From the NCBI GenBank assembly GCA_021383565.1, contig CP079699.1, forward strand, positions 1,984,001-2,048,000: a DNA stretch of 64,000 bases, read 5' to 3'. The DNA comes from Levilactobacillus brevis. Its GTDB lineage: Bacteria; Bacillota; Bacilli; Lactobacillales; Lactobacillaceae. Under the pieces are notes generated by a model. That model was given only the letters and a program-made list of their open reading frames with translations, searched no databases and was not told the DNA's origin. This document shows positions 1-64,000 of the stretch, in pieces (positions within the stretch are counted from its first letter, which is position 1; each line of letters opens with the position of its first letter). Position numbers and translations under genes: made by a program.

Positions 1-836
1 AAGATCAGTGACCCCGCCGCAATCTGCGAGCTCATCTTGAAATACTCACCCAACCGGTTGGCAATTGGTTGGCCAAACACGATCATCAAGCCATTGAGCG
101 TCCACAACAGACTGTAGTGCTCAAAGGAAATCCCCAGGTTAGTCATATGAACGGAGATGACACTTTCCCACAGCGTGTAGCTCATGTACAGGCAGAAAAC
201 CATGACGGCAATCAGCCAGATTAGGTTGAGTTGCGCCGGTTTGGCCGCCTTTTGCTGATGATGCTGGGTCTTGGTGGTAATCTTCATGCGGAAGTCCGCC
301 AGAATAATCAGAAGCAACGCCGTATAACAGATGCTGGCGGCGATGAAGACCAGTTGGACCCCGTGATCCATCAAATAACCGACCATTAGCGTTCCCACGA
401 CGACCCCTAAGTTCATCCCAATATAGAGATAGTTAAAGACCTTCCGACTGCTGATGGACGTCACGTTGGCCGCAAACGAATTGACCACAGTCATGACGAT
501 CCCATCGCCCAGGCCAATAAACAGGAGCATAATCCCAAAGATTGGCCAACCGTGAAAGAAGATCAGAATCAGCATGGGGATAAAGGAACACAGCGTGCCC
601 ATGATGGCCGATTTAAAGGGCGACCAATTATCAAAGAGCCAGCCGCCCAACCAATTTCCTAAAATCATACATAGAGACATTCCCAATAGGGCAATTCCCG
701 CCAGCGTCAGGGTCTGATGTAATTCATTATGCATGTAGACCGTGGTGAGTGGCCACATACACGCTGCGGCTGCGTTAAGCAGGAGCGTTGCCGAAAGAAT
801 TCCCACCAAACTGACTTCCTTATTGTTTTTCCACAT
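1..836 (-). CDS. MFS permease, DHA1-like drug/solute exporter (C-terminus outside window)
   Basis: The frame is open from an ATG at 836 to the window edge (278 codons, no stop), so the C-terminal third is missing. A GAGGG ribosome binding site precedes the ATG. The protein starts with a membrane segment and the signature WPLTTVYMHNEL, then a second helix ending in GNWLGGWLFDNW, the loop 2-3 motif of the major facilitator superfamily. The 39204-40391 permease carries nearly the same opening (WPLTTIYLHNNL), so the two are paralogues. Family members export drugs or small metabolites with protons; the substrate cannot be read from the sequence. Confidence 0.85.
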   Translation of the reverse strand, partial: MWKNNKEVSLVGILSATLLLNAAAACMWPLTTVYMHNELHQTLTLAGIALLGMSLCMILGNWLGGWLFDNWSPFKSAIMGTLCSFIPMLILIFFHGWPIFGIMLLFIGLGDGIVMTVVNSFAANVTSISSRKVFNYLYIGMNLGVVVGTLMVGYLMDHGVQLVFIAASICYTALLLIILADFRMKITTKTQHHQQKAAKPAQLNLIWLIAVMVFCLYMSYTLWESVISVHMTNLGISFEHYSLLWTLNGLMIVFGQPIANRLGEYFKMSSQIAAGSLI

Positions 837-983
837 TTCATGTCCCTCACTTGTTTGAATTCTGCTCTTCATTGTCGCATATTTCCTAGTGAAAGAAAAC
901 AACGACGCTCGCTAGCCTCCACTAATCCGCGGTTTTGTTTTTGAGGTTTATTCATTTTATGTATATTTCAAAAAAGATTTGTC

Positions 984-1028
984 AACTTGATTTGAGTCAA
1001 GTTTTTCTCGACCGCCTGCCCGTATACT
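984..1028 (+). promoter_or_regulatory. FNR/Flp-type box at -41.5 with promoter for the HMA-Dps pair
   Basis: Positions 984-1003 read AACTTGATTTGAGTCAAGTT, an inverted repeat with 7-bp arms resembling the FNR consensus TTGAT-N4-ATCAA (one deviation in the right arm). A -10 hexamer TATACT lies at 1023-1028 with no good -35, as expected of an activator-dependent promoter. The box centre is 29.5 bp from the -10, about -41.5 from the inferred start, the class II activation position. The same geometry recurs at 7571-7615. Confidence 0.75.
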
Positions 1029-1135
1029 AAGTTATGTAATCAAGGCAAGGAAGTTGCCAGCGATTAAGTCTACGGCGTCCGTGAGAGGTCGTATTAAACC
1101 GTAACGTTAAGTAAACCACTTAGGAGGTTTTTATA

Positions 1136-1363
1136 ATGAGTAAAGTAACGATGAAGTTAGATGCACTGACCTGCCCGTCCTGCATGACCAAGATTGAAGG
1201 CGCACTGAGCAAGAAAGATGGCGTGGAAAACGTCAAGGTTCTCTTCAACGCCAGCAAGATTAAGGCCGAATTCGATGACAGCCAAGTCACCGCTGAAAGC
1301 CTAGCCGACACGGTCACTGACCTCGGTTACGTTGTCAAGAGTTCCAAAGTCAAAGCCCTCTAA
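1136..1363 (+). CDS. Heavy-metal-associated (HMA) domain protein, CopZ-like metallochaperone
   Basis: A 75-residue protein forming one HMA fold. Metal-binding motif TCPSCM has its two cysteines at residues 13 and 16, and a typical LGY loop lies near residues 63-65. Such proteins carry Cu(I) or related soft metals to a P1B ATPase or regulator in the cytoplasm. A strong AGGAGG at 1122-1127 sets the start. It is followed after 28 bp by dps and shares the promoter with the FNR/Flp box. The likely partner is the P1B ATPase at 7677-9578, which has no HMA domain of its own and carries the same box. Metal specificity is not determined; no copper-type CxxC ATPase or CopY is nearby, so copZ is not assigned. 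Confidence 0.88.
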   Translation: MSKVTMKLDALTCPSCMTKIEGALSKKDGVENVKVLFNASKIKAEFDDSQVTAESLADTVTDLGYVVKSSKVKAL

Positions 1364-1391
1364 TCCCCCAAATACGAAAGGAAGTTACCCC

Positions 1392-1955
1392 ATGACCACA
1401 TCTACGATGACTGTTGAAGACCGCTACGCTGCCGAACAAGCCCAAACCGACCACGACCATCACGTCCCCACGGCCGGTGCCATGACCAACCACATCCTGG
1501 CCAATCTGCACATCTCAATTGTGAAGTTCCACCAAGTTCGCTGGTCAGTCAAGGGGCCGTTAGCCCTGAGCGTCCGGCAATTACTCAGCGATTACATCGC
1601 CACCTACCGGCAACAATTCGATGCCCTCGGCGAACTCCTGTTGGATGAAGGCGAGATCGTTTCCACCACGACTAAGGAATTCCACGACTACAACATGCTG
1701 CAGGAAAGTGGCGCCAAGAAGTATCTGACCGCCGAAGAACAAGTCAGTGAGCTGGTTCGCGACGCGGATACCCACAACCTCTTCATCGACCGGGCTATCA
1801 AGCTCGCCGAAAAGGAAGAACGTCCTGCCTTAGCCAGCTTCTTAACCACGCTACGGGGCACCAACAACCACATCATTCGTGAACTCCAAGCCGTACTGGG
1901 CAACGACGCCCGCGACGGTCTGGACGAAGAAGACGATGACGATGATGAAGACTAA
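1392..1955 (+). CDS. dps: Dps family ferritin-like DNA-binding/iron-storage protein
   Basis: Start chosen at ATG 1392, behind AAAGGAAG, rather than an upstream in-frame ATG that would overlap the preceding gene; this gives 187 residues, normal for Dps. Dps shells oxidise and store ferrous iron with H2O2 and protect DNA. Visible family marks are FHQVRWSVKG (normally HNxHWxVKG) in the first helix and FDALGELLLDEGE, supplying the Asp/Glu of the inter-subunit ferroxidase site. The N-terminus is His/Asp-rich (DHDHH) and the last 12 residues are almost all Asp/Glu, an acidic tail unusual for a DNA-binding Dps. It lies downstream of the HMA gene in one transcript under the FNR/Flp box and ends at the terminator at 1972. 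Confidence 0.9.
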   Translation: MTTSTMTVEDRYAAEQAQTDHDHHVPTAGAMTNHILANLHISIVKFHQVRWSVKGPLALSVRQLLSDYIATYRQQFDALGELLLDEGEIVSTTTKEFHDYNMLQESGAKKYLTAEEQVSELVRDADTHNLFIDRAIKLAEKEERPALASFLTTLRGTNNHIIRELQAVLGNDARDGLDEEDDDDDED

Positions 1956-1971
1956 TCTTTAGCATTTTAAA

Positions 1972-2010
1972 GCCGTGATTCCACACTGCGAGGTGGAATC
2001 ACGGCTTTTC
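1972..2010 (+). terminator. Rho-independent terminator of the HMA-dps transcript
   Basis: A perfect 13-bp stem (1972-1984 with 1993-2005), an 8-nt loop and TTTTC follow dps. Confidence 0.9.
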
Positions 2011-2107
2011 ATTTTGGGCGCGTTACCAGCACACCACCCAAGTTTTTGCATAAATATTTTTTCACCGCGACGCTAATTTTTTTAGAACGCCTTCGTCAAC
2101 TAGTGAC

Positions 2108-3091
2108 TTATGAGTGCACCAACCACCTCACACTGTCCCGCTCCGTCACGGTCACCGGCACAAAATCCACGGCCGGTTGTCCCAACACCCGGTTGACGCT
2201 CTGACTTCCTATTTGATAGAAGTCCTGCGTCATGCTGGTCAACGCGGGCGTGGTGATTTGGCAAATGATGGTCCCATCGATACTCATAATGGACAGGTCT
2301 TCTGGCACTCGAACGCCCTGCTGGTGAGCCGCCGTCAGTAAGCCCGCCGCCACCATGTCACTGGCCGCAATCACGGCCGTGGCGTTCTGGTCGCGGACCG
2401 CTTGCAGCAGGCTCACGCCGGACTCGTAACTATAATCGCCGGGCAAAACGGCCGGTGCGCTTAACTGGCTAGCCGCCATGGCCTCCCGATAGCCCGCCTG
2501 CCGCTGACTTCCCGTGTGGTAGTCGTCGATACCGGCTAGACTAATCCGCGTGTGTCCCCGGTCGATCAGGTACTGAGTGGCTTGGTAGGCCAGATCCCGG
2601 TTGTCCGAGCTGACGGCCAGAATGTCTCGCGTCCCCAAATAGAGTGATACGAAACAAAACGGAATCCGCGAGTCCTTCAACAACGCCAGATCTTCTTCGT
2701 CCGGCTCAATCGCCGCCAGCAAGATTCCCGTGACCGACCGTTCCAGGGCCGTGATGATGGCTTGGTGCTGGAGTGTGTGGTCCCGGTTACCGGCGTAAAG
2801 AATCATCACGCCCTGCCCCAACTCACCGGCGCGCTGCTGAATGCCGTCGATAATCTGCGTGGAGAAGTTTGTGGGCGTGGCGTTAATGATTAGGGCAATC
2901 ACGTCCGTTCGTTTTCTGACGAGATCCACAGCTGCCGAATTCTTCCGGTAGCCCAGCTCCTTCGCAATTTTCAAAACTTTCCGTTGGGTCTTCTGACTGT
3001 ACGAGCCCGTCTTATTGCCCAGCACCCGCGACACGGTGGCAATCGACACCCCTGATTGGGCCGCAATATCTTTAATCGTTGGTTTGGTCAC
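2108..3091 (-). CDS. LacI/GalR family transcriptional regulator
   Basis: About 327 residues: an N-terminal LacI helix-turn-helix (TIKDIAAQSGVSIATVSRVL) and a periplasmic-binding-like sensor domain ending in a dimer segment. Two GTG starts are possible: 3100 and 3091. The one at 3091 has AGGTGG five bases upstream, the other has a poor site, so 3091 is preferred. It is divergent from the symporter and GH31 genes, with two palindromes GTAAACGTTTAC in between. It is therefore most likely the repressor of that operon and perhaps of itself, responding to an alpha-glucoside or its product. The effector is inferred from context only. Confidence 0.88.
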   Translation of the reverse strand: MTKPTIKDIAAQSGVSIATVSRVLGNKTGSYSQKTQRKVLKIAKELGYRKNSAAVDLVRKRTDVIALIINATPTNFSTQIIDGIQQRAGELGQGVMILYAGNRDHTLQHQAIITALERSVTGILLAAIEPDEEDLALLKDSRIPFCFVSLYLGTRDILAVSSDNRDLAYQATQYLIDRGHTRISLAGIDDYHTGSQRQAGYREAMAASQLSAPAVLPGDYSYESGVSLLQAVRDQNATAVIAASDMVAAGLLTAAHQQGVRVPEDLSIMSIDGTIICQITTPALTSMTQDFYQIGSQSVNRVLGQPAVDFVPVTVTERDSVRWLVHS

Positions 3092-3214
3092 GACTTCCAC
3101 CTGACTTTCTTTATTTCCGTCGGGGCCTTCCCATTCACCATCGAAGGTCCTCTACCGAATTCACAATGATTAGTTCAATTATAGCGTTATTCGCGCTATT
3201 TTCCCAATAAAAAG

Positions 3215-3260
3215 AGTAAACGTTTACTTTACTGTTAAATAGGCATTGTAAACGTTTACT
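3215..3260. promoter_or_regulatory. Paired LacI-type operators and promoter of the alpha-glucoside operon
   Basis: Two palindromes share the core GTAAACGTTTAC: AGTAAACGTTTACT at 3215-3228 and TGTAAACGTTTACT at 3247-3260. Centres are 32 bp apart, about three helical turns, fitting cooperative binding on one face. The right site overlaps a -35 (TTGTAA 3246-3251), followed at 17 bp by TAGGCT, and comes within one base of a CcpA cre consensus, so local repressor and catabolite control may both act here. Confidence 0.8.
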
Positions 3261-3325
3261 TAAAGTGATAGGCTATAGGCGTTGAAAGAAATTAGGTTTA
3301 AACTTTATCAAGGGGATGGCATACC

Positions 3326-4750
3326 ATGAATCAACCAACAGCGCATGCAGCTGGGGTCGCCCAACCGACCGGAACTGCCACTAAGAAAACGGCACGGATC
3401 TCAAACTCCCTGCCAAACTTACCATTGAAGACCATATTCGCGATTACGTTTGGGTTTTGCGGGGTTAACATGGCCTTCTCACTACAATCGTCACAAATGA
3501 GTCGGATCTTCCAGACCATCGGGGCCGATCCAACCAATCTGGGGCTCTTCTTCATCCTGCCCCCACTCGCCGGTTTAATCGTGCAACCGCTCGTTGGGAA
3601 ATACTCCGACCGGACGTGGTCACCACGCTTTGGGCGACGGATGCCGTACCTGTTGTTCAGTGCGCCCATCGCCGCATTAGTCATGGTGCTTCTGCCAAAC
3701 GCGGGGTCCTTTGGCTTCGGCTACGCCTCACTGGCCGCACTACTCTTCGGGGCCATTGCCATTCTATTCATGGACCTGTCCAGTAACGTCTGCATGCAGC
3801 CGTTCCGGATGATCATTGGCGACATGGTCAACGAAAATCAAAAGGATAAGGCCTGGTCTTGGCAACAAGCCTTCAGTAACTTAGGCGGCGTGCTGGCAAC
3901 CCTATTGCCGTTCGTCTTAACTTACTTCGGCGTTGCTAATACCGCTAGAAAAGGGGTTGTCCCCCTGTCCGTACGGTTAGCCTTCTATATCGGTGCCGCC
4001 ATTCTACTGGGGATTTCGGCTTACACCATCCACTCCGTTAAGGAATACGACCCCGAGACTTACGCCAACTACCACCAGATTGATCCGCAAGCGCACAAGA
4101 ATCATAAGTCCATCTGGCAACTCATCAAGGAAGCGCCCAAGGCCTTGTGGGAAGTCGCTTTAGTCCAAATGTTCGCCTGGATTGGGATTCAATACATGTG
4201 GACCTACACGACCGGCGCTATTGCCCAAAATGTTTGGAACACCACCAACGCCACTTCTGCTGGTTATCAAGCCGCCGGCAACTGGTACGGGATCTTAACG
4301 TTTATCCAGTCCATGGCCGCTGTGCTCTACGGCTTTCTGGTGTTGTCGCACACGAATCCCTTCAAGCGGAAGTTCTGGTACCGCTTCGGGATTGCCTGCT
4401 TTGCCATCGGCTTAATCTGGGTCTTCTTCATCCACAACCAATACTTACTGATCCTACCATTCTGTTTAATCGGGATTGGTTTCTTCACCGTTCACGTGGA
4501 ACCCTTTAACATCTTCACCTCTTCGCTAAATGGGTCCAACGAAGGCTCCTACATCGGAATCTTCAACGGGACTATCTGCTTGCCACAAATCATTGCGTCC
4601 GTGGCTAGTTTCTTGGTCTTCCGCCTGGTCGGCAAGTCTATGCCCGGCATGATGCTGGTTGCCGGTGTTTCCATGCTGATTGCGGTTATCGCTATCAGCG
4701 TCTTGAAGCAGGACAAGCCACAAAAAGATTTGTCCGAAGATGTTCACTAG
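3326..4750 (+). CDS. MFS sugar:proton symporter (SLC45/sucrose-maltose transporter type)
   Basis: A 474-residue, 12-helix permease with a 30-residue polar N-terminus. The loop 2-3 motif is GKYSDR followed by RFGRRMPY (residues 101-108), which together are typical of SLC45-like bacterial alpha-glucoside carriers. It lies 30 bp upstream of the GH31 alpha-glucosidase in the same transcript, so it most likely imports maltose, isomaltose or related alpha-glucosides with protons across the membrane for cytosolic cleavage. Expression is probably held by the divergent LacI-type regulator through the operators at 3215-3260. The exact sugar is not determined. Confidence 0.88.
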   Translation: MNQPTAHAAGVAQPTGTATKKTARISNSLPNLPLKTIFAITFGFCGVNMAFSLQSSQMSRIFQTIGADPTNLGLFFILPPLAGLIVQPLVGKYSDRTWSPRFGRRMPYLLFSAPIAALVMVLLPNAGSFGFGYASLAALLFGAIAILFMDLSSNVCMQPFRMIIGDMVNENQKDKAWSWQQAFSNLGGVLATLLPFVLTYFGVANTARKGVVPLSVRLAFYIGAAILLGISAYTIHSVKEYDPETYANYHQIDPQAHKNHKSIWQLIKEAPKALWEVALVQMFAWIGIQYMWTYTTGAIAQNVWNTTNATSAGYQAAGNWYGILTFIQSMAAVLYGFLVLSHTNPFKRKFWYRFGIACFAIGLIWVFFIHNQYLLILPFCLIGIGFFTVHVEPFNIFTSSLNGSNEGSYIGIFNGTICLPQIIASVASFLVFRLVGKSMPGMMLVAGVSMLIAVIAISVLKQDKPQKDLSEDVH

Positions 4751-4780
4751 TTTTAACTTCTTAATGAGGAGAGAATTTCT

Positions 4781-7087
4781 ATGACATTACCAACCTATAC
4801 GCAAAATAAACAGACGGTTACCTTCGATTATCCGCAGCATTCCCTGCAGCTGACCGTGATTACCCCGGCCATCGTGCGGGTCTTTGAGAATCGCGGTGAC
4901 AGCGGCCAGTCCTACGCCATCGACGGCAATAAGGAACAGCCGACCGACTACACCCTGACGGATGCCGGCGACCACTACGACTTAAAGACCAGTGCACTGA
5001 CCTTAAAGTTAGATGCTGAGGGTCACGTGGACGCTTATGACGCCGCGGGCCATGCCTTGGTCACGGATTACCGCGGCGAACGTCACCTGCTGGACAAGGG
5101 CATCGACAAGGTCCACGAACGGTTAGTCGAGGCTGAGGGTCACAGCGTTACCAAGTCAACCGTTAAGTCCGCCACGGGCTATTATGAGGTCGTCAAAGCC
5201 TTAGCTCCCGACGAACATCTCTACGGTTTGGGCGACAAGACCGGCTACCTCGATAAGCGTGGCTTCGAATATGACAACTGGAACGTCGATAATCCGGCGC
5301 CCCAATTGGAAAACTTCCCCAATCTGTACAAGTCGATTCCTGTCATGTTGGGCTTGAAAAACGGCCATCCGTATGGTCTATTCTTTGACAACACCTACAA
5401 GAGTCACTTCGACATGGGTAAGGAAAACGACCACTACTACTTCTATTCCGCCGTTCAGGGTAACCTGGACTATTACATCATCGGCGGTCAACATTTGAAA
5501 GACGTCGTCACCAACTACACCTACCTCACGGGACGCGTGCCGTTACCGCAGAAGTGGACGCTGGGCTATCAACAATCACGGTGGGGCTACAGTGCCAGTC
5601 AGGCCGAGGTCCAATCGATTGCGGATAATCTGAAGAAATACGATCTCCCCTGCGACGCGATTCACTTCGACGTGGACTATATGGATGGCTATCGGGTCTT
5701 CACCTGGGATAAGCACAAGTTCGCTGGCGATCCGAAAGCCTTTGTCGCGAAATTAAAGCAACGCGGCATCAAGGTCATTCCGATCATCGATCCCGGTGTC
5801 AAGCAGGACCCCAACTACCAGACTTACGCGGACGGCGTGAAGCACAACTACTTCGTCAAGACGCCGGACGGTAAGGTCTACATCAACAAGGTCTGGCCCG
5901 GCGACTCCGCCTTTCCAGACTTCGGTCGCCCAGAAGTTCGTCAGTGGTGGGCCACGAACAATAAGTTCTTAACCGACATGGGCGTCGGCGGGGTGTGGAA
6001 CGATATGAATGAGCCCGCCACCTTCGAGGGTGAAATTCCAGACGACGTGGTCTTCAGCGACCAAGAGACGCCGGCCACCCACGCCAAAATGCACAACGTT
6101 TACGGCCACAACATGGCCAAGGCGACTTACGACGGGCTGAAGGCCCAACAAGGCCGGCGACCATACGTCATCACCCGAGCGGCCTACGCCGGTACGCAGA
6201 AGTATTCGACCGTTTGGACCGGCGACAACCGGAGTATCTGGCCACACATTCAAATGATGATCCCGCAGCTCTGCAACCTAGGGCTCAGTGGCTTCAGCTT
6301 TGTCGGTACGGATATCGGGGGATTTGCCTCCGACTCCAATGCGGAATTACTGACCCGCTGGATCGAAGCCGCCATCTTTAGTCCGTTACTGCGGAACCAC
6401 GCGGCGATGGGCACGCGCCGGCAAGAACCCTGGGCCTTCGGTGAACCGACGCTGTCGATTTACCGGAAGTACCTCAAACTACGCTACCGCTTCATCCCCT
6501 ACCTGTACGACCTCTTCGCGCAGGAGAGTCAAAACGGCCTGCCCATCATGCGGCCCTTGGTCTTGAACGATGACGATGACCCGCGGGTTCGCGACCTCAA
6601 CGATGAATACATGGTCGGCGATAACGTGCTGGTTGCCCCAGTTGTGCAAAAATCCCAGACCAAGCGACTCGTCTACCTGCCGGCCGGTAAGTGGATTGAC
6701 TTCTGGAATAACCGCGAATACGACGGCCAACAAGATATCGTGGCCGATGCGCCGTTGGATAAGTTACCGCTGTTTATTAAGCAAGATACCCTCTTGCCTT
6801 GGGGCGCGGCGGTCGACCATATCAGCGAGGAACCCGATACGACAATGACCTTTAAGCTCTTCGGAGATACCGGCACCTACGAACACTATCAAGACGATGG
6901 TTTGGACTTTAACTACCAGAACGGCGAATTTAACCGCTACGAAGTGACGGTCCAAGACGGTCAAGTTGGCGTCAAGCTCCTGCACCATGGCTTCGCACCG
7001 GCCTATCGAACCATCACCATTGAATTACCAGACAGTAGCGTCACATTGGCTTACGATCAGGCTAGCGATGGCTATAAGTTGAAATAG
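4781..7087 (+). CDS. Alpha-glucosidase, glycoside hydrolase family 31
   Basis: A 768-residue GH31 enzyme with no signal peptide, so cytoplasmic. Domains in order: N-terminal beta-sandwich (about 1-230), the (beta/alpha)8 barrel (about 240-580) and C-terminal beta domains. The nucleophile is D408 in WNDMNEP and the acid/base is D482 in WTGDNRS. The enzyme releases glucose from the non-reducing end of alpha-glucosides. It follows the sugar symporter by 30 bp with GAGGAGAG as ribosome binding site. Maltose, isomaltose or other alpha-linked substrates are all possible within GH31; a xylosidase role is less likely given the standard alpha-glucosidase motifs. Confidence 0.93.
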   Translation: MTLPTYTQNKQTVTFDYPQHSLQLTVITPAIVRVFENRGDSGQSYAIDGNKEQPTDYTLTDAGDHYDLKTSALTLKLDAEGHVDAYDAAGHALVTDYRGERHLLDKGIDKVHERLVEAEGHSVTKSTVKSATGYYEVVKALAPDEHLYGLGDKTGYLDKRGFEYDNWNVDNPAPQLENFPNLYKSIPVMLGLKNGHPYGLFFDNTYKSHFDMGKENDHYYFYSAVQGNLDYYIIGGQHLKDVVTNYTYLTGRVPLPQKWTLGYQQSRWGYSASQAEVQSIADNLKKYDLPCDAIHFDVDYMDGYRVFTWDKHKFAGDPKAFVAKLKQRGIKVIPIIDPGVKQDPNYQTYADGVKHNYFVKTPDGKVYINKVWPGDSAFPDFGRPEVRQWWATNNKFLTDMGVGGVWNDMNEPATFEGEIPDDVVFSDQETPATHAKMHNVYGHNMAKATYDGLKAQQGRRPYVITRAAYAGTQKYSTVWTGDNRSIWPHIQMMIPQLCNLGLSGFSFVGTDIGGFASDSNAELLTRWIEAAIFSPLLRNHAAMGTRRQEPWAFGEPTLSIYRKYLKLRYRFIPYLYDLFAQESQNGLPIMRPLVLNDDDDPRVRDLNDEYMVGDNVLVAPVVQKSQTKRLVYLPAGKWIDFWNNREYDGQQDIVADAPLDKLPLFIKQDTLLPWGAAVDHISEEPDTTMTFKLFGDTGTYEHYQDDGLDFNYQNGEFNRYEVTVQDGQVGVKLLHHGFAPAYRTITIELPDSSVTLAYDQASDGYKLK

Positions 7088-7456
7088 GTCTAACGATTAT
7101 CGAAGTATCTGGTGGTTGGTGCTGGTCGCCTTACCGTTCACCAAATTTGGTCTGGAACGCGGTGGGGAGGACGGCAAAAGCCAAAGAACGGGCTTTTGCC
7201 TCGCTTTGAGCCGATGAACCACGGCTGAGACCAAATTTGACTCACTCACGGCTACCTGACAAATAACGTGTTACCATGGTTAAACATCACCATACCAACA
7301 ATGCGACTGTCACAGCTTCTCAAGCCATGGGTGATCCCCATAGCGTCGAAATCTCTGGCAGATACAGGTGGCCAGCAACAACTAATCTAGATGCCTTCAC
7401 CCCCTGCTAGCTAGAAAATTTTCACTAGTTTGAATTTCTCGTCTTTAATTGCCATC
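7088..7456. other. Non-coding structured element (copy A) downstream of the GH31 gene
   Basis: No supported gene. A 12-bp inverted repeat CAAATTTGGTCT near 7141-7152 pairs with AGACCAAATTTG near 7230-7241 and encloses a second hairpin (GGCAAAAGCC with GGCTTTTGCC). Looser outer arms lie near 7098-7118 and 7370-7400. Positions 7315-7371 align without gaps to 19601-19657 (44 of 57 identical; 12 of 13 differences are transitions). That pattern suggests a repeated, structured RNA or DNA element rather than chance. Confidence 0.6.
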
Positions 7457-7510
7457 AAAAAAATTAAAGCGCGCCATCATCGGCTACAAAGCCAGTGGTG
7501 GTGTGCTTTT
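7457..7510 (+). terminator. Hairpin with T-run, probable terminator
   Basis: AAAGCGCGCCATCATCGGC pairs through several G-U pairs with GCCAGTGGTGGTGTGCTTT, followed by TTTTT. It probably ends transcription from the alpha-glucosidase operon or from element A. Confidence 0.6.
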
Positions 7511-7570
7511 TGTATTCCGTGAGATGGGCTAAATTCCTTATTTTACCAAGAAAAGCCAAATAAATCGGCC

Positions 7571-7615
7571 AACTTGATTCGCATCAAGTTAATCATTTCC
7601 GCTTCCAGGCATAAT
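7571..7615 (+). promoter_or_regulatory. FNR/Flp-type box at -41.5 with promoter for the P1B ATPase
   Basis: AACTTGATTCGCATCAAGTT at 7571-7590 contains the exact FNR consensus TTGAT-N4-ATCAA with 8-bp arms. The -10 is CATAAT at 7610-7615, with its first base 29.5 bp from the box centre, exactly the spacing seen at 984-1028. Lactobacilli commonly carry FNR-like (Flp) regulators; binding here is inferred. Confidence 0.8.
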
Positions 7616-7676
7616 GGATACATAAACAAGGAACGAAACAGTTAAACCAAGCAAACAAAGAAAGGATCGTTATCTT

Positions 7677-9578
7677 ATGGCATTCCAACGTTATATTTAT
7701 GCTCACACTAATCCCATTACCTTCTGGTCGGCCGGGCTCATCATCCTCGGTTTTCTCAACACCTGGTTCACCAAGGTACCTTATGTGACCGACACCGCCT
7801 GGATCATTGCCTCCGTCATCGCCGCAGCCCCCATTGTTCTACGGGCTATCAGCGCGTTGAAGGCCAAGGTCTTCAGTATTGAATTATTGGTCGGCATCGC
7901 AGTTATCGGGGCGTTTGCGATTGGTGAGTTCGAAGAATCAGCTATTGTTACTTTCTTATTTCTCTTCGGATCTTACCTGGAACAAAAGACGCTGGCCAAG
8001 ACACGGGGCGCCATCCAATCCCTGACCGAAATGGCACCAACTACAGCATTGCTGGTCAACGATGACGGCGAAACCGAAGAAGTCGACGTCGATGATTTGG
8101 AAGAAGGTAACGTGGTCCTGGTTAAGGCCGGGGGCCAAGTTCCCGTCGATGGTAAGGTTGTCAACGGTACCGGTTACGTCAATGAATCCTCCATTACTGG
8201 TGAGTCTCGGCCCATCAACAAGGCTAATGGCGATGGCGTCTACTCCGGTGCCATGGTTGAAAGCGGCACGCTACAGATTGAAGCCACACAAGTTGGGGAC
8301 GAAACGACTTTCTCCAAGATTATCGAATTGGTCGAAGAAGCACAGGATACCAAGTCACCCGCTGAAAAGTTTATTGATAAATTTGCCCAATACTACACGC
8401 CAGCCGTTCTGGTGATTGCTATTCTGGTCTTCGTCTTCTCTCGTGACCTGCGCTTAGCCATCACGGTACTGGTTCTGGGTTGCCCTGGAGCCTTGGTTAT
8501 CGGTGCTCCCGTCTCCAACGTTGCGGGGATCGGTAACGGGGCAAAGAACGGGATTCTGATTAAGGGGGGCGACGTGGTCGATAGTCTCTCCAAGGTTGAT
8601 ACGATTGTCTTTGATAAAACGGGAACACTGACCACGGGGAAGATGGACGTGGCCGGCATGAAGCAGTACACGGACGATGACAGCCTACTAGGAGCCGTCG
8701 CTCAGGTTGAACAAACCTCCGATCACCCACTGGCAACGGCGATTACGACACATCTGGCCGGTAAGATTGCAAGCGACGCGCCAACCATGACGACCGACAC
8801 CATCAAAGGCCGCGGCATGATCGGCCAGTGGCACGACGAACCCCTCTACGTTGGGAACGCCGCTCTACTGAAAGACAACGGAATTACCCTAACCGATGCG
8901 CAATTGGTTGATTTACACGAGCTGCAAGACGATGGTCAATCCACGGTTCTAGTCGGCTATCAAGGTAAGTTGGCCTTCATCCTCGGGGTGGCCGATACGG
9001 TTCGGACCGAAGTCCCCGCCGCCCTCGCTGCTCTGAAACGCCAAGGAATCAAGCACCTGGTTATGTTAACGGGGGACAACCACGCAACTGCTCAAGCCGT
9101 TGCGGAATCACTGGGAATCGATGAAGTTCACGCTGATTTACTCCCAGCTGATAAGGTAACCTTCGTCAAGAAGTTCCAGGACATGGGACGGAACGTGGCC
9201 TTCGTTGGTGACGGGATTAACGATAGTCCTTCCCTCGCGACGGCCAGTGTCGGTATCGCCATGGGTGGCGGGACCGACGTCGCCATCGAAACGGCGGATG
9301 TGGTCCTGATGCAATCTAGCTTCACTGCCTTGAATCATGCGGTTGGTTTAGCCAAGAAGACGGCGGCCAACACCAAAGAAAACATCACCATCGCCATCGC
9401 CACCGTCATCTTCCTGCTGATTGGTCTAGTCTACGGTTACATCTACATGGCCAGTGGGATGTTCGTCCACGAAGCCTCCATCCTGGTGGTTATCTTCAAC
9501 GCGATGCGCCTGATTGGGTACCATCCCCACGTTGACAAGCCAACGAAGCAACCCGTTCAGCAGTTGGCCACGAATTAA
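7677..9578 (+). CDS. Heavy-metal-translocating P1B-type ATPase
   Basis: A 633-residue pump. Seen in order: N-terminal membrane helices with no HMA domain, the actuator loop TGES (about residue 177), the transport helix with C269-P270-G271, phosphorylation motif DKTGTLT (D313), the HP locus SDHPL typical of P1B pumps, MLTGDN, and GDGINDSP near 515. It couples ATP hydrolysis to export of a transition metal. The CPG membrane motif is not the usual CPC (Cu/Zn/Cd) or SPC (Co), so specificity is open. AAAGGA precedes the ATG. The FNR/Flp box it shares with the HMA-dps genes suggests the free HMA protein supplies what the pump lacks. A zntA, cadA or copB symbol would be a guess. Confidence 0.92.
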   Translation: MAFQRYIYAHTNPITFWSAGLIILGFLNTWFTKVPYVTDTAWIIASVIAAAPIVLRAISALKAKVFSIELLVGIAVIGAFAIGEFEESAIVTFLFLFGSYLEQKTLAKTRGAIQSLTEMAPTTALLVNDDGETEEVDVDDLEEGNVVLVKAGGQVPVDGKVVNGTGYVNESSITGESRPINKANGDGVYSGAMVESGTLQIEATQVGDETTFSKIIELVEEAQDTKSPAEKFIDKFAQYYTPAVLVIAILVFVFSRDLRLAITVLVLGCPGALVIGAPVSNVAGIGNGAKNGILIKGGDVVDSLSKVDTIVFDKTGTLTTGKMDVAGMKQYTDDDSLLGAVAQVEQTSDHPLATAITTHLAGKIASDAPTMTTDTIKGRGMIGQWHDEPLYVGNAALLKDNGITLTDAQLVDLHELQDDGQSTVLVGYQGKLAFILGVADTVRTEVPAALAALKRQGIKHLVMLTGDNHATAQAVAESLGIDEVHADLLPADKVTFVKKFQDMGRNVAFVGDGINDSPSLATASVGIAMGGGTDVAIETADVVLMQSSFTALNHAVGLAKKTAANTKENITIAIATVIFLLIGLVYGYIYMASGMFVHEASILVVIFNAMRLIGYHPHVDKPTKQPVQQLATN

Positions 9579-9610
9579 AACAGTTGAATAGAAGCCGATA
9601 AATTATCGAA

Positions 9611-9656
9611 AAAGAGTCCACCAAACGTTGGGTTATCAACGCTTGGTGGACTCTTT
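9611..9656. terminator. Bidirectional terminator between convergent genes
   Basis: A 20-bp stem with one mismatch and a 6-nt loop lies between the ATPase gene and the facing secreted-protein gene. T-rich tracts occur on both strands. Confidence 0.85.
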
Positions 9657-9681
9657 GGGTTTACCTGTTTAATGTTTCATT

Positions 9682-10497
9682 TTAGCCATAATCGTTAATG
9701 ATCCCGGAGAAGTAGGGCTTGCTGTTGACCGTGTAATTATCCCAACTACCACCCCAATAGTCATCACCAAAGTAGCGGCGACCGGTGGTCTTCAAATTCT
9801 TAATCTTAATCTGATACGTATGCTTGCCAACCTTTTTGCCGGGTAGTCCCTTGATGTACTTGTTGTAGCGAACCGTGGTGGTGTTGCCCTTGACCGTGGT
9901 CTTGGTCATCTTGGCCGAGGCGGTCGGCTTGTAGACTTCCATCCCATTGCCAAACTTAACTTGCATTTCCCCACCGCTATCGTACTTACTCATCGCCGCA
10001 CGACTGTAGTATTGGATGTAGTTGTCCAGCGTCAGATAAAACATGGGTGACGCAAAGCCACCGTGGCGATCTTCTTTGAATCCATTTCCTTGTCGCAGGA
10101 CGGTACCGCGAATCGGCGCCTTTAGACTGACCTTCTTGAAGTTGGCCTTCGTTAAAGGTACCGAGTCCGTCATGGTAAAGGCCAATTTTTTCAGCCGATT
10201 GTAGTGCACCGCACCGGACGTAAACGAGGCCTTAACGACCGAACTTCCCTGATTCTGCGTAGAGCTCATCACAAACAGCAAGGATCCCTTCTTCTTGAGC
10301 AACGGACGATAGGTCCGCCCATGCTTCTGCGAGATGCCCACGTAAACGTTGCGTTTAGCCCGGACGTACGTGCCAAACTGTGGAGTCAAATACTTGCTGG
10401 ATGCCTGTGCAGTAGTGGCTGTCGTGGCGATCCCCATCCCCACGAACGCACCAACCAGCGCGACCCCCGCAACTAGCTTACCTCTAAGATTTAACAA
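9682..10497 (-). CDS. Secreted protein of unknown function, 271 aa
   Basis: The start is TTG at 10497, supported by AGGGGG nine bases upstream; no ATG fits. Residues 1-32 form a signal peptide (charged RGK, hydrophobic core, cleavage after AQA). The mature protein is basic, rich in Lys, Tyr, Gly and Thr, without membrane anchor, LPXTG or enzyme motif that I recognise. Its C-terminal half is beta-like with many aromatic residues. Basic secreted proteins of this type occur in lactobacilli and may bind the cell surface, but that is inference. It has its own promoter region and is separated from the next gene by a terminator. Confidence 0.8.
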   Translation of the reverse strand: MLNLRGKLVAGVALVGAFVGMGIATTATTAQASSKYLTPQFGTYVRAKRNVYVGISQKHGRTYRPLLKKKGSLLFVMSSTQNQGSSVVKASFTSGAVHYNRLKKLAFTMTDSVPLTKANFKKVSLKAPIRGTVLRQGNGFKEDRHGGFASPMFYLTLDNYIQYYSRAAMSKYDSGGEMQVKFGNGMEVYKPTASAKMTKTTVKGNTTTVRYNKYIKGLPGKKVGKHTYQIKIKNLKTTGRRYFGDDYWGGSWDNYTVNSKPYFSGIINDYG

Positions 10498-10635
10498 ATC
10501 TAATTACCCCCTAGAATATATGTGTTACACAAGTATTATACAACGAATGGAAAGGGCTCACACAACCCAATTTAAAGAGCGAGAGTCACTCTTATTTTTT
10601 TCCGAAAGTGGACGCTCGCTGGTTAAACCCGAATA

Positions 10636-10673
10636 AAAACTGGCGATTTGTGAAAACACAAATCGCCAGTTTT
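10636..10673 (-). terminator. Terminator of the TKK-repeat secreted protein gene
   Basis: A perfect 17-bp stem (10636-10652 with 10657-10673), AAAA loop, and a T-run on the minus strand. Confidence 0.9.
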
Positions 10674-10700
10674 TATTAATATACTATATAAAGCCTAAGC

Positions 10701-11546
10701 TTACTTCGTAAAAGTCCACTTAGCAGCTGGGGCAACGCCGGCCTTAACGGCAACGACCTTGTTCTTGCTGTTAACGATCTTGAACTTCTTAGCAGAAGTG
10801 AACCGTAAGTAAAGCGTCTTAGAAGTCTTGGAACCCTTAGGTGTGTAAGTGATCTTCCAGAACGTTGGGGTCTTAGCATTTACGCTGTACTTTGCGTAAG
10901 AAACTAACGTCTTAACCTTCTTACCATTCTTGTAAAGGTATTGGTTAAAACCAGTCTTTTGGCTGAAGACGATCTTTTGTGAATACTTGTTAGCCGTGTT
11001 GGACTTCCAAGTACCAGTAGGCGTCTTTACCGTAAAGCTAGCAGCCTTCTTGGTTGAAGCCTTTTTAGCCGTGGCCTTTTTGGCAGTCGTCTTTTTAGTT
11101 GTTGTCTTTTTAGTTGTTGTCTTTTTAGTCGTCTTCTTCGTAGCGGTCTTCTTAGTCGTGGCCTTCTTCGTAGCAGCGGCCTGAACCCGAATAATCCGGT
11201 AGAATGACGTCTTCGTCTTTGGATTTGTTGCGTAAACGTAGACGTTGGCGTTCTTCTTCAACGTCTTAGCTAACTTAACCGTGTATTTTCCAGTCTTCTT
11301 AGAAGCCGTTGCGCTCCCCAGATTAGCCTTAGCGTTCTTGCTCTTCTTGACCGTGATCTTAGACCCTTTAGTGGCCGTCCCCGTGATCGTCTTCGAATTG
11401 CTGTAGATCGCCTTTACACTCAAGTTTGGACCCACGTGCGTTGCGGCATGTGCCGTCGTAGCTGGCGTAATCGCCGTAGCGGGAACCGTAGCACCGATAG
11501 TAAATAAAGTGACCAAACCAGTCATCGCAACCATAAATTTCTTCAT
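10701..11546 (-). CDS. Secreted Ig-like protein with Thr-Lys-Lys repeat linker
   Basis: 281 residues. A signal peptide runs to about residue 35 (AHA-A). Residues 40-123 look like a bacterial Ig-type domain (TITGTATKGSKITV). Residues 126-167 are an almost uninterrupted run of TKK/TTKK/AKK units, and the last 110 residues form a basic beta-rich domain ending KWTFTK. It has no LPXTG or transmembrane anchor. The strongly cationic linker suggests binding to teichoic acids or other anionic wall polymers, which is inference. AGGAAAAC precedes the ATG. The TKK tract is repetitive at DNA level (11046-11171) and likely to vary in length between strains. Confidence 0.82.
   Translation of the reverse strand: MKKFMVAMTGLVTLFTIGATVPATAITPATTAHAATHVGPNLSVKAIYSNSKTITGTATKGSKITVKKSKNAKANLGSATASKKTGKYTVKLAKTLKKNANVYVYATNPKTKTSFYRIIRVQAAATKKATTKKTATKKTTKKTTTKKTTTKKTTAKKATAKKASTKKAASFTVKTPTGTWKSNTANKYSQKIVFSQKTGFNQYLYKNGKKVKTLVSYAKYSVNAKTPTFWKITYTPKGSKTSKTLYLRFTSAKKFKIVNSKNKVVAVKAGVAPAAKWTFTK
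11046..11171 (-). repeat. Coding tandem repeat (Thr-Lys-Lys units)
   Basis: Degenerate in-frame repetition of ACTAAAAAG-type units encodes residues 126-167 of the secreted protein. Confidence 0.85.
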
Positions 11547-11866
11547 TGTTTTCCTGACCCCTTATATTAACCGACCAAAACGCCGGTAAATTATTTTCTA
11601 ACCGCCTTGTAGTATAACAGATTTTTGACAAACTGGTGTCAATTTTATAACGAGGTTGGGGCTTCTTTAACAACACTTAAAACAAATTAACGACTTATCC
11701 ATTCTTTAGCCGCTGATTAGCCGATAACGACCGCCATAACGGCCATAAGCGACGATTGTCCTTTAGTTCTGGTACCGTTTCCAAATTGTGGTAAGCTAAA
11801 GCTGAAATCTCTCCATTTCCACCCTAACGGAAACGAAACCTGCCAGAAAAGGAGTGTGGTTCTCTG
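11547..11866. promoter_or_regulatory. Divergent intergenic region; promoter for the TKK protein
   Basis: On the minus strand an extended -10, TGTTATACT (hexamer at 11611-11616), and a TTGACA (11637-11642) lie 20 bp apart, a long spacer. Upstream of the GH28 gene no clear promoter is visible. No gene is supported here. Confidence 0.5.
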
Positions 11867-13114
11867 ATGAAAATTAATATTCTCGACACCGCCGTTTATG
11901 CTGAAATCAAGTCGAACGCTACCGCCACTATTCAGGCCGCCATTGACCAATGCGCCGCTACAACTGGCGGTGAGGTCACCATCCCCAGCGGACAATACGT
12001 GATCGACGGCCTCCAGCTCAAGAGCGGCGTCACCTTAAACCTGGAGGCGGACGCCATTCTACGGGGCAGTGGTCACGAGTCTCAGTACATCCATCGCCCA
12101 GGTCCCTTCGAGCTGAACCGCAATCAGACGCCAATCTCGGCTCTGATTCACGCCAAGGGCCAACGCAACATCGGCATCACTGGTGAGGGACAGATTGACG
12201 GTAATTATCAAGCTTTCATTTATCCCAATCAGCATGACGCCGTCCATCTCAAATTCTACAAATACCCCCGCCCCATGACCGTTTACTTTGAAAATTGTAC
12301 CAATGTTACGCTGCAGCAGCTGACCATCACGAACGCCCCCTTCTGGACCATTCACCTCGTGGGCTGCCACAATACGGAGATTAGTCATATTGCCATCCAC
12401 AATGAATTACGAATGCCCAACACCGACGGCATCGACATTGACCGGAGCCAGAACACCTACATCCACGATTGTGAAATTATCACCGGTGACGACGCTATCT
12501 GCCCCAAGTGTACCGAGGAGACCGCCCAATATGGAGATTGCACCGGCCTATTGGTTAACCATTGCTTCCTAAAGTCCCAGAGCGCCGCCGTAAAATTTGG
12601 GAGCAGTAGCTTCGGCAACTTTGAAAATTGTCAATTCCACCACCTGACCATCAAGGATACCAACCGCGGGCTGGCTTTCCAACTCCGCGATCCCGGTAGC
12701 GCCAGCAACATTCGGTTTGAAGATATTACCATTGTGACGAAGCCCTACAGTCAAGAATGGTGGGGCGCCGGCGAACCCATCTACATCACCCTCCTACCGC
12801 GTGATACGGCTACGGACCTCCGCCAGCAGTCCATTCGCAACGTCATCTTCAAAAACATCATGTGCGAAGCCGACAACGGGATTTTGGTCGCCGCCGACGT
12901 TCCCGCCGCCTTTAGTCAGATTACCTTCGAAGACGTGACCCTTAATCTCCGCCACAACGTCGACACCCCCGTGTCCGTTGACCTCCGCCCTTGGCAAGGT
13001 GCGGCAAAGCTTCAACGTCCCCTACGCTTGGTGACCAACTTGGCTGGTGCCGACTTAACCTTTAAAAACGTTCAGGGACGATTTCCGAACCGACTGACAG
13101 TGACGTTACCGTAA
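11867..13114 (+). CDS. Glycoside hydrolase family 28 (polygalacturonase-like), intracellular
   Basis: 415 residues with no signal peptide, folding as a right-handed beta-helix with many short imperfect repeats. Two of the GH28 signature sites are clear: N185-T-D-G and D208-D209 in TGDDAIC, the catalytic aspartates. The usual GHG and RIK motifs are not recognisable; KFGSSSFGN occupies the GHG region. GH28 enzymes hydrolyse alpha-galacturonosyl bonds in pectin or rhamnogalacturonan. A cytosolic form would act on imported oligosaccharides, but no pectin transporter is adjacent. AAGGAG precedes the start. The changed motif means the substrate may not be a galacturonide. Confidence 0.85.
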   Translation: MKINILDTAVYAEIKSNATATIQAAIDQCAATTGGEVTIPSGQYVIDGLQLKSGVTLNLEADAILRGSGHESQYIHRPGPFELNRNQTPISALIHAKGQRNIGITGEGQIDGNYQAFIYPNQHDAVHLKFYKYPRPMTVYFENCTNVTLQQLTITNAPFWTIHLVGCHNTEISHIAIHNELRMPNTDGIDIDRSQNTYIHDCEIITGDDAICPKCTEETAQYGDCTGLLVNHCFLKSQSAAVKFGSSSFGNFENCQFHHLTIKDTNRGLAFQLRDPGSASNIRFEDITIVTKPYSQEWWGAGEPIYITLLPRDTATDLRQQSIRNVIFKNIMCEADNGILVAADVPAAFSQITFEDVTLNLRHNVDTPVSVDLRPWQGAAKLQRPLRLVTNLAGADLTFKNVQGRFPNRLTVTLP

Positions 13115-13192
13115 CGGAAAATCAAAATGTTTGTATCTTACTTACAAAAAGTCTATCTTTATCATCAGACAAAAAAGGTGGTTCGATACTTA

Positions 13193-14035
13193 ATGGAAAA
13201 AACATTTACTTTCGATAACGATTTAACGGTCAATCGCTTAGGCTACGGGACCATGCAGCTCCCCGGCAAGGGTGTCTGGGGGCCTTCCGCCGATCCCGAC
13301 AATGCGCCTAAGGTCATTGAGACAGCGATCGACAACGGCGTCAACTTCATTGATACTGCCGATGCCTACGGGCCGTTCTACTCTAACCTTTACCTTCGAG
13401 AGGCTTTGCAAGCCCGTCCCGACAGCCACGTCATGGTAGCCACCAAGGTTGGCCAAACGCGGCAAGGTCCCGACCAATGGACCCCAACTGGTGTGCCCGC
13501 CTACCTACGTCAACAAGTGGAACTCAACCTGTTCACGTTAGCCCTCGACCATCTCGACTTGCTTCAGCTCCACCGGGTCGACCCCACGGTACCTTTTGAA
13601 GACCAGATTGGCGTCCTCAAAGACATGCAGGACGAGGGTAAGATCAAGCATATCGGGCTCAGCCAGGTCTCTGTTGACCAACTCAAGGCTGCCCAAAAGA
13701 TTGCCCCGATTGCTTCTGTTCAAAATATGTACAACCTCAGCAACCGCAAGGACGAAGACGTCTTAAACTACGCCGAATCCCAACACATTGCCTTCATTCC
13801 GTGGTTCCCACTAGCTACCGGACAACTCATCACAAACCCAACGCTCACCAACATCGCCAAGAAGTACGATGCCTCACCCGCTCAAATCGCCTTGGCCTGG
13901 TTACTGAAGCGTTCCGACGTGATTCTGCCAATTCCTGGCACTAAGTCCAGCGAGCATGAATTGCAAAACATTCACGCCCAATCCATCGACCTTAGCCAAG
14001 CTGATTTCGATGCTTTAAAGGCCTTAGCCGACTAG
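13193..14035 (+). CDS. Aldo/keto reductase, NADPH-dependent
   Basis: Start at ATG 13193 behind AAGGTGG, giving 280 residues; an ORF opening at 13127 has no ribosome binding site. AKR fold: cofactor barrel beginning LGYGTMQLPG, the catalytic Asp-Tyr pair in FIDTADAYG, catalytic Lys in VATKVG, and His in LLQLHRVD. The C-terminal PGTKS/EL motif contacts the NADPH phosphate. It reduces a small aldehyde or ketone; the physiological substrate is unknown. It follows the GH28 gene by 78 bp and may be cotranscribed, then two terminators follow. Confidence 0.88.
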   Translation: MEKTFTFDNDLTVNRLGYGTMQLPGKGVWGPSADPDNAPKVIETAIDNGVNFIDTADAYGPFYSNLYLREALQARPDSHVMVATKVGQTRQGPDQWTPTGVPAYLRQQVELNLFTLALDHLDLLQLHRVDPTVPFEDQIGVLKDMQDEGKIKHIGLSQVSVDQLKAAQKIAPIASVQNMYNLSNRKDEDVLNYAESQHIAFIPWFPLATGQLITNPTLTNIAKKYDASPAQIALAWLLKRSDVILPIPGTKSSEHELQNIHAQSIDLSQADFDALKALAD

Positions 14036-14068
14036 TCCGCAAACTCAGATAACTTACTCGGCTGTCCT

Positions 14069-14162
14069 GTTGGGCCGTGACTTCTGTTGCCCAACACTAA
14101 TTTTTCATGAAACTATTTTACTGATCTCAACTCGTCTAACGTTACTTAGGCGAGTTTTTTTG
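14069..14162 (+). terminator. Two successive terminator hairpins
   Basis: First hairpin: TGTTGGGC (14069-14076) with GCCCAACA (14089-14096), then CTAATTTTT. Second: AACTCGTCTAA (14129) with TTAGGCGAGTT, then a run of T up to 14162. Confidence 0.8.
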
Positions 14163-14505
14163 TTAGACTACTGGTGATAGCGATTTCATAAGCAAGCCCG
14201 GTATGGCCTGCTTCCATCCATTTTCAAGTAGGCTAATTTGGCTTTCATGAAAACGTAGAAATCGTGAAATCATTGTTTTCATAGCAATGCAACCGGTTGT
14301 CTAATTTTTAAATTCTTGGTTTAAAAAGGTCGCATTTCACGACAAAGGGGCGTATAATAACTTCCGAAGTGGTCTAGACATACTTTCTGGGCAACTCGCG
14401 GATTCCCGAATGGTTGCCCCCATTCGTGGATAACCGATGCAACAGTCAATTTTTGGTAGACACTGCTCATATAACGGATTTAAACATTTAAGGAGTGACG
14501 ATCTC
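14163..14505 (+). promoter_or_regulatory. zwf promoter and long structured leader
   Basis: A -10 TATAAT lies at 14353-14358; the -35 is weak. The inferred transcript has a leader of about 140 nt. GGGCAAC (14389-14395) can pair with GTTGCCC (14413-14419), and an alternative pairing GAATGG/CCCATTC overlaps it, so two exclusive structures are possible. A 10-bp palindrome CAACCGGTTG lies upstream near 14290. No known riboswitch class is recognised. Confidence 0.5.
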
Positions 14506-15993
14506 GTGGCAACTGAACGTAAAGCTGTATTTCTATTCTTCGGGGGTACCGGTGATTTAGCTTACCGGAAACTCTATCCCAGTCTTTTCAACCTGTATCG
14601 CAAGGGTAACTTACGATCCCATTTCGCCGTCATCGGGACTTCCCGAGCCAAAATGGACGACGACAAGTTCCGTGCTGCTATCAAGAAATCCTTGGCAGAC
14701 AGCGGGAACCGGACCGACTCTAAGGAAGCTAACGACTTTATTTCCCATTTCTACTATCAAGACCATGATGTGACCGACACGGCCCACTACGCCGTCTTGA
14801 AGGACTTGATGGACAAGTTAGACAAGAAGTACAAGGCAGAAGGCCACCGGATTTTCTACCTATCAATGGCACCACAATTCTTCGGCACGATTGCCCAAGA
14901 CCTGAAGACTCAAGGCTTACTGTCCGACGGCAAGGACGCCTTCAACCGTTTGGTCATCGAAAAGCCATTCGGCCGAGACTACGATTCCGCCAAGCTCTTA
15001 AACGACGCCTTAAGCAAGTCCTTCGACGAAAACCAAATTTTCCGGATCGACCACTACTTGGGTAAGGAAATGATTCAAAACATCGAAGCACTACGGTTCG
15101 GCAACACCTTGGTCGAATCTCTGTGGAACAACCGGTACATCGACAACATTCAGGTCACGTTATCTGAAAAACTAGGTGTTGAGGAACGGGCTTCCTACTA
15201 CGACAACAGTGGGGCACTGCGGGATATGGTCCAAAACCATATCATGCAAATTGTCTCCCTGTTAGCCATGGAACAACCCGTGGCCTTCACGGATACCGAT
15301 ATCCGAGCTGAAAAGGTCAAGGCCTTACGGAGTCTACGCGTCTACAACGTGGCCGACGCCGCAACCAACTTTGTCCGCGGCCAATACGGTTCGATCAACG
15401 AACAAGCCGACTATCGGCACGAAGACAACGTCCCTCACGATTCAACGACTGAAACATTCGTTGCCGGGAAGTTGTTATTCGATAACTACCGTTGGTCCGG
15501 CACCCCATTCTACATTCGGACGGGGAAGATGTTGGCCGACAAGTTCACGCGGGTTGACGTCGTCTTCAAACGGCCACTCGTGGACATCTTCGCCTTCCCA
15601 CAGAGTCAAAACACGCCGCTGGCCGCCAACGTCTTGACGATCTTCGTTGAACCGCACGCTGGGTTCTCCCTGCAATTGAACGCCAAGACCAACGACACTG
15701 GCTTCTCCACGGAACCAATCAAGTTGGACTACCTGGTTGACGCCCAAAAGTCTAAGGATACGCCAGAACCATACGAACGCCTGCTTCATGACGTCTTGAA
15801 GGGTGACGGGACCAACTTCTCCAGCTGGCCAGAAGTTTCCTACGCTTGGAAGTTCGTGGATCAAATTCGCCGTGTTTGGGACTTACAAGAACCACAATTC
15901 CCTAACTACACGCCACATTCCATGGGTCCAGCCGCCGCTGAAGAACTTATTCAACGCGACCACCGGGAATGGGTTTACCGCTTAAACAACTAG
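14506..15993 (+). CDS. zwf: Glucose-6-phosphate 1-dehydrogenase
   Basis: Start is GTG 14506 with AGGAG ten bases upstream; an in-frame ATG at 14437 lacks a site. The product is 495 residues, normal for the family. N-terminal dinucleotide motif GGTGDLAYRK is at residues 13-22 and the active-site signature RIDHYLGKE begins at about residue 180. It oxidises glucose 6-phosphate to 6-phosphogluconolactone with NADP+ or NAD+, the entry to the phosphoketolase route of heterofermentative lactobacilli. gnd follows three genes later. Codon use is strongly biased, suggesting high expression. Confidence 0.97.
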   Translation: MATERKAVFLFFGGTGDLAYRKLYPSLFNLYRKGNLRSHFAVIGTSRAKMDDDKFRAAIKKSLADSGNRTDSKEANDFISHFYYQDHDVTDTAHYAVLKDLMDKLDKKYKAEGHRIFYLSMAPQFFGTIAQDLKTQGLLSDGKDAFNRLVIEKPFGRDYDSAKLLNDALSKSFDENQIFRIDHYLGKEMIQNIEALRFGNTLVESLWNNRYIDNIQVTLSEKLGVEERASYYDNSGALRDMVQNHIMQIVSLLAMEQPVAFTDTDIRAEKVKALRSLRVYNVADAATNFVRGQYGSINEQADYRHEDNVPHDSTTETFVAGKLLFDNYRWSGTPFYIRTGKMLADKFTRVDVVFKRPLVDIFAFPQSQNTPLAANVLTIFVEPHAGFSLQLNAKTNDTGFSTEPIKLDYLVDAQKSKDTPEPYERLLHDVLKGDGTNFSSWPEVSYAWKFVDQIRRVWDLQEPQFPNYTPHSMGPAAAEELIQRDHREWVYRLNN

Positions 15994-16011
15994 AACTTTT
16001 AACCAAAACTA

Positions 16012-16057
16012 AGAAGCCGGACCACGTCATCTCAAGCGATGTTGTGGTCCGGCTTCT
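16012..16057 (+). terminator. Terminator after zwf
   Basis: AGAAGCCGGACCAC pairs with GTGGTCCGGCTTCT in a long stem; the T tract afterwards is weak (GCTTTAC). Confidence 0.75.
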
Positions 16058-16113
16058 GCTTTACTAATATCTACTACTTATAACTCGTAAATTCACTCAC
16101 GGAGGTCTTTCAT

Positions 16114-16860
16114 ATGGAATTTAATGTTCAACGCGACGGCTTAACGCTAGCCGGCATTTACCAACCCGCACCCCAACCCAACGGCACCATCGCCATCCTC
16201 ATGCACGGTTTCACCGGTAATCGGGGCTACACACCGACCGAACTGCTGGTCCAACTGGCCGAGCGGTTGCGTGCCGTAGGCGTGGGGACCGTTCGCTTTG
16301 ACTTCAACGGTCACGGCCACAGCGACGGACGGTTCGCCGACATGACGGTTCTCAACGAGATTGCCGACGCCCAGGCCGTTTTAACCGCCGTCCAAACGCG
16401 CTTGCATCCCCAACAAATCGACCTGTTAGGCCACTCTCAGGGCGGCGTGGTCGCCAGCATGCTGGCCGGCTACTATCCTGACCTGATTCATAAGCTGGTC
16501 CTGCTGGCCCCCGCCGCCACACTCAAGGACGACGCGCTGGCCGGTCACACCCGCGGACTGGACTACGACCCCCACCACATTCCGGCCACCTTACCGCTAT
16601 CCGCCAGTCAAACGCTCGGCGGGTTCTATCTCCGCACGGCCCAGCTTCTACCAATCTATGAAACCGCGCAGGCCTTCACCGGTCCCGTCTGCTTAATCCA
16701 TGGCAAGGCGGATAAGATTGTCGCGCCCCGCGCCTCTCAACGCTACGCCGATGTCTACTCCAACGCGACGTTCCATTTGCTACCGGGGGCCAGTCACCGA
16801 CTCGACGGCGATGCTCGACCGACCGTTTTGAAATTAGCCACCGACTTCATTCAAGACTAA
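16114..16860 (+). CDS. Alpha/beta hydrolase, cinnamoyl (feruloyl) esterase-like
   Basis: 248 residues, cytoplasmic. Oxyanion motif HGFTGNRG starts at 31. The nucleophile S108 sits in GHSQGG, the acid is probably D200 (GKAD) and the base H228 (GASH). The HGFTGN opening, GHSQGGVVASM and the lid region between them match lactobacillus cinnamoyl esterases such as LJ0536, which cleave ferulate, caffeate and chlorogenate esters from plant material. The substrate is inferred from this likeness. GGAGG precedes the ATG. It lies alone between the zwf terminator and the facing GNAT gene, whose stop is 10 bp away. Confidence 0.88.
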   Translation: MEFNVQRDGLTLAGIYQPAPQPNGTIAILMHGFTGNRGYTPTELLVQLAERLRAVGVGTVRFDFNGHGHSDGRFADMTVLNEIADAQAVLTAVQTRLHPQQIDLLGHSQGGVVASMLAGYYPDLIHKLVLLAPAATLKDDALAGHTRGLDYDPHHIPATLPLSASQTLGGFYLRTAQLLPIYETAQAFTGPVCLIHGKADKIVAPRASQRYADVYSNATFHLLPGASHRLDGDARPTVLKLATDFIQD

Positions 16861-16870
16861 TTCGCCACAA

Positions 16871-17326
16871 TTATTGCGCTAACCGTAACGCCGGCTTGTC
16901 CATGCGGACGTGCGGTGTCCCGTGAAAGTTAAAGCTTGCCCCCTGAGCGCGATACCCAAACTTTTCATAGAAGCCTTGCTTGTCGACCTGAGCTTCGATA
17001 CTGATGGGTAGTCCCGGATAATCGCGACGAATCTCCGCTTCAATCTGGCTCATGAGCTGGCGCCCCAAGCCCTGACCCCGTGCTTCTGGAATCGTCAGTA
17101 CCCGACCAAACGTCACGTGGCCCTGTTCCGTGAAAATTCGGGCGTATGCGACCAGTCGCCCGTCCCGAAAACCCATCACGTGATGGGCAACGAGATCGGT
17201 CTCGTCAACTTCCTGGTACACCCGATTTTGGGCAATCACAAACGTTCTAATACGTTCATATGCAACTTTATACAAATTTTCTGCGGATAAATCCGTAAAC
17301 GTATTTATTAACCATTTGACTGTCAT
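16871..17326 (-). CDS. GNAT N-acetyltransferase, ElaA-like
   Basis: Start at ATG 17326 behind AGAAGG, giving 151 residues; a longer reading would run into the divergent marR. The ElaA-type opening (WLINTFTDLSAENLY) is followed by the acetyl-CoA motif VLTIPEARGQGLGRQLM. It transfers acetyl from acetyl-CoA to an amine on an unknown acceptor. It is divergent from the MarR gene across 79 bp and is the probable target of that regulator. Confidence 0.85.
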   Translation of the reverse strand: MTVKWLINTFTDLSAENLYKVAYERIRTFVIAQNRVYQEVDETDLVAHHVMGFRDGRLVAYARIFTEQGHVTFGRVLTIPEARGQGLGRQLMSQIEAEIRRDYPGLPISIEAQVDKQGFYEKFGYRAQGASFNFHGTPHVRMDKPALRLAQ

Positions 17327-17350
17327 AATAAGCCTTCTCTGTGTTAAAAT

Positions 17351-17364
17351 ATGCTTATTAGCAT
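17351..17364. promoter_or_regulatory. Probable MarR operator in a divergent promoter
   Basis: ATGCTTATTAGCAT is an imperfect palindrome with arms ATGCT and AGCAT in the 79-bp gap between the GNAT and marR genes, overlapping TAAAAT. The placement fits autoregulation; binding is inferred. Confidence 0.5.
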
Positions 17365-17405
17365 CCCACATTTTAAATTCAAATGCAACTAAAAAAGGAG
17401 AAAAC

Positions 17406-17840
17406 ATGCCCAATTCTTTTCGGAGCATCGGCCTGATTGCCCGCGCCACCTCGGAGATTGGTAATCAACTTTTCCAACGGGCCGACCTTCAAAACAACCA
17501 ATTCATCTATCTTATGCGGATCGTTGAAAATCCCGGTATCACCCAAACCGACCTCGCCACCCAACTCTACGTGGACCCGTCGACCTGTCTCCGAGCCGTG
17601 CGCAAGCTCATCGACCACCAGTACGTGACCCGCCAGACGGACGCCCACAACAAGAAGGCTCGGCCATTGATGGCAACCGCCAAGGGACGGGCCGCCTATC
17701 CCGAATTGCAGGCGTATGAACAGCAGATTCTAGCCATTGGAACCCACGGTCTATCGGCAGGAGAAGCCCTCCTACTAGAGGAATTACTGGCTAAAGTTGC
17801 GACCAATGTTCAGGAGTATCAAGCCACGCAGGACGACTAG
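17406..17840 (+). CDS. MarR family transcriptional regulator
   Basis: Start at ATG 17406 with AAAGGAG seven bases upstream gives 144 residues, typical for MarR. The winged helix-turn-helix spans about 45-105 (ITQTDLATQLYVDPSTCLRAV then the wing NKKARP), flanked by dimer helices. It probably represses itself and the divergent acetyltransferase and responds to a small ligand. It is followed by the gnd promoter. Confidence 0.88.
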   Translation: MPNSFRSIGLIARATSEIGNQLFQRADLQNNQFIYLMRIVENPGITQTDLATQLYVDPSTCLRAVRKLIDHQYVTRQTDAHNKKARPLMATAKGRAAYPELQAYEQQILAIGTHGLSAGEALLLEELLAKVATNVQEYQATQDD

Positions 17841-17985
17841 GTGACGGAGCAACGAAATTTTTTTACAAAAAGATTAATTATTTTGAAAAAAACCAGTCAA
17901 ATCAGTTCCTTTTTAAATTGTTCAATGCTACACTAGGAGTTGGTAAAACCGAAATCAATCTTAACAAAGTAAAGGAAGGTTTCTA

Positions 17986-19425
17986 ATGGCAGAAAAAGCT
18001 AATATTGGTGTTGTTGGTATGGCTGTCATGGGCAAGAACTTAGCCCTGAACATTGAAAGCCGCGGATACACGGTTGGGATCTACAACCGCTCCGCCAACA
18101 AGACGGAACAAGTTATGAAAGACCACAGCGAAAAGAAGTTAGTTCCAAGTTACACGGTGGAAGACTTCGTTAACTCTTTGGAAACGCCACGGCGGATTCT
18201 TTTGATGGTTAAGGCTGGTAAGCCAACTGACGCCGTTATTCACGAATTGCTTCCTCTGTTGGACAAGCACGATGTCCTCATTGATGGTGGGAACACGAAC
18301 TTCCACGACACGATGGCTCGTAACGCCGAACTGGACAAGTCCGGTATCAACTTCATCGGTATGGGTGTTTCCGGTGGTGAACTGGGTGCCTTACAAGGTC
18401 CTTCCTTGATGCCTGGTGGCCAAAAGGAAGCTTACGACTTAGTTGCCCCAATCTTGGAAAAGATCGCGGCTAAGGCTGACCAAGACGGCAAGCCATGTGT
18501 ATCTTACATCGGCCCTAACGGTGCTGGTCACTACGTTAAGATGGTCCACAACGGTATCGAATACGGTGATGAAGAGCTGATCGATGAAAGCTACAACATC
18601 ATGCGTAACGTTGCCGGCATTTCCATTGACAAGATGGCTGACATCTTCAAGGAATGGAACAAGGGTGAACTTGACAGTTACTTGGTTGAAATCACCGCTG
18701 ACATCTTAACCCGTAAGGATGACTTAGGTGACGACAAGAACTTATCTATCTTGGACGCTATCTTGGACCGTGGTAACAACAAGGGTACTGGTAAGTGGAG
18801 TTCTGAAGACGCCTTAGACGTTCAAGTTCCACAATCAGTTATCACTGAAGCCGTTTATGCCCGTTACATCTCCATGTTGAAGGACGAACGGGTTAAGGCT
18901 TCTAAAGTCTTAGCACCTGCTGAAAAGCAAGGTAAGGTTGACACCGGTGACGAAACTGAATTCGTTGAAAAGGTTCGCCAAGCCCTCTTCTTTGGTAAGT
19001 TAATGAGTTACGCTCAAGGCTTCGAACAACTCCGGTTTGCTTCTGAAAAGAACAACTGGGACTTGAAGTTCGGTGAATTAGCACAAATCTGGCGTGCCGG
19101 CTGCATTATCCGGGCCCAATTCCTGCAAAACATCACGGATGCCTTCGACAAGGATCCTAACTTGACCAACTTACTCTTTGATGACTACTTCAAAGAAGTT
19201 GCTGCTAAGTACCAACAATCAACGCGTGACGTTGTTGCGATGGCCGTTCAAGCTGGTATTCCTGTACCTAGCTTATCTGCTGCTATCACTTACTACGACA
19301 GCTACCGTGCTGAAGTCTTGCCAGCTAACTTGCTGCAAGCACAACGGGACTACTTCGGTGCCCACACCTACGAACGGCGTGACCGCCCTGGTGACTTCCA
19401 CTACTCATGGTACGAAGAACAATAA
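17986..19425 (+). CDS. gnd: 6-phosphogluconate dehydrogenase (decarboxylating)
   Basis: 479 residues, full length. N-terminal NADP domain [15 protein letters not shown], substrate motif GVSGGE near 125, and the family signature [12 protein letters not shown] near 257. It converts 6-phosphogluconate to ribulose 5-phosphate, CO2 and NADPH, the step after zwf and the CO2-producing step of heterofermentation. It has its own promoter with a -10 TACACT at 17929-17934 and AAAGGAAGG before the ATG. Codon use is the most biased in the window, indicating very high expression. Confidence 0.98.
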
Positions 19426-19442
19426 ATCATTAAACCTGATTG

Positions 19443-19471
19443 AAAAAGACGCCGTTATGGCGTCTTTTTTT
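19443..19471 (+). terminator. Terminator after gnd
   Basis: AAAAAGACGCC, loop GTTAT, GGCGTCTTTTT: an 11-bp perfect stem with a T-run. Confidence 0.95.
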
Positions 19472-19481
19472 AGTTGCATCG

Positions 19482-19733
19482 CTGAAGGTTGAAAACCAGA
19501 GATGGAGACGCTGTAAGCTGACGTTTTGAGTCAACTTACAGCGTGGGACGTGTTTGGAGACTGGCGGATTTTGCCAGGCTTCGAACCGAGCCGGAGGACC
19601 GCTTCTCAGGCCACAGGCAGTCCCCACAGTGCCGGAATCTCTGGCAGCCGCAGGTGGTGTTGATGACTAGTTTGATGACGATTATCCCTGTCAGCTGAGG
19701 ATCGCGGCTTGTTCGCAAACTTTCAACCTTCAG
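19482..19733. other. Non-coding structured element (copy B)
   Basis: A 252-bp element bounded by a perfect 13-bp inverted repeat, CTGAAGGTTGAAA (19482-19494) and its complement (19721-19733). Inside are a CGCTGTAAGCTGAC hairpin (19509-19543), CTGGC/GCCAG (19561-19577), and CCAGAGAT (19496) complementary to ATCTCTGG (19637). Positions 19601-19657 align without gaps to 7315-7371. No supported gene. Confidence 0.65.
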
Positions 19734-19762
19734 TTGTATAGCTGAAAGTCTCTTCAGCGCAT

Positions 19763-19809
19763 AAAAAATGGGCCTGCCCTTTCCATCTGGAAAGAAGCAA
19801 GCCCGTTTT
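19763..19809 (-). terminator. Terminator of the 87-residue protein gene
   Basis: On the minus strand AAAACGGGCTTGC...GGCCCATTTTTT forms an extended stem with a T-run. Confidence 0.8.
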
Positions 19810-19851
19810 AGCTTTCACGATTCATTTTATCAACTACCACTTATTGGAGGC

Positions 19852-20115
19852 TCACTGCCGCGTGTGGCCGCGGTAAGTGGTCCCGGCAAGATTATCCGTC
19901 AACGCCATTTGAAGTGCGTGGAGGCTCTCCCAGTGGTCTATTTCGGCAGCTAGGCCAGCTTCCCACTGAGCCTTCTGCCGGCTCTTTTCGATGAACCGGT
20001 CCCAGTCGCGGTCCGCGGTCGTGGCATCAGCTGTCTGTCGCCACTGAGCCCATTCATTCAAGTGTTCAGCCAAGATTTCAGCTTGAGGTGGTGCGATCAG
20101 CAATTTATCAGTCAT
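19852..20115 (-). CDS. Small hypothetical protein, 87 aa
   Basis: Start at ATG 20115, set by AAAGGAGG ten bases upstream. The protein is soluble, acidic and helical, Trp-rich (EWAQW, RDWDRF, DHWESLH), with no signal, membrane helix or known motif. A -10 TATAAT on the minus strand at 20172-20177 suggests its own promoter downstream of the NAD(P)-binding gene. Function unknown. Confidence 0.75.
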   Translation of the reverse strand: MTDKLLIAPPQAEILAEHLNEWAQWRQTADATTADRDWDRFIEKSRQKAQWEAGLAAEIDHWESLHALQMALTDNLAGTTYRGHTRQ

Positions 20116-20209
20116 GGTCGTCGCCTCCTTTGGCAAAAAACTAAAGGACAGGTATCTTCTACTACGTCTTAATTATAGCATATAGAGTAAATCATTACGA
20201 CTAATATCC

Positions 20210-20851
20210 TTACAACTGCTGCAGGACGGTCGCAATGGGCGTGTCCCCCTGCAAGAGTGGGATTGTCTTACCAATCGCCTGCGGAGCGTGGAGTGCAGCC
20301 ACCAGGAAGCTCGCCAGATCGGCCCGTGGAATACTGCCCACGGCGAGCGGATCACTCTTGACCTTCCCCGTTCCCGGGTGAAAGGATAGCGCTCCCGGCT
20401 GCACGATGGTGTAGTCCAGCGTGGTCTGATGCACCAACCAGTTGTCCGCATAGAACTTCGCGGCGTACAGCGGCTTGAGTGGATCGGCCCAGCGATTTCG
20501 GTCCTCAGCGAAGAGCATGCTAATCATCAAAAATCGTGACACACCAGCAATTTCTGCGGCCTGCATGGTCTTAACGGCCCCATCTAGATCAATCAGTAAG
20601 GTCATATCGTCCTTGGTCCGCCCACCAGAACCCGCAGCAAAGATAATCGCGTCACTGCCCATCAGCGCTCGGGCAATCTTTTCTGGCTTACGGAGCAGAT
20701 CGAGCCGGCGCACCGTAACCCCTTGATCTTCCCAGTCTTCACCATCTTCATCAGGGCGTAACCCGGCAATCGGTTCATCCCCCCGCGCCTTCAGTTGGGT
20801 CACAATCTTTCGGCCGGTCTGACCGTTGGCTCCCACGACAAACACCCGCAT
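20210..20851 (-). CDS. NAD(P)-binding protein, atypical SDR (NmrA/YwnB-like)
   Basis: 213 residues with the Rossmann motif GANGQTGR at the N-terminus, an AAGSG cofactor loop near 73 and YTIVQPG as in SDR-type epimerase-like proteins. ATG 20851 is preferred over the GTG one codon upstream because AAGGAAG is better spaced. Such proteins act as NADPH-dependent reductases or redox sensors; no substrate can be read. A second member lies at 58432-59034. Confidence 0.83.
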   Translation of the reverse strand: MRVFVVGANGQTGRKIVTQLKARGDEPIAGLRPDEDGEDWEDQGVTVRRLDLLRKPEKIARALMGSDAIIFAAGSGGRTKDDMTLLIDLDGAVKTMQAAEIAGVSRFLMISMLFAEDRNRWADPLKPLYAAKFYADNWLVHQTTLDYTIVQPGALSFHPGTGKVKSDPLAVGSIPRADLASFLVAALHAPQAIGKTIPLLQGDTPIATVLQQL

Positions 20852-21111
20852 CACGCGTCACTTCCTTCGTTATCTTCTAGGCTTAGTATACACTAGTTTG
20901 TCGTCCACCTTGAGCCACTGAACAACCGCGTTAATTTTTTCATGACGGCGACCGTGAAAAATGACAATGGTAGCGCTTCAATTGATTTACACCGAAAAAA
21001 TTTAGGTGAGTTTCCTTTACGCACGGCCAAAATGTGCCATAATAAAAAAGGGGCACCGATCGACTGACGACCGATACTCGCAGCAACACAGAATTTGAGG
21101 AGGTCTCCACT

Positions 21112-21456
21112 TTGCAAAACGATTTAACGATTACCGATCTGGACGAACACGCCCAATTAACCGCGCTTACTGATTTCGTCCACTTCTATCTTGAACATTA
21201 TCGGACCAACGATCTCGAAATTTTATCACAGTTCAAAGTCGACTACGCCATGAACGACATTAACATGTACCTTTACGCAAACCGAAACTTCAGCCCAGAC
21301 CAACTGGCCGCTGGCGTTCTGGCTTACAAGAAGGGACTCTTCGTGGAAATTATGAAGACCATCAATCTACCCTTTAACGAAAATGGCACGCTCAAGGAAA
21401 ACACTTGGGACGGCTGGTATCAACAAGAATACGCTAAGATTCCTCAGGGCAAGTAA
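21112..21456 (+). CDS. Hypothetical protein, 114 aa, TTG start
   Basis: GAGGAGGT lies eight bases before TTG 21112, and no ATG is suitable. The product is a small soluble, mostly helical acidic protein with no motif that I recognise. A CATAAT -10 lies near 21040 and a terminator follows at 21483. Transcribed alone. Confidence 0.75.
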   Translation: MQNDLTITDLDEHAQLTALTDFVHFYLEHYRTNDLEILSQFKVDYAMNDINMYLYANRNFSPDQLAAGVLAYKKGLFVEIMKTINLPFNENGTLKENTWDGWYQQEYAKIPQGK

Positions 21457-21482
21457 CGCCTGCGGAATCCCCGCTCCCCACC

Positions 21483-21522
21483 AAACGCGATGAGTACCTC
21501 CGGGTGCTGGCCGCGTTTTTTC
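21483..21522 (+). terminator. Terminator
   Basis: AAACGCG (21483-21489) pairs with CGCGTTT (21512-21518), followed by further T residues. Confidence 0.75.
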
Positions 21523-21648
21523 GTGGGTTTAATGAATTCGTTTTCAATTGAACGGGAAGACCCGTATACTTAAGAGTGACAACTTATGGTGTATGCAGGT
21601 AGTCATAACGTTCGACCATACACCTAATTGACTAATGGAGGTATTTAT

Positions 21649-22653
21649 ATGTACTTAGCAGATGCACACCGCTACGACGCCATGCAATACCGGCGCAGCG
21701 GCAATAGTGGCCTCAAGCTTTCGGCCATTGGCTTGGGTTTCTGGCACAACTTCGGCAGCGTCGATCCGTTCGATAATCAACGGGCCATCGTTCACACGGC
21801 CTTTGACGCCGGGATTACTTATTTCGACCTGGCAAACAACTACGGTCCGGAACCCGGTAGCGCGGAGACCAACTTTGGCCGGATCATGGCCAGAGACATG
21901 CGGCCCTACCGTGACGAAATGGTGATTACGTCCAAGGCCGGCTACCTGATGTGGCCCGGACCTTACGGCGAATGGGGCTCCCGGAAGAACATCATCGCCA
22001 GCGCCAACCAGAGTCTGAAACGGCTCCAATTGGACTACGTGGACATCTTCTACTCCCACCGTCCCGATCCCAACACGCCACTGGAGGAAACGGCCTTGGC
22101 CCTAGACCAACTGGTGCGGCAAGGTAAAGCCCTCTACATCGGCATTTCTAACTATGATCCCCAACAGACCCAAGAGATTAAGGCCATCTTCGACGACTTG
22201 CATACGCCGTACATCGTTCACCAAAGTCGCTATAGTCTGTTCGACCAGCACATTGCAGACAACGGGCTGTTAAAGACATTGGCCGAAGACCAGACCGGTC
22301 TAGTCACCTTTAGTCCCCTCGCACAAGGTCTATTGACCGACCGCTACCTGCACGGCATTCCCGCCGATTCACGGGCGCACCGGTCGTCTAGTCCTTTCCT
22401 CCACGAGGACAACGTGGAACACACGATTACCACAGTCAAGGCCCTCAACGAGATTGCTCAGCAACGCGGGCAATCCCTCGCGCAAATGGCGATTGCCTGG
22501 CTGCTCAGCCAGCCCGTGGTCACCTGTGTCCTAGTCGGTGCCAGCCGGCCTAGTCAATTGCAAGACAACCTAAAGGCCTTTACCAACACGACGTTTAGCC
22601 CTGCTGAAATCAAGCAGATTCAGCAATTACTCGCAAAAATGCCCAAAGCTTAA
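21649..22653 (+). CDS. Aldo/keto reductase, YghZ (L-glyceraldehyde 3-phosphate reductase) type
   Basis: Start at ATG 21649 with GGAGG ahead, 334 residues. The opening Y-x-RRSGNSGLKLSAIGLGFW and the YFDLANNYG motif are typical of the YghZ/AKR14 group. The catalytic Lys is in TSKAGYLMWPGPYG and His in IFYSHRPD. These enzymes reduce methylglyoxal and glyceraldehyde 3-phosphate with NADPH, detoxifying reactive aldehydes. It is transcribed alone and ends at the shared terminator before ahpC. Confidence 0.9.
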   Translation: MYLADAHRYDAMQYRRSGNSGLKLSAIGLGFWHNFGSVDPFDNQRAIVHTAFDAGITYFDLANNYGPEPGSAETNFGRIMARDMRPYRDEMVITSKAGYLMWPGPYGEWGSRKNIIASANQSLKRLQLDYVDIFYSHRPDPNTPLEETALALDQLVRQGKALYIGISNYDPQQTQEIKAIFDDLHTPYIVHQSRYSLFDQHIADNGLLKTLAEDQTGLVTFSPLAQGLLTDRYLHGIPADSRAHRSSSPFLHEDNVEHTITTVKALNEIAQQRGQSLAQMAIAWLLSQPVVTCVLVGASRPSQLQDNLKAFTNTTFSPAEIKQIQQLLAKMPKA

Positions 22654-22667
22654 TGGGTCTAAAACGA

Positions 22668-22706
22668 AACGCGGCCGCCTCAATGACGAGACGGCCGCGT
22701 TTTTAT
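22668..22706. terminator. Bidirectional terminator
   Basis: AACGCGGCCGCCTC pairs with GAGACGGCCGCGTT between the convergent AKR and peroxiredoxin genes. Confidence 0.9.
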
Positions 22707-22716
22707 TTTAGAATCG

Positions 22717-23280
22717 TTAAATCTTACCAACCAAATCCGTCCCGGGCTTCAAGGTTTGTTCGCCCTTGTGCCAGTTGGCCGGGCAAACCCGGTCGCCGTG
22801 TTCCGCGACAAATTGGGCCGCGGTCAACGTCCGGAGAATTTCCGCGGCATTGCGGCCAATTCCCATGTCATTGATGGTGTATGACCGCACCTTCCCCGCG
22901 GGATCGAGGATGAAGACCCCCCGGTAAGCCTGTCCGGCGTCGGCATCCAGAACCTCGTAGTGCCGGGCCAAGACACCGGCTGGATCGGCAATCATGGGAT
23001 AGGCCACCTGCCCAACCTCTGGACTCTGTTCGTGCCAAGCCTGATGAACAAACTCGGTGTCTTCAGAAACACTATAGATTTCCGCATTACTTTGTTTGAA
23101 TTCTGAATAGTGGGCGGCTAAATCGCCTAACTCAGTCGGACAAACAAAGGAAAAGTCGGCGGGATAGAAGAAGAGCACCGACCAGTGACCCAAGAGGTCA
23201 TCGCGGGTTAAAGCCTTCACTTCGCCGTTTTGAAACGCATTTACAGTAAAATCGGGTAACGCTGAACCAATAAAATTCAT
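22717..23280 (-). CDS. ahpC: Peroxiredoxin, AhpC type
   Basis: Start at ATG 23280 behind AGGGGAG; 187 residues. Peroxidatic C47 lies in FVCPTE and resolving C166 in VCPANW, the positions of classical AhpC. It reduces H2O2 and organic peroxides in the cytoplasm and must be re-reduced by AhpF or a thioredoxin-like partner. No ahpF is adjacent, so the partner is encoded elsewhere or replaced. Confidence 0.94.
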   Translation of the reverse strand: MNFIGSALPDFTVNAFQNGEVKALTRDDLLGHWSVLFFYPADFSFVCPTELGDLAAHYSEFKQSNAEIYSVSEDTEFVHQAWHEQSPEVGQVAYPMIADPAGVLARHYEVLDADAGQAYRGVFILDPAGKVRSYTINDMGIGRNAAEILRTLTAAQFVAEHGDRVCPANWHKGEQTLKPGTDLVGKI

Positions 23281-23446
23281 GATACTAACTCCCCTCATTT
23301 GGCAAATTTCGAATCATCCCTAGCATACCCGCTTATTCAGTCAAAATCAAGAATGATTCTAAACTAGGCGTTAATATTAGACGGTTTAACATTTTATTAA
23401 TAGTTTGTTATTATAATTATTATTCGTTTTCCCTGAGCGTTTATGG

Positions 23447-23475
23447 TTGCTTTTTTTCAGAAAATCCGGTAAACT
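23447..23475 (+). promoter_or_regulatory. Promoter of the M-box leader
   Basis: -35 TTGCTT (23447-23452), 17-bp spacer, -10 TAAACT (23470-23475), about 20 nt before the riboswitch. Confidence 0.6.
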
Positions 23476-23493
23476 ATGACTATAGAATAAATC

Positions 23494-23664
23494 AGAAGCT
23501 GTTAGGTGAGGCTCCTATACGGAAAATGCTACTGCTCAGAAACGTCGAGAAACGCCAATGAGTCAGCTGTTCAGGTCAGATTAAGGCCTGTTCTAATGTA
23601 GCTGTTAAAGAAACACTAACTACGCCGTATAGTGCTAAAACTCAACGACTGGCTATCAGTTCAC
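23494..23664 (+). ncRNA. M-box (ykoK) magnesium riboswitch
   Basis: The sequence carries the M-box conserved blocks in order: GTTAGGTGAGGCTCCTATA, then GCTACTGCTCAGAAACGTC, AAACGCCAATGAGTCA, TAATGTAGCTG, GCCGTATAGTGCTAAAACTC and the closing ACGACTGG. It is followed by a strong terminator (23681) and by a ribosome binding site and ATG at 23761. M-box RNAs sense Mg2+ and switch off Mg2+ transporter genes. The gene behind it here is broken. Confidence 0.93.
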
Positions 23665-23680
23665 AAACGCTTTTTATTGT

Positions 23681-23712
23681 GCGCTTAGCTAGTCGTGGCT
23701 AAGCGCTTTTAA
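23681..23712 (+). terminator. Riboswitch-controlled terminator
   Basis: GCGCTTAGC (23681-23689) pairs with GCTAAGCGC (23698-23706), then TTTT. It is the expression platform of the M-box. Confidence 0.9.
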
Positions 23713-23760
23713 TTTATTCGCAGTTGTCACTGTCGACTAAATTATTGGAGGTGATTGAAC

Positions 23761-24199
23761 ATGACAACGCAGCATATAGATGATCCTGGAGCGTGTTATC
23801 ACTCGCCGGTGGGAAAGTTGCAGTCAGTTCACGCCTCTTGGTTGACGCTTTGAGGAAAACTGCCCTCTAGCTTTCCCTTTCCCGGACCCCGTAGCTTGAT
23901 GCGGCGGTTCGACTGGTAGACTTTAAACCGAATCAACCGGCCACTTTAACTCAGCCGCTGTCGGCGTTGTACCCGACTTAATCACGGCTGACCTTCCCGA
24001 ATTCGTTCGTGCGCCGGTTGGATTCAAACCACTTAATGGAAAACGCAAGCTAGAGTTACCCAGTTTTTCTCGGCCCTATGACAACTATGATGCATTGACG
24101 TGCTAGTTCAATAGCCGCTTCACCGTTGGGGGAACCCAGCTGGGGAGGAAGACATTCGTAACTGACGCCGATTCAACTAGGCTGGTTTTTAATCTCTAA
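23761..24199 (+). pseudogene. Ruined gene downstream of the M-box, probably a former Mg2+ transporter plus unknown remnant
   Basis: GGAGGTG eight bases upstream leads into ATG 23761, but the frame stops at TGA after 30 codons (MTTQHIDDPGACYHSPVGKL...). The opening resembles the N-terminus of MgtA-type cation P-type ATPases, which is consistent with the M-box but weak. Further on, 23927-24199 reads as one frame broken only by TAG at 24104, with protein-like stretches PDLITADLPEFVRAPVG and FTVGGTQLG that I do not recognise. Either a large deletion fused two decayed genes or both belong to one unknown gene. Confidence 0.6.
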
Positions 24200-24328
24200 T
24201 AGTCGATACGAAGACACACAATCCCAAAAACTTAATCCTGATTATCGCTGTTGAGGCAACACCATGGGCTGATGGGAATCACCCCGCAAGGTTACCCGCA
24301 CACCGCTAATCTGGTTTCTGCAATTATC

Positions 24329-24417
24329 AATAACCCCCGCCGTTCGCGAAGAATGACGGGGGTTATTTTGAGGTTCTTTCAGCAACGTCTCCCACCGGGA
24401 GGGTTGCTTTTTTATTT
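24329..24417 (+). terminator. Two terminator-like hairpins
   Basis: AATAACCCCCG (24329) pairs with CGGGGGTTATT (to 24367). AGCAAC...GTTGCT (24381-24408) is followed by a long T-run. These probably ended the lost gene's transcript. Confidence 0.7.
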
Positions 24418-24424
24418 TTGGCAG

Positions 24425-24453
24425 TAAAAAAGCCACTCCTTAACGAGTGACTT
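24425..24453 (-). terminator. Terminator of the glutamate/aspartate symporter gene
   Basis: On the minus strand AAGTCACTC, loop, GAGTGGCTT, then TTTTT. Confidence 0.85.
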
Positions 24454-24461
24454 AGCCTAAC

Positions 24462-25748
24462 CTATTTCGTTTTCGCAGCGCGTAGTTCCGTCAGATAATT
24501 CTGACTCTTCTCTTCACTGAATTCGTGTTCGGAACGACCGATAACCACCGTAGCCAACGAGTTTCCGACCACGTTAACCGCAGTCCGACCCATGTCCACC
24601 AACCGGTCAATTCCGGCGATAAACGTCAGCCCACTCATCGGAACCCCAATGGTAGAAACCGTCGCTAGCAGAACAACGAAGGACGCACCAGGCACCCCAG
24701 CCATCCCTTTACTGGTAATCATCAGCACCACCAGCAGGGTGATCTGTTGTCCCAGGCTCAGGTTGATATGGTAGGCCTGTGCCAGAAACAGTGCGGCCAG
24801 TGACTGGTAAATGGCGGATCCATCCAGGTTAAACGTATAACCGGTTGGAATCACGAAGGACACGATCCCCTGGCTGACGCCGAACTTATCCATTTTATCA
24901 ATCAATCGTGGCAGGGTCGCTTCGGAACTAGCCGTGGAGAAGGCCAAGACTGCTTCGTCCTTAATGACGAACAGCAAGTCCTTCAGATGGAACTTAAAGA
25001 GCCGAGCCACCAAGCCCATGAAGACTACGATGAACAGTGCCATCGTCCCGTAGGCTAATAGGATGAAATAGCCCAATGGTGCTAACGCGGAAATCCCCAT
25101 TTGCGCAATGGTTACCCCGATCAAGGCACAGACCCCGATTGGCGCCGTATGCATGACCCAGTTGGTCACACGGAACATCACCTGCGAGACGGCATCCAGG
25201 AAGTCGATGATGACCTGTCCCTGCTTACCAATTGCCGCGGTACCCAGTCCAAAGAAGACGGAGAAGAAGATGACGGGCATCATATCCCCCTCGGACAGTG
25301 ACTTGAAGAAGTTGGTCGGAATAATCCCGAGCAACGTTGCCCAGATGCCTGAATCCTTGGCAGATTTGGCCGAGGAGACGTATTGGCTAATGTCTGAACT
25401 ATGTAGTTGATGGATGTCGATAAACGTCCCAGGATGGAAAATATTCCCGATTAGGAGCCCTAGGGCAATGGCGATCGTGGTCATCACTTCGAAGTAGATG
25501 ATGGTCTTACCACCGATCCGCCCCAACTTATGAATATCGCCCATATTGGCAATCCCAACCGTTAAACAAGATACCACGATTGGCAGCACAATCATCTGAA
25601 TCAAGCTGATAAACATATTCCCGATGTTTTGCATCGCAGTGATGGCGAGCTTATTCTCGTAGAAAACGACCCCCAGCACGATCCCTAAAATCAATCCAAT
25701 TAGAATTTGCCACCCCAGACTCAGGCGATAGCTCCGATATTTTTTCAT
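24462..25748 (-). CDS. Dicarboxylate/amino acid:cation symporter (glutamate/aspartate, DAACS family)
   Basis: 428 residues with about eight membrane helices and two re-entrant hairpins. The family motifs are seen: a Ser-rich hairpin ASSEATLPRL near 275, GYTFNLDGSAIYQ near 305 and GVPGASFVVL near 350. These place it with GltP/GltT carriers that import L-glutamate or L-aspartate with Na+ or H+. AGGTGGAAAG precedes the ATG at 25748. It is monocistronic, with its own terminator. Confidence 0.92.
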   Translation of the reverse strand: MKKYRSYRLSLGWQILIGLILGIVLGVVFYENKLAITAMQNIGNMFISLIQMIVLPIVVSCLTVGIANMGDIHKLGRIGGKTIIYFEVMTTIAIALGLLIGNIFHPGTFIDIHQLHSSDISQYVSSAKSAKDSGIWATLLGIIPTNFFKSLSEGDMMPVIFFSVFFGLGTAAIGKQGQVIIDFLDAVSQVMFRVTNWVMHTAPIGVCALIGVTIAQMGISALAPLGYFILLAYGTMALFIVVFMGLVARLFKFHLKDLLFVIKDEAVLAFSTASSEATLPRLIDKMDKFGVSQGIVSFVIPTGYTFNLDGSAIYQSLAALFLAQAYHINLSLGQQITLLVVLMITSKGMAGVPGASFVVLLATVSTIGVPMSGLTFIAGIDRLVDMGRTAVNVVGNSLATVVIGRSEHEFSEEKSQNYLTELRAAKTK

Positions 25749-26080
25749 AATTACTTTCCACCTATTTTCTAAAGATAGTCATTGATTGTCTTTTTCTCTT
25801 AATCTGCTTATACCTTGTGGTAACTCCACAACACTAACTATGATAGCACAAGCTATTCTGCTAACCAAGGCGGTTATTGCAAAGATATTCGAACTTCTTT
25901 CAATAATATGTTAATAATGTTCGCATAACGTATTCTAACCTGGTTTTAATAGAGTGATTAAATAACCCATGAGCGGCCAAATTAACCGACATGGTAATCA
26001 TTATGGTCACTTACCGAATGTACGGGTCATCACTGACTAATTGTAAGCAACTAAATTTGGGGTAATTAAAAATTTATGTA
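25749..26080. other. Intergenic region upstream of the symporter and downstream of rrn
   Basis: AT-rich, with the symporter promoter presumably inside. I see no gene, repeat or clear operator. Confidence 0.5.
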
Positions 26081-26083
26081 AAA

Positions 26084-26108
26084 AAAGAACCCAATCACTG
26101 GGTTCTTT
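26084..26108 (-). terminator. rRNA operon terminator, copy 1
   Basis: AAAGAACCCA / TGGGTTCTTT hairpin with minus-strand T-run just after 5S. Confidence 0.9.
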
Positions 26109-26113
26109 CGTTC

Positions 26114-26230
<117 letters not shown>

Positions 26231-26304
26231 CTACTGAGAGCTTATTCTCTCAAAACTAGACATCATCAATTACTTTCCAACGGAAACAACCACGTTTTCA
26301 ACTT

Positions 26305-29221
<2,917 letters not shown>

Positions 29222-29431
29222 TAACGATTACGTCGTAATCGCTGATTAATTGAGTATTAGCGATATAAACTAATTAAAAAACTCAAAAATACGCAGTTGT
29301 TTCTCGGTTTAATTATCTTAATAATTAAAGGAAAATAATTGATAATATCTAGTTTTCAAAGAACAAGTTTGAGAGGTAAGCCCCTCAAAACTGACCATTG
29401 TTTCGACAAAGTATGTGTAGCCTCCGTATAT

Positions 29432-31001
<1,570 letters not shown>

Positions 31002-31180
31002 TAGATGATGTGCTTGAATAGCTCATCGATTGTTGTTACATTTTTAAAAGCGAATTGACTTCGCAAATATTGTTTGGGTTCGATATAAATATCAAACCGC
31101 CCTACACATATTTGGTTTGTCGAAACAATGTTCAGTTTTCAAAGGTCTACCCGTTATCCGCTCTCGCAGACAACTTAATA

Positions 31181-31383
31181 ATCATATCATTTGAACTATA
31201 TGATGTCAACAAGAAATTTTAAATCATTATTTCTTATCGGTTGCCGCTCTAATGAAGCAGCTCAGTTAATATACCATTTTGTTAACCTGCCTGTCAACAA
31301 GCAATTTAACTTTTCTTATTAATGAGTCGTCTTCGCCAATCGACAACTTTAATAATATATCATACGAAACTGATCACTGTCAA
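31181..31383 (-). promoter_or_regulatory. Three tandem promoters of rRNA operon 1
   Basis: Minus strand, each with TTGTTGACA. P nearest 16S: -35 31204-31209, TATGAT 31181-31186, spacer 17. Middle: 31292-31297, TATATT 31268-31273, spacer 18. Distal: 31378-31383, TATATT 31354-31359, spacer 18. Confidence 0.88.
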
Positions 31384-31638
31384 CAAATATTTCAAAATAA
31401 TCTAAAGTCCTGTGAAAGCTTGTGAAAAGGCTACCCTACTTAGGGCTTAGAATTCCGCCGATACGTGTTAACTCAGTCGTCACCCAATTCGACCGCTTCC
31501 GGCTAACGTTATCCGCAGCTTCATCATTATACCCAATATCTCGCTATCAGTAACTACACAGAAACTCAAGGCTGAACTAAACCACTGACCTTCTCTGATA
31601 GGTATTCATACCCCAACAACCCAGCATATAAAGCTTAA

Positions 31639-32209
31639 TTACCGGATTCCTTCGACCACCTCAACTAAACTTGTCGCTTGGAAAAGATCAACTACCCCAC
31701 ACCGAGGAAGAACGGTATCCTCCCCCAAGGTCAACTGCTGGGCCTTCAAACGGAGCGTCGTATAATAACTAAGATTTCCATATTTCCACCGTAGAAAAAG
31801 CATATTAACCGGATCCCATTTTACGATCAGCAATAGAGACTTAAATGCCCGTATCAGGCTACTGGAAAAGCCTTCTCCCATAAGGAAAATACCAATTTCA
31901 ATAGCAATGGCTGCACTCGTCATTTTGGCGACAACTTGCTAATAGAAGAAAGATGCTGATCACTAAGCGTCCACCGTATAAAACTAACAACACATTCGTC
32001 CCTAGATTGCCTAACCGGTGTTGATGATACACATAGGCCGTTTGCCAATGAATCGCTGGGTTCCCGACAGATTTTAAAGCGAGGACTATTGCCCACATGA
32101 GGAGGAAGGCACTATAGTTGAGAATTAATAAGAACTTCCCAACCTAGCTCTTGTGCCGTTGATTGATCCGAACCACTAATGGTTTAATCGTGCCGTAGTC
32201 AAATTTCAT
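31639..32209 (-). pseudogene. Decayed ABC-2 type permease
   Basis: ATG 32209 follows TGGAGGGCC and reads MKFDYGTIKPLVVRINQRHK, then an in-frame TAG where Trp is expected. The frame stays open with two hydrophobic segments to about 31898, then shifts and continues to 31639 (WDPVNMLFLRWKYGN, as in ABC-2 exporter permeases). At least one nonsense mutation and one frameshift, so not functional. Confidence 0.7.
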
Positions 32210-32290
32210 GGCCCTCCAGAACACACTAACGACAGACAATAACAGCGTGGCCCGCTGAAAACCAACACAACCCGACGAAACATACGATTC

Positions 32291-32421
32291 TTATTTGTCG
32301 AGTACAGTGCGACACGTGGCTAAAGCGAGGATTCCCATGAGAAGTCCTAGAACGATGAGGGCACCCAGGTCAGGGGCTAACATCTAACTTTAAAAATCTC
32401 TTGTTGTCGTAACCGCCACAT
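32291..32421 (-). pseudogene. Remnant of a second ABC permease
   Basis: AGGAGGGGG and ATG 32421 begin MWRLRQQEIFKV, the start of a membrane protein. The frame then breaks and only one hydrophobic helix (LGALIVLGLLMGILALA) remains before a stop at 32291. Most of the gene is deleted. Confidence 0.6.
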
Positions 32422-32440
32422 AGTTACTCCCCCTCCTGGG

Positions 32441-33200
32441 TCAATAGCCGTAGTAGAATCGTTTCAAATTTTCCGTTTTAATAACAGGGGTAGCTCCACA
32501 CTGTGTGATTTCATACTCCGTGCTTAGGATGTGCTGGCCAAGCTGATTATCCGTTGTCCGAAATGCCAGGACTAGGTGGGTCGATGTCTTAACCTGTACG
32601 CTGGTTTGCGGTAGTTGAACCTTTCCTTGCTCAATCTAAGTCACCCGATCAATGATCTTTTCCCGTTCACTTAAAATGTGACTGGAAATTAAGTAAGAAG
32701 GTTATTCCTACGTTTGCCAATCAGACAATTAAATCTCGTGGCCGCTTCACCGATTGTGAACCCAACTCACTAAATAACCCGTGATGGTTACCTTACTGGC
32801 ACCATGGCGATTCCCAACTTTTGCTTCATTCCCAATGAATACCGTTTGACGGTTTGCTGAATAAGTCGTTACTTGCAGTGTCTGTGTGTTCTAAGCCAGT
32901 TGCGTTAATTCATTTGTCATCAGCTATAGGGGGTGTCCCCCATTCGAAATGGATAAATCACTGACCGCTCAATCAGGGATTCCACCTTCTGAGTGACAAC
33001 TGTGTGATCACGAATCGAAACAGGCTAACCCGCGATGCAAAATGTGCTCAGCATCAGCTGAGATCAGTCCGAGTAGTGTTTTCATAATTGTCATTTTCCC
33101 AGCATCATTGTGCCCAACTAACCCTACAATTTCCCCTTAGAAAAGAAAAGTTGATAGCTTGTAAAATAACCTGATGACAAAAGAACTTTACGTAAATCAC
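32441..33200 (-). pseudogene. Decayed ABC transporter ATP-binding gene
   Basis: Starts at GTG 33200 (VIYVKFFCHQVILQAINFSF), frameshifts, then gives the Walker A region GEIVGLVGHNDAGKMTIMKT with two damaged positions (N-D for N-G, M for T). Later the linker region YSLGMKQKLGIAMV appears, then SSHILSEREKIIDRV, a TAG stop and IEQGKVQ. The Walker B segment is deleted. It is of the BcrA/YtrB exporter type and preceded the two permease remnants. Confidence 0.8.
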
Positions 33201-33791
33201 CCGGACATCACCACTATTATGGCGTCGACCTGACCACATTCCATACCGTTCCGGTGGCAACATAAGTCCACTGGTGGGGATTGGCTTTCTTTGCAATCAT
33301 CAGTTTTATCAACGGGTACTTAAATGCTTTCCCAATGGACTTTGACTTCGCACCGACTTGTTAGGCCGTGAAAATCCGGTTACATATTGCTTAGAGAGTT
33401 GTGGCTGCCGCGATTCGCTAGATCATAATGCTTTAACATCACACAAGACCCCAGTCACATTCTCTAAACATCGGGAATATAACCGGGTTTGTTTGTTAGC
33501 ATTAACCACTTGATTGGCCCTGAAGCAGTTTCACAGACACGGACTTGCAACCATTCAATCGTAGATGGCCAGTTACTCATTACTTACGTTTAAACTCAAT
33601 AACTACTGCTTAAGGCCATCACTTTTTAGTTTACAGTTCGCTACAACAATCATTATGGGAGTACAGTTATTGAGCACCTAATGTTCCTTGCTTCAAATGA
33701 TCTCCGCAATGAGTGGCCTCCGAATGACTTTCGACCAAATCCGATTTTTCTTACAGTTCTTATCTGTTCGGTAGCTTTTAAAAATCTACAC
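33201..33791. other. Degenerate sequence upstream of the ABC remnant
   Basis: AT-richer than the neighbours, with many stops in all frames. Short open stretches on the minus strand (such as TNKPGYIPDV) look protein-derived but I cannot identify them. Confidence 0.4.
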
Positions 33792-33794
33792 AAA

Positions 33795-33819
33795 AAAGAA
33801 CCCAATCACTGGGTTCTTT
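33795..33819 (-). terminator. rRNA operon terminator, copy 2
   Basis: The same AAAGAACCCA / TGGGTTCTTT hairpin as copy 1. Confidence 0.9.
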
Positions 33820-33824
33820 CGTTC

Positions 33825-33941
<117 letters not shown>

Positions 33942-34015
33942 CTACTGAGAGCTTATTCTCTCAAAACTAGACATCATCAATTACTTTCCAACGGAAACAA
34001 CCACGTTTTCAACTT

Positions 34016-36931
<2,916 letters not shown>

Positions 36932-37141
36932 TAACGATTACGTCGTAATCGCTGATTAATTGAGTATTAGCGATATAAACTAATTAAAAAACTCAAAAAT
37001 ACGCAGTTGTTTCTCGGTTTAATTATCTTAATAATTAAAGGAAAATAATTGATAATATCTAGTTTTCAAAGAACAAGTTTGAGAGGTAAGCCCCTCAAAA
37101 CTGACCATTGTTTCGACAAAGTATGTGTAGCCTCCGTATAT

Positions 37142-38713
<1,572 letters not shown>

Positions 38714-38893
38714 TAGATGATGTGCTTGAATAGCTCATCGATTGTTGTTACATTTTTAAAAGCGAATTGACTTCGCAAATATTGTTTGGGTTTGATATAA
38801 ATATCAAACCGCCCTACACATATTTGGTTTGTCGAAACAATGTTCAGTTTTCAAAGGTCTACCTAAGTGATTACCAACGTAATCAGCTTAATT

Positions 38894-39102
38894 ATCATAT
38901 CATGTTGCTGATGTGATGTCAACAAGAAGTTTGATTTAACAACGTTTCTTGCTGGTGCGTCGTTTTAAACGCGACAACTTAATTACTATACCATTTCATC
39001 AACATCTCTGTCAACAAGTAATTTCAATGTTTCAAATTGGTCTAGCTAAGTGGCTCACATGACAACGGATATAACTATACCAAGCCAGACGCCTGTCGTC
39101 AA
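38894..39102 (-). promoter_or_regulatory. Three tandem promoters of rRNA operon 2
   Basis: Minus strand: TTGACA (38917-38922) / TATGAT (38894-38899), spacer 17; TTGACA (39009-39014) / TATAGT (38985-38990), spacer 18; TTGACG (39097-39102) / TATAGT (39074-39079), spacer 17. The hexamers match operon 1 while the sequence between them does not. Confidence 0.88.
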
Positions 39103-39203
39103 TGGAAATCATGAATAAATTGCGTCTTTTTTTCAAAAGCGAATGACCCTAGTGAAAGCTTCTAACTTGGTACGGATAGACCGTGTGTTTCGTGGCAAAA
39201 AGA

Positions 39204-40391
39204 CTACGATGGTTCGTCGGCCTTTCGTAAAGCCGGCCGGACAACCACCACCAAAACAACGACAATGACCACATTAACAACCCCACACAAGAGAAATAAT
39301 CGTGAAAAAGCTTGCGTCGAGCCAATAACAAGCCCCCCCAGCACCGGACCCGCCGCCTTTCCCAGCGAAGAAAAAGCATTAACTAAGCCTTGATACTTTC
39401 CCTCATTACCGATCGTATAGGCGTTAATCAGGGCCGGAACCCCCGGAACATAGATGGCTTCACCCAAGGTCAATAGCGTCATCGCCAAAAAGAGGACGGA
39501 CACACCCGTTGCACTACTTAATAGAAGAAACGAACCACCAATGGCCACCAATCCGAGGACGATCTGTACCGGTAAAGTCTTGGTACGACTGACTTTGGTC
39601 ATCAACGACTGCACCACAATGAGGAGCAACCCGTTGTACACCCACAAGTGACTGTACAGCCGAATCGGCAAGCCCTGATCCTGAATATAGACGGAAACAT
39701 TACTCATCCACTGAGCATACGTTAGCCACATCAGCGTCAGGCTCAACAAAATAATTGCAATCTGAGTAGCTCCCAACACGGCGGGCTTGGCTCCCGTCGT
39801 TGTGACAGCCGCCGTGGCCCCAGTTCCCCTAGCTGGTTGAACCAGTCGATCGGCGTAGTTTAGCCATAAGACTGTCGCCAACACATAGCACCCAATCAAT
39901 AGTAAGAAAATCGGTCGCAGGCTACGATGAAACAGAATGCCAATGCTAGCCGTCCCCACGACCAAGCCTAAGTTAATGAAGATGTAGAGGACGTTAAAGA
40001 GCCGGCCACTCCCCCGACTGAGGTGCGCAGCCATGGCCGTAATTAGCGTGAGCATTCCGCCCGTCAGCAAGCCAAAAATCACCAATACAATGGGATAGGC
40101 CACACGACCGTTCCAAATTAACCCGGCGACGGCATCAACGACTAGACCCAGCAGCATCATCAGGCCTACGCGTTTCACCGGAAAACGGTCCGTCAGCACC
40201 CCACCGAGATAGCCACCTAACACGTTGAAGCCGGAGTAAACCGCCAGAATCAAGCCGCTCATGACTAGACTGAGTTCCAAATTATTATGCAGATAAATCG
40301 TCGTTAGTGGCCACATCACGCTATAGGCCGTGTTCACCAACAACCCCAGTACCAATAGCGGCCATAACGAACGAACCATTTTCCCCATCAT
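39204..40391 (-). CDS. MFS permease, DHA1-like exporter
   Basis: Start at ATG 40391 with AGGAGG five bases upstream; 395 residues and 12 membrane helices. The opening helix ends SVMWPLTTIYLHNNLEL, and loop 2-3 is GGYLGGVLTDRFPVKR. A polar Ala/Thr-rich loop near 190 separates the two halves. It is a paralogue of the partial permease at 1-836. It probably exports a drug or metabolite with protons. It lies just upstream of the distal rrn promoter and facing away from lysS, with no regulator beside it. Confidence 0.87.
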   Translation of the reverse strand: MMGKMVRSLWPLLVLGLLVNTAYSVMWPLTTIYLHNNLELSLVMSGLILAVYSGFNVLGGYLGGVLTDRFPVKRVGLMMLLGLVVDAVAGLIWNGRVAYPIVLVIFGLLTGGMLTLITAMAAHLSRGSGRLFNVLYIFINLGLVVGTASIGILFHRSLRPIFLLLIGCYVLATVLWLNYADRLVQPARGTGATAAVTTTGAKPAVLGATQIAIILLSLTLMWLTYAQWMSNVSVYIQDQGLPIRLYSHLWVYNGLLLIVVQSLMTKVSRTKTLPVQIVLGLVAIGGSFLLLSSATGVSVLFLAMTLLTLGEAIYVPGVPALINAYTIGNEGKYQGLVNAFSSLGKAAGPVLGGLVIGSTQAFSRLFLLCGVVNVVIVVVLVVVVRPALRKADEPS

Positions 40392-40643
40392 CAATTCCTC
40401 CTAACAGTAACCATCAGTCTATCATGTTTCCCCGGTGGTCCGAAACCGTCGCCGGCCGAATAATTAAACAATTTGTATTAAACCGTTTTCATTGTCAGTG
40501 CGAGCCGATTTTGCGTTTCTAGTTTCGCTTTTTTCCTTATTTAACGGGCGATTAGGCTTGCTTATTGACCGAAAATCAACTAAATTTAAGGGAGGTCTGG
40601 ATTCATAGAACTTTTGAATCAATACTTAATAGGAGGACACAAC

Positions 40644-42155
40644 ATGGGTAACAGCAAAAATAATAATGCCGCACCGACCGATCTGAATGATCAGATGCAG
40701 GTCCGTCGGGATAAAATGAACAAGCTACAAGAACAGGGCATCGCGCCTTTCGGTCACCGCTTCGATAGAACTGACGACAGCCAGTCACTCACTGAAAAAT
40801 ACGATAAGTACGATAAAGAAGAGCTGATGGAAGACAAACATTATGTTGCTGTTGCGGGTCGGATTACCGGTAAGCGTGGTAGTGGCAAGGCTGGCTTTAT
40901 CGATTTGCTCGACAGAACTGGTGTGGTCCAAGGTTACGCCCGTCAAGACGAACTGGGCGAAGACAAGTACGCCCTCTACAAGACGTTAGACTTAGGGGAC
41001 TTTATCGGTGCCAAAGGTTACGTCATCAAAACCAACACCGGCGCCTTAACGTTACGTTTCACTGACTTCGAATTCTTATCCAAGTCATTACGGCCATTGC
41101 CTGACAAGTACCACGGTCTGACGAACCCTGAAACTATCTACCGTCAACGCTACCTGGACTTAATCTCTAACCGCGACAGCTTCGATCGCTTCGTCAAGGT
41201 TACCCAGGTCAAGCGGGCCATTCGTGAATACCTTGACAATGCCGGCTATCTCGAAGTCGACACCCCGGTTCTTCAAACGGAAGCCGGTGGGGCTGAAGCG
41301 CGGCCATTCGTGACCCACTCCAACGCCTTTGATATTCCTTTATACCTGCGAATTGCTACGGAACTTTACCTGAAGCGCCTGATTGTTGGTGGGATGGAAA
41401 AAGTTTACGAACTGGGCAAAGACTTCCGGAACGAAGGGACCGACTTACGGCACAACCCTGAATTCAACATGGTCGAAGTCTACACGGCCTACGCCGACTA
41501 CACCGACGTCATGGACTTAACGGAAAACATCTTCCGCTACGTGGCCAACAAGGTAAATGGGTCCGGCAAGTTGACGTACCAGGGCAAGGACATCGACCTA
41601 GACAGCGACTTCAAGCGGGTTCACATGGTTGACGCCGTTAAGGACGCCACTGGTATCGACTTCTGGCAACCAATGTCTGACGAAGACGCTCGGAAGTTAG
41701 CCGAGGAAAATGGTATTCACTGCGAACCTTATTGGAAGGTTGGCCACATCATCAACGCCATCTTCGAAGAAAAGGTTCAAGACAACTTGATCAACCCAAC
41801 GTTCATCTACGGTCACCCGGTTGAAATCTCACCACTGGCCAAGAAGAACCCGAAGGACCCGCGTTTCACCGACCGGTTCGAACTTTACATCAACGGTAAT
41901 GAATTTGGGAATGCCTTCACGGAATTAAACGACCCTATCGACCAACGTCAACGGTTCGAAGCCCAAGACGCCGAACGGGCAGCTGGTAACGAAGAAGCTC
42001 ACGGGATTGATTCCGACTACATCGAAGCCATGGAATACGGAATGCCGCCTACTGGTGGTCTGGGAATTGGTATCGATCGGATGACAATGTTAATGACCGA
42101 CTCCGCATCTATCCGTGACGTCATGCTTTTCCCAACGATGCGTCCAAACGACTAA
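40644..42155 (+). CDS. lysS: Lysyl-tRNA synthetase, class II
   Basis: Start at ATG 40644 behind AGGAGG gives 503 residues. N-terminal OB-fold anticodon-binding domain (about 60-160), then the class II core: motif 2 [16 protein letters not shown] and motif 3 [14 protein letters not shown] near the C-terminus. It charges tRNA-Lys with lysine using ATP. murE follows after 19 bp, so they are probably cotranscribed. No T-box is visible upstream. Confidence 0.97.
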
Positions 42156-42174
42156 TCTGAAAAGAGGCAATTGT

Positions 42175-43686
42175 ATGCGCGTAAATCAGCTGATTGCTCT
42201 ACTTCAAGAGCACAACCTGTATCAAGGCACAACACTGTCTGACGACGTGACGTTCGAAGGCCTAGCCTATGATTCACGCAAGGTTAGCGCCAACAGTCTC
42301 TTCGTGTGCAAGGGGTTCAACTTCTCCGTGGACTATCTTCACCAGGCCATTGAGAACGGGGCGATTTGTTATCTCGCTGAACAGGATTATCACCTAACCA
42401 CGCCCGGCATCTTCGTGACCGACGTGCGTAAGGCACTGTCTCTGGCGGCACAGCTGTACTTTGGCTTTCCACAAAACGACCTGTTCGTGATTGGCTACAC
42501 CGGCACCAAGGGGAAGACGACCTCCACCTATTTCACGCGAAATATCTTGGAACAGACCTTCCCACACCAAGTGGCGATGTTCTCTACAATTAATCACATC
42601 TTGGGACCCAAGCCCGAAGACCAGTTCAAGGCCCACCTGACCACGGCGGAATCGTTCGACATCTTCCGTGAGATGCGGCAGGCTGTGGAAAATGGCCAAA
42701 AGATCTTGGTCATGGAAGTCGCCTCGCAGGCCTATTTGCTGGACCGCGTTTATGGTTTGAAATTCAATGTGGGCCTGTTTCTGAATATCACGCCCGACCA
42801 CATCGGAATTAATGAGCACCCCAACTTCGCCAACTATCTCTTCTGCAAGCAACAGTTGATGATTAACTCAGATAACTGCATTATTGATGCGGATATGAAT
42901 CATTTTGACGACGTGTTAGCGGCGGCCAAGGTCTCCACGGCTCCCGACCATATCTTCACGTACGGCGTCAACCAGCCCGATGCGACCGTCTCACTGACCA
43001 GTGAAGCGGCCACCCTGACGGATAGCGAATTTCGCCTGACCGTGAACCATGCGCAAGACCGCTTCGCCGATTTGGCGACCACGTACAACGTCTCGGTTCC
43101 TGGCGACTTTAACCAGAGTAACGCCACCGCGGCGATTCTGGCCAGTTCACTAGCCGGCGCTCACGTGGCCGACATGCAAACAGGGTTGGCCAACACCACG
43201 ATTCCCGGTCGGATGGAAGTCTTGACGACGCGCCAACACGGGACCGTCTACATTGACTACGCCCACGACTGGGGTAGCATGAACGCCCTCCTCCATTTCT
43301 TACACGCGCAGTTCCCCGATCACCAGATTAAGGTGGTTCTGGGGAGTACCGGCGATAAGGGTGAAGACCGCCGCGAAGGCTTTGCCAAGGCGCTCAACGA
43401 TTACGCTAATGTTGCCTTTCTGACGACGGACGATCCCGGTCACGAGGACCCAATCGCCATCGCCAAGGAGATTGACAGCTACATTGACCACACCAAGGTG
43501 CACACCACCTTAATCCCACAACGGGAGGAAGCCATCCAACACGCCATTGCCTCCGCAACCAATGACGATCTCGTTATTCTTGCCGGCAAGGGGCAGGATG
43601 CCTACCAAAAAATTAATGGCGTCGACACCCCCTACGCAACGGACCCTGTCGTTGCTCAGGAAGCCATCGACGACCTTGAAGCTTAA
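42175..43686 (+). CDS. murE: UDP-N-acetylmuramoyl-tripeptide synthetase, probably L-lysine-adding MurE
   Basis: Start at ATG 42175 behind AGAGG; 503 residues, three Mur ligase domains. ATP-binding motif GYTGTKGKTT is at residues 107-116. The amino-acid specificity loop reads D420-P-G-H-E-D-P, unlike the DNPR of diaminopimelate-adding enzymes and closer to lysine-adding MurE. It adds the third residue of the cell-wall stem peptide. Placement directly after lysS supports L-lysine as substrate. The transcript now runs into the IS3 element 10 bp downstream, with no visible terminator of its own. Confidence 0.9.
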   Translation: MRVNQLIALLQEHNLYQGTTLSDDVTFEGLAYDSRKVSANSLFVCKGFNFSVDYLHQAIENGAICYLAEQDYHLTTPGIFVTDVRKALSLAAQLYFGFPQNDLFVIGYTGTKGKTTSTYFTRNILEQTFPHQVAMFSTINHILGPKPEDQFKAHLTTAESFDIFREMRQAVENGQKILVMEVASQAYLLDRVYGLKFNVGLFLNITPDHIGINEHPNFANYLFCKQQLMINSDNCIIDADMNHFDDVLAAAKVSTAPDHIFTYGVNQPDATVSLTSEAATLTDSEFRLTVNHAQDRFADLATTYNVSVPGDFNQSNATAAILASSLAGAHVADMQTGLANTTIPGRMEVLTTRQHGTVYIDYAHDWGSMNALLHFLHAQFPDHQIKVVLGSTGDKGEDRREGFAKALNDYANVAFLTTDDPGHEDPIAIAKEIDSYIDHTKVHTTLIPQREEAIQHAIASATNDDLVILAGKGQDAYQKINGVDTPYATDPVVAQEAIDDLEA

Positions 43687-43749
43687 TTTGTATCTAAAAA
43701 GGAGATGTCCGGACCACTTGAAGTGAACCCCATAAATTGGAGTGAATTT

Positions 43750-44577
43750 CTAAGCTACTAATTGGCTGGCATGTTCCCGGTATTTTACCGGGGACATGCC
43801 GGCCAATTTTGTTTTTATCCGGTGGTAATTGTAATAACCTACGTATTCGGTTATTGCTGCCGCAAGCTCTTGATAACTGCTATAACTGTGATTATGAACA
43901 GTCCCTACCTTGAGAATGTGGAAAATACTCTCTGCTACGGCGTTATCAAGGCATGTGGCCTTGCGGCTCATGCTTTGAAAGACTCGAGCTTCTTTGAGAA
44001 TACTGATATATCGACAGTTCTGGTACTGGAATCCTTGATCCGAGTGAATAGTCATTCGATAAGGCACTTTGGGTCTTCTTACTATAAGGCGTTCTAAGGG
44101 ATCAGTGACGAATTTAACTGTTGGATGCTGACTAATTGCCCACTCAAGAATTTCTCCGTTATAAAGATCAATGTAGGCAGTGAAGTATGCACGTTCATTG
44201 ACGGTCTGATGACCCCAACGCACTTCGGTGACATCAGTCACGATTTTTTGAAAAGGGCGATTGGTCTTAAAGTTGCGATTTAGACGGTTTCTAGCGATTT
44301 TACCGACAGTACCTTTATACGAGTTGTACTTCTTTGTTTGCCGTTTAAAGGCAGTGCACAATAAATTATTTTCGCGCATGATTCTCAAAACCGCCTTATG
44401 ATTGACCAGTATGCCTTTATTCCTAAGTGCTAAGGTTACAGTGCGATAACCATAGTCTGGATTGTTTTGTCGAATCTTTTTGACCTCTTCAATTAACGTT
44501 GAAGAGGTGTTTTGATACTTACGATGACAAGCATCATGATAGCTACTGCTCGACATCTTGGCCGCTTTCAATACCAC
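43750..44577 (-). CDS. IS3-family transposase OrfB (DDE integrase)
   Basis: 275 residues from the first internal start, but the frame is open upstream to the end of orfA, so the active protein is probably an OrfAB fusion made by -1 frameshifting. The rve catalytic core is seen: Asp in TDVTEVRW, Asp in HSDQGFQY and Glu in DNAVAESIFHILK, the DDE triad with the (35)E spacing. The N-terminal part is an HTH_21-type segment (NPDYGYRTVTLALRNKG). Full length and apparently intact. Confidence 0.93.
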   Translation of the reverse strand: MVLKAAKMSSSSYHDACHRKYQNTSSTLIEEVKKIRQNNPDYGYRTVTLALRNKGILVNHKAVLRIMRENNLLCTAFKRQTKKYNSYKGTVGKIARNRLNRNFKTNRPFQKIVTDVTEVRWGHQTVNERAYFTAYIDLYNGEILEWAISQHPTVKFVTDPLERLIVRRPKVPYRMTIHSDQGFQYQNCRYISILKEARVFQSMSRKATCLDNAVAESIFHILKVGTVHNHSYSSYQELAAAITEYVGYYNYHRIKTKLAGMSPVKYREHASQLVA

Positions 44578-44615
44578 AACTAATTTGACGTTGAATTTAC
44601 ACCTTAGCTCAGTGA

Positions 44616-45098
44616 TTAGCTGGGCTTTTTCTTGGTTTGAGATTTTTTCTGTGCTAAGGCTTCGAGTTTTTCCAAGTAGGCTACCCGAATGCGTAAAATT
44701 TCATTCTCTTCTTGAAGTTGTTTGAGTGTTTTAGAATCCTTTGATTTGCCTGTCACTTTTAAAGACCGTCCTTTGAATGGCTTCAAACGTCCCTCAATCA
44801 GCTTTCGCTCCCAATCCCATATTGTAACTGGGTTCTTTAGGCGGAAGTGGCTTGCTGTAGCTGGATATGAGGCATGATGAGTCTGTCGCCATTTGATGAC
44901 TTTAATTTTAAAGGAATAGTCGTAAAAAGTCTTCTCTGAATGGTTCTCCAAGCCCGGAATACCAAACAATTTAAAATTGGCTAACCATTGATAAATGGTC
45001 GCGGAGCCTTTGATCCCATACTCTTGCATTAATTTTTGTGGCGATTTTCCTTGAAGATATTTAGTTAAGACTTGTTGTTTTATTTTAGCTGAAAACAT
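44616..45098 (-). CDS. IS3-family transposase OrfA (DNA-binding)
   Basis: Start at ATG 45098 behind AGGGG; 160 residues with two helix-turn-helix segments (SPQKLMQEYGIKGSATIYQWL and a second near 70-100) and a C-terminal leucine-zipper coiled coil (LKQLQEENEILRIRVAYLEKLEAL). The end reads AAG AAA AAG before the stop; a -1 slip on this A-run joins it to OrfB. Confidence 0.9.
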   Translation of the reverse strand: MFSAKIKQQVLTKYLQGKSPQKLMQEYGIKGSATIYQWLANFKLFGIPGLENHSEKTFYDYSFKIKVIKWRQTHHASYPATASHFRLKNPVTIWDWERKLIEGRLKPFKGRSLKVTGKSKDSKTLKQLQEENEILRIRVAYLEKLEALAQKKSQTKKKPS

Positions 45099-45175
45099 AG
45101 TAAAACCCCTCGAGTTGGATTTACTCCAATTCGAGGGGTTCACTTCAACTTGGGTCTGGGACATCTCCTTTTGGT

Positions 45176-46141
45176 TTACCGTTTTTTCCGTCGGTTGCGC
45201 CGGCGTTTTTGACTGTATTTTAAGTGCTTCGCTGGCCGCTTCTTCGTCAGTTGTTGATCCGTCGTGAAAAGCGAACGGCCCATGGCGGGATGTGCGTTCA
45301 AATAGTCCTGCGTAAAGGCATCTACCGCGGCATGATCATTGGCATCAACGTTGGCCCGCCGCATGGCCGAAGCCAACTCCTCGTAGAAGCTCTCAAGTTT
45401 GGGATTGTACATGGTGACCAAGGCCGTATGATTCTTAGCGACCCAGGCCAGCAGTTGATCGGCATCCTTAAGCTGATGCTGCGTTTTCAAATAATTGAAG
45501 AGCGTGGTCAGCGCAAACGGCACCAGATTAAACAGTGCAGGAACCCGGTCTTGTTCATCCAACAGGTGAGTAAACGGCCCAAACATGATCGATGAAATTC
45601 CCGCCACATCCCAGTCAGCGGGCTGGGCTTGTTTCCCGGTAATCATGAGTTCGGCCGTTGTATGTACGATGGTCACGAAGTGCTGACGGTCCTGTTCGCT
45701 AAGGTTGGTCACTTCGGGTTGGGTTCCCATGGCTTGGAGCCACTCTTCGACCAGGGCCACGACACCCTCGTAAGCCTGCTGGGCGTCGTCGGCCGCCGCG
45801 TGTTTTTCGACCAACGCCGGCCGAGCTTGTTTCAATGCCGCCAGCAGATCCTTGAGGTTGACCGCGGCCTGCGCTTTAAAGTACGCCGTAAGCACGGGCG
45901 TCACCGCCACGTAGTAGACGTGCGGACGCTCAACCAGAGTTGGCAATGCGGCCAAGGTCCCGATGAGTTGTTGCGCGGACCACGCACCAGTTCCCAAATC
46001 GACCGTCTGCCGGGCGTGAGTCACGTCGGCCAAGATGGTCTGGGCGTATTTTTGCTGGTTGACGGATAACCGTCCTAAATGCTCCGGGGTCAAGAACTCC
46101 GTGGGTGTCATTAGTTCGGCTGATGCTTCAGTTTCTTCCAT
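45176..46141 (-). CDS. Unknown protein with basic C-terminal tail, 321 aa
   Basis: Start at ATG 46141 behind AGGGG; an upstream GTG at 46174 is less likely. Soluble, mostly helical, with no signal peptide or membrane helix. The last 20 residues are nearly all Lys/Arg (KYSQKRRRNRRKKR), suggesting nucleic-acid or ribosome contact, which is inference. I do not recognise the family. The IS3 element lies 3 bp past its stop, so its original terminator may have been displaced. Confidence 0.82.
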   Translation of the reverse strand: MEETEASAELMTPTEFLTPEHLGRLSVNQQKYAQTILADVTHARQTVDLGTGAWSAQQLIGTLAALPTLVERPHVYYVAVTPVLTAYFKAQAAVNLKDLLAALKQARPALVEKHAAADDAQQAYEGVVALVEEWLQAMGTQPEVTNLSEQDRQHFVTIVHTTAELMITGKQAQPADWDVAGISSIMFGPFTHLLDEQDRVPALFNLVPFALTTLFNYLKTQHQLKDADQLLAWVAKNHTALVTMYNPKLESFYEELASAMRRANVDANDHAAVDAFTQDYLNAHPAMGRSLFTTDQQLTKKRPAKHLKYSQKRRRNRRKKR

Positions 46142-46439
46142 AACTACAATTCCCCTATCTGTCTTGAATTCCACCTTCCATTATAAGCGATGACCGCGCG
46201 AATGAAAAATAAGAATCGACGGGGTGGCGGACTGTGGCGCTCGCACCCGTCATTGCTACCGGTCAATTATTAATTATTATTTTAGGAATTAAATGAACTT
46301 CTAGCACATTCACAACGCGTGGCGATTCCTTAAGAAATGCCGAAATCTATGGGTAACTACGGCTGAATCCAAGACAAAATGGGTAAAGTCGGTTATATTT
46401 AAGGTTCGGAGACTTATCGGAAAAGGAGAAAGAATTTAC

Positions 46440-47609
46440 ATGGCAGAAGAAGTTGTAATTGTTAGTGCAGTGCGGACCCCGATTGGCAAGTTTGGCCGTG
46501 GGCTCCGTTCAGTTTCCGCCGTCACCCTGGGCAGTATCGCCGCGCAGGCCGCCGTCACGCGCAGTGGCCTCGATCCCGCCATGATCCAGCAGACCATCTT
46601 CGGGACGGTCTTGCAGGCCGGGGCGGGCCAGAACATCGCCCGGCAAATCGAACTCAACGTTGGCCTCCCAGAGACCAGCACCGCCATGACCATCAATCAA
46701 GTGTGCGGCTCGAGTCTCAAGGCGATCCGGCTGGGCCAAAGCGCCATCCTCATGGGAGACGCCGACGCCGTGCTAGTCGGGGGAACGGAGAGTATGAGCC
46801 AGGCGCCCTATTTGAATCATCAATCACGGTGGGGCCATAAATTCGGCGACGTGACCCTGACGGATAGTCTGACCCGCGACGGGTTGACTGACGCCTTCAC
46901 CAACGTGCCCATGGGCATCACCGCGGAAAATGTGGCGGAACGCTTCAACGTCAGCCGCGAAGACCAGGACGCCTTCGCTCTGGCCTCACAACAAAAGGCC
47001 GTGCAAGCCCAAGCTAACGAACAATTCAACGACGAAATCGTGCCGGTCCCCGTGGGTAATGACCTGGTTACCCAAGACGAAGCGGTGCGGGCCAACACGT
47101 CGCTGGCTAAACTCGCAACACTTCCACCGGCCTTTCGCGAAGATGGAACCGTCACGGCAGGCAATGCCGCGGGCTTAAACGATGGTGCCGCCGCGATGGT
47201 GCTCATGCGTAAATCAGCCGCCCAGGCGGCCCACATCCCGTATTTAGCCACGCTGACGGGCTATCATGAAAACGGGATTGACCCCGACATCATGGGCTAC
47301 GCGCCGGTCTACGCCATCCAAGATGTCCTCGATCAACACCACCTGCGGGTTAACGATATCGACCGCTACGAAGTCAATGAAGCCTTCGCGGCACAATCGG
47401 TGGCTGTGGCTCGCGATCTTAAATTACCCAGCGAGCGGCTCAACGTCAACGGCGGTAGTATTGCTCTTGGCCATCCCCTGGGCGCGTCCGGTACCCGCAT
47501 CGTGGTCACGTTACTCCACGAACTAATTCATAGCGACAGCCACCGGGGCTTAGCGGCCATGTGCGTCGGCGGTGGCATGGGGATTGCGTTACTGATCGAA
47601 CGGGATTAA
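46440..47609 (+). CDS. Acetyl-CoA C-acetyltransferase (thiolase)
   Basis: 389 residues, full length. Catalytic nucleophile C89 in NQVCGSSLK, H345 in GHPLGASG and C375 in CVGGGMG complete the thiolase triad. It condenses two acetyl-CoA to acetoacetyl-CoA, the first step of the mevalonate pathway that lactobacilli use for isoprenoids. AAAAGGAG precedes the ATG. It may be cotranscribed with the small membrane protein that follows; no other mevalonate gene is in the window. Confidence 0.95.
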   Translation: MAEEVVIVSAVRTPIGKFGRGLRSVSAVTLGSIAAQAAVTRSGLDPAMIQQTIFGTVLQAGAGQNIARQIELNVGLPETSTAMTINQVCGSSLKAIRLGQSAILMGDADAVLVGGTESMSQAPYLNHQSRWGHKFGDVTLTDSLTRDGLTDAFTNVPMGITAENVAERFNVSREDQDAFALASQQKAVQAQANEQFNDEIVPVPVGNDLVTQDEAVRANTSLAKLATLPPAFREDGTVTAGNAAGLNDGAAAMVLMRKSAAQAAHIPYLATLTGYHENGIDPDIMGYAPVYAIQDVLDQHHLRVNDIDRYEVNEAFAAQSVAVARDLKLPSERLNVNGGSIALGHPLGASGTRIVVTLLHELIHSDSHRGLAAMCVGGGMGIALLIERD

Positions 47610-47668
47610 CCGCGGTCCAGACTCCTTTCTGGTATAATGACGACAACGATTAAAAAAGGAAGCGCGCC

Positions 47669-47860
47669 ATGTTAACTACGGATTTCGACGTCAAACTTAA
47701 ACTCATTATCTTAGCGGTCGTCGGCCTACTTGCCTTGGCCGGCGTCCTAGGTTACGTCTACCACCTCGACCACCACTTCACTCGCCGCCTCATTGGCGTG
47801 CTGGCAGTCATGGTGGTGCTGGTTTTTATTTTAATTTCACTACTCATGATTCATCAATAG
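47669..47860 (+). CDS. Small membrane protein, 63 aa
   Basis: AAAAAAGGAAG precedes the ATG. Two hydrophobic helices (about 11-29 and 41-60) are separated by a His/Arg-rich loop (YHLDHHFTRR). Function unknown. A TATAAT lies just upstream at about 47633, so it may have its own promoter. A strong terminator follows. Confidence 0.8.
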   Translation: MLTTDFDVKLKLIILAVVGLLALAGVLGYVYHLDHHFTRRLIGVLAVMVVLVFILISLLMIHQ

Positions 47861-47864
47861 CTAG

Positions 47865-47913
47865 AAAAGGGGTTCTCGCAATGGCCGGTTTGGCGTTGTG
47901 AGAACCCCTTTTT
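47865..47913. terminator. Bidirectional terminator
   Basis: AAAAGGGGTTCTC pairs with GAGAACCCCTTTT, serving the small membrane protein gene and the convergent addA. Confidence 0.92.
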
Positions 47914-47915
47914 CA

Positions 47916-50900
47916 TTACATTTTTAATGGTCGTGCCGGCACGGCAACCAGGTTACCCGTCGTTAAGAGATAGAGATACTGCGCCGTTACCGGTTGGCCG
48001 GTCATCTGGCTTAAGGCGGCGGCATACAGGTTCACCTGACCGCTGTACCGGTCCACAATCTTCGCGGTGCTTTGCGCCACCGCTTGGGCATTCACGTGAT
48101 CGGTCTTGTAATCGAACAGAATGATCCCCGCCGTCGTTTGCAAATAGCCATCCACAATCCCGTGGACCAACACCTGCGAGTCGGCTTCCTTGAAGTCCTG
48201 AAAGAGGCTCTTGGCCGGCATCAGTAACGAGAACGGCACTTCCCGATGAAGTTGCGTCGGGTGCGCTAGGATTTGCTGCCCCAGCGGCGTGGCAAAGAAT
48301 TGAAGGATCAGATCGGCCCGGACCTGTTGTGCCACCGCACTCGTCAAGACTTGGTTAGTTACCAATCGGTCAATGACGGCTTGGATGGCTGTCAAAGTCG
48401 GCGGTACGGTCACATCCAGTTGTTGGAGCACCAGATGCGTGGCCGTTCCAATTTCAGTGGGCAACGGCGCCCGCACGGTTTGCAAGAATTCCGGTCGCGC
48501 AAAATCGTGGGTGACAAACCGATTCCCGTGTTGGCCATTTCCCACCGGTTGATATTCGCCAATAGCGGCGTTATCTGGATCCTCAAATAGTCGCTTGGCT
48601 TCCGAAACGGATTGATAGGCCGTGGTCTGTGTGGCCGCCTGATGAGGATATTGGAAGTCCATAATCTGATGAAGTGTCGCCACGTCACTGTCGGTGGCCG
48701 GCGTCATCGGCGTCGCCGGCTGATTGGCCTCAAGCCAGTCGGCCGTTGCCTCCTGGGTGGTCGTAATGGCGCCCAAATCAGCGGTCGTCACGAACTGAAC
48801 CTCAAAGTTTGCGGGATCACCGGCCAAAGCCGGTAAGGCGTCTCCCATCGGTTGGTCGTCCACCTTAAACTTCGCGTCACGAACCAAGCACATCCCCACC
48901 CAATCCAGGTAATTGGCCGCCGTAGACTTTTCGCGTAAGGTGGCGTTTAGAACTAGATCAGGGCTTTGAAAGGCCTGTTGCCAGGTGCTCAGCGCCTCTT
49001 CTTGCGTCTTGTGTGAGCCCACAATATAGATCTGAGATTCCGCGCGCGTCAGGGCAACGTACAGTTTTCGCATTTCTTCGGCAAGACTCGCCCGGGAAAT
49101 GGCCTGCGCCGTCACCAATTTCTGCAGACTCGGCGCCTTAATCCGACTAGCGGCATCTAGGTAATCAATCCCGATACCCTGCTTGCCGCTCATGACGTAA
49201 CTTCCCTGTTGGTCCTGCCGGTTGAATTGGCGCGAGGCATCCATCAGAAAGACGACGGGAAATTCCAAACCCTTGCTTCCGTGAATGGTCATCACTGAAA
49301 CGACATTTTCGGCCGCCTGTACCGGTGCACCAGCTAAGTCATCGTCCCGCTCCTGCAGCCGCTCCACGAAGCGAACAAACTGGAAGAGCCCTTTGAAACT
49401 ACTGTGTTCATAGCCTTGGGCCCGCTCGTACAAGGCATGCAGATTGGCCTGACGCTGCTCACCGGCTGGCATCCCCCCGACATAGTCCAAGAAACCCGTG
49501 TCCTGGTAAATGCGCCAGATCAGCGTCACCAATTGATTCTGGCGCGCAATGTCTCTGAAGGTAGTCAGCTGTTCCAAAAAGTGATTAACCTTATCGGCGA
49601 GTTCCTGCTGGAAATCACTGGCACTATCGGCCGCATAACGCTGCTGGAAATGCAGCAGGGCTTGATAATAGTCGCCCGTTCGCTGATTGATCCGTAACGC
49701 CGCCAACTGATTTTCATTCAACCCCACAATGGGCGAACGCAATACTGCGGCCAACGGAATATCCTGATAGGGATTATCAATAATCTTCAAGAGTGCCATC
49801 ATAATCTGAATTTCGGTCGTCTTAAAGTAACTCTGGGCGTCATTCACAACCACGGGAATTCCAAGTCGCCGTAGCTCATCCGTGATAATCAGATTATTAG
49901 TTCGCGTGGGCGTCAGTAGTGTAATGTCCCCGTACTGCATGGGGCGAACTTCATGGGCATCCCGGTCATAGATCGGTGTCTTCGCCGCAATCAATTGCTG
50001 AATTTTCTGCCCCGCAACCAGGACTTCCCCTTGATGCTTGTTGTCGACCTGAAATTTTTCGTCCATGGCCTCCTGGTCTGAATCGGGCTGGTCCGAATCA
50101 GTCGCGTCGGCGTCATCACTCAGGTAGACCAGCAGTTCAGCCTTACTCTTCACGTCTTCGGGGTAATACGTCGCACCAAACTTGAGCTGCGCGGCACCGG
50201 TATAATCAATCTCACCCAGCTGACGGTCCATCAGTTGTTTAAAGATCAAGTTGGTAAAATCATCGACATTTTTCATGGATCGGAAATTATCGGCCAAAAC
50301 GATGAGCTTACCGGCCTGCTGATCGGCCGTATAGCGGTCGGTCTTATTCATAAACAGCGTGGGGTCGGCCTGCCGGAAGCGGTAAATGGATTGTTTAACA
50401 TCCCCCACCATGAACAGATTCCCGGTTGGAGCCGGTTGGGCAATCGCCGTTAAGATGGCCTCCTGCAGCCCGTTGGTATCCTGATATTCATCGACCATAA
50501 TCTCGGCATACTGTTGCCGTAACTGAGCCGCTACCTGCCGCGATTGGTCCGTGTCACGCGTCAGAATTGCCAACGCCGCATGCTCCACGTCGGCAAAATC
50601 TAAGACGTGACGCCGTTGCTTTTCAGCAGCATATGCCTGGCGGAAGACCTTAACCACACGCGCTAATTCACCCACGAGTGCGCCGGACTTCTTGATGGTG
50701 GTCACCGCCAAGTCTTCGGGCTGGATGAGATATCCCTTCTGTAAGGCCGCCATTTGCTTCCGCGCCGGATCGTAGTACGTGGTCTTCAAGCGATTGTAGA
50801 CGGGATAGTCTTCATTCGTTTTTCGAATGCTAGGCATCCGCCCCCAGTTAAAGTCACTGACGGCCGCTCTAAGCGCATTCCAGCTACCATGGTCCACACA

Positions 50901-51740
50901 GTCAAGAACGGCATTTAAGTCGCTCAAAATGGGTTGAAGATGGTCAAATTGCTTGGTGAGATTGGCCTGCTCAGCTAGTTGCTGGGCACTGGTTAAATCC
51001 GCCTTAATCTGCTGAAGCTGTTCCGTGAACAAGGGTTGGAGTTGCTCATGATAAAACGTTGTGTCGGTCAAATTGAGACTGTCCAGTTGATAGGGTGCGG
51101 TTAGGCCATCCAGCCAGCCCTCGGGATCGGCCGTGGCGTTGGCAAACGTATTGGTCCGCTGAACCAACTCGGCTAAGCCGTCATCCCCCCGGTCACCCGA
51201 AAAGTTTTCCGTTAATTGCGCAAACAGGCTGGGTTCACCCGCGGCCAAGAGGGCCCCCTTAGCCGGAGCCTGTTCTCCCGCCGCGTAGAGCTCTTCGCGG
51301 ACGTCCGCCCACACCTCATCACGGAGTAAGCCATTCTCCGTTTCATCGGCTAGTAACCGGAAGACCGGATCAAAGTCAATCACGTAGTAATAATGCTGGA
51401 GAATCCGCAAACAAAAGGCATCGAGCGTACTGATGTCGGCAACCGGTAATTGATTGAGTTGCCGCAAGTAAAATTGCTGTCGCTCACTATCACCCTGACT
51501 AGCCGCTAACTCCTGCCGTAAGGCGGTTTGAATCCGATCGCGCATTTCAGCGGCCGCGGCCTTGGTAAAGGTCACAATCAACACTTCATCAATGCCTGTG
51601 CCAGCCTTAAGCTTCTCAATCACGCGCTGCACCAGCACCCGGGTCTTTCCGGAACCGGCCGAGGCCGATACCAATAGATTATGGCCAGAATCATGAATCG
51701 CCTGGTCTTGGCTAGGGGTAAAACTAAATTTTGCGCTCAT
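47916..51740 (-). CDS. addA: ATP-dependent helicase/nuclease subunit A (AddA/RexA)
   Basis: 1274 residues, full length. UvrD-type helicase with Walker A ASAGSGKT (26-33), Walker B in VDEYQDTN, motif VI VALTRAES, and a C-terminal RecB-like nuclease with ILFDYKTDHV. With AddB it resects double-strand ends and loads RecA after meeting Chi. AAAGGAGG lies inside the end of addB, and the genes overlap by 17 bp, so translation is coupled. Confidence 0.97.
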   Translation of the reverse strand: MSAKFSFTPSQDQAIHDSGHNLLVSASAGSGKTRVLVQRVIEKLKAGTGIDEVLIVTFTKAAAAEMRDRIQTALRQELAASQGDSERQQFYLRQLNQLPVADISTLDAFCLRILQHYYYVIDFDPVFRLLADETENGLLRDEVWADVREELYAAGEQAPAKGALLAAGEPSLFAQLTENFSGDRGDDGLAELVQRTNTFANATADPEGWLDGLTAPYQLDSLNLTDTTFYHEQLQPLFTEQLQQIKADLTSAQQLAEQANLTKQFDHLQPILSDLNAVLDCVDHGSWNALRAAVSDFNWGRMPSIRKTNEDYPVYNRLKTTYYDPARKQMAALQKGYLIQPEDLAVTTIKKSGALVGELARVVKVFRQAYAAEKQRRHVLDFADVEHAALAILTRDTDQSRQVAAQLRQQYAEIMVDEYQDTNGLQEAILTAIAQPAPTGNLFMVGDVKQSIYRFRQADPTLFMNKTDRYTADQQAGKLIVLADNFRSMKNVDDFTNLIFKQLMDRQLGEIDYTGAAQLKFGATYYPEDVKSKAELLVYLSDDADATDSDQPDSDQEAMDEKFQVDNKHQGEVLVAGQKIQQLIAAKTPIYDRDAHEVRPMQYGDITLLTPTRTNNLIITDELRRLGIPVVVNDAQSYFKTTEIQIMMALLKIIDNPYQDIPLAAVLRSPIVGLNENQLAALRINQRTGDYYQALLHFQQRYAADSASDFQQELADKVNHFLEQLTTFRDIARQNQLVTLIWRIYQDTGFLDYVGGMPAGEQRQANLHALYERAQGYEHSSFKGLFQFVRFVERLQERDDDLAGAPVQAAENVVSVMTIHGSKGLEFPVVFLMDASRQFNRQDQQGSYVMSGKQGIGIDYLDAASRIKAPSLQKLVTAQAISRASLAEEMRKLYVALTRAESQIYIVGSHKTQEEALSTWQQAFQSPDLVLNATLREKSTAANYLDWVGMCLVRDAKFKVDDQPMGDALPALAGDPANFEVQFVTTADLGAITTTQEATADWLEANQPATPMTPATDSDVATLHQIMDFQYPHQAATQTTAYQSVSEAKRLFEDPDNAAIGEYQPVGNGQHGNRFVTHDFARPEFLQTVRAPLPTEIGTATHLVLQQLDVTVPPTLTAIQAVIDRLVTNQVLTSAVAQQVRADLILQFFATPLGQQILAHPTQLHREVPFSLLMPAKSLFQDFKEADSQVLVHGIVDGYLQTTAGIILFDYKTDHVNAQAVAQSTAKIVDRYSGQVNLYAAALSQMTGQPVTAQYLYLLTTGNLVAVPARPLKM

Positions 51741-54700
51741 TAGGGTCCTCCTTTGCTAACTCGTTTTTGATCCGCGTCATAACATCATCCTTCTTCAGCG
51801 GTGGTAAATCCCGATAGTTATTTTCGGTCAATAAGGGGTCAAACTGCATGATCGACTTGTACGGCGAATACTGTAAGGCGGTCTTGTTCTGCTCCCGTGT
51901 TGGTGCCAAATCAACCTTACCATCAAAGATTTCGTTAGCCGCTCGCTTAATCAATCCTTCCGTATGCTGAAGCAGGAGATCCAATTCGGTCGGATTCACC
52001 AGCATCTTGCTATACGAGGTGTAATTGCCCTTAACACCGCGCCGTAAACCACGGAAAAGAAGGGAACTGCCGTGATAATCTGGTGAGGCAAAGAGAGAGT
52101 CTAAGTTCTCCAGTAAGTCGGGGTCGTCGAGCAACAGCCCCTGGTACTGTTCTGCCTTTAAAAGCGCCAGCATGGGGTCATCGTCCAAGACGTCCGCTGC
52201 CCGCAGAATTGGATTTTGTAAATGCAGGTACACGGCTCCCGCCAATTCGGCTTGCTGGACATCCACCTGTGAATCGGCCAACAACTCCGGCAGGTTTTTC
52301 TTAACCGCGTCCAAGTACGTCAGCATCTGCATGGCTTGACCATAATAGGCGTCTTGATAACTGAATTTATGTTCAGAACTCTTGTAATCCACGATGCCCA
52401 GGTAGGCCTTCGGGCTGTCCTTGAGCTGCAAGGCATCCAACCGGTCAATCTGGCCACGAACCGTCACCTTGTGCTGGTCGCCGAGATCAAACGACAATGG
52501 TTCTAAGCCGTTCGGGTCTCCCAGTCCAAACTTCAATTCCATTTGTTTGGGCCGCAAATGGGTCCGACCGCTCTGTTCGCGCAAAGTCTTGGCCATCTGG
52601 CGCATCGTCTTAATCAGTTGTGCGCGGATATATCGCATCCGTGCCGACCGCTCCAGAATCGCAAATTGCGGATTAACCGTCGGGTCCAGCACCCGTTTAA
52701 CCGCGTCATCCGTGAGTTCTTGTAATTGCTGATCGTCAAATTCGGCCAGGTCCAAATGCTCAGCCTTTACCTGATTCATCAACCCCTCTAGCGTGGCGTG
52801 GAAGAATTCCCCGGTGCTAGCCGGCGTCAGGTCAAAGACCTCCCGTTCCTGTAGCCGCAGGCCATACTTCAAGAAATAGGCGTACGGATTGGCATAGTAC
52901 TCCTCTAGCTTTGAAATGGACGTACTGATCTTACGCCCGTATAGCTGAATAACCGTGTCCTTCGTCAACTTCGTCGGCACGTTCTTGTAGGATAAACTGC
53001 CCATCAGCCGCTGGGTTAAGCGACTATAGTTTGGATCTCGCCGGAGCATTTGCCAAACATACTGCCACGGCTTTGACAGCGCAACTTCCCGTAACTGGCC
53101 GTCGTGACTCGCCTGAACCAGATGCCGGAGAGTTGTCCGCCGTGTTCCGACAAACGGTAGGATATCCGTATCCTCGGCCGCGGGCGTGGCTGCCGCCTGA
53201 ATAATTGGCAAGTTAAAATGCTGCCGAATCCGTTCAACGTAGGGTGAAATTTGCAAGCCATTGTGGTTGTCGTCGCTCGTGGCCGGATAACTGAAGATCA
53301 AGCGCTCACTACCACTCAAAAAGGCCAGGTAGTTGAGGTACGGCTCGCCCGCCAGTTGGGTCGCGGCATCGTCTCGCAAGTAACTATCCTCATCCACGGT
53401 CTGAAGCTGCTCGCTAAGGTCGTGGCGATCGTTGTCGGCTAACAAGCTCGTCGGTATCTGATCATCGGGCATCTCATCGGCCGTGGCTCCCATCAGGAAG
53501 GTCACCTTGCGATTGTTGGCCTGTACAATACCACTTTCGGTAATCGTCACCTGGTCGAGCGTGGATGGAATCTGACTGAACTTAGCTCCTTCGAAGCCAG
53601 ACTGTAGCAATGCCTGAAAGTCTGGCTGCTTAAAGGCCATCGGGCCCAAGATGCTGTGACATTCGTCTAACATCTGACAGAAAGTGGCCCACGTCTGTTC
53701 CGGTTGGCCGGCACGCATCAAGTCACCATCCGCGATGGCTTGATCACGCCAAGCCATCAGCTGCGCACTCACCCCCGCGTGATCGAGGAACTGATAGAGT
53801 ACTGTCGCCGCGTCCGTATACGTCTTGGCCGCCTTCAACCGGGCAAAGAATGGCGGCAAGGTATCTTTCACGAAGCGACGAATCGTATTAATCTGCTGAG
53901 ACATCTGGTCATTGTGCGTCGTTTGAACCTCGTCATCTCCGGCCGAAAAGCGCAGATAAACCCAGTCGTCTTTTTGGGTCCACCAGTGCTGCCCCTCAAA
54001 GCCATTCTTTAAGACGAAATTCTCGGTCAACGCGAGTGCCTGTCGGTAGGCGGGCAACGCCATCGGTTCACCCGCCGCATCCCGTGGTAGTAGCAACTCC
54101 GACTTTAAGACACGGAAGACATCGGCATAACGATAATTCCGTCGGTCAACGTCGAAGAGTGCATTGATTAATTCCACAAAGGGATGGTCGGCCATCTGAA
54201 CATCCGCATCATCAAAATACGGAATCTCTTGGGCCTTAAAGATGGGATCAATCACCGTCTGATAGTGGTCCAGATGCCGCGCCATCACCAGAAAATCTTG
54301 ATAACGATATTGACCACTGGCGACCAACTGGCGAATCTGAGTCGCCACCCGAGAAACCTCCACGTACCGATTGGTGGCCTGGACGACTTGGATCGCCGTC
54401 GGCACTTGGTCTACGGGTTGTGGTTGCGGACTCATGGTATTCGAGGCTTGCCAAAACTCATCCAGCGCAACCAAATCGGCGGTCACCCGCGGCTGCTGGG
54501 TTCGTTGGTCGGTCAGCACTGGTACTGATGCTGCGCGCGCAATACTATACAGCTGATGGTAGAGCTTACCCGACTGGAAGAAGAGACTGGTGGCCTCGGG
54601 CAAGTCTTGGGGGTAACCCTTATCCAAGTTCAAGGCGACCGTAACGCTGGCTGCACGTTCAATGAGTGCGGCCGTTAATTTACGTTCCTGCGCACTTAAT

Positions 54701-55344
54701 TGCGAGAAACCCTCAAGATAAAAATGGGCGTGGCTCAAATCCACCTTGCTGATTAAGAAATCCGCCAACTGATTCAGCAGGTCCGTATTTTCGACGTATT
54801 TGCCTAACATTTGCTGCTCAAAGGCATCGTAAATCACCATGAGATCGTGAAGCTTGGCTTGGAGATCCGCGTTCGTCGTGGATAATTTATCAATTGCCGT
54901 CATCAGATCGGCGGCCGTCACCTGACCGACCTTCAATTCCGCCAATTGTGCCGTTAATTGACTGACGAACCCCGGCCGATCCACCTCACCCCGAAAGATC
55001 GTCAATTCATCGGCATGGCTCTGAACAATTTGATAAATCAGCATATTTAATCCCGCCGTCGAAATCCGTGGGACCTGATAAATGGGTTCATTCTTCATGA
55101 AGAACCAGGCTAACCGCGTAAACGAAAAGATCTGAACCCGCGTCTGGGCAAACAACGCCTGGTCCGGCGCAATCTGGTCCTTCAATGCCGCGAGCACATC
55201 CACTTCCGTTTCAAACTTAATATGATTGGGAACTATGTAATAACATTGGTCCGTGGGCTGTGCCGTGACTTGTTGCGCCATGGCCGTCACCATGGGGGTT
55301 CGATGGTCCTGCCCCGCACTTCCCAGAATAAATTGTAGGCTCAC
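51724..55344 (-). CDS. addB: ATP-dependent helicase/nuclease subunit B (AddB/RexB), no Fe-S cysteines
   Basis: 1206 residues. The N-terminal Walker A position reads ILGSAGQDHRT, lacking the GKT lysine, so it is unlikely to hydrolyse ATP, as in RexB-type subunits. The C-terminal nuclease motif is LGIVDYKSSEHKF. The four cysteines that hold the Fe-S cluster in Bacillus AddB are all replaced: the first region reads YYANPYAYF near residue 816 and the second ALQYSPYKSIMQF near 1154-1166, with Leu, Ser and Met at the Cys positions. First gene of addB-addA, with a LexA-type box at its promoter. Confidence 0.95.
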   Translation of the reverse strand: MSLQFILGSAGQDHRTPMVTAMAQQVTAQPTDQCYYIVPNHIKFETEVDVLAALKDQIAPDQALFAQTRVQIFSFTRLAWFFMKNEPIYQVPRISTAGLNMLIYQIVQSHADELTIFRGEVDRPGFVSQLTAQLAELKVGQVTAADLMTAIDKLSTTNADLQAKLHDLMVIYDAFEQQMLGKYVENTDLLNQLADFLISKVDLSHAHFYLEGFSQLSAQERKLTAALIERAASVTVALNLDKGYPQDLPEATSLFFQSGKLYHQLYSIARAASVPVLTDQRTQQPRVTADLVALDEFWQASNTMSPQPQPVDQVPTAIQVVQATNRYVEVSRVATQIRQLVASGQYRYQDFLVMARHLDHYQTVIDPIFKAQEIPYFDDADVQMADHPFVELINALFDVDRRNYRYADVFRVLKSELLLPRDAAGEPMALPAYRQALALTENFVLKNGFEGQHWWTQKDDWVYLRFSAGDDEVQTTHNDQMSQQINTIRRFVKDTLPPFFARLKAAKTYTDAATVLYQFLDHAGVSAQLMAWRDQAIADGDLMRAGQPEQTWATFCQMLDECHSILGPMAFKQPDFQALLQSGFEGAKFSQIPSTLDQVTITESGIVQANNRKVTFLMGATADEMPDDQIPTSLLADNDRHDLSEQLQTVDEDSYLRDDAATQLAGEPYLNYLAFLSGSERLIFSYPATSDDNHNGLQISPYVERIRQHFNLPIIQAAATPAAEDTDILPFVGTRRTTLRHLVQASHDGQLREVALSKPWQYVWQMLRRDPNYSRLTQRLMGSLSYKNVPTKLTKDTVIQLYGRKISTSISKLEEYYANPYAYFLKYGLRLQEREVFDLTPASTGEFFHATLEGLMNQVKAEHLDLAEFDDQQLQELTDDAVKRVLDPTVNPQFAILERSARMRYIRAQLIKTMRQMAKTLREQSGRTHLRPKQMELKFGLGDPNGLEPLSFDLGDQHKVTVRGQIDRLDALQLKDSPKAYLGIVDYKSSEHKFSYQDAYYGQAMQMLTYLDAVKKNLPELLADSQVDVQQAELAGAVYLHLQNPILRAADVLDDDPMLALLKAEQYQGLLLDDPDLLENLDSLFASPDYHGSSLLFRGLRRGVKGNYTSYSKMLVNPTELDLLLQHTEGLIKRAANEIFDGKVDLAPTREQNKTALQYSPYKSIMQFDPLLTENNYRDLPPLKKDDVMTRIKNELAKEDPNERKI

Positions 55345-55483
55345 TCTGCCAACCTCCTATTATCTCTGACTTCACTGCTCACTCATCGTATCCGCCATGA
55401 GCGGCATCATGTCCATCGTTCAACCGCTGACAACAAAAGCGACGCTTTCTTTTTAAACCAACGGGTCATCTTAACTTGATTAT

Positions 55484-55522
55484 ATTCTAGCATAGATTTA
55501 AGCAAAAGCGAACATATGTTTG
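55484..55522 (-). promoter_or_regulatory. addB promoter with LexA (SOS) box
   Basis: CGAACATATGTTTG at 55509-55522 matches the Gram-positive SOS box CGAACATATGTTCG except for one base. On the minus strand it overlaps a -35 TTCGCT (55507-55512), followed at 17 bp by TAGAAT (55484-55489). LexA binding there would repress addBA. Confidence 0.72.
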
Positions 55523-55636
55523 CTACAAATTTTATTGTATTGGACCTCTTTCCCACAGATTAGTCGCCATCCGAAACAGACCGTGCTACACTAATATCAT
55601 GATTAGAAATCAATGAGAAAGCGAGTTGTTTACCTT

Positions 55637-56779
55637 ATGGAAGATAGCGAAAAGATTCAGATTCTCCAGCATTTAATTCAAATTAATTCCGTCAATGGTA
55701 ATGAAGCCGCGGTAGCCGACTACATTCAAAAACTCTTCAACGCTCACGGCATTAGCGCGAAACAGATTCCTTATGCCCAGGGACGCAGCAACCTCGTCGC
55801 AGAGATTGGCAATCCATCGAGTGACAAGGTCTTCTCGTTGTCTGGCCATTTAGACACGGTGGCGACCGGTGACCCTGACGATTGGCAATTCGATCCCTTC
55901 GCCGCGCACATTGAAGACGGCAAACTTTACGGCCGTGGTAGCGCCGACATGAAGAGCGGCCTAGCCGGAATGGTCATTACCTTCCTCACGTTGGCCGACC
56001 AAAAAACACCACTGAACGGCCGTCTCCGGTTTATCGGTACGGTGGGCGAAGAAAATGGGGCCATGGGGTCGCGGATGTTGACCGAACAAGGTTTGGCCGA
56101 CGATCTGAGCGCGATGGTCATCGGTGAACCGACGGGAGGAAACATTGTTTACGCCCACAACGGATCGCTGAACTACCACGTTTATTCCCAAGGACGGGGC
56201 GCCCACAGTTCAATGCCGGAGAAGGGCATCAACGCCGTCACGAATTTAGCGAAATACATCGCGGCCGAGGCCACAGCCTTCGACGACGCACCGGTTAGCC
56301 CAGAACTCGGGCCACTGGTTCACAGCGTGACGGTCTTTAACGGTGGCGAACAGGTCAACAGCATCCCCGCCAAGGCCGAACTCCAAGGCAACATTCGTCC
56401 GATTCCAGAGTTCGACAACGCCGCCGTCATCAAACGGCTCAACGAAATTGTCGACCGGCTCAATACCGAAAAGGACCAGCACCTGGCCTTACACGTCGAC
56501 TATAGCTTCAAACCCATCATTAGTCGGCAAGACTCCCCACTGGTCCAGTTAACCAAGCGCATTGCCGACCAAGAGTTCGATCGGGAGACGCAATTACAAG
56601 TCATTCATGGCGCCACCGACGCCTCTGAGTTCACCAAATCGACGAATGACTTCCCCGTCATCGTCTACGGAGCGGGCGAGTGGAGCGAAGCCCATGCCAC
56701 CAATGAGTTTGTGGACCTCGATCAATTCATTCACGTCCAGCACGTTTACCAAAAACTTGCGCAAGAATTTTTAGCCTAA
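55637..56779 (+). CDS. M20 family metallopeptidase (ArgE/DapE-like)
   Basis: 380 residues from ATG 55637; an ATG at 55613 is possible and neither has a strong ribosome binding site. Metal ligands: His in SGHLDTVATGD, Asp in GRGSADMKSG, Glu-Glu in TVGEENGA, with a dimerisation lid in the middle. The family removes N-acyl groups (acetylornithine, succinyl-diaminopimelate) or cleaves dipeptides. The cell wall here appears to be Lys-type, but diaminopimelate is still needed to make lysine, so DapE is possible. The gene stands alone. Confidence 0.88.
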   Translation: MEDSEKIQILQHLIQINSVNGNEAAVADYIQKLFNAHGISAKQIPYAQGRSNLVAEIGNPSSDKVFSLSGHLDTVATGDPDDWQFDPFAAHIEDGKLYGRGSADMKSGLAGMVITFLTLADQKTPLNGRLRFIGTVGEENGAMGSRMLTEQGLADDLSAMVIGEPTGGNIVYAHNGSLNYHVYSQGRGAHSSMPEKGINAVTNLAKYIAAEATAFDDAPVSPELGPLVHSVTVFNGGEQVNSIPAKAELQGNIRPIPEFDNAAVIKRLNEIVDRLNTEKDQHLALHVDYSFKPIISRQDSPLVQLTKRIADQEFDRETQLQVIHGATDASEFTKSTNDFPVIVYGAGEWSEAHATNEFVDLDQFIHVQHVYQKLAQEFLA

Positions 56780-56781
56780 AT

Positions 56782-56826
56782 AAAACGATTGATTCTGCGA
56801 TAGACGCGTGGAACCAATCGTTTTTT
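56782..56826. terminator. Bidirectional terminator
   Basis: AAAACGATTG pairs with CAATCGTTTT between the convergent M20 and deacetylase genes. Confidence 0.85.
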
Positions 56827-56831
56827 GATCG

Positions 56832-57851
56832 TTATTTACCGGCCGTGCGGTAGTCGTGCGCCCCGAAATACTGTAGACCCGGCAACGCCTGATAGTTCAG
56901 CAATTGACTGACCGTGACCAGCTTGTAGCCCTTCGCCTTGAGTCGTTTGATAATCGTCGGTGCCGCAGCGACAGACTGCGAGTGGATATCATGCATCAAA
57001 ATAATATCACCACCGCGTGTATCCTTCATCACTTCATTGATATCTTTGTTCTTGTTCAGGTAAGCCCAGTCACGTGAATCCACGGACCACCGCACGATTG
57101 GCTGTTCAATCGCCCGACCCTCGGCCGCAGTGATATTGCCATAAGGTGGCCGCACGTACTGTGGTAGGATACCCGTAGCCTGATAAATTGTCCGGTTCGT
57201 CCGCGTGACTTGGTTGACCGTCTTAGCCGTTCCAATGCTATTGAAGTTGGGATGGTTCCAGGAATGATTGCCAATTTCGTTACCCCCAGCAACAACGGCC
57301 CGCGAAATCTTTGGATAGCGGCTGACATTTTGTCCCGTTTCAAAGAAGGTCGCGTGTACCTTATATTTCTTCAACGTCTTCAACAATCGTAGCGTCAAGG
57401 TCTTGTCCGGCCCATCATCAAAGGTCAACGCCACCATTTTGGTGGTCTTAACACTCTTGGTCCGGTTAGCCTTAGGCAAGTAGCGGTTCAGGACCTTCCC
57501 CTTCAGTTGGGTGTACGGAATCGTAATCTGTTTAACCTTAAACGAATTCGCTAATAAATTCATCCGCAACCCTTTAGGCGTCAACGTCGCCTTCTTGGTC
57601 ATGTGCGTCGGTAATTTCACCTTATACACGGCCGTGACCTTACTACTCTTAGCCTTGGTCTGCTTTAAGATCTGCTGCCGCGCCGCCTGCCGAATGGCCG
57701 CTAAGCGGTGGGTATTTTTATTCGTCAACTGACCGAACGTAACGGTCTTATTCGTCGACTTCGCCTGTGCCGGTAGGGCGCCCATCCCCGTGACTAAAGC
57801 CAATACCGCAACTAATAGGCCTACGTGACGCCATTTTCCTTGTCGCATCAT
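56832..57851 (-). CDS. Secreted polysaccharide deacetylase (NodB domain)
   Basis: 339 residues. Signal peptide to about residue 30 (cleavage after AQA), a 100-residue basic N-terminal region, then a NodB domain: TFDDGPD at 143-149 with the catalytic Asp and metal Asp, H196-x3-H200 (GNHSWNH), RPPYG, and LMHDIH near the end. It removes acetyl groups from N-acetylglucosamine or N-acetylmuramic acid in peptidoglycan outside the cell, giving lysozyme resistance in related bacteria. GGAGGG precedes the ATG pair. The exact polymer is not determined. Confidence 0.92.
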   Translation of the reverse strand: MMRQGKWRHVGLLVAVLALVTGMGALPAQAKSTNKTVTFGQLTNKNTHRLAAIRQAARQQILKQTKAKSSKVTAVYKVKLPTHMTKKATLTPKGLRMNLLANSFKVKQITIPYTQLKGKVLNRYLPKANRTKSVKTTKMVALTFDDGPDKTLTLRLLKTLKKYKVHATFFETGQNVSRYPKISRAVVAGGNEIGNHSWNHPNFNSIGTAKTVNQVTRTNRTIYQATGILPQYVRPPYGNITAAEGRAIEQPIVRWSVDSRDWAYLNKNKDINEVMKDTRGGDIILMHDIHSQSVAAAPTIIKRLKAKGYKLVTVSQLLNYQALPGLQYFGAHDYRTAGK

Positions 57852-57944
57852 AAATCCCTCCTCAAATGTTACTCCCCTGAAACTACCTTAATTTTACCAG
57901 TTGGTCGGCAAAACTGACCACGAAACGCCTTACAAATTTGCCAA

Positions 57945-57975
57945 TAAAAAAGCAGCCTAACGTAAACGTTAAGCC
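57945..57975 (-). terminator. Probable terminator of the 124-residue protein gene
   Basis: On the minus strand CTTAACG, TTTA, CGTTAGG, then GCTGCTTTTTTATT: a short stem with a T-run. Confidence 0.6.
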
Positions 57976-57977
57976 AC

Positions 57978-58352
57978 TTAATTTTCGTCGTCATCCGGTG
58001 GATTAACGGCTTGTTTGTTTTCCTTTAAAACTTCGTTGGTATAGTATTCCAGATCGGCCAAAACGGATTCATTATTGGTCTGCTGCGCGGCCATATTTTC
58101 CGCAATCGCCCACCGTGCAAGCGCGTCAGAGATCGGCACAATGTCTTGAATGATTGTCATATCGGAATCGGCGGCGTGTTGCTCCTGAATGGCCCGGAAA
58201 CTCTCGATATCCGTAATCAACCGCAGGACCTTACCCGTTCGTTTCTCAATGGATTGAAAAATAACGAAGTGGGCGCGCTGGTTCGCTTCATCCATCCGTT
58301 CTCGAATCGCTTGTAGTTGCTGATCGTCTATATTTAATGCCAATGCCTTCAC
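57978..58352 (-). CDS. Hypothetical protein, 124 aa, GTG start
   Basis: GTG 58352 has AGGGA upstream. Acidic, helical and soluble, ending in an Asp/Glu-rich tail (PPDDDEN). No signal peptide, membrane helix or recognised motif. It lies 79 bp downstream of the NAD(P)-binding gene on the same strand and may be cotranscribed. Function unknown. Confidence 0.72.
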   Translation of the reverse strand: MKALALNIDDQQLQAIRERMDEANQRAHFVIFQSIEKRTGKVLRLITDIESFRAIQEQHAADSDMTIIQDIVPISDALARWAIAENMAAQQTNNESVLADLEYYTNEVLKENKQAVNPPDDDEN

Positions 58353-58431
58353 CCCACTGTCCCTATTCTAACAAACAATTGCTGACAACAGGCAATAATT
58401 TACGGGCAAACGGTAATCTTTGCCCAAGATT

Positions 58432-59034
58432 TTAGCAAATCGCTAGGGATTGATAGTCATAACCCCCGTTGACTAGAATTTGGGCCGCAACGGTGGCGAC
58501 TGTTTCACGTGAAACACGACCTGCAGGGACGGCTGCTCCCTCGGCAATAATCCGTGGCGTCGTCGCTGGTGCATCTGCTAGCGTTACCGGGCGCAGAATG
58601 GTGTAGGGAAATTCCGCTTCATCGACTAATTTTGCCGCATACCGCTGCTGGTTCAAATACTCCTTAACATCGGTAATCTCGGGATAGTCCAAATCCCCCG
58701 TGACCTCGTGATCGACCCCCGCGGTACTCAACATCACGAAACGTGTTAACACCAGGCGCTGGTGATATTGGGCGTCAAACAAGGCCTCAAAGGCTAAGTC
58801 AACATCCATCCCCGTCAACGCCGAAAAGATAACCGGTTGATCCTGCAAGGCCGCTTGATAGGTGGCCTCCTGCGTCAAATCCCCGGTCAGTTCCGTAACC
58901 TGTGCCGCTAACGCAGCGGGAATCGCTTCATCCGGGGCATGTAGTAAACGGACGGGGCCCGCCGCCTGGTCCAGCAAACGTTGCGCCACGCTTCGTCCCA
59001 GCGGATTGGCGCCAATCACTAAATAAGTTGTCAT
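58432..59034 (-). CDS. NAD(P)-binding atypical SDR
   Basis: Start at ATG 59034 behind AAGGAGCG; 200 residues. The Rossmann motif is IGANPLGRSVA, and YTILRPVTL matches the extended/atypical SDR pattern seen also in the 20210-20851 protein. The substrate is unknown. It is divergent from the AKR gene at 59203. Near the C-terminus the codons for RVSRETV coincide with a parS site, which limits codon choice there. Confidence 0.83.
   Translation of the reverse strand: MTTYLVIGANPLGRSVAQRLLDQAAGPVRLLHAPDEAIPAALAAQVTELTGDLTQEATYQAALQDQPVIFSALTGMDVDLAFEALFDAQYHQRLVLTRFVMLSTAGVDHEVTGDLDYPEITDVKEYLNQQRYAAKLVDEAEFPYTILRPVTLADAPATTPRIIAEGAAVPAGRVSRETVATVAAQILVNGGYDYQSLAIC
58501..58516. promoter_or_regulatory. 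parS: parS site (ParB/Spo0J binding)
   Basis: TGTTTCACGTGAAACA is a perfect 16-bp palindrome identical to the widely conserved parS consensus. It lies inside a reading frame, as many parS sites do. ParB loads here to spread and to recruit SMC for origin segregation. Confidence 0.93.
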
Positions 59035-59202
59035 TGTTGATTTCGCTCCTTTTTTCTTTGCCTCCCAGTGTACCAGAAAGTCGCCGTCTACCGATAGTCG
59101 ACTGGCAAACTTTACCGTTTTTTGCCCCCGATTTCCGGCAAAATCCAGTATAATGGAAGCGTAATTGAATCCGGTTCCACGATCTATATTAGGAGGTAAA
59201 TG

Positions 59203-60186
59203 ATGACACACACAAACGTAAAAATTGGCAAGACGGACGTTGTCGCCACACCCTTAGGCCTAGGGACGAACGCGGTCGGTGGGTACAACCTCTTTCCTAA
59301 TTTGAAGGACGAAGACGGGATCAATCTGGTCAAGGCCGGGCTGAACCACGGCATCCAGCTACTGGACACGGCCTTTGTCTATGGGTTGGGCCATTCCGAA
59401 GAACTGGTGGGCCAAGCCATGCACGACTTCGACCGCCACAGTTTTGCTCTCGCCACCAAGGGCGCTCAGGACTTCTCGACCGGTGAACAGGTGATTAACA
59501 ACGATCCGGCCTTCCTGACCCAGCAAGTCGAGGCCAGCTTAAAACGGTTAAACACGGATTATCTCGACATCTACTACATTCATTTCCCAGATAAGCAAAC
59601 GCCTAAGGCCGAAGCCGTGGGTGCCCTCCAACGCCTGCGCGAACAGGGAAAGATTCGAGCCATCGGTGTTTCCAACTTTAGCCTCGATCAGGTTAAGGAA
59701 GCCAACGCTGACGGCTACGTGGACGTCGTCGAAGACGAATTCAGCCTGCTTCACCGGGATCACGAGGCCGACCTGATGCCATATCTACGTGACCATCAGA
59801 TTAGCTTTGTTCCCTACTTCCCGCTGGCTTCGGGCCTATTAACCGGAAAGTACGATCAAGACGTCACCTTCCCTGCCGACGATATTCGCAGCCAGATCAG
59901 CGATTTCCAGGAACCCCGGTACGGACAAGCACTCAAGGCCCTTGCCCAGGTTAAACCGATTGCGGCAGCCCATCACGCCACCGTGGCACAGACCGTGTTG
60001 GCGTGGTATATGCAAAATCCACTGGTCAGTGTCGTCATCCCCGGTGCCAAGCGAGCCAGTCAGGTTGAGGCTAACGCCCAGTCATTAGACGTAACGCTCA
60101 GCTCTGCCGACTATCACACCATCGACGACGCCTTTGCGGGCTTTAAAACCACGGCTAACGGCAAGTCGTTGGCCGATCCAGACTAA
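59203..60186 (+). CDS. Aldo/keto reductase
   Basis: ATG 59203 is preferred over the ATG one codon earlier because AGGAGG is better spaced; 327 residues. AKR barrel with LGLGTNAVGGYNL, LLDTAFVYG (Asp-Tyr), ATKGAQ (Lys) and IYYIHFPD (His), then a C-terminal PGAKRASQ cofactor loop. Substrate unknown. It is the third AKR in the window and is divergent from the NAD(P)-binding gene, so a shared control region of about 170 bp is likely. Confidence 0.9.
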   Translation: MTHTNVKIGKTDVVATPLGLGTNAVGGYNLFPNLKDEDGINLVKAGLNHGIQLLDTAFVYGLGHSEELVGQAMHDFDRHSFALATKGAQDFSTGEQVINNDPAFLTQQVEASLKRLNTDYLDIYYIHFPDKQTPKAEAVGALQRLREQGKIRAIGVSNFSLDQVKEANADGYVDVVEDEFSLLHRDHEADLMPYLRDHQISFVPYFPLASGLLTGKYDQDVTFPADDIRSQISDFQEPRYGQALKALAQVKPIAAAHHATVAQTVLAWYMQNPLVSVVIPGAKRASQVEANAQSLDVTLSSADYHTIDDAFAGFKTTANGKSLADPD

Positions 60187-60207
60187 ACCTTTAGAACTCA
60201 TCCGATC

Positions 60208-60240
60208 AAAGTAGTGGTGCTGTTGGCGCCACTGCTTTTT
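60208..60240 (+). terminator. Terminator after the AKR gene
   Basis: AAAGTAGTGG (60208-60217) pairs with CCACTGCTTT (60229-60238), then further T. Confidence 0.85.
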
Positions 60241-60283
60241 TATTTACGAACTTTATATTTATAAATTAATTTCTAATTCGTGA

Positions 60284-60368
60284 TTGCAATCGTTTAAAAA
60301 TGATGTTAAGCTCTTTTAGTAGTGATTAGAGAGAGAAACCCGAACGATATGTGTGAACGTTCGGGTTT
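60284..60368 (+). promoter_or_regulatory. Promoter and PurBox-like inverted pair upstream of a purine permease
   Basis: -35 TTGCAA (60284-60289), 17-bp spacer, -10 TAAGCT (60307-60312). Positions 60336-60368 contain AAACCCGAACGAT and, inverted, AAACCCGAACGTT, both close to the PurR PurBox (AWWWCCGAACWWT) and spaced as a pair. The same sequence can fold as a leader hairpin. No purine riboswitch core is present. Confidence 0.6.
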
Positions 60369-60393
60369 AATATGTTTTAAGGGAGCGCATAAG

Positions 60394-61704
60394 ATGCAGA
60401 GAATTGCCAAGTTTTTTCAGTTTGAGGAATTAGGAACCAACTATAAAACAGAAATTTTAGCCGGGATTACGACCTTCGTGTCAATGGCCTATATCCTGTT
60501 CGTGAACCCCCAGGTATTAGGCGCTTCCGGCATCAGTCAGGGGGCGGTCTTCACCGCCACGGCCTTTGCTTCCGCCTTCGGGTGTGCCCTGATGGGAATT
60601 CTGGCCAACTACCCCATCGCCATTTCCGCAAGTCTAGGGATTAACGCCTTCTTCGCCTACTCCGTCGTCATCGGGATGAAGGTCCCTTGGCAAACGGCCC
60701 TCGCCGGTGTCTTCGTGGCCTCGATTCTCTTCATGATTTTAACGGCCTTCAAGTTGCGGGAAAAAGTCGTTGACGCCATTCCCCGTGATCTGAAAATGGC
60801 CATCAGTGCCGGAATTGGACTATTCATTGCCTTTATCGGCCTGAGCCAAGGCGGTCTGGTAGCTGCCGACAAATCCACGGTGGTCACACTGGGCTCCTTG
60901 CAAGTCGGGAGCACCTGGCTAACCATCTTCGGTTTACTGGTCACTTTAATTCTGATGAGTGCCAAGGTTCCCGGTGCCATCTTCATCGGGATGGTTGCCA
61001 ACTCCATCTTAGGGTTGATCACCGGATTGATTCCCATGCCCGCACACATCGTTGCCGGCATTCCTAGCATTAGTTCCACGTTTATGGTGGGCTTAACGCA
61101 CGTTGGTAGCATCAATTCCCTACAGCTAATCGTCGTCGTATTGACCTTCCTGCTGGTGACCTTCTTCGACACGACCGGGACCTTGGTCGGGTTAGCCGAA
61201 CAGGCTGGCTTGGTCAAGAACAACAAGATTCCGCGTATCGGTAAAGCCCTGATGGCCGATTCGACCACGATGGTTGCCGGTTCCTTACTGGGAACGTCTC
61301 CAATGGGGGCCTTCGTCGAGTCTTCCGCCGGGATTGCGGTGGGTGGTCGTTCCGGCTTCACTGCCATCGTCACGGCGATTCTGTTCGTGCTGGGGGCCTT
61401 CTTCTCCCCACTGCTGGCCGTGGTAACCAACCAAGTGACGGCACCAGCCTTGATTATCGTCGGGGTGCTGATGGCCCAATCTTTGAAGAATATTCACTGG
61501 GAAAAGTTTGAGGTAGCCGCCCCAGCCTTTCTAATTGTCCTGGGCATGCCCCTGACCTACAGTATTTCCGATGGGATTGCCTTAGGATTTATCACCTACC
61601 CACTGACCATGATTGCCGCCAAGCGCGGCAAGGAAGTTGGCCCGATGATGTACGGTTTAGCCGTCGTCTTCATCCTCTTCTTGTGGATCTTAAATGCCGA
61701 CTAA
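60394..61704 (+). CDS. NCS2/AzgA-like guanine/hypoxanthine permease
   Basis: Start at ATG 60394 behind GGGAG; 436 residues, about 12-14 membrane segments. The family opening TEILAGITTFVSMAYILFVNP, the motif SLGINAFFAYSV and LVTFFDTTGTLVGLAEQAG, then TSPMGAFVESSAGIAVGGRSG, are the classical AzgA/PbuG signatures. It imports guanine, hypoxanthine or adenine with protons. A PurBox-like pair in the leader suggests PurR control. Terminator at 61716. Confidence 0.94.
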   Translation: MQRIAKFFQFEELGTNYKTEILAGITTFVSMAYILFVNPQVLGASGISQGAVFTATAFASAFGCALMGILANYPIAISASLGINAFFAYSVVIGMKVPWQTALAGVFVASILFMILTAFKLREKVVDAIPRDLKMAISAGIGLFIAFIGLSQGGLVAADKSTVVTLGSLQVGSTWLTIFGLLVTLILMSAKVPGAIFIGMVANSILGLITGLIPMPAHIVAGIPSISSTFMVGLTHVGSINSLQLIVVVLTFLLVTFFDTTGTLVGLAEQAGLVKNNKIPRIGKALMADSTTMVAGSLLGTSPMGAFVESSAGIAVGGRSGFTAIVTAILFVLGAFFSPLLAVVTNQVTAPALIIVGVLMAQSLKNIHWEKFEVAAPAFLIVLGMPLTYSISDGIALGFITYPLTMIAAKRGKEVGPMMYGLAVVFILFLWILNAD

Positions 61705-61715
61705 GCAATCAAAAT

Positions 61716-61766
61716 AAGCGCGTTGAACGCGGTCTCTCAATGAGGACCGGTTCAACGCGCTTTTCG
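61716..61766 (+). terminator. Terminator after the purine permease
   Basis: AAGCGCGTTGAAC pairs with GTTCAACGCGCTT, followed by TTCG. Confidence 0.9.
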
Positions 61767-61788
61767 TTTGCTCATATTTTTTTGAAAT

Positions 61789-61834
61789 ATAACCCGGGTT
61801 AATCTCAAAATTCTCTGAAAATTTCCCGGGTTAT
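61789..61834. terminator. Inverted repeat ATAACCCGGG, probable terminator of the YfhO gene
   Basis: ATAACCCGGG (61789-61798) and CCCGGGTTAT (61825-61834) flank a 26-nt loop. The T-run on the minus strand (ATTTCAAAAAAA region) is imperfect. Confidence 0.5.
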
Positions 61835-61847
61835 CATGACCTGCAAT

Positions 61848-64000
61848 TTAGTGCCGCCGTTGCGGATGATGCCACCATCGCCAGCTTCCAGCAACGATTA
61901 GGCTGACCAGTCCCACGGCCGATAACCAACTTCCCAGAATAAAGCCCGGGGTATGGTAGGTTAACTGAATGTGGTGTACCCCAGCCGGTAACCGGGCGCC
62001 GACGAAGCCATCATTCACCCGTTGCGTATTTGTTTTCCGGCCATCAACCTTCAACTGCCAGCCAGTGGAATAAGGAATCGAGGTCGTCATGACACTCGTC
62101 TGGTCCGTCGTCAGATTCCCCGTCACGCGATTGGCACTCACCGTCGCGTTCTGTAGGCCGCGACGTTGAATGGCGTGAATCTGGCGGTCGTACGTCGGAC
62201 GGTACGGCATCGCGACGAGCTTAACGGACTTGAAATCAATCTGCCGGGTCGCGTTAAAGGTGATGTCAATCGTCTGTCGCCGTTGTTTGGAATAACCCAG
62301 ATTCAAGAGCATGCGATGCTTGGGTTCATAGTCCGAGAGATTATCAATCCCGAATTGTGAAAAACTATTGGTGGCATTCCGGGTCTTGGCCTTAATCCAG
62401 TAGTCGCCCATATCGGGATTCCGCACGGCCGCCCGCCAATCATTGAACTTGGTCAAATTCGACCGCGGTGTATTGCCCAAGATACTCGTATTATCCTGAT
62501 CCTTCAGTTGATCGGCGGTCGTCAACCGTTGCGCGCTAATACCATCCAAGACCAAATACAACTCCGTTCCCTGGGCCTGCTTGGGCCGCTTAAGGGTTAA
62601 CGTGTATTTGAGCTGATGACCCTGAACATCGCTGGTTAGTTGCCGCAGGCCATGTTGGTTCGCCGTTTGGGTATCCTGTAAGACCTGTTGGTTCGCCGTC
62701 AAAACGCGGTCCAACGCCGTGCGATTCCGGTTCAGTTGGACTTGTTGTGCATACTTTTTAACCATCTTCTGGCTGATGAGGCCCTGCTGATCAACGGTAA
62801 GATCTGGCAATTTCACAGAGTTTCCGTAGAGATCGACCTGCTTATCGTTCAGCCCCTTCTTCTGGCCGGCCAACGACTGTTGTAGGCGATACTGAACGAC
62901 TTTATTGGGACTATCCAATACCGGTACCGCGTCAGCCGCCACGGTATAACTCAAGTTACGGGCCGGTGAATGATACGTCGCCGATTGCACCCCGGCCATT
63001 TTACGAGACGTCACGGCAGCCTGCGTCAGACTGCGCTCACGATCGACACTCGACAAGCGCCGCCATTGTTGCTCCGTCAAGGCTTGCGGCTGACTATAGA
63101 CCAGCGGCAAGGCTAACGAAGTCGTTAGCTTCTGCGTGCCTTCCCCGTTGGATAACCCATAAACCGCCTGCTCTGGAAAGACTTTCTTCTCAGCGTGATA
63201 ACCGTAGGGCAACGCCCCATGATTGGCGACTTGATCCTCACGCGCGAAGATCGTCTTAACACCTAACACATGGTTCAACGTCGACCGATCATCCCCCTGA
63301 CCCACGGGCGAATTCATGGCGTAGGCCGAGTTTTGAATATCACGGTTAAATTTCCCCACCGCCCCATTTTGAACAGAGAAATAAGACATTACTCCGTGCA
63401 GGCCGTGAGCCATTTCCATATTGTTCCCCACCGTTCGAAAGAGGTTAAAGTATGGTGACGTGTTAACTCGGGAGAAGGTCTGCTCATCTTTGACCGACCG
63501 ATCGGCACCATCATAGTAATCCTGAATATAGCGGGTCGCATCCCCCTTGCGTAGTTGCTGGGTGGCCTGTTGGCTGGTATTGGGATTGTAATACCCCCAG
63601 GCATTGTTGATGAGATTCAACCCTACCAAGACGCTCACCAGCGTCAGGGTCACGCGAGCAGGCTGCTGCGCACTTCCGACTAACACCACCGTTGTGGCGA
63701 GCAATAACCCATACGTAATCAGGTTGCGGGCCGGATTACTGAAGACGAAACCATTGCTAAGATACACGACGGCTAGTAACGCCGCCGTACCACCAGTTAG
63801 CCACCACCGATCCACTTGGGTGAGGACCGTTACGTGATCCAGCAACACCATGGTCGCTAGGCTAAAGGGAACGGTGGCCAGCAGTAGCCACCGATTCGAA
63901 GGCGTCGACAAGACATTGAAGAAGGCCGCTACCGCGGGAAAGGCGAGGCCGATGGCGATTAACACCAGCGTCCCGGCTAACGGCCGATATTTTCGCCAAT
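61848..64000 (-). CDS. YfhO-family membrane glycosyltransferase-like protein (N-terminus outside window)
   Basis: The frame is open to the window edge, with 717 complete codons here; the family is about 850-900 residues, so the N-terminal helices are missing. Seen: four or five membrane helices in the first 130 residues, a large extracytoplasmic domain and a final helix near the C-terminus with a His/Arg tail. The segment STGWQLKVDGRKT followed by LPAGVHHIQLTYHTPGF is the YfhO hallmark. Members glycosylate lipoteichoic acid or other surface polymers using lipid-linked sugars. Which sugar is involved cannot be told. Confidence 0.88.
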   Translation of the reverse strand, partial: WRKYRPLAGTLVLIAIGLAFPAVAAFFNVLSTPSNRWLLLATVPFSLATMVLLDHVTVLTQVDRWWLTGGTAALLAVVYLSNGFVFSNPARNLITYGLLLATTVVLVGSAQQPARVTLTLVSVLVGLNLINNAWGYYNPNTSQQATQQLRKGDATRYIQDYYDGADRSVKDEQTFSRVNTSPYFNLFRTVGNNMEMAHGLHGVMSYFSVQNGAVGKFNRDIQNSAYAMNSPVGQGDDRSTLNHVLGVKTIFAREDQVANHGALPYGYHAEKKVFPEQAVYGLSNGEGTQKLTTSLALPLVYSQPQALTEQQWRRLSSVDRERSLTQAAVTSRKMAGVQSATYHSPARNLSYTVAADAVPVLDSPNKVVQYRLQQSLAGQKKGLNDKQVDLYGNSVKLPDLTVDQQGLISQKMVKKYAQQVQLNRNRTALDRVLTANQQVLQDTQTANQHGLRQLTSDVQGHQLKYTLTLKRPKQAQGTELYLVLDGISAQRLTTADQLKDQDNTSILGNTPRSNLTKFNDWRAAVRNPDMGDYWIKAKTRNATNSFSQFGIDNLSDYEPKHRMLLNLGYSKQRRQTIDITFNATRQIDFKSVKLVAMPYRPTYDRQIHAIQRRGLQNATVSANRVTGNLTTDQTSVMTTSIPYSTGWQLKVDGRKTNTQRVNDGFVGARLPAGVHHIQLTYHTPGFILGSWLSAVGLVSLIVAGSWRWWHHPQRRH

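Follow-up and report, generated by a model that had tools for sequence, protein, structure and literature searches.

The two structured intergenic sites in the window, the whole 64,000-nucleotide stretch of Levilactobacillus DNA analysed here (G000:C1:1984001-2048000, from a genome of 2.68 Mb, G000, called the own genome below), both arose by deletion from copies of one interspersed non-coding element that measures about 595 bp when complete. The element is MITE-like, with inverted ends, target duplications of 7-8 bp and many copies, and its body is an outward-facing inverted pair of diverged modules of about 185 nt. Covariation among the modules shows, in statistical terms, that their modelled fold is constrained. 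Because evolution has kept the shape of the fold across several genera of lactobacilli, our data suggest that it has a job. The initial annotation, which had offered either a MITE-like repeat or an undescribed RNA, is partly supported as a whole. Its first guess is borne out by the inverted ends, the duplications and the many copies, and its second, taken as an undescribed folded unit, by strong covariation and the lack of any Rfam match at threshold.

Two shortened copies in the window

The initial annotation had aligned two plus-strand cores, 7315-7371 in copy A and 19601-19657 in copy B, and its counts are correct: over 57 ungapped positions, 44 are identical, 12 are transitions and one is a transversion. 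In 40 trials with first-order shuffles (two shuffled windows each), the top score for the A core was 28-32, and the runner-up in the real window was 28 on the plus strand and 30 on the minus strand. Both cores are indeed intergenic, placed between long ORFs of the window. Regions A and B fold better than dinucleotide shuffles (z -3.20, 0 of 100 as good, and z -5.15, 0 of 200 as good, respectively). The extents of the two copies had to be corrected, to 7111-7412 for A and 19482-19733 for B, with an nhmmer profile built from full copies of the own genome.

Copy B is a shortened element of 252 bp on the plus strand that has lost internal sequence and kept both ends (19482-19733; nhmmer match 19494-19733, E 5.4e-74). 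Its 13-bp ends are perfect, as had been noted: CTGAAGGTTGAAA at 19482-19494 on the plus strand, an end shared by many copies, and TTTCAACCTTCAG at 19721-19733 on the minus strand, placed by sequence and copy alignment. They are flanked by the halves of an imperfect 8-bp target duplication, TTGCATCG at 19474-19481 and TTGTATAG at 19734-19741, which match at six of eight bases (row L031). Copy B retains most of module M2, without M1. The M2 fold of 185 nt, its 5' strand partly deleted, lies at 19481-19655 on the plus strand (covariance model R1, 147.4 bits, E 3.5e-42), and the 57-base core is its hairpin H3 plus the 3' strand of the outer stem. Directly before the insertion, at 19444-19471 on the plus strand, is an intrinsic-terminator-like hairpin with T-run of the upstream gene (ORF 17986-19425); the T-run ends 6-9 nt from the element junction (row L031). 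A full copy in genome G022 (L166) occupies the same interval, behind gnd, with its junction about 10 bp further on, which gives no ground for claiming a single insertion event.

Copy A is internally deleted. The element profile aligns to it at positions 68-312 and 467-565 and the stretch between these is absent, so copies A and B share the core and its 3' neighbourhood; that part of the earlier pairing stands, but the blocks as wholes are not common to both. The left part, at 7111-7307 on the plus strand, is module M1 with a remnant of spacer (nhmmer E 3.1e-42), and R1 matches it on the minus strand at 7167-7243 (19.1 bits, E 3.4e-4). The right part, at 7312-7412 on the plus strand, consists of the 3' end of M2 and the right side of the element (E 6.5e-10).

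Copies, ends and placement of the element

A search for further copies in this and related genomes had been proposed, and many were found. In the own genome, a 91-base query around core A had 31 matches at E <= 1 (the weakest look like chance), a 281-base query around B had 48, and a 621-base query containing a full copy had at least 51 at E <= 0.01 (40 of 170 first-look candidates scored). By DNA similarity, the element is present in 26 of 35 genomes of the genus, to which L. hammesii, L. cerevisiae and sp. HBUAS51381 belong together with the own genome.

Seventeen own-genome copies could be aligned with both ends. They measure 252-639 bp (10 of them 572-639) and appear to lack a transposase gene of their own. 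The terminal inverted repeat CTRAAGGTTGAAA has 83 own-genome matches within one mismatch, against 10 for a reversed control pattern. The ends vary between species, since in the relative G030 the commonest variant is CTAAAGGTTGCAA instead of one ending in GAAA. Among 102 candidate end pairs, which include alternative pairings within one copy, 10 have an exact target duplication of 7 bp and 9 one of 8 bp (shuffled means 0.28 and 0.15, maxima 3 and 2), and none has an exact duplication of 5, 6, 9 or 10 bp. Eight of these 19 duplications are in the own genome and 11 in five other genomes. Target duplications of this kind are a mark of DDE-type transposition. Transposition of the element is shown by its marks. 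Empty sites in relatives, which had been proposed as a check, were seen in part: two intervals are occupied in one species and free in another (G010, G022), but the flanks are too diverged for a base-exact junction.

Neither the own genome nor the end pairs inspected in G030 and G032 yielded a transposase with matching ends. The own genome has a single long end pair (G000:C1:812023-814160, L240:524-2661), which was rejected as autonomous parent: what interrupts this element copy is an IS3-like element, whose two ORFs have HTH_Tnp_1 and rve domains. Likewise rejected was G032:1557389-1560959, a partial copy with two long ORFs that were judged non-transposase from their first residues only. Nor did a recurrent neighbour gene emerge from clustering 1042 ORFs, the 18 largest clusters being common families by eye. 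Carriage as plasmid or phage cargo was rejected from blastn searches, which are too insensitive for the strongly diverged modules of other genera. Neither the end-bearing form nor the second class described below matched any of 72,556 plasmid records, and the second class matched none of 50,697 phage records.

R1 finds M2 in full copies. It also finds M1, as a match to the opposite strand with E from 5e-13 to 2e-8, in every full-copy locus but L213 (13 of 14). M1 is taken as a homologue of M2 from R1 matches on the expected strand together with shared words read by eye, as the antisense strand of strong modules likewise receives about 20-50 bits from R1 and such scores alone are no proof of homology. 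With 150 of 690 candidates scored, at least 124 modules were counted in the own genome at E <= 0.01; they form at least 89 positions. Among the modules listed, and with one overlapping R1 match set aside, 34 neighbours lie less than 400 nt apart: 33 are minus-plus, that is outward, one is plus-plus and none is inward. Outward pairs of a second class (L325-L344) do not have the element ends. The right module is followed in at least 9 of the 20 loci by a tail resembling GGCGAACGGTAAGGCGGCCAG, just as M1 is on its own strand, and by eye none of the 20 has a target duplication. In L. cerevisiae, several modules form arrays at L082:2015-3339, L123:88-643, L100:7352-7976 and L136:2780-3838; where these contain both strands, the minus-strand modules lie left of the plus-strand ones.

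Copies occupy intergenic positions, in many cases right after an intrinsic terminator and where two genes converge. Of 55 own-genome positions with callable neighbours, 30 are convergent, 22 tandem and 3 divergent, with none inside an ORF. In three named species and one MAG, 131 positions divide into 46 convergent, 70 tandem and 15 divergent; one further position (L069), outside the 131, fell within an ORF call. As a baseline, neighbouring ORF pairs at least 60 bp apart in the same loci, element sites included, number 77 convergent, 243 tandem and 80 divergent, and those of the window 7, 9 and 8. A terminator-like hairpin faces the element, with the end of its T-run within 30 nt of the junction, in 22 of 49 picked elements (within 10 nt in 16 of the 22), compared with 3.9% of 2063 random positions, a control that includes genes and thus overstates the excess, so that the true excess is smaller.

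Searching with R1 at E <= 1e-5 found modules in 105 of 397 Lactobacillaceae genomes, from 10 of 40 genera. Across the order, 13 of 295 genomes were positive, including one that does not belong to the family (E 9e-6). Nine gammaproteobacterial contigs among 120 stretches also carry the 20 fixed bases of the core pattern, against about 0.5 expected by chance in the whole collection: L063, L095, L103, L104, L107, L119, L140 and L149 from Pseudomonas and L133 from a gammaproteobacterium. These matches to the 24-base pattern were rejected as element copies, as none of the nine has a profile match; perhaps they represent a conserved coding stretch.

Fold of the module and change at single loci

Other species have mainly element positions 83-519, or 83-263 or 334-519 alone, which are M1 and M2. 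We collected 222 M2 and 159 M1 stretches, of which 203 and 137 passed a length filter; the filtered stretches show covarying stems. In an alignment of 70 M2-type modules from 21 genomes (A1; at most 25 gaps, pairwise identity below 86%), RNAalifold proposes 41 pairs, 39 of them with changes on both sides. Twelve pairs were added by hand from the same alignment, so that the resulting 53-pair structure was partly chosen on the data used for the covariation test. It describes a fold of about 185 nt with an outer stem, a hairpin H1, and a GGG/CCC stem that encloses H2 and H3, and the 57-base core is the 3' end of this module. A single sequence, L302:1501-1684, folds much like the 53-pair model.

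The covariance model and covariation test that the initial annotation had called for gave a strong signal. In the 53-pair structure 93.8% of cells are paired versus 79.8 in shuffles, both-side changes occur in 46 of the 53 pairs versus 29.0, and covariation is 0.413 versus 0.169 in shuffles and at most 0.080 when the structure is slid. None of 500 shuffles was as high on any of five covariation measures; related sequences can beat shuffles without having structure, and the slid control keeps relatedness. The covariation exceeds what relatedness gives, a hallmark of functional structured RNAs.

The 41 pairs of A1 contain 142 G-U and 34 A-C cells, or 91 and 33 after removal of pair 95-122, which is usually G-U. 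In seven genomes, rare changes in stems occur at 0.3-0.7 of their rate in loops. Such changes are rich in transitions in stems (transitions to transversions 49:13 in G000, 28:4 in G022 and 52:19 in G005), but not in loops (36:30, 21:23 and 28:43). To that extent the earlier argument, which took transition-only change between the two cores as a sign of folded RNA, stands. Resting on transitions alone, it had been put too strongly: in the own genome, G-U and A-C are about equal among rare stem changes (23:21; G022 16:9, G005 25:13, seven genomes summed 90:47). The strand preference for G-U over A-C holds overall and is absent among these young changes; the G-U excess appears over longer times, with 91:33 in A1 and 13:3 between orthologs.

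Nine ortholog comparisons were made on the R1 structure; they are not independent, since L317 and L224 were used twice and several loci are also in A1. The modules differ at 108 of 1602 sites, 54 of 945 in stems and 54 of 657 in loops. Changed pairs comprise 13 between Watson-Crick and G-U, 3 between Watson-Crick and A-C, 11 from one Watson-Crick pair to another with both sides changed, and 9 others. L317/L319 is the only comparison in which stems changed more than loops (18 of 105 versus 10 of 70), and the right module of L302/L306 is without stem change. The 160-nt flanks, some of them coding, differ at 323 of 1288 sites upstream and 183 of 1203 downstream. Since modules are better kept than flanks and show compensatory and G-U changes, these comparisons point to constraint on single copies. 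Gene conversion may contribute to the conservation of modules. In three genomes the rbfA-truB gene string holds a module pair (L121:1-894, L223:1075-1760 and L224:1380-2083). The right modules are alike in all three, and the left module of the MAG has a different sequence in the same orientation. Here one left module has been replaced, and gene conversion between copies could mimic conservation.

Known repeats and competing explanations

The statement that no named family fits has held up. At the two sites of the window, no Rfam 15 family reaches its gathering threshold. In four module loci there are six sub-threshold matches with E up to 5, one of which (tRNA-Sec, E 2.7) overlaps a module, and five further module loci have no match with E up to 1. 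In the literature searched, with subscription journals largely outside reach, we found no publication on this repeat; the accessible text of one source names L. johnsonii as its only lactobacillus (PMC2267715).

Folded MITE-like repeats are already known as a kind. ERIC, Correia/NEMIS and RUP are described, in the accessible part of a survey, as short, foldable, non-coding intergenic elements with inverted ends and target duplications, and ERIC is reported there to affect mRNA stability (PMC2229807). The Levilactobacillus element shares all these structural features. As far as that description goes, it differs in its inverted pair of branched modules of about 185 nt, its family-wide covariation and its 7-8 bp duplications, sequence having been compared via Rfam only. 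The bcr repeats of the Bacillus cereus group are, in the text available, intergenic and partly transcribed in UTRs, with bcr1-3 MITE-like and bcr10 and bcr18 conserved in structure (PMC3446304). Apart from the other genus, mobile ends and conserved fold belong there to different families, whereas both are found in one element here. The STAXI motif is a repeated structured unit for which the accessible text leaves RNA or single-stranded DNA undecided (PMC2864571); as portrayed there, it is a pseudoknot in two or three repeats close to genes for DNA handling rather than a mobile, interspersed repeat. Among folded MITE-like repeats the element described here is a new variety, since its modules are large and branched, are joined in a fixed outward pair, extend over ten genera and change in a compensatory way at single loci.

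REP/BIME palindromes often occur in inverted pairs. The accessible account of REPs has them as high-copy chromosomal palindromes of 20-40 bp with a terminal GTAG, often near IS200-type transposases (PMC3733652). The modules are likewise high-copy, inverted in pairs and placed behind genes. However, they measure about 185 nt with four or more helices, rather than being a unit of 20-40 bp with terminal GTAG, and they are not tied to a Y1 (RAYT-type) transposase: PF01797 matches occur in 23 of 35 genus genomes, and G002, G008, G020, G026 and G029 have strong modules with no such match, which rules out REPs with RAYT.

Our best explanation, whose chances of being right we judge to be about even, is a mobile element carrying an outward module pair whose modules are transcribed, fold as RNA and act in cis on neighbours. 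A and B would be deletion derivatives of this non-autonomous Levilactobacillus DNA element, whose form with CTRAAGGTTGAAA ends a trans-acting transposase would have moved. Sited behind genes, the modules would be transcribed within 3' regions, fold as RNA and affect adjacent transcripts in cis through 3' end protection, processing or decay, and, thanks to the outward pairing, a transcript arriving from either direction would contain one module in sense orientation. The RNA step carries the most doubt; an action in cis is suggested by position, by strand preference and by analogy with ERIC and bcr repeats. In a broader formulation, the modules, be they structured RNA or single-stranded DNA, would form a class not described before; present in about 100 copies per genome and built into an outward pair, they would have been spread by transposition over several Lactobacillaceae genera, be selected at single loci and act on the 3' ends of adjacent genes. 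We put this reading forward tentatively, as somewhat more likely to fail than to hold, its probability having been lowered because of the L317/L319 and G000 results.

An ordinary selfish MITE, its palindromes serving transposition only and decaying neutrally, with covariation reflecting a few master lineages or template switching between arms, would account for the inverted ends, target duplications and deletion derivatives, and also for the equality of G-U and A-C among rare stem changes in G000. It is unlikely given that stems change more slowly than loops in all seven genomes and G-U exceeds A-C in six, that orthologs show the G-U bias and double changes counted above, and that the long-range outer stem covaries like the hairpins. 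The module might also act as single-stranded DNA, as a substrate of replication, recombination or transposition, and not as RNA. The fold is strand-specific, G-T pairs are tolerated in DNA too, and through the outward pairing each strand carries one module. Against this, a position behind genes and next to terminators would suit RNA, or harmless parking, just as well, and the Y1 transposase gene is missing in 12 of the 35 genus genomes, several of them with strong modules; we consider this reading improbable. A further rival would make every module a trans-acting small RNA gene driven by its own promoter; this seems very improbable. The fold is complex and conserved and, by eye, full copies repeatedly show a TATAAT-like stretch around positions 75-90, yet this stretch lies outside the modules and reads into M1 antisense, and at least 124 diverged modules in one genome would be a surprising number for an RNA that acts in trans.

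If the fold is functional, much intergenic sequence in several genera of food lactobacilli would consist of one structured element that is not in Rfam 15, and the mRNA ends at many genes would probably be shaped by it. It would further provide an example from nature of a mobile element becoming a regulatory part, with compensatory change measurable at single loci. The covariance model and the ortholog comparison make the questions of function and of the passage from mobile to regulatory element directly testable.

The window also contains an M-box riboswitch at 23491-23660 and, at 26114-38713 on the minus strand, two consecutive sets of 16S, 23S and 5S rRNA genes.
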